Assembly: GCA_016193065.1 (NCBI GenBank)
Contig: JACPSX010000289.1
Location: 1 to 13,192, forward strand
Origin: Candidatus Tectimicrobiota bacterium
GTDB lineage: Bacteria; JACPSX01
DNA length: 13,192 nt
Direction of reading: 5' to 3'
Below are positions 1-13,192 of the stretch, piece after piece. The notes beneath the pieces were generated by a model. The model saw only the letters and a list, made by a program, of their open reading frames with translations, was not told the origin of the DNA and searched no databases. Made by a program: the position numbers and the translations under genes. Every line of letters begins with the position of its first letter. The stretch's first letter is position 1.

Positions 1-92
1 TGATGCCGGGCTGGCTGAGCTTCTTCTTCAATGAGGGGCACCCGATGTGGGGGTACGGGAGCGAGAAGATTGTGACCGGGAAGGCGAGATGA
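1..92 (+). CDS. C-terminal end of an unrecognised protein (partial)
   Basis: An open frame enters from the left edge and ends at a TGA at 90-92; about 29 codons are visible, ending EKIVTGKAR. The visible peptide is aromatic and rich in Gly (PGWLSFFFNEG, then PMWGYGS). I do not recognise the family. It lies 81 bp upstream of the pgsB start on the same strand, so it may be the preceding gene of the same operon. A capA/pgsA gene would be a natural neighbour, but the visible residues do not allow that identification. The frame is called coding because of its position and direction, not by homology. Confidence 0.45.
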   Translation, partial: MPGWLSFFFNEGHPMWGYGSEKIVTGKAR

Positions 93-173
93 GCGGGGTC
101 CGGCCCGTCTCGCGCCGCGGCGGGTGGGCTCAGGCGGCCGGGCCGACGGCGGCAGCAAGGATCGGGCGATAGG

Positions 174-1325
174 ATGCTGTATCTCTGGCTTCTGGCAATC
201 GTCCTATTGTTTCTCGTCTGGGAAAAACTCCTCCATGAGAGGCGTATCCGCGCCATCCGGATCCGCATCTTCGTGAACGGCACGAGAGGGAAGACCTCGG
301 TTACGAGGATGATCGCCTCCGCTCTACGCGGGGCGGGAATTCGAACCGTGGCGAAGACGACGGGGGACCGACCGGTCTTCATCCATCCGGATGGGAGAGA
401 GGAAATTCTCCGCCGCCGCGGGCCGGCCCGAATTCAGGAGCAAATCTCCTTCGTCGCCAAGGCGGCCGCGCTGGGGGCCGAGGCGATCGTAGTGGAGTGC
501 ATGGCCGTCGAGCCCCGCCTTCAGTTTGTTTCCGGAGCGAGGATCATCAAGCCCACCGTGGGTGTCATCACGAACGTCAGGGCGGATCATCTGGAGACGA
601 TGGGCGATACGCTGGACGACATTGCGGGGGCTCTCAGCCTGACGATTCCATCCGCGGGAAGTCTGGTCGTCGGCGATCCGTCCTATCTGGATTTTTTTAG
701 AAGAAAGGCGGCAAAGAAGAACACGGTGCTGCGCTCCGCGTGGGCGGCTCCGCAGGGGTTGCACGGCGCCGATCCGGAGCTCCTTTTCCCGGAGAACGCC
801 GCCGTGGCCAGAGAGGTATGTTCGCTCCTGAACGTGAATCTGTCCGGGGAATCGGGTCCTGTAGGGAGGACGGGGGTGGTCAGGGTACCCGTGCGAGGGC
901 GGAGGATCCATTTCGTCGACGCCTTCTCGGCGAACGATGTGCAATCGAGCGCGATCGCGCAGGAGGCGGTTCTAAGCCGGTACGACTGTCCTCGACCGTT
1001 CGTCGCTCTCCTGAACAACCGCGCGGACAGGCCGCTGAGGATGCGCTCGTTCGTGTCCTATCTGTCCGGTCAGGATGGGTACGAGTACATCGTCCTGGTT
1101 GGAGAGAGCCGCTGGTCGGCCCGGAGATTGTTGCGCCGGGAGGGAAGAAGACAAAGGGTTCTGGTTCTCGGGACCCGGGATCCGGCCAAGCTCCTGGATG
1201 AAATTTGCCGCGCGATTTCCCAATCGGAGTTCACCCTTTTCGGATTGGGCAATTTTCGGGGCGTGGGCGCCCGCCTGTCGGACCATCTTTACCGCGAATC
1301 GGAGGATCGGGGTGAATTATGTTGA
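174..1325 (+). CDS. pgsB: Poly-gamma-glutamate synthase PgsB/CapB, Mur-ligase-like
   Basis: 383 aa, close to the roughly 390 aa usual for PgsB/CapB. The family uses ATP to join glutamates through their gamma-carboxyl, working at the inner membrane with PgsC. An N-terminal membrane segment (about residues 2-20) is followed by the nucleotide-binding loop NGTRGKTS (35-42), the family motif KTTGDRP (61-67), the acidic ECMAVEP stretch (108-114) and the Mur-ligase-type TNVRADHLETMG (133-144). These motifs in this order make the call firm. The ATG at 174 is chosen because it begins the membrane segment; the upstream AAGGA at 157-161 is a rather distant ribosome site. The stop overlaps the start of pgsC by 7 bases, which indicates translational coupling. 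The polymer could be capsular, released or an osmolyte; the sequence does not say which. Confidence 0.95.
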   Translation: MLYLWLLAIVLLFLVWEKLLHERRIRAIRIRIFVNGTRGKTSVTRMIASALRGAGIRTVAKTTGDRPVFIHPDGREEILRRRGPARIQEQISFVAKAAALGAEAIVVECMAVEPRLQFVSGARIIKPTVGVITNVRADHLETMGDTLDDIAGALSLTIPSAGSLVVGDPSYLDFFRRKAAKKNTVLRSAWAAPQGLHGADPELLFPENAAVAREVCSLLNVNLSGESGPVGRTGVVRVPVRGRRIHFVDAFSANDVQSSAIAQEAVLSRYDCPRPFVALLNNRADRPLRMRSFVSYLSGQDGYEYIVLVGESRWSARRLLRREGRRQRVLVLGTRDPAKLLDEICRAISQSEFTLFGLGNFRGVGARLSDHLYRESEDRGELC

Positions 1326-1759
1326 CTGAGTCAATCGCTATCGGGCTGGTCGTCGGCTTCCTCTTCTACGAGAGGATCGGATTTTCGCCGGGAGGCCTCG
1401 TTGTTCCGGGGTACGTTGCCCTTTTCCTGGATCGTCCCTTGGTGCTTTTCTGCGCTTTGGCGATCGCCTTTGTCGTCTATGGCGTGGTGCGCCTGCTCGC
1501 CGAAGTGACGATCACCTACAGCCGGCGGCGCTTTCTGCTGATGGTGATTGCCGGTTTTGGATTCCAGCGTGCTCTGGAGGCCCTGGTTTTTCCCGTCGTG
1601 CCTGCAAGCACGGAGATTCAGACGATCGGGTATATAATTCCCGGATTGATTGCGAACGACATGGACCGGCAGCGCGTCGTTCCCACGGTAGCTTCCCTCG
1701 TCATCGTGGCTGTGATCGTGCGTTTGATTCTGATCATTCTGGGTTACATGGGCCGATGA
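1319..1759 (+). CDS. pgsC: Poly-gamma-glutamate biosynthesis membrane protein PgsC/CapC
   Basis: 146 aa, the normal length for PgsC/CapC (about 149). Almost the whole protein is hydrophobic, with roughly four or five membrane segments. The first segment runs into the conserved loop SPGGLVVPGYVAL (about 23-35), which is typical of the family; a second recognisable stretch is GYIIPGLIANDM. PgsC is the obligate membrane partner of PgsB in the ligase complex. It starts inside the last codons of pgsB (7-base overlap) and its TGA overlaps the next gene's ATG by 4 bases, so the three genes are almost certainly one transcript. Confidence 0.93.
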   Translation: MLTESIAIGLVVGFLFYERIGFSPGGLVVPGYVALFLDRPLVLFCALAIAFVVYGVVRLLAEVTITYSRRRFLLMVIAGFGFQRALEALVFPVVPASTEIQTIGYIIPGLIANDMDRQRVVPTVASLVIVAVIVRLILIILGYMGR

Positions 1760-2841
1760 ACTCCGATCGGATGAGGAAGATGCGAACTTCGCGGATTCTG
1801 CTCATTGCTCTTTGCGCCGTCGCCGTCCAGCTCGGGGTGGACGGCTCCAGGGCCTTCGTGCGTGATCCCGTCCTTGAAGACATGACGGCCGCCGCGAGAC
1901 TTGCAAAACGCGCCATGGAGATCCTCAAAGAAGAAAGTGTGAAAAGGGGAATTGCGATCGATCATGGAACGGACCCGAATGAAACCGGGCTTATCGGGGC
2001 GGAGTATTCGGATCTGACCACGACGCTGGGATCGCTTGAATCCAAGAGAACATCAACAAATCCGAACTTCGCCGGGATCGTCGTGGAAATGCTTCACAGG
2101 GCTGGCGCAAAGCAAGGGGAGCAGGTCGCCGTAAGCCTTTCGGGGTCCTTTCCGGCCCTGAACGTAGCCGTATTTTCCGCGCTTCAGGTTTTGAAACTGC
2201 GACCGATTCTGATCAGTTCGGTGGGGGCCTCCGCATACGGGGCCAATGATCCAGAGTGGACATGGTTGGATATGGAAAGGAGTCTGAGAGAGAGGGAAGT
2301 GTTCCCATATGCTTCGAGAGCGGCATCGCTGGGGGGCATCGCCGAGGGCGGGGGCGGTTTGGGGGAGCACGGGATCCTGATGGGATTGGCCGCTATACAC
2401 CGAAACGGGGTTCGGCATCTGGATGAGAGAGGGTCCGCGACCCTGGGAAACGATATAAAAATCCATGTGTCGCTCTATGAGTCTGAACTGGGCAGGGAAA
2501 AACTGGCGGCGTTTATCAACGTCGGCGGCTCGTTGACGTCCCTGGGAGAATGCCGTGATGCCGGCTCCCTCCCCGTCGGTCTGGTGCTCAAGCTCCCCAG
2601 GTCGACATGTCCCGGGAGGGGGCTGATTTCGCAAATGGCCGAGAAGGGCGTACCCGTAATCCACCTGCTGAACATCAGGCGCATCGCAACTCGCTACGGC
2701 CTGCCGGTTGATCCGATCCCCCTGCCTCCCGTTCCTGACGGGAAAGCGATGAGGCCGGGTAAGTATTCTCTTCCCGTTGTCCTGACTGGACTGGTCGTTT
2801 TGTTGGCGGCATTGTCCCTTGAATTCCGGAAAAAGGACTAA
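1756..2841 (+). CDS. Poly-gamma-glutamate system protein (PgsW-like), two membrane anchors
   Basis: 361 aa. It begins with a charged N-terminus and a hydrophobic segment (about 12-28), continues with a long soluble region and ends with a second hydrophobic segment (about 337-356) followed by a short RKKD tail. The large middle domain is therefore probably periplasmic. Visible conserved-looking stretches are SLSGSFPALN (127-136), YGANDPEWTW (161-170), the glycine-rich GGIAEGGGGLGEHG (193-206) and FINVGGSLTSLG (253-264). From memory this matches the family annotated as 'poly-gamma-glutamate system protein', found beside capB/capC in proteobacteria and spirochaetes. Its biochemical role is not established. 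The 4-base ATGA overlap with pgsC ties it to the same operon. A role in polymer export, anchoring or processing is inference from position only. Confidence 0.8.
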   Translation: MNSDRMRKMRTSRILLIALCAVAVQLGVDGSRAFVRDPVLEDMTAAARLAKRAMEILKEESVKRGIAIDHGTDPNETGLIGAEYSDLTTTLGSLESKRTSTNPNFAGIVVEMLHRAGAKQGEQVAVSLSGSFPALNVAVFSALQVLKLRPILISSVGASAYGANDPEWTWLDMERSLREREVFPYASRAASLGGIAEGGGGLGEHGILMGLAAIHRNGVRHLDERGSATLGNDIKIHVSLYESELGREKLAAFINVGGSLTSLGECRDAGSLPVGLVLKLPRSTCPGRGLISQMAEKGVPVIHLLNIRRIATRYGLPVDPIPLPPVPDGKAMRPGKYSLPVVLTGLVVLLAALSLEFRKKD

Positions 2842-2861
2842 ACCTGTCACAAAAATGCCCG

Positions 2862-2910
2862 GTTTACCTCCTCCCTACACCCCTCAGGGGGGTATGGAGG
2901 AAGAGGGGAA
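2862..2910. repeat. Imperfect inverted repeat between convergent genes
   Basis: A pyrimidine-rich arm (CCTCCTCCC from 2867, then CACCCCT) faces a purine-rich arm (AGGGG near 2885, then GGAGG and AAGAGG up to about 2907). Together they can form an imperfect hairpin directly 3' of the pgs operon. It abuts the C6/G6 palindrome at 2928-2973; the two may be parts of one intergenic repeat unit. There is no T-run, so terminator action on its own is doubtful. Confidence 0.45.
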
Positions 2911-2927
2911 TTGTTGTTCGCCTTGCG

Positions 2928-2973
2928 AAATCCCCCCTTCCCCCCTTTTTAAAGGGGGGAACAGGGGGATTTT
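2928..2973. terminator. C6/G6 palindromic repeat, likely bidirectional terminator
   Basis: The left half reads AAAT-C6-TT-C6-T5 and the right half AAA-G6-AACA-G5-ATTTT, so the arms pair over about 20 bases with a very short loop. T-runs follow the stem on either strand. It lies 3 bp beyond the stop of the minus-strand phosphofructokinase gene and 86 bp after the pgs operon, the right place to end both convergent transcripts. The sequence is a member of a repeat family: a clearly related copy lies at 11921-11957. Terminator function is inferred from structure and place. Confidence 0.65.
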
Positions 2974-2975
2974 CT

Positions 2976-4136
2976 TCAGTACAGGAACATGGGCTTGTTG
3001 AGAACGCGGGTGACCTTGGGCTTGTAGTTCTCCACGTCGTACAACTCATCTATGTCCACCCGCTTCACGCCCTGCGTCAGCGTCTCGATGGGCAGGGTCG
3101 TGTACTTTCCCTCCCTTAACGCGACCATCTTGCCGTAGTCCTTCTTCAGGGCCAGATCCGTGGCCAGATTCGCAAAGCTGATCGCCACCATACGGTCCAG
3201 AGCATCGGGCTCCCCGCTCCTCATCAAATAGGCCACTTTCTGATAGACCGTACGGACGCCGAGGATTTCCTTGATGGCCTCTTCCGTCAGCGCGCCGATG
3301 CCGCCCAGCTTCCGATGCCCGTAGGCATCCTGCTGACCGTACTCGACGACGTTCCCCCCGATCATCTGTGCCCCCTCGGAAATGGTCATGATGGCGTAGT
3401 TGCTTGGATTCCTCTGTTTGTCCTCCCAGAGGAACCGGGCCAATTTGTCGGGATCGAACGGCACCTCCGAGATAATCGCCCGGTCCACCCCGGCCAGATA
3501 CGCGGAGATCAGGGACGTTTCACCGGAATTCCTGCCAAACAGTTCGACCACGGCGATGCGCTCGTGGGATCCGGCGACTGTGCGAAGCGCGGTGATGAAA
3601 TCCACGCTGCGGGTCACCGCCGTCGAGAAGCCGATACAGTAGTCAGTACCGTACACGTCGTTATCCATGGTCTTGGGGATGGCGATGATCGGGACTCCCT
3701 CCTTATGCAGGCGGAGAGAGTAACTCTGCGTATCATCGCCGCCGATGCTGATCAGCACGTCCAGCTTCAGGTGCTCGATCACCTTCAAGACGTGAAGAGT
3801 GAAATTCACTGGTTCCTTCTCCTCGAGGAGACCGTGCTCCGGCATGCGCAGGTACGCGGGGATCTCTTTTTTTTCCACCGCTGCTGGGTTGGTCCGGGAG
3901 GTATGCAGGAATGTCCCTCCCGTGCGGTCCACCGTCCGGGTGTTCGCTTTGCTCAGCGGCAACGTCAGCTTTCTACTCTGCTCGGGCGCATCGATGTTGT
4001 ACTCCAGCAGTCCCGCCCAGCCGCGTCGGATACCAATGATCTCAGCTCCTGCATCCGTCGCATGATAGACAACCGCCTTAATACAAGCGTTTAAACCGGG
4101 GACATCCCCACCGCCGGTTAAGATTCCAATTCTCAT
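2976..4136 (-). CDS. pfp: 6-phosphofructokinase, PPi-type residues
   Basis: 386 aa from the preferred start. It phosphorylates fructose 6-phosphate at C1 (cytosolic glycolysis, or the reversible PPi reaction). The phosphate-donor loop opens the protein ([13 protein letters not shown], 4-16). GGDDT (132-136) carries Asp135 where ATP-using E. coli PfkA has Gly104, and PKTMDND (154-160) carries Lys155 where PfkA has Gly124; both changes are the established marks of PPi-dependent enzymes. Asp158 is the expected catalytic base. FGRNSGE (200-206) fills the substrate-binding position. Start: the ATG at 4136-4134 is preceded by GGAGGT nine bases upstream, and the canonical domain begins at that Met. 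The frame stays open for 97 more codons upstream, to an ATG at 4427. The gene converges on the pgs operon and diverges from the molybdenum enzyme operon. Donor use is predicted, not proven. Confidence 0.88.
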
Positions 4137-4510
4137 GGTGCTTTTACCTCCAAAGACCGAACTGCGACCGGGTTCCGCCCCGGCTTTCAAGTTGCATAGT
4201 AAAAAGGTACATCGCCTTTCCTTAATTGCCACATCTTTTAGTCCTGGTTTGACCTTGAGCTCCTCAAACCTGGCTCGGTTGACCCAGGAAAATAAAGCAA
4301 TCACATCATTTACGCTTTTCCATTTTCCGGAGTAATCTTTCCCTATCCAATAAACCAAAGGACACGTCCCGATCATGCCACCCTTGCGGTACGCTTCTCT
4401 TGCTTCCCGAAGAGGATTTCTATTCATTTTTTGCGATCCTGAAGAAGTGAGTCCGACCAGGCTTTAGGGCCTGTCGGCAAAATCTGTCTGCGCGAAAGGA
4501 GGTGAAAACC
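4137..4510. other. Divergent intergenic region between pfk and the Mo-hydroxylase operon
   Basis: This 374-bp gap must hold the promoters of both divergent units. It contains the strong ribosome site of the phosphofructokinase (AGGTAAAAG on the minus strand, just above 4136), the AAAGGAGGTG of the [2Fe-2S] gene (4495-4504) and a dyad at 4453-4477. The minus-strand phosphofructokinase frame has no stop up to 4427 and has an AGGA nine bases before an ATG there, so a 97-residue N-terminal extension cannot be ruled out. I see no convincing -35/-10 pair. Confidence 0.5.
4453..4477 (+). promoter_or_regulatory. Leader hairpin or operator dyad upstream of the Mo-hydroxylase operon
   Basis: CCGACCAGGC pairs with GCCTGTCGG-type bases in a nine-pair stem with one bulged C (4458) and a TTTAGG loop. 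It ends 33 bases before the ATG of the [2Fe-2S] gene and 17 bases before its ribosome site. It could be an operator dyad or a hairpin in the leader RNA. No T-run follows it on the plus strand. Function is unknown. Confidence 0.35.
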
Positions 4511-5137
4511 ATGAAGGAAAAAGACAACGACTCCTCCAAGAAATCGTCTTTGATGACTCGCCGGACGTTCCTGAAAGGGGGAGCCCTCACAACGGCTGCC
4601 CTCTCCACCGGGGTGCTTGGGGCCGAGGTTGGTGAGGCCCACCTCGCTCTGGAAGACTATCCCTCGGCATTAAAAAGGGCCACGGTGACCCTGAAGGTGA
4701 ACGGCCTGCGCCACCGCCTGGAGGTGGAACCCAGAACCACCCTGCTGGAAGTCCTCCGGGAAGAGCTCCAGCTCACGGGCACCAAAAAGGGGTGCGACCG
4801 GGGCCAGTGCGGCTCCTGCACGGTACTGCTCAATGGCCGCCCTGTCTACTCCTGTCTGTCTCTGGCCATTGAGGCGGTGGGCAAGGAGATTCTCACCATC
4901 GAGGGGATCTCGGACGGGGAGACGCTGCACCCCGTGCAGCGGGCCTTCGTCCAGGAGATGGGGCTGCAGTGCGGCTTTTGCAGTCCGGGGCAGATCCTGG
5001 CCACCGTGGCTCTCCTGGGCAAGAACCCCAGCCCCAGCGAGGCCCAGATCCGCCAGGCCCTGGCCGGGAATCTTTGCCGCTGCGGCGCTTACCCCATGAT
5101 CTTCAAATCGGTGCAAACGGCAGCGCGCCTGCGCTAG
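4511..5137 (+). CDS. Tat-exported [2Fe-2S] subunit of a molybdenum hydroxylase (PaoA-like)
   Basis: 208 aa. The N-terminus carries a twin-arginine signal, TRRTFLKGG (16-24), then a hydrophobic Ala/Leu stretch to about 38, so the folded complex should be exported to the periplasm. A plant-type ferredoxin domain follows with C95, C100, C103 and C115 (GCDRGQCGSC), then the helical domain of the second [2Fe-2S] cluster with C154, C157, C189 and C191 (QCGFCSPGQ, LCRCGAYP). This is the electron-transfer subunit of xanthine-oxidase-family enzymes. Start: the ATG at 4511 lies eight bases after GGAGG (4498-4502); the in-frame GTG at 4502 sits inside the ribosome site and is rejected. It is the first gene of a three-gene operon. 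A Tat signal on this subunit is the arrangement known for E. coli PaoA. Confidence 0.92.
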   Translation: MKEKDNDSSKKSSLMTRRTFLKGGALTTAALSTGVLGAEVGEAHLALEDYPSALKRATVTLKVNGLRHRLEVEPRTTLLEVLREELQLTGTKKGCDRGQCGSCTVLLNGRPVYSCLSLAIEAVGKEILTIEGISDGETLHPVQRAFVQEMGLQCGFCSPGQILATVALLGKNPSPSEAQIRQALAGNLCRCGAYPMIFKSVQTAARLR

Positions 5138-5155
5138 AGAAAGGGGGGAAATCCC

Positions 5156-7351
5156 GTGGCCGAAACCTTTTCCATAATCGGAAAGCCTTTGCCACCTCAC
5201 GACGGGGCGGACAGGGTCTGCGGAAGAGCGGAGTACACCGCCGACGTAAAGCTCCCCGGTCTCCTGTACGCCAAGATCCTGCGCAGCCCTTATCCTCACG
5301 CCAGGGTGACCAAGCTGGACACCCGCAAAGCAGCGGCTCTGCCCGGGGTCAAAGCCGTTCTGACCTTCAGAGACGTGGCCGCTGTTCCCGCCGGTCCTGC
5401 CCTGGGGAAGCAGAAAAGCGTGCTTGGCGAGACGGTCCGCTTTGTCGGGGACGGCGTGGCTGCCGTAGCCGCCGTCCGGGAATCCATCGCCGAGGACGCT
5501 CTGCGGCTCATCGAGGTGGAGTATGAGCGCCTCCCCTTTGTCCTGGACCCCGAGGAAGCCCTGAAACCCGAAGCTCCCAAAATCTATCCCGAGGGGAACT
5601 TGCTCGGGGGGAAGCCGCTCGTCTTCAATCGGGGGGATGTCGAAAAAGGGTTTGCCGAGGCGGACCGGATCTTTGAAGAAACCTATACGACCCCCATTGG
5701 AGTCGGCAATGCCATGGAGCCCCGGGCCACGCTGGCTCGTTGGGAGAGGGGGAAACTGACCGTCTGGCTTTCCAGCCAGGCTCCTTTTGGGGCCAGAGCC
5801 TACCTGGCCTCAGCCCTCAAGATGCCCGAGAACCGCGTCCGCGTCATTTCCACCTATGTAGGGGGAGGCTGGGGGACAAAGGCCGGTCCCCACGGAGACG
5901 AGGCGGTCTGTGCGTTGCTGGCCAAAAAGGCCGGCGCGCCGGTTCTTCTCAACTTCACCCGAGAAGAGGAGATGCTGTGCGCCCACATCCGGTATGCCAT
6001 GAAGATGACCTTCAAGGCCGGGATCAAGAGAGACGGCACACTGACGACCCTCTCCGTGAAGATGATCGGTAATCAGGGTGCTTACGCCTCCGCCTTTGGA
6101 GATCTGGGCACCCAGGCGACCCATCTCTACCAGATCCCGAACCTGCGGACGGAGCGCTACCGGGTGCACACGAACACTCCCAGTGCAGGACCTGTGCGAG
6201 GCGTGGGGGACCCCTATGAAACCTTTGCTCTGGAGCAGCTCGTGGACATGATGGCCCACGAATTGGGCCTGGATCCGTTGCAGGTGCACCTGAAAAACAT
6301 CGTCCGCACGGGTACCGACATCGATGGCTCCAAGGTTTCCAGTTCGGGGCTGGAGGAGTGCATCCGGAAAGGAGCTGAAAAAATCCGCTGGGAAAGCAGG
6401 GGAAAACCGGGAGCCGCTGCAGGAAGCAAGAAGCGGGGCCTGGGGATGGCCCTCACGGATCGCACGGGCGGAGTCGGACCCTCGTCGGCCGTGGTCAAGA
6501 TCAACTTCGATGGCAGCGTGAACCTCCTGATGGGGGCTACCGACATCGGCACGGGGAGCCGCACTTCCATCTGCCAGGTGGTGGCCGAGGTGCTCGGCGT
6601 GGATCTAAAGGATATCACGGTGACTTCCTCGGACACGGAGATGGTCCCCTTCTGCCCCGGCACCTTTGGGAGCCGCGTCATGCATACGGCCGGCAAAGCG
6701 GCTTATGAGGCGGCGCTGGAAGCCCGAAAGAAGCTGTTTGCCGCGGCGGCATCTCAACTGAAGGCCCGGCTCGAGGAACTGGAAATCCGGGATCACGTGA
6801 TCTCCGTTCTGGGAGCGCCGGACCGCAAGATTCCACTGAAGGAAGTGACCCAGAAAGCAGGTGTCATGTTCATCGGCAGTGCCAGCACCATGCAACCCGT
6901 GAGACCGCAGACGGCAAGGCAGTACGGCGCCCAGTTTGCGGAAGTGGAGGTGGACACGGAGACCGGTCAAGTGGCGGTCCTCCGGGTGGTGGCTGCTCAC
7001 GATGTAGGAAGGGCCATCAACCCGCAAATCATCGACAATCAGATCGAAGGGGGAGTCATCCAGGGGATCGGGATGGCCTTTTCCGAGCGGCTCCTCTTCG
7101 ACCGGGCGACGGGGATTCCCCTCAACGCCGATCTCCTCGACTTCAAGGTTCCCACGATGATGGAGCTCACGGTGATCGAACCGATCCTGGTGGAGGCGAA
7201 CAACCCCTTGGGACCCTTTGGCGCCAAAGGGGTGGGAGAGGGGCCGGTCCAAATTCCCATGGCTGCCATTGCCAATGCTTTCTTTAACGCTACTGGCCGC
7301 CGGATCAAGGAGCTCCCCATGACCCGCGGCATAGTGCTGGCAGCCCTCTAG
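5156..7351 (+). CDS. Molybdopterin-binding catalytic subunit, xanthine oxidase family (PaoC-like)
   Basis: 731 aa. This is the large subunit that hydroxylates an aldehyde or N-heterocycle at a molybdenum-cytosine-dinucleotide-type centre. The N-terminal aldehyde oxidase a/b-hammerhead domain (about 15-130; RVCGRAEYTADVKLPGLLYAK) is followed by the Mo-cofactor domains with VGGGWGTK (235-242), GPVRGVG (345-351), a QGIGMAF segment and the C-terminal GAKGVGEG (689-696). Glu695 is the expected catalytic glutamate. The length suits the compact PaoC/YagR-type subunits, not the longer xanthine dehydrogenases. The CoxL signature AYRCSFR is absent, so it is not a CO dehydrogenase. It starts at GTG 5156 after AAAGGGGGG, 18 bp beyond the [2Fe-2S] gene. 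It has no signal of its own and would be carried out by its Tat-tagged partner. The substrate is unknown; aromatic aldehydes are a reasonable guess. Confidence 0.92.
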   Translation: MAETFSIIGKPLPPHDGADRVCGRAEYTADVKLPGLLYAKILRSPYPHARVTKLDTRKAAALPGVKAVLTFRDVAAVPAGPALGKQKSVLGETVRFVGDGVAAVAAVRESIAEDALRLIEVEYERLPFVLDPEEALKPEAPKIYPEGNLLGGKPLVFNRGDVEKGFAEADRIFEETYTTPIGVGNAMEPRATLARWERGKLTVWLSSQAPFGARAYLASALKMPENRVRVISTYVGGGWGTKAGPHGDEAVCALLAKKAGAPVLLNFTREEEMLCAHIRYAMKMTFKAGIKRDGTLTTLSVKMIGNQGAYASAFGDLGTQATHLYQIPNLRTERYRVHTNTPSAGPVRGVGDPYETFALEQLVDMMAHELGLDPLQVHLKNIVRTGTDIDGSKVSSSGLEECIRKGAEKIRWESRGKPGAAAGSKKRGLGMALTDRTGGVGPSSAVVKINFDGSVNLLMGATDIGTGSRTSICQVVAEVLGVDLKDITVTSSDTEMVPFCPGTFGSRVMHTAGKAAYEAALEARKKLFAAAASQLKARLEELEIRDHVISVLGAPDRKIPLKEVTQKAGVMFIGSASTMQPVRPQTARQYGAQFAEVEVDTETGQVAVLRVVAAHDVGRAINPQIIDNQIEGGVIQGIGMAFSERLLFDRATGIPLNADLLDFKVPTMMELTVIEPILVEANNPLGPFGAKGVGEGPVQIPMAAIANAFFNATGRRIKELPMTRGIVLAAL

Positions 7352-7371
7352 GCGGAAGGGAGGTGAGTGAG

Positions 7372-8346
7372 ATGAAGAGCTTTGCTTACGTTCCGGCGAC
7401 TTCCACGAAAAGCGCCGTTGCCCTTCTGGGACGGGCGCGGGGAAAAGCGAGGGTCATGGCCGGGGGGACGGACCTCCTCGGGGAGATGAAGGATAACCTG
7501 ATCAGCCCTGAACAGATTGTCGGCTTGAAGCCCGCAGCCGATCTGAACTATGTGAAGGCCGAGGCTTCCGGCCTGCGGATCGGGGCTCTGACTCCCTTGA
7601 GCGAGCTGGCCGAGCATAAGGTCGTGAGGGAACGGTACCCGATTCTCGTCCAGGCGGTCGAGCAGATTGCCACTCCACAACTGCGCAATATGGGGACCGT
7701 GGGGGGAAATCTCTGCCAGCGCCCCCGTTGCTGGTATTACCGGGGGGCCTCCTTTCCCTGCCTGAAGAAGGGGGGGGAGATTTGCTACGCCGTCAATGGG
7801 GAGAATCTCTACAACGCGATTCTGGAGGGGGGACCTTGTTACATCGTGCACCCTTCCGACTTGGCTTCTCCTCTCCAAGCCCTGGGTGCGAAGGTCAAGA
7901 TGGCGGGCCCGAAAGGGGAGCGCACAGTTCCCCTGGAGAAGTTCTTCGTTCTTCCCCGGGTCAATGCGAAGAAGGAGAACATCCTGGGGCAGGAGGAGAT
8001 TCTCACGGAGATTCAGGTGCCGGCCGTCCCCGCGACGATGCGCGGGACCTACGTGAAATTCAAGGAGCGGGGGAGCTGGGATTTTGGCCTGGTCAGCGCC
8101 GCCGCCCTGCTGGATATTCGGGACGGAATCTGTCGGGAGGCGCGCATTGTCCTGGGAGCCGTGGCGCCCGTTCCGTACCGGGCCGCGCGGGCGGAGGAGG
8201 TCCTGAAAGGGAAACGGGTGGACGAGAGGCTTGCAGCTCAAGTCGCAGAAGTGGCGGTCATGGCTGCTCGTCCTATGTCCCAGAACGCATACAAGGTCAG
8301 ACTGGCACAGGCTGCCGTGAAGAGGACGGTTCTGTCGCTGGCATAA
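7372..8346 (+). CDS. FAD-binding subunit with extra Fe-S cluster insert (PaoB-like)
   Basis: 324 aa. The FAD domain shows AGGTDLLGEM (30-39) and the pyrophosphate-binding TPQLRNMGTVGGNL (101-114), followed by the CO-dehydrogenase-flavoprotein C-terminal domain. Directly after GGNL comes an insert with cysteines at 115, 120, 130, 138 and 156 (CQRPRC, FPC, EIC, GGPC). Such an insert binds a [4Fe-4S] cluster in PaoB (YagS) and in 4-hydroxybenzoyl-CoA reductase beta, and is lacking in ordinary xanthine dehydrogenases. The Tat signal on the small subunit favours the PaoABC comparison. Start: the ATG at 7372 lies eight bases after GGAGG; the in-frame GTG at 7363 overlaps that site. The gene order (Fe-S, Mo, FAD) differs from paoA-paoB-paoC. 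No XdhC/PaoD-type Mo-cofactor chaperone follows it in the window. Confidence 0.9.
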   Translation: MKSFAYVPATSTKSAVALLGRARGKARVMAGGTDLLGEMKDNLISPEQIVGLKPAADLNYVKAEASGLRIGALTPLSELAEHKVVRERYPILVQAVEQIATPQLRNMGTVGGNLCQRPRCWYYRGASFPCLKKGGEICYAVNGENLYNAILEGGPCYIVHPSDLASPLQALGAKVKMAGPKGERTVPLEKFFVLPRVNAKKENILGQEEILTEIQVPAVPATMRGTYVKFKERGSWDFGLVSAAALLDIRDGICREARIVLGAVAPVPYRAARAEEVLKGKRVDERLAAQVAEVAVMAARPMSQNAYKVRLAQAAVKRTVLSLA

Positions 8347-8612
8347 CTTAGGAGATAACCCTGATCCGAAGAAAAGGGCGCGTTTTGCACGTGTCATCGG
8401 CCCGCAGGGCCTGTCGCCGGGGCGCCTCCTCGATTCGCGCTACGTCACCCTGACGAGGGTCCCACTTTCGCGCGGCTCTACGGAGGCATCCCGGGTACCC
8501 GCCTGGCGGGTGTCACCCGCGGGTCCGCGCTCCTCCGATGAGGGGTTCGAATTTCGGATCCGGGATGACTTATTGAGGTAACCGGTACGGGAGACCCGGG
8601 GCAAGCCCTGCC
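8347..8612. other. Intergenic region after the Mo-hydroxylase operon
   Basis: This 266-bp stretch separates two convergent units. It starts with an AGGAGAT (8350-8356) that looks like a ribosome site but is followed only by CTG, with about 30 stop-free codons, perhaps the scar of a lost fourth gene. It holds a small perfect hairpin GGCCC-GCA-GGGCC (8399-8411) and the larger palindromic block at 8481-8537. No intact gene or tRNA is seen. Confidence 0.5.
8481..8537. repeat. GC-rich nested palindromes, REP-like
   Basis: CGGAGG (8481-8486) pairs with CCTCCG (8532-8537), enclosing CCCGGGTACCC, the perfect stem ACCCGC-CTG-GCGGGT (8497-8511), GGGTGTCACCC (8508-8518) and ACCCGCGGGT. The dense, mutually exclusive dyads are typical of REP-type intergenic elements and may also act as a transcription end between the two convergent units. 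It shares the GGGTACC...GGCG...ACCC order with the element at 9658-9740, but the kinship is uncertain. Confidence 0.45.
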
Positions 8613-9434
8613 CTAAGAAAACGCCACATCCAGCACCATCATGACCGTAAATCCGGACATCAGGCCCATGGTGGCCAGATCGCCGTATCCGCTGCGCTGG
8701 GATTCGGGCACGACTTCCTCTACCACCACGAAGATCATGGCCCCTGCGGCAAACGCCAGGGCATAGGGCAGGATCGGCCTGGCGAGGAGTACGGCGGCGG
8801 CTCCGAAAACGCCGGCTATGGGTTCCACCACGGCCGACAGCTGCCCGTACCAGAAGCTTTTCAAACGGGACACGCCCTCCCGGCGCAGGGGCATGGCCAC
8901 CGCCATTCCTTCCGGGAAGTTTTGCAGGCCGATGCCGATGGCCAGCGCGATGGCGGCGGGCAGCGTGGCCGAAGAGAGACCCGCGGCGACCGCTCCGAAG
9001 GCAACGCCCACGGCCAGCCCCTCGGGGATGTTGTGCAAGGTGATGGCAAGGATCAGCAAAGTCGTCCGGCGCCAGGAGGTCGAGATGCCTTCCGCCTCCT
9101 CCATGGGAAAGTTCAGATGGAGATGGGGCAGAATCTTGTCGATCAGTTGCAGGAAACCGCCTCCCAGGAGAAAACCTACGGCGGCGGGGAACCAGACCGG
9201 CAGACCCTGTCCTTCCGACATCTCGAGGGCCGGAGCCAGCAAAGACCAGTAGCTGGCGGCGATCATCACTCCCCCGGCGAAACCGAGCGTCACGTCCAGA
9301 ATCTTCCGATTCATGTTCCTGGTGAAAAAGACTCCGGCGGCTCCGAGAGCCGTCAGCAGCCAGGTAAAGCACGTGGCCAGGAAGGCTTGCGTCACGGGAG
9401 AAAAAGACTGGAAGGCGGCATAGATGGTTTCCAT
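8613..9434 (-). CDS. ZIP family divalent metal transporter (GufA/ZupT-like)
   Basis: 273 aa with about eight hydrophobic segments, the usual bacterial ZIP size. The metal-binding motifs are in their proper places: HNIPEG in TM4 (134-139), QNFPEG in TM5 (171-176), VVEP in TM6 (202-205) and VVEEVVPES in TM7 (237-245). ZIP proteins bring zinc, iron or related divalent metals into the cytoplasm; the metal here cannot be read from the sequence. The variable loop (about 101-121) holds HLHL and several acidic residues, a usual place for metal-binding histidines. The ATG at 9434 is preceded by AAGGA. The gene points toward the Mo-hydroxylase operon and away from the cupin gene. It appears to be a single-gene unit. 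Confidence 0.93.
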   Translation of the reverse strand: METIYAAFQSFSPVTQAFLATCFTWLLTALGAAGVFFTRNMNRKILDVTLGFAGGVMIAASYWSLLAPALEMSEGQGLPVWFPAAVGFLLGGGFLQLIDKILPHLHLNFPMEEAEGISTSWRRTTLLILAITLHNIPEGLAVGVAFGAVAAGLSSATLPAAIALAIGIGLQNFPEGMAVAMPLRREGVSRLKSFWYGQLSAVVEPIAGVFGAAAVLLARPILPYALAFAAGAMIFVVVEEVVPESQRSGYGDLATMGLMSGFTVMMVLDVAFS

Positions 9435-9795
9435 TGCTCATTCCTTTTTCACGGCGGATGACCCGGCGACGAGGATTCGACTCCTTGCATGAAAGATTCC
9501 ATGTGCGCCTCGCCTGCGCGACGGATCATTGTATAAGAAAAGGGATCTATTTCCTATCGCGTCGTTCCCCGGGCCACAAGCAGAAAATTCCCCATTGACT
9601 TTCTTCGCCCCCAGATGCAATCTCCTCACGAAGCAATTCCTATCTAAATTATAAATTCCCTCTCCGCACGCCCAGGGTACCCCGGGGGCCCTTTGGGCGT
9701 TGCCACCCGGGGTACCCGGGGAGAGGGCAGGGTGAGGGGGCAGCACAGCGCGGCGTGCGTATCGCTGCAATGCGCGGTCGCGTGGAGTGGAGAAC
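9435..9795. other. Divergent intergenic region between ZIP transporter and cupin gene
   Basis: This 361-bp gap should hold the promoters of both divergent genes. It has AT-richer pockets (TTGTATAAGAAAAG at about 9534; TCTAAATTATAAATTCC at about 9643) that could contain -10 boxes, and a TTGACT at 9595-9600, but no pair with clear spacing. The right third is the palindromic repeat at 9658-9740. No gene is recognised. Confidence 0.45.
9658..9740. repeat. Compact GC-rich intergenic palindrome element
   Basis: The outer arms CCCTCTCC (9658-9665) and GGAGAGGG (9720-9727) are exact complements. Inside them GGGTACCCC (9675-9683) pairs perfectly with GGGGTACCC (9709-9717), and the tip holds GCCC-TTT-GGGC (9688-9698). 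A purine-rich tail (GCAGGGTGAGGGGG) follows. The nested design, with little unpaired sequence, is that of a dispersed intergenic repeat rather than a simple terminator. It sits 56 bp upstream of the cupin start. Confidence 0.6.
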
Positions 9796-10353
9796 ATGAC
9801 GGGAAAGATCAGACGAGTGGTGACCGGACATGACCCGGCAGGCAAGGCCGTCGTCACGCGCGACGGCGCGGCAACCAACGTCAGGGTCCGGAAAGCGGCG
9901 GGCGGGCTGGTCTCGACGCTGATCTGGGCGACGGACGAAACACCGGCCGATATTTCCGGAAGCGCCGACCGCGCCGCGCGCGAGAGCGGCGTGGCTCCGC
10001 CGGCCAGGGGATCGGTCTTTCGAATCGTGGATTTTCCCCCGACGGACGAATCGCTCCTGCAGGACCACGAAGCGGTCACGCGGGAGATGGGGCTCGGTCA
10101 CGGCGGCGCGCCGGCGCGGCATCCCCTCATGCATCGCACGAGGAGCGTCGACTACGCGATCGTGATGTCCGGCGAAATCGACATGCTGCTCGACGACTCC
10201 GAGGTCCACCTCCAGGCCGGCGACGTCGTGGTGCAGCAGGGGACGAACCATGCGTGGGTCAACCGCGGCAAGGAAAACTGCCGGATCGCCTTCGTGCTGA
10301 TCGACGCCAGCGAACCAGCGGATACGGGGAAATCGGAAAAGCAGGGGGACTGA
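9796..10353 (+). CDS. Cupin-domain protein of unknown function
   Basis: 185 aa. A less conserved N-terminal part (1-75) precedes a single cupin barrel (about 100-170). The second cupin motif is clear: GDVVVQQGTNHAWVN (142-156), with His152 and Asn156. The first motif is atypical: HRTRSVDYAIVMSGEI (113-128) has one His and an Asp in place of the usual HxH...E, a pattern I recall as normal for this cupin group. Metal binding and activity are therefore uncertain. Start: the ATG at 9796 lies eight bases after GGAG (9784-9787); the GTG at 9787 overlaps it. The hydrolase pseudogene begins 23 bp downstream on the same strand, so the two were probably one operon. Such cupins often sit in aromatic-compound gene clusters, but no substrate can be named. 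Confidence 0.82.
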   Translation: MTGKIRRVVTGHDPAGKAVVTRDGAATNVRVRKAAGGLVSTLIWATDETPADISGSADRAARESGVAPPARGSVFRIVDFPPTDESLLQDHEAVTREMGLGHGGAPARHPLMHRTRSVDYAIVMSGEIDMLLDDSEVHLQAGDVVVQQGTNHAWVNRGKENCRIAFVLIDASEPADTGKSEKQGD

Positions 10354-10376
10354 AAACACAGTGAAGGGAGAGGCAA

Positions 10377-11842
10377 GTGAGCACCCAGGATTGGCAACAA
10401 CACGTTTCGCAGCCGCAATACTCGATGGTCGAGGAAAAAAACCGCTTCGTCGCCATGCGCGACGGCGTCCGCCTGGCCTGCGACATCTACCGGCCGGATG
10501 CCCCGGGCCGGAAATTCCCGGCGCTGCTGTCGACGTCTCTCTATGGCAAGGACGTGCAGAAGGTCACCGACGAGCGGCGCCCCTTGAGCCCGCGCCACGG
10601 CAACGGGGGGCAGGAAGCGGGAGACACGCGCTTTTTCGTGAGCCGCGGTTACGTCCATGTGGTCGCGGGCGCCCGCGGCGCCGGAGATTCCGAGGGTATC
10701 AGGGCGGGCTCTTCAATGAGGGGTTCTATCACCAGTGGTGGGGACACGTGAGCATCGGCACCATGCGGCCCCTCACGTTCAATTATTATTCCGAGGAGGA
10801 AATTCGCCGCCGCGTCGAGGCTTTGATGAAGACCCCGGAAATCCAGGACAGCCCCTTCCTTTATATCCATTTGAAGTATCCGGAAAAAAGCCCGCTGATC
10901 TTCGACTTCCTGATCGAGCCGAACGACGGTCCCTATTACTGGGAGCGCTCGGCCTACCGGAGGTTCGACCGCATCAAGATCCCGGTGCTGCTGATGGTGC
11001 GCTGGAGCGCCTGGGACATCCATCTTCCCGGCGCCTTCCAGGCGTGGGAGGGTCTCGACACCATCAAGAAGATGATCATCTTCGACTCTCTGGAAGCGAC
11101 GGGCCCGAGACGCCCCTGGCGCGATCACCAGGACATCATCCTGCGCTGGTACGACCACTGGCTCAAGGGCAACGACACGGGGATGATGGACGAGCCCCCG
11201 ATCCGCATCCTGGTGAAGGGCACGAACGAGTGGCGCGACGAGCACGAATGGCCGCTCCAGCGCACGCAGTGGACCAGGTTCTGGCTCCAGCCCGGCGGCG
11301 GGCTTTCGACCACTCCGGGCGGCGAGGACAAACAGACGTTCACGAACGATCCCTTCCTTCTTCCGGGCAAGACCTCTCCCTGTGTGAAATTCTCCACACC
11401 CGCGCTGGACAGCGAGCTGGAAATCACCGGTCCGGCGGCTCTCTACCTATTCGCGTCGATCGACCGGCCGGAAGCGGCCTGGATCGTCAACGTCAAGGAC
11501 CAGGCCCCGGACGGCAGCACGCGCATGGTCACCAAGGGCTGGCTGCGCGCCTCGCACCGCAAGCTCGATCCGTCCCGCTCCAAACCCTACAAGCCCTATC
11601 ACCCGCACGACGAGAATGTGCCGGTGCCGGTGAACGAAGTCGTCGAATACGCGATCGAGCTGCGGGATATGTCCATGGTGTTCCAGAAAGGGCACCGTCT
11701 CGTTCTGGAGATCCGGGCGCAGGACGCGCTGGTCGAAGAGCCGATCTGGTATCACCAGACGAGCGCGCTGGTGACGAACCACACCGTCCACTGCGGAGGC
11801 GCGCACGCGTCGTACCTGCTGCTGCCCGTGATCCCGAGGTAA
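10377..11842 (+). pseudogene. CocE/NonD (X-Pro dipeptidyl-peptidase S15-like) hydrolase, internally deleted and frameshifted
   Basis: Translation starts at GTG 10377 after GGGAGAGG (10366-10373). The first frame gives the normal N-terminus: MRDGVRLACDIYRPDA (27-42), SLYGKDV with the likely oxyanion Tyr, and GARGAGDSEG (98-107). Just after the Gly codon at 10695-10697 the homology jumps to GGLFNEGFYHQWW in a different frame (from 10703). That frame then runs cleanly to TAA 11840-11842, with the late alpha/beta-hydrolase part (SAWDIHLPG; ILRWYDHWLKG) and the C-terminal jelly-roll domain (KGHRLVLEIRAQD, LLLPVIPR). The family has 70-90 more residues between these points, holding the nucleophile Ser (GxSxxG); I see no such motif. 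Both the frame change and the missing active site argue for a dead gene. A mis-assembly is the main alternative. Confidence 0.85.
11814..11841 (+). repeat. 28-bp direct repeat, copy 1 (3' end of the hydrolase gene)
   Basis: These 28 bases encode LLLPVIPR and the first two bases of the stop codon of the CocE-like gene. They recur without a mismatch at 12667-12694. The following 20 bases also agree at 14 positions between the copies, so the shared part once reached beyond the gene end. Upstream of the exact repeat the two copies do not match. Confidence 0.9.
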
Positions 11843-11955
11843 TCGCCGCACCCTAGTGTCCTGAGTCAGAAATCCGCGCACGAAGTTCCCCTCTCCCCCA
11901 GCGGGCATAAGCGCTAACATAACCCCCCTTTGGAAAAGGGGGGGCAGGGGGGATT
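11843..11955. other. Spacer after the hydrolase pseudogene
   Basis: This short non-coding spacer follows copy 1 of the 28-bp repeat. It holds TAGTGTCCTGAGTCAG (from about 11854), a C-rich CCCCTCTCCCCCA (about 11889-11901), and the C6/G7 palindrome at 11921-11957, which leads straight into the DUF6883-like pseudogene. I see no gene in it. Confidence 0.5.
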
Positions 11956-11957
11956 TT
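11921..11957. repeat. C6/G7 palindromic repeat, second copy of the 2928 family
   Basis: AACCCCCC (11921-11928), a TTTGGAAAA loop, then G7 (11938-11944), CA, G6 (11947-11952) and ATTTT. The right half reproduces the order G6-(spacer)CA-G5-ATTTT of the element at 2928-2973; the outer left arm (AAAT-C6-TT) is missing here. Its right end touches the likely TTG start of the DUF6883-like pseudogene, so the repeat has replaced the normal upstream sequence of that gene or supplies its G-rich ribosome-binding area. Confidence 0.65.
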
Positions 11958-12215
11958 GAGGATTGACAGGGAGAAATTGACCAGTTACCTTCTTTCTCCT
12001 ACGCATCCTGTCGGCCGTTCGAAAGCGAAGAAACACTTCTCTCCATTGCCCGGGCCAGCGCGGTGGGGTCAACTCGTTCCTCCGCATATGGGATGAAGTA
12101 TGCAGTGGATGGAACAGTCCGTGCTCCGGCAGGAGCAGAGGTCTTTGTGTGAACCGTGTGGGTCATCGAATCCGGAAAAACCCGCCCGCGGTTTGTCACC
12201 GCCTATCCTCGATAG
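11956..12215 (+). pseudogene. DUF6883-like protein gene, broken by deletion, frameshift and a stop
   Basis: From TTG 11956 one frame reads RIDREKLTSYLLSPTHPVGRSKAK, the typical start of this small-protein family. Near 12030 the homology moves to another frame (EETLLSIARA, then YGMKYAVDGTVRAP) and about 15 family residues seem missing between the two parts. The second frame continues to a TGA at 12150-12152. After it, in the same frame, comes the normal tail TVWVIESGKTRPRFVTAYPR, ending at TAG 12213-12215. The family usually has Arg before TVW, so the TGA fits a CGA-to-TGA change. The intact DUF4926 gene begins 20 bp later, matching the pairing I recall for these two families. The family name is from memory; the function is unknown. 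Two independent lesions make sequencing error less likely. Confidence 0.75.
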
Positions 12216-12235
12216 GCGCCCTGGAGGCTAGGAGT

Positions 12236-12463
12236 ATGCGAGCGCTCGATGCCGTGGTTCTGACACATGATATCCCCGAACATGGATTAAAGGAAGGTGA
12301 CGTTGGGGCGGTCGTGCATCGTTACGAGGAACGGGACGCTTTCGAGGTGGAGTTTGTGACCGCCGAGGGGAAGACCGTGGCTGTTCTCACCCTGAAGGAA
12401 TCCGACCTGCGGCTCATGGAAGGGGATGAGATACTCCACGTGCGGCAGATGGCCTCGGCCTGA
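12236..12463 (+). CDS. DUF4926 domain protein
   Basis: 75 aa, the full length of a DUF4926 protein: DAVVLTHDIPEHGLKEGDVGAVVHRY, then FEVEFVTAEGKTVAVLTLKESDLRLM. The small all-beta domain resembles SH3-like folds. The ATG at 12236 lies eight bases after GGAGG (12223-12227); the open frame reaches further up to 12149, but those codons overlap the end of the DUF6883-like gene and are not family-like. It is normally the downstream partner of a DUF6883 gene, which is broken here, so this copy is either an orphan still in use or not yet decayed. A toxin-antitoxin-type role has been suspected for such small pairs, but nothing in the sequence proves it. Confidence 0.85.
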   Translation: MRALDAVVLTHDIPEHGLKEGDVGAVVHRYEERDAFEVEFVTAEGKTVAVLTLKESDLRLMEGDEILHVRQMASA

Positions 12464-12492
12464 AACTCATACCGTCCGCCCGGTTTCCATAA

Positions 12493-12591
12493 GCATCCGA
12501 ATTCCGCTGCCGCAAGACCAATCACGTTCACCTGGCCCTTCAGATGAGCGAGGTTCCTCTATCCCGCATGAAAAAGCTCTTGCAAGCCTGA
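12493..12591 (+). pseudogene. Remnant of a REP-associated (Y1, HUH) transposase
   Basis: A 32-codon piece between TAA 12490-12492 and TGA 12589-12591 reads, in its centre, TNHVHLALQMSEVPLSRM. From memory, (T/P)NHVHL followed by a PLS(R/K) stretch is the signature of REP-associated tyrosine transposases (RAYT, IS200/IS605-like Y1 fold). The His-Val-His at 12523-12531 would be the metal-binding HUH motif. Everything before and after is lost: no N-terminal strand, no catalytic Tyr helix. It is far too short to work and has no ribosome site. The identification rests on about 18 residues and is moderate only. Confidence 0.5.
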
Positions 12592-12666
12592 TCCCGTTTC
12601 CCGCGCGTCCCCGGCAGCACTCGCTTGAGCAACGTCGCGCCTTGTTCGCGGCTCCAGCTCCGTGGC

Positions 12667-12694
12667 ACCTGCTGCTGCCCGTGATCCCGAGGTA
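12667..12694 (+). repeat. 28-bp direct repeat, copy 2 (orphan hydrolase gene tail)
   Basis: These bases are identical to the last 28 bases of the CocE-like gene (11814-11841) and again encode LLLPVIPR, here ending in TAG (12693-12695). The preceding codons (APAPWH) do not match the hydrolase, so only the tail is present. It may be the scar of a second hydrolase gene, or a duplicated end made when the 853-bp segment between the copies arrived. Confidence 0.9.
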
Positions 12695-12737
12695 GGCGCC
12701 GTGCCATAGTTTCCCGGCGGCCCGCCGCGAGGCTTGT

Positions 12738-13192
12738 TCACCGATCGAGCCGGCGGCGAACCTCGGCGATATAGTCGATCTGCGCTTCGATTGTGGTGAG
12801 GCCTTTTCTCATGGTGGGGAAGCAGGCATGCGTTCCCCCGAAATCCCGCCAGCGCTTCATGGTGTCGGCGGCTTCCGCGGGGGTGTTGGCCTCACGCGCG
12901 ATGAGTTCGCGGCCGAAGTCCGCGGCCGACCGGCCGGCTTGGGACAGGTACTTTTCCACCCGTGTCCAGTCTTCCTGTGCCTTCTCCAGCGAGGCCGTAA
13001 AAATGAAGCCGTCTCCCAGTTTGGCGGCCCGCCGGAACGCCGGGTCCGTGAAGCCTCCGAACCATATGGGAATCATTCGGCGCGGGCGCGGGTTGATACA
13101 GGCGCGATCGATCCGGTCGAACTCGCCCTGGAAGGTGACCAGGGGTTCGCTCCAGAGCTGGCGCAGGAGGCCCACCTGCTCGCTCAGGCGTC
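12738..13192 (-). CDS. LLM class (luciferase-like) oxidoreductase, C-terminal part
   Basis: The frame is open to the right edge of the window; about 151 residues to the TGA at 12740-12738 are visible, so the N-terminal half or more is missing. Recognisable marks of the bacterial luciferase-like flavin/F420 family are LRQLWSEPLVTFQGEFDRID, INPRPRRMIPIWFGG, and the FRRAAKLGDGFI stretch that follows the barrel strand. FGG at this place is usual for the F420- or FMN-binding TIM barrel. A GTG at 13175 is not the true start, because the frame and the homology continue past it. The family oxidises or hydroxylates many substrates; neither cofactor nor substrate can be fixed from the visible part. It is transcribed toward the decayed region and has no clear partner here. 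Confidence 0.88.
   Translation of the reverse strand, partial: RLSEQVGLLRQLWSEPLVTFQGEFDRIDRACINPRPRRMIPIWFGGFTDPAFRRAAKLGDGFIFTASLEKAQEDWTRVEKYLSQAGRSAADFGRELIAREANTPAEAADTMKRWRDFGGTHACFPTMRKGLTTIEAQIDYIAEVRRRLDR

Follow-up and report, generated by a model that had tools for sequence, protein, structure and literature searches.

The CocE/NonD family (TIGR00976) comprises alpha/beta hydrolases with an N-terminal Peptidase_S15 domain (PF02129) and a C-terminal PepX_C domain (PF08530); cocaine esterase (1JU3) is one example. In that enzyme Asp259, in the GWYD motif, is taken here to be the catalytic aspartate. Structures 3IB3 and 3III represent a CocE/NonD protein of Staphylococcus aureus; nothing was found in the literature on the 3IB3 protein. 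Ser117 and His287 are listed as residues of cocaine esterase (PMC7034887). With regard to gene inactivation, 346 of 378 Salmonella pseudogenes carried one inactivating mutation, and deletions of no more than 20% of the ORF were the commonest type among these (PMC2916853).

The window (the whole stretch of DNA that was analysed) was contig C235, 13,192 bases long, from a draft genome of 2.9 Mb that consists of 294 contigs and is 86% complete. When relatives were sought, none of 97 other genomes was nearer to the window genome than the same domain. One gene of the window resembled cocaine esterase in its domain order, in the motifs of both halves and in its conserved C-terminal domain; in contrast to cocaine esterase, it lacked the nucleophile segment and its frame was broken. 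It shared with the S. aureus protein a larger clade (support 0.97) and an LHxxG motif replacing GWYD, but that protein is full length and has its serine in GVSYL. We consider it probable that the window gene is a pseudogene, formed by one recent inactivating deletion in the sole copy.

Two parts of one gene in different frames

The broken gene and its upstream neighbour were arranged as follows.

9787-10353, + strand: cupin-domain gene (PF07883, E = 1.4e-8), directly 5' of the broken hydrolase gene with a gap of 23 bases
10377-10697, + strand: N-terminal part of the CocE/NonD (Peptidase_S15) hydrolase gene, the first 107 codons, read from the GTG start at 10377
10695-10703, + strand: apparent deletion junction, where the GGT codon (10695-10697) passes to the codons TAT-CAG-GGC (10697 onward) with a change of frame
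10698-10751, + strand: out-of-frame tail of the N-terminal ORF, from the sequence and the ORF list, with ~18 nonsense codons and TGA at 10749-10751
10703-11842, + strand: C-terminal part of the same gene in the other frame, with the remaining hydrolase domain, the PepX_C jelly-roll and the stop

The N-terminal part matched the Peptidase_S15 profile (PF02129) at positions 1-71 of 262 (E = 3.8e-14; 53 bits against a cut-off of 23) and TIGR00976 at positions 1-72, and a purine-rich GGGAGAGG was present immediately 5' of the GTG start at 10377. The C-terminal part matched TIGR00976 at positions 142-365 (123.5 bits; cut-off 66.3) and PepX_C (PF08530; E = 2.3e-36, 126 bits); it contained no internal stop from 10703 through 11839 and ended naturally as LLLPVIPR followed by the stop at 11842. 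With its N-terminal Peptidase_S15/TIGR00976 and C-terminal PepX_C matches, the gene belongs to the CocE/NonD sequence family. It does not have the one uninterrupted frame that a functional member requires: the frame changes at 10697 and a stop follows at 10749-10751. Codon-position GC in both halves was similar to that of the neighbouring genes.

The closest intact relative that was found, L032 (gene at 5467-7119), came from a MAG labelled Desulfobacterales. The N-terminal part was 61% identical to it (60/98 aligned positions) and the C-terminal part 51% (362 aligned columns). When the L032 protein was searched against the window genome by tblastn, residues 4-108 aligned with 10386-10703 and residues 176-549 with 10694-11836, side by side; at E-values up to 10, neither a second copy nor a separate middle segment was detected elsewhere in the genome. 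The two halves belonged to the same family, had the same best relative and lay in the correct order, 5 bases apart, and a match of both halves by chance is excluded by the E-values. An earlier note on this DNA had located the junction correctly, the N-terminal match ending at 10697 and the match resuming at 10703; the T at 10697 can be assigned to either side.

The cupin gene and the broken hydrolase gene are likely to lie on one transcript. A strong imperfect palindrome (9657-9735), with 30-nt arms that are 77% complementary, is situated 5' of the cupin gene. Downstream, positions 11808-11861, which consist of the final ~35 bases of the hydrolase gene and ~20 bases 3' of it, recur at 12661-12714 with 85% identity, 853 bases apart. 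No hydrolase sequence lies 5' of this second copy of the 3' end, which may be the scar of an earlier tandem copy or of a rearrangement, and a small DUF4926 gene (12149-12463) stands between it and the broken gene. An intergenic repeat (11853-11960) has nearly 30 partial copies genome-wide, several of them close to contig ends. Searches of viral contigs and of Rfam gave no match, and the plasmid matches were confined to short stretches of ordinary CocE/NonD genes.

Extent of the missing segment

In the alignment the window gene skipped from G106 to G179 of L032, leaving 72 residues absent, including the GLSYF nucleophile (Ser142); across the nearest clade the gap was 72-74 residues. No GxSxxG-type nucleophile motif was present in the window gene, the aligned segment being gone. 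The inferred loss was ~211 bases relative to L032 (3 x 72 - 5, as 5 bases remain between the matched codons), which is of class 3n+1, and 211-217 bases relative to the nearest clade, or ~12-13% of the ORF. Compared with its intact homologues, the gene is disrupted and essential parts have been removed. The profile matches, the tblastn search and the alignment with L032 bore out the earlier proposal of a deletion over the nucleophile segment accompanied by a change of frame, and the proposed absence of 70-90 residues, of size 3n+1, agrees with the values obtained here.

The homologue alignment comprised 66 other family members, including 1JU3 and 3IB3, and the segment, 68-85 residues long, was present in 64 of them. 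The exceptions were L060, whose gene is truncated at the edge of its contig, and L063, where the break lies farther towards the 3' end and the serine motif GDSYLA is still encoded in another frame. Homologues that lack the segment by nature, a possibility raised by the earlier note, were not found among the 66 members. In the CocE/NonD gene of L063 (260-1200, from a different MAG) the frame is broken after the serine motif and before GGWYD; this gene is either an independent broken copy or an assembly error.

AlphaFold gave a poor model of L032 from an alignment of eight sequences (mean pLDDT 50.7), and this model was not used to place an alternative histidine. Its predicted secondary structure suggests that the lost part may cover the helix at residues 113-127, the strand at 132-138 and the helix at 141-154.

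Origin and age of the disruption

According to the pseudogene reading, an intact CocE/NonD-family alpha/beta hydrolase gene would have lost ~211 bases (3n+1) in one event, between codon 107 and the codons for GGLFNEGF. The lost piece would have encoded a helix, a strand, the nucleophile elbow with its serine and the next helix of the hydrolase core. Translation would stop ~18 codons beyond the junction, at 10751, to give a 124-residue product that is predicted to be unable to adopt the hydrolase fold, and no C-terminal domain would be made in frame. The flanks are still gene-like, and the event would be too young for stops and frameshifts to have built up. We infer that the deletion occurred in the organism and not in the assembly, and that no functional product is made.

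In the tree of the C-terminal part, the terminal branches were equal (0.583 for the window gene and 0.569 for the intact L032) and the outgroup-match counts of the two were nearly alike. From the equal branches it follows that nearly all of the divergence built up under constraint and that the deletion came late. Within the C-terminal part 3.8% of single substitutions create a stop, and ~3 stops would be expected at 7% neutral divergence per site; its 379 codons contained no stop and no frameshift, consistent with the recent event suggested earlier. The flanks are well preserved because the deletion is recent, and no selection on the jelly-roll domain is needed. The earlier suggestion of selection on the C-terminal domain was not upheld, since the window branch was no shorter than that of its intact sister and an open frame is expected in a young pseudogene. 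Such selection could nevertheless be acting, since too little time has passed after the deletion for the sequence to reveal it, and an undecayed C-terminal part, which is expected under constraint as well, is one argument against a pseudogene.

The single-deletion pseudogenes of Salmonella (PMC2916853) resemble the window gene in having one inactivating deletion of <20% of the ORF and otherwise intact flanks, and by analogy a loss of ~12-13% would be typical of that class. They differ in that the window case rests on one assembly and is not matched by an intact sister strain.

The reliance on one draft assembly, 86% complete and split into 294 contigs, also counts against the pseudogene reading. 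The gene of the main population could be intact and the 211-base gap could derive from assembly or binning, or from one strain, an explanation that we regard as unlikely. It is favoured by the metagenome-like character of the draft, by the termination of several contigs inside repeats, which indicates an imperfect assembly, and by the very well preserved flanks of the junction. However, there was no repeat or second copy at the junction to mislead an assembler: the 121 bases around it had no second genomic place, the best other match having an E-value of 0.3. The lost piece was absent elsewhere in the assembly, and the other searched genes of the contig were single open frames matching their own families, except for the gene at 1756-2841, for which no Pfam family was matched. 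As a biological deletion, the plain loss of 211 bases with no repeats on its flanks is usual; as an assembly error it is unusual.

The pseudogene reading also has to be weighed against the open C-terminal frame, which extends over 493 codons (10361-11842) and has a GTG (10748-10750) over the TGA of the N-terminal frame (10749-10751), so that a C-terminal fragment could be made. Restart at GTG 10748 after the TGA would yield a 364-residue non-catalytic binding protein, composed of the back half of the hydrolase and the jelly-roll, from a split but useful locus. The GTGA stop-start overlap (10748-10751) is the arrangement of translational coupling, the frame is open as far as its natural stop and the C-terminal part shows no excess divergence; but the Shine-Dalgarno-like match before the GTG was weak (GGTG only), the overlap is obtainable by chance from the frame change and none of the 66 homologues was built as a C-terminal fragment. 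Furthermore, such a fragment would be without the N-terminal strands and the nucleophile-elbow elements of the core sheet, and the remaining hydrolase part should therefore not fold. We judge a retained fragment of this kind to be quite improbable. We give very little credence to the more specific proposal that the clade is drifting from Ser-His-Asp catalysis and that here the catalytic half was discarded and the re-initiated C-terminal fragment kept as a non-enzymatic binder. A natural short form of the family, with its halves joined by programmed frameshifting, is scarcely credible: the sequence near the junction is open in both frames, but no homologue naturally lacks the segment, no frameshifting motif was noticed at the junction on non-systematic inspection and the fold of the joined product would be without the nucleophile elbow.

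Catalytic residues in the surrounding clade

When Ser117, His287 and Asp259 were mapped onto the alignment, GWYD and GPWxH were present in most of the family. GWYD was absent from a clade of 16 (support 0.97) that includes the window gene and 3IB3. An inner clade of eight (support 0.99), comprising the window gene, L032, L033, L003, L021 and L034-L036, had also lost the histidine, with RPW or similar in its place. The window gene has GPRRPW at the GPWxH position and SAWDIHLPG at the GWYD position, and so does not carry the histidine and aspartate of cocaine esterase. In L034-L036 a cysteine replaces the nucleophile serine, and in L032, L033, L003 and L021 a histidine is kept in an [ILM]H-x-x-G motif.

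Unlike cocaine esterase, then, the intact relatives in this clade lack the GWYD aspartate and the GPWSH histidine positions, and since they do so the broken gene was probably no textbook Ser-His-Asp hydrolase. Judged from these sequences, the textbook triad was probably altered in the clade before the deletion. The earlier note had described the loss of the active-site serine; the serine segment is indeed gone, but the notion of a previously intact catalytic site overlooks the clade's prior lack of the canonical aspartate and histidine.

In L032 the CocE-like gene is flanked by two UbiD-family decarboxylase genes (3939-8742), and in L033 (1640-5038) the CocE-like gene (1640-3334) is followed by one UbiD-family decarboxylase gene. 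This proximity suggests that the CocE-like gene and its UbiD-family neighbours share a pathway.

The main consequence of the pseudogene reading would be one of annotation, namely that two adjacent ORFs should be treated as one disrupted gene and not as two proteins. The erosion of the triad in the intact homologues may matter more than the pseudogene. For a full-length, well supported clade without the canonical histidine and aspartate, most members of which have [IL]HxxG, an automatic "hydrolase" label is to be regarded as putative.
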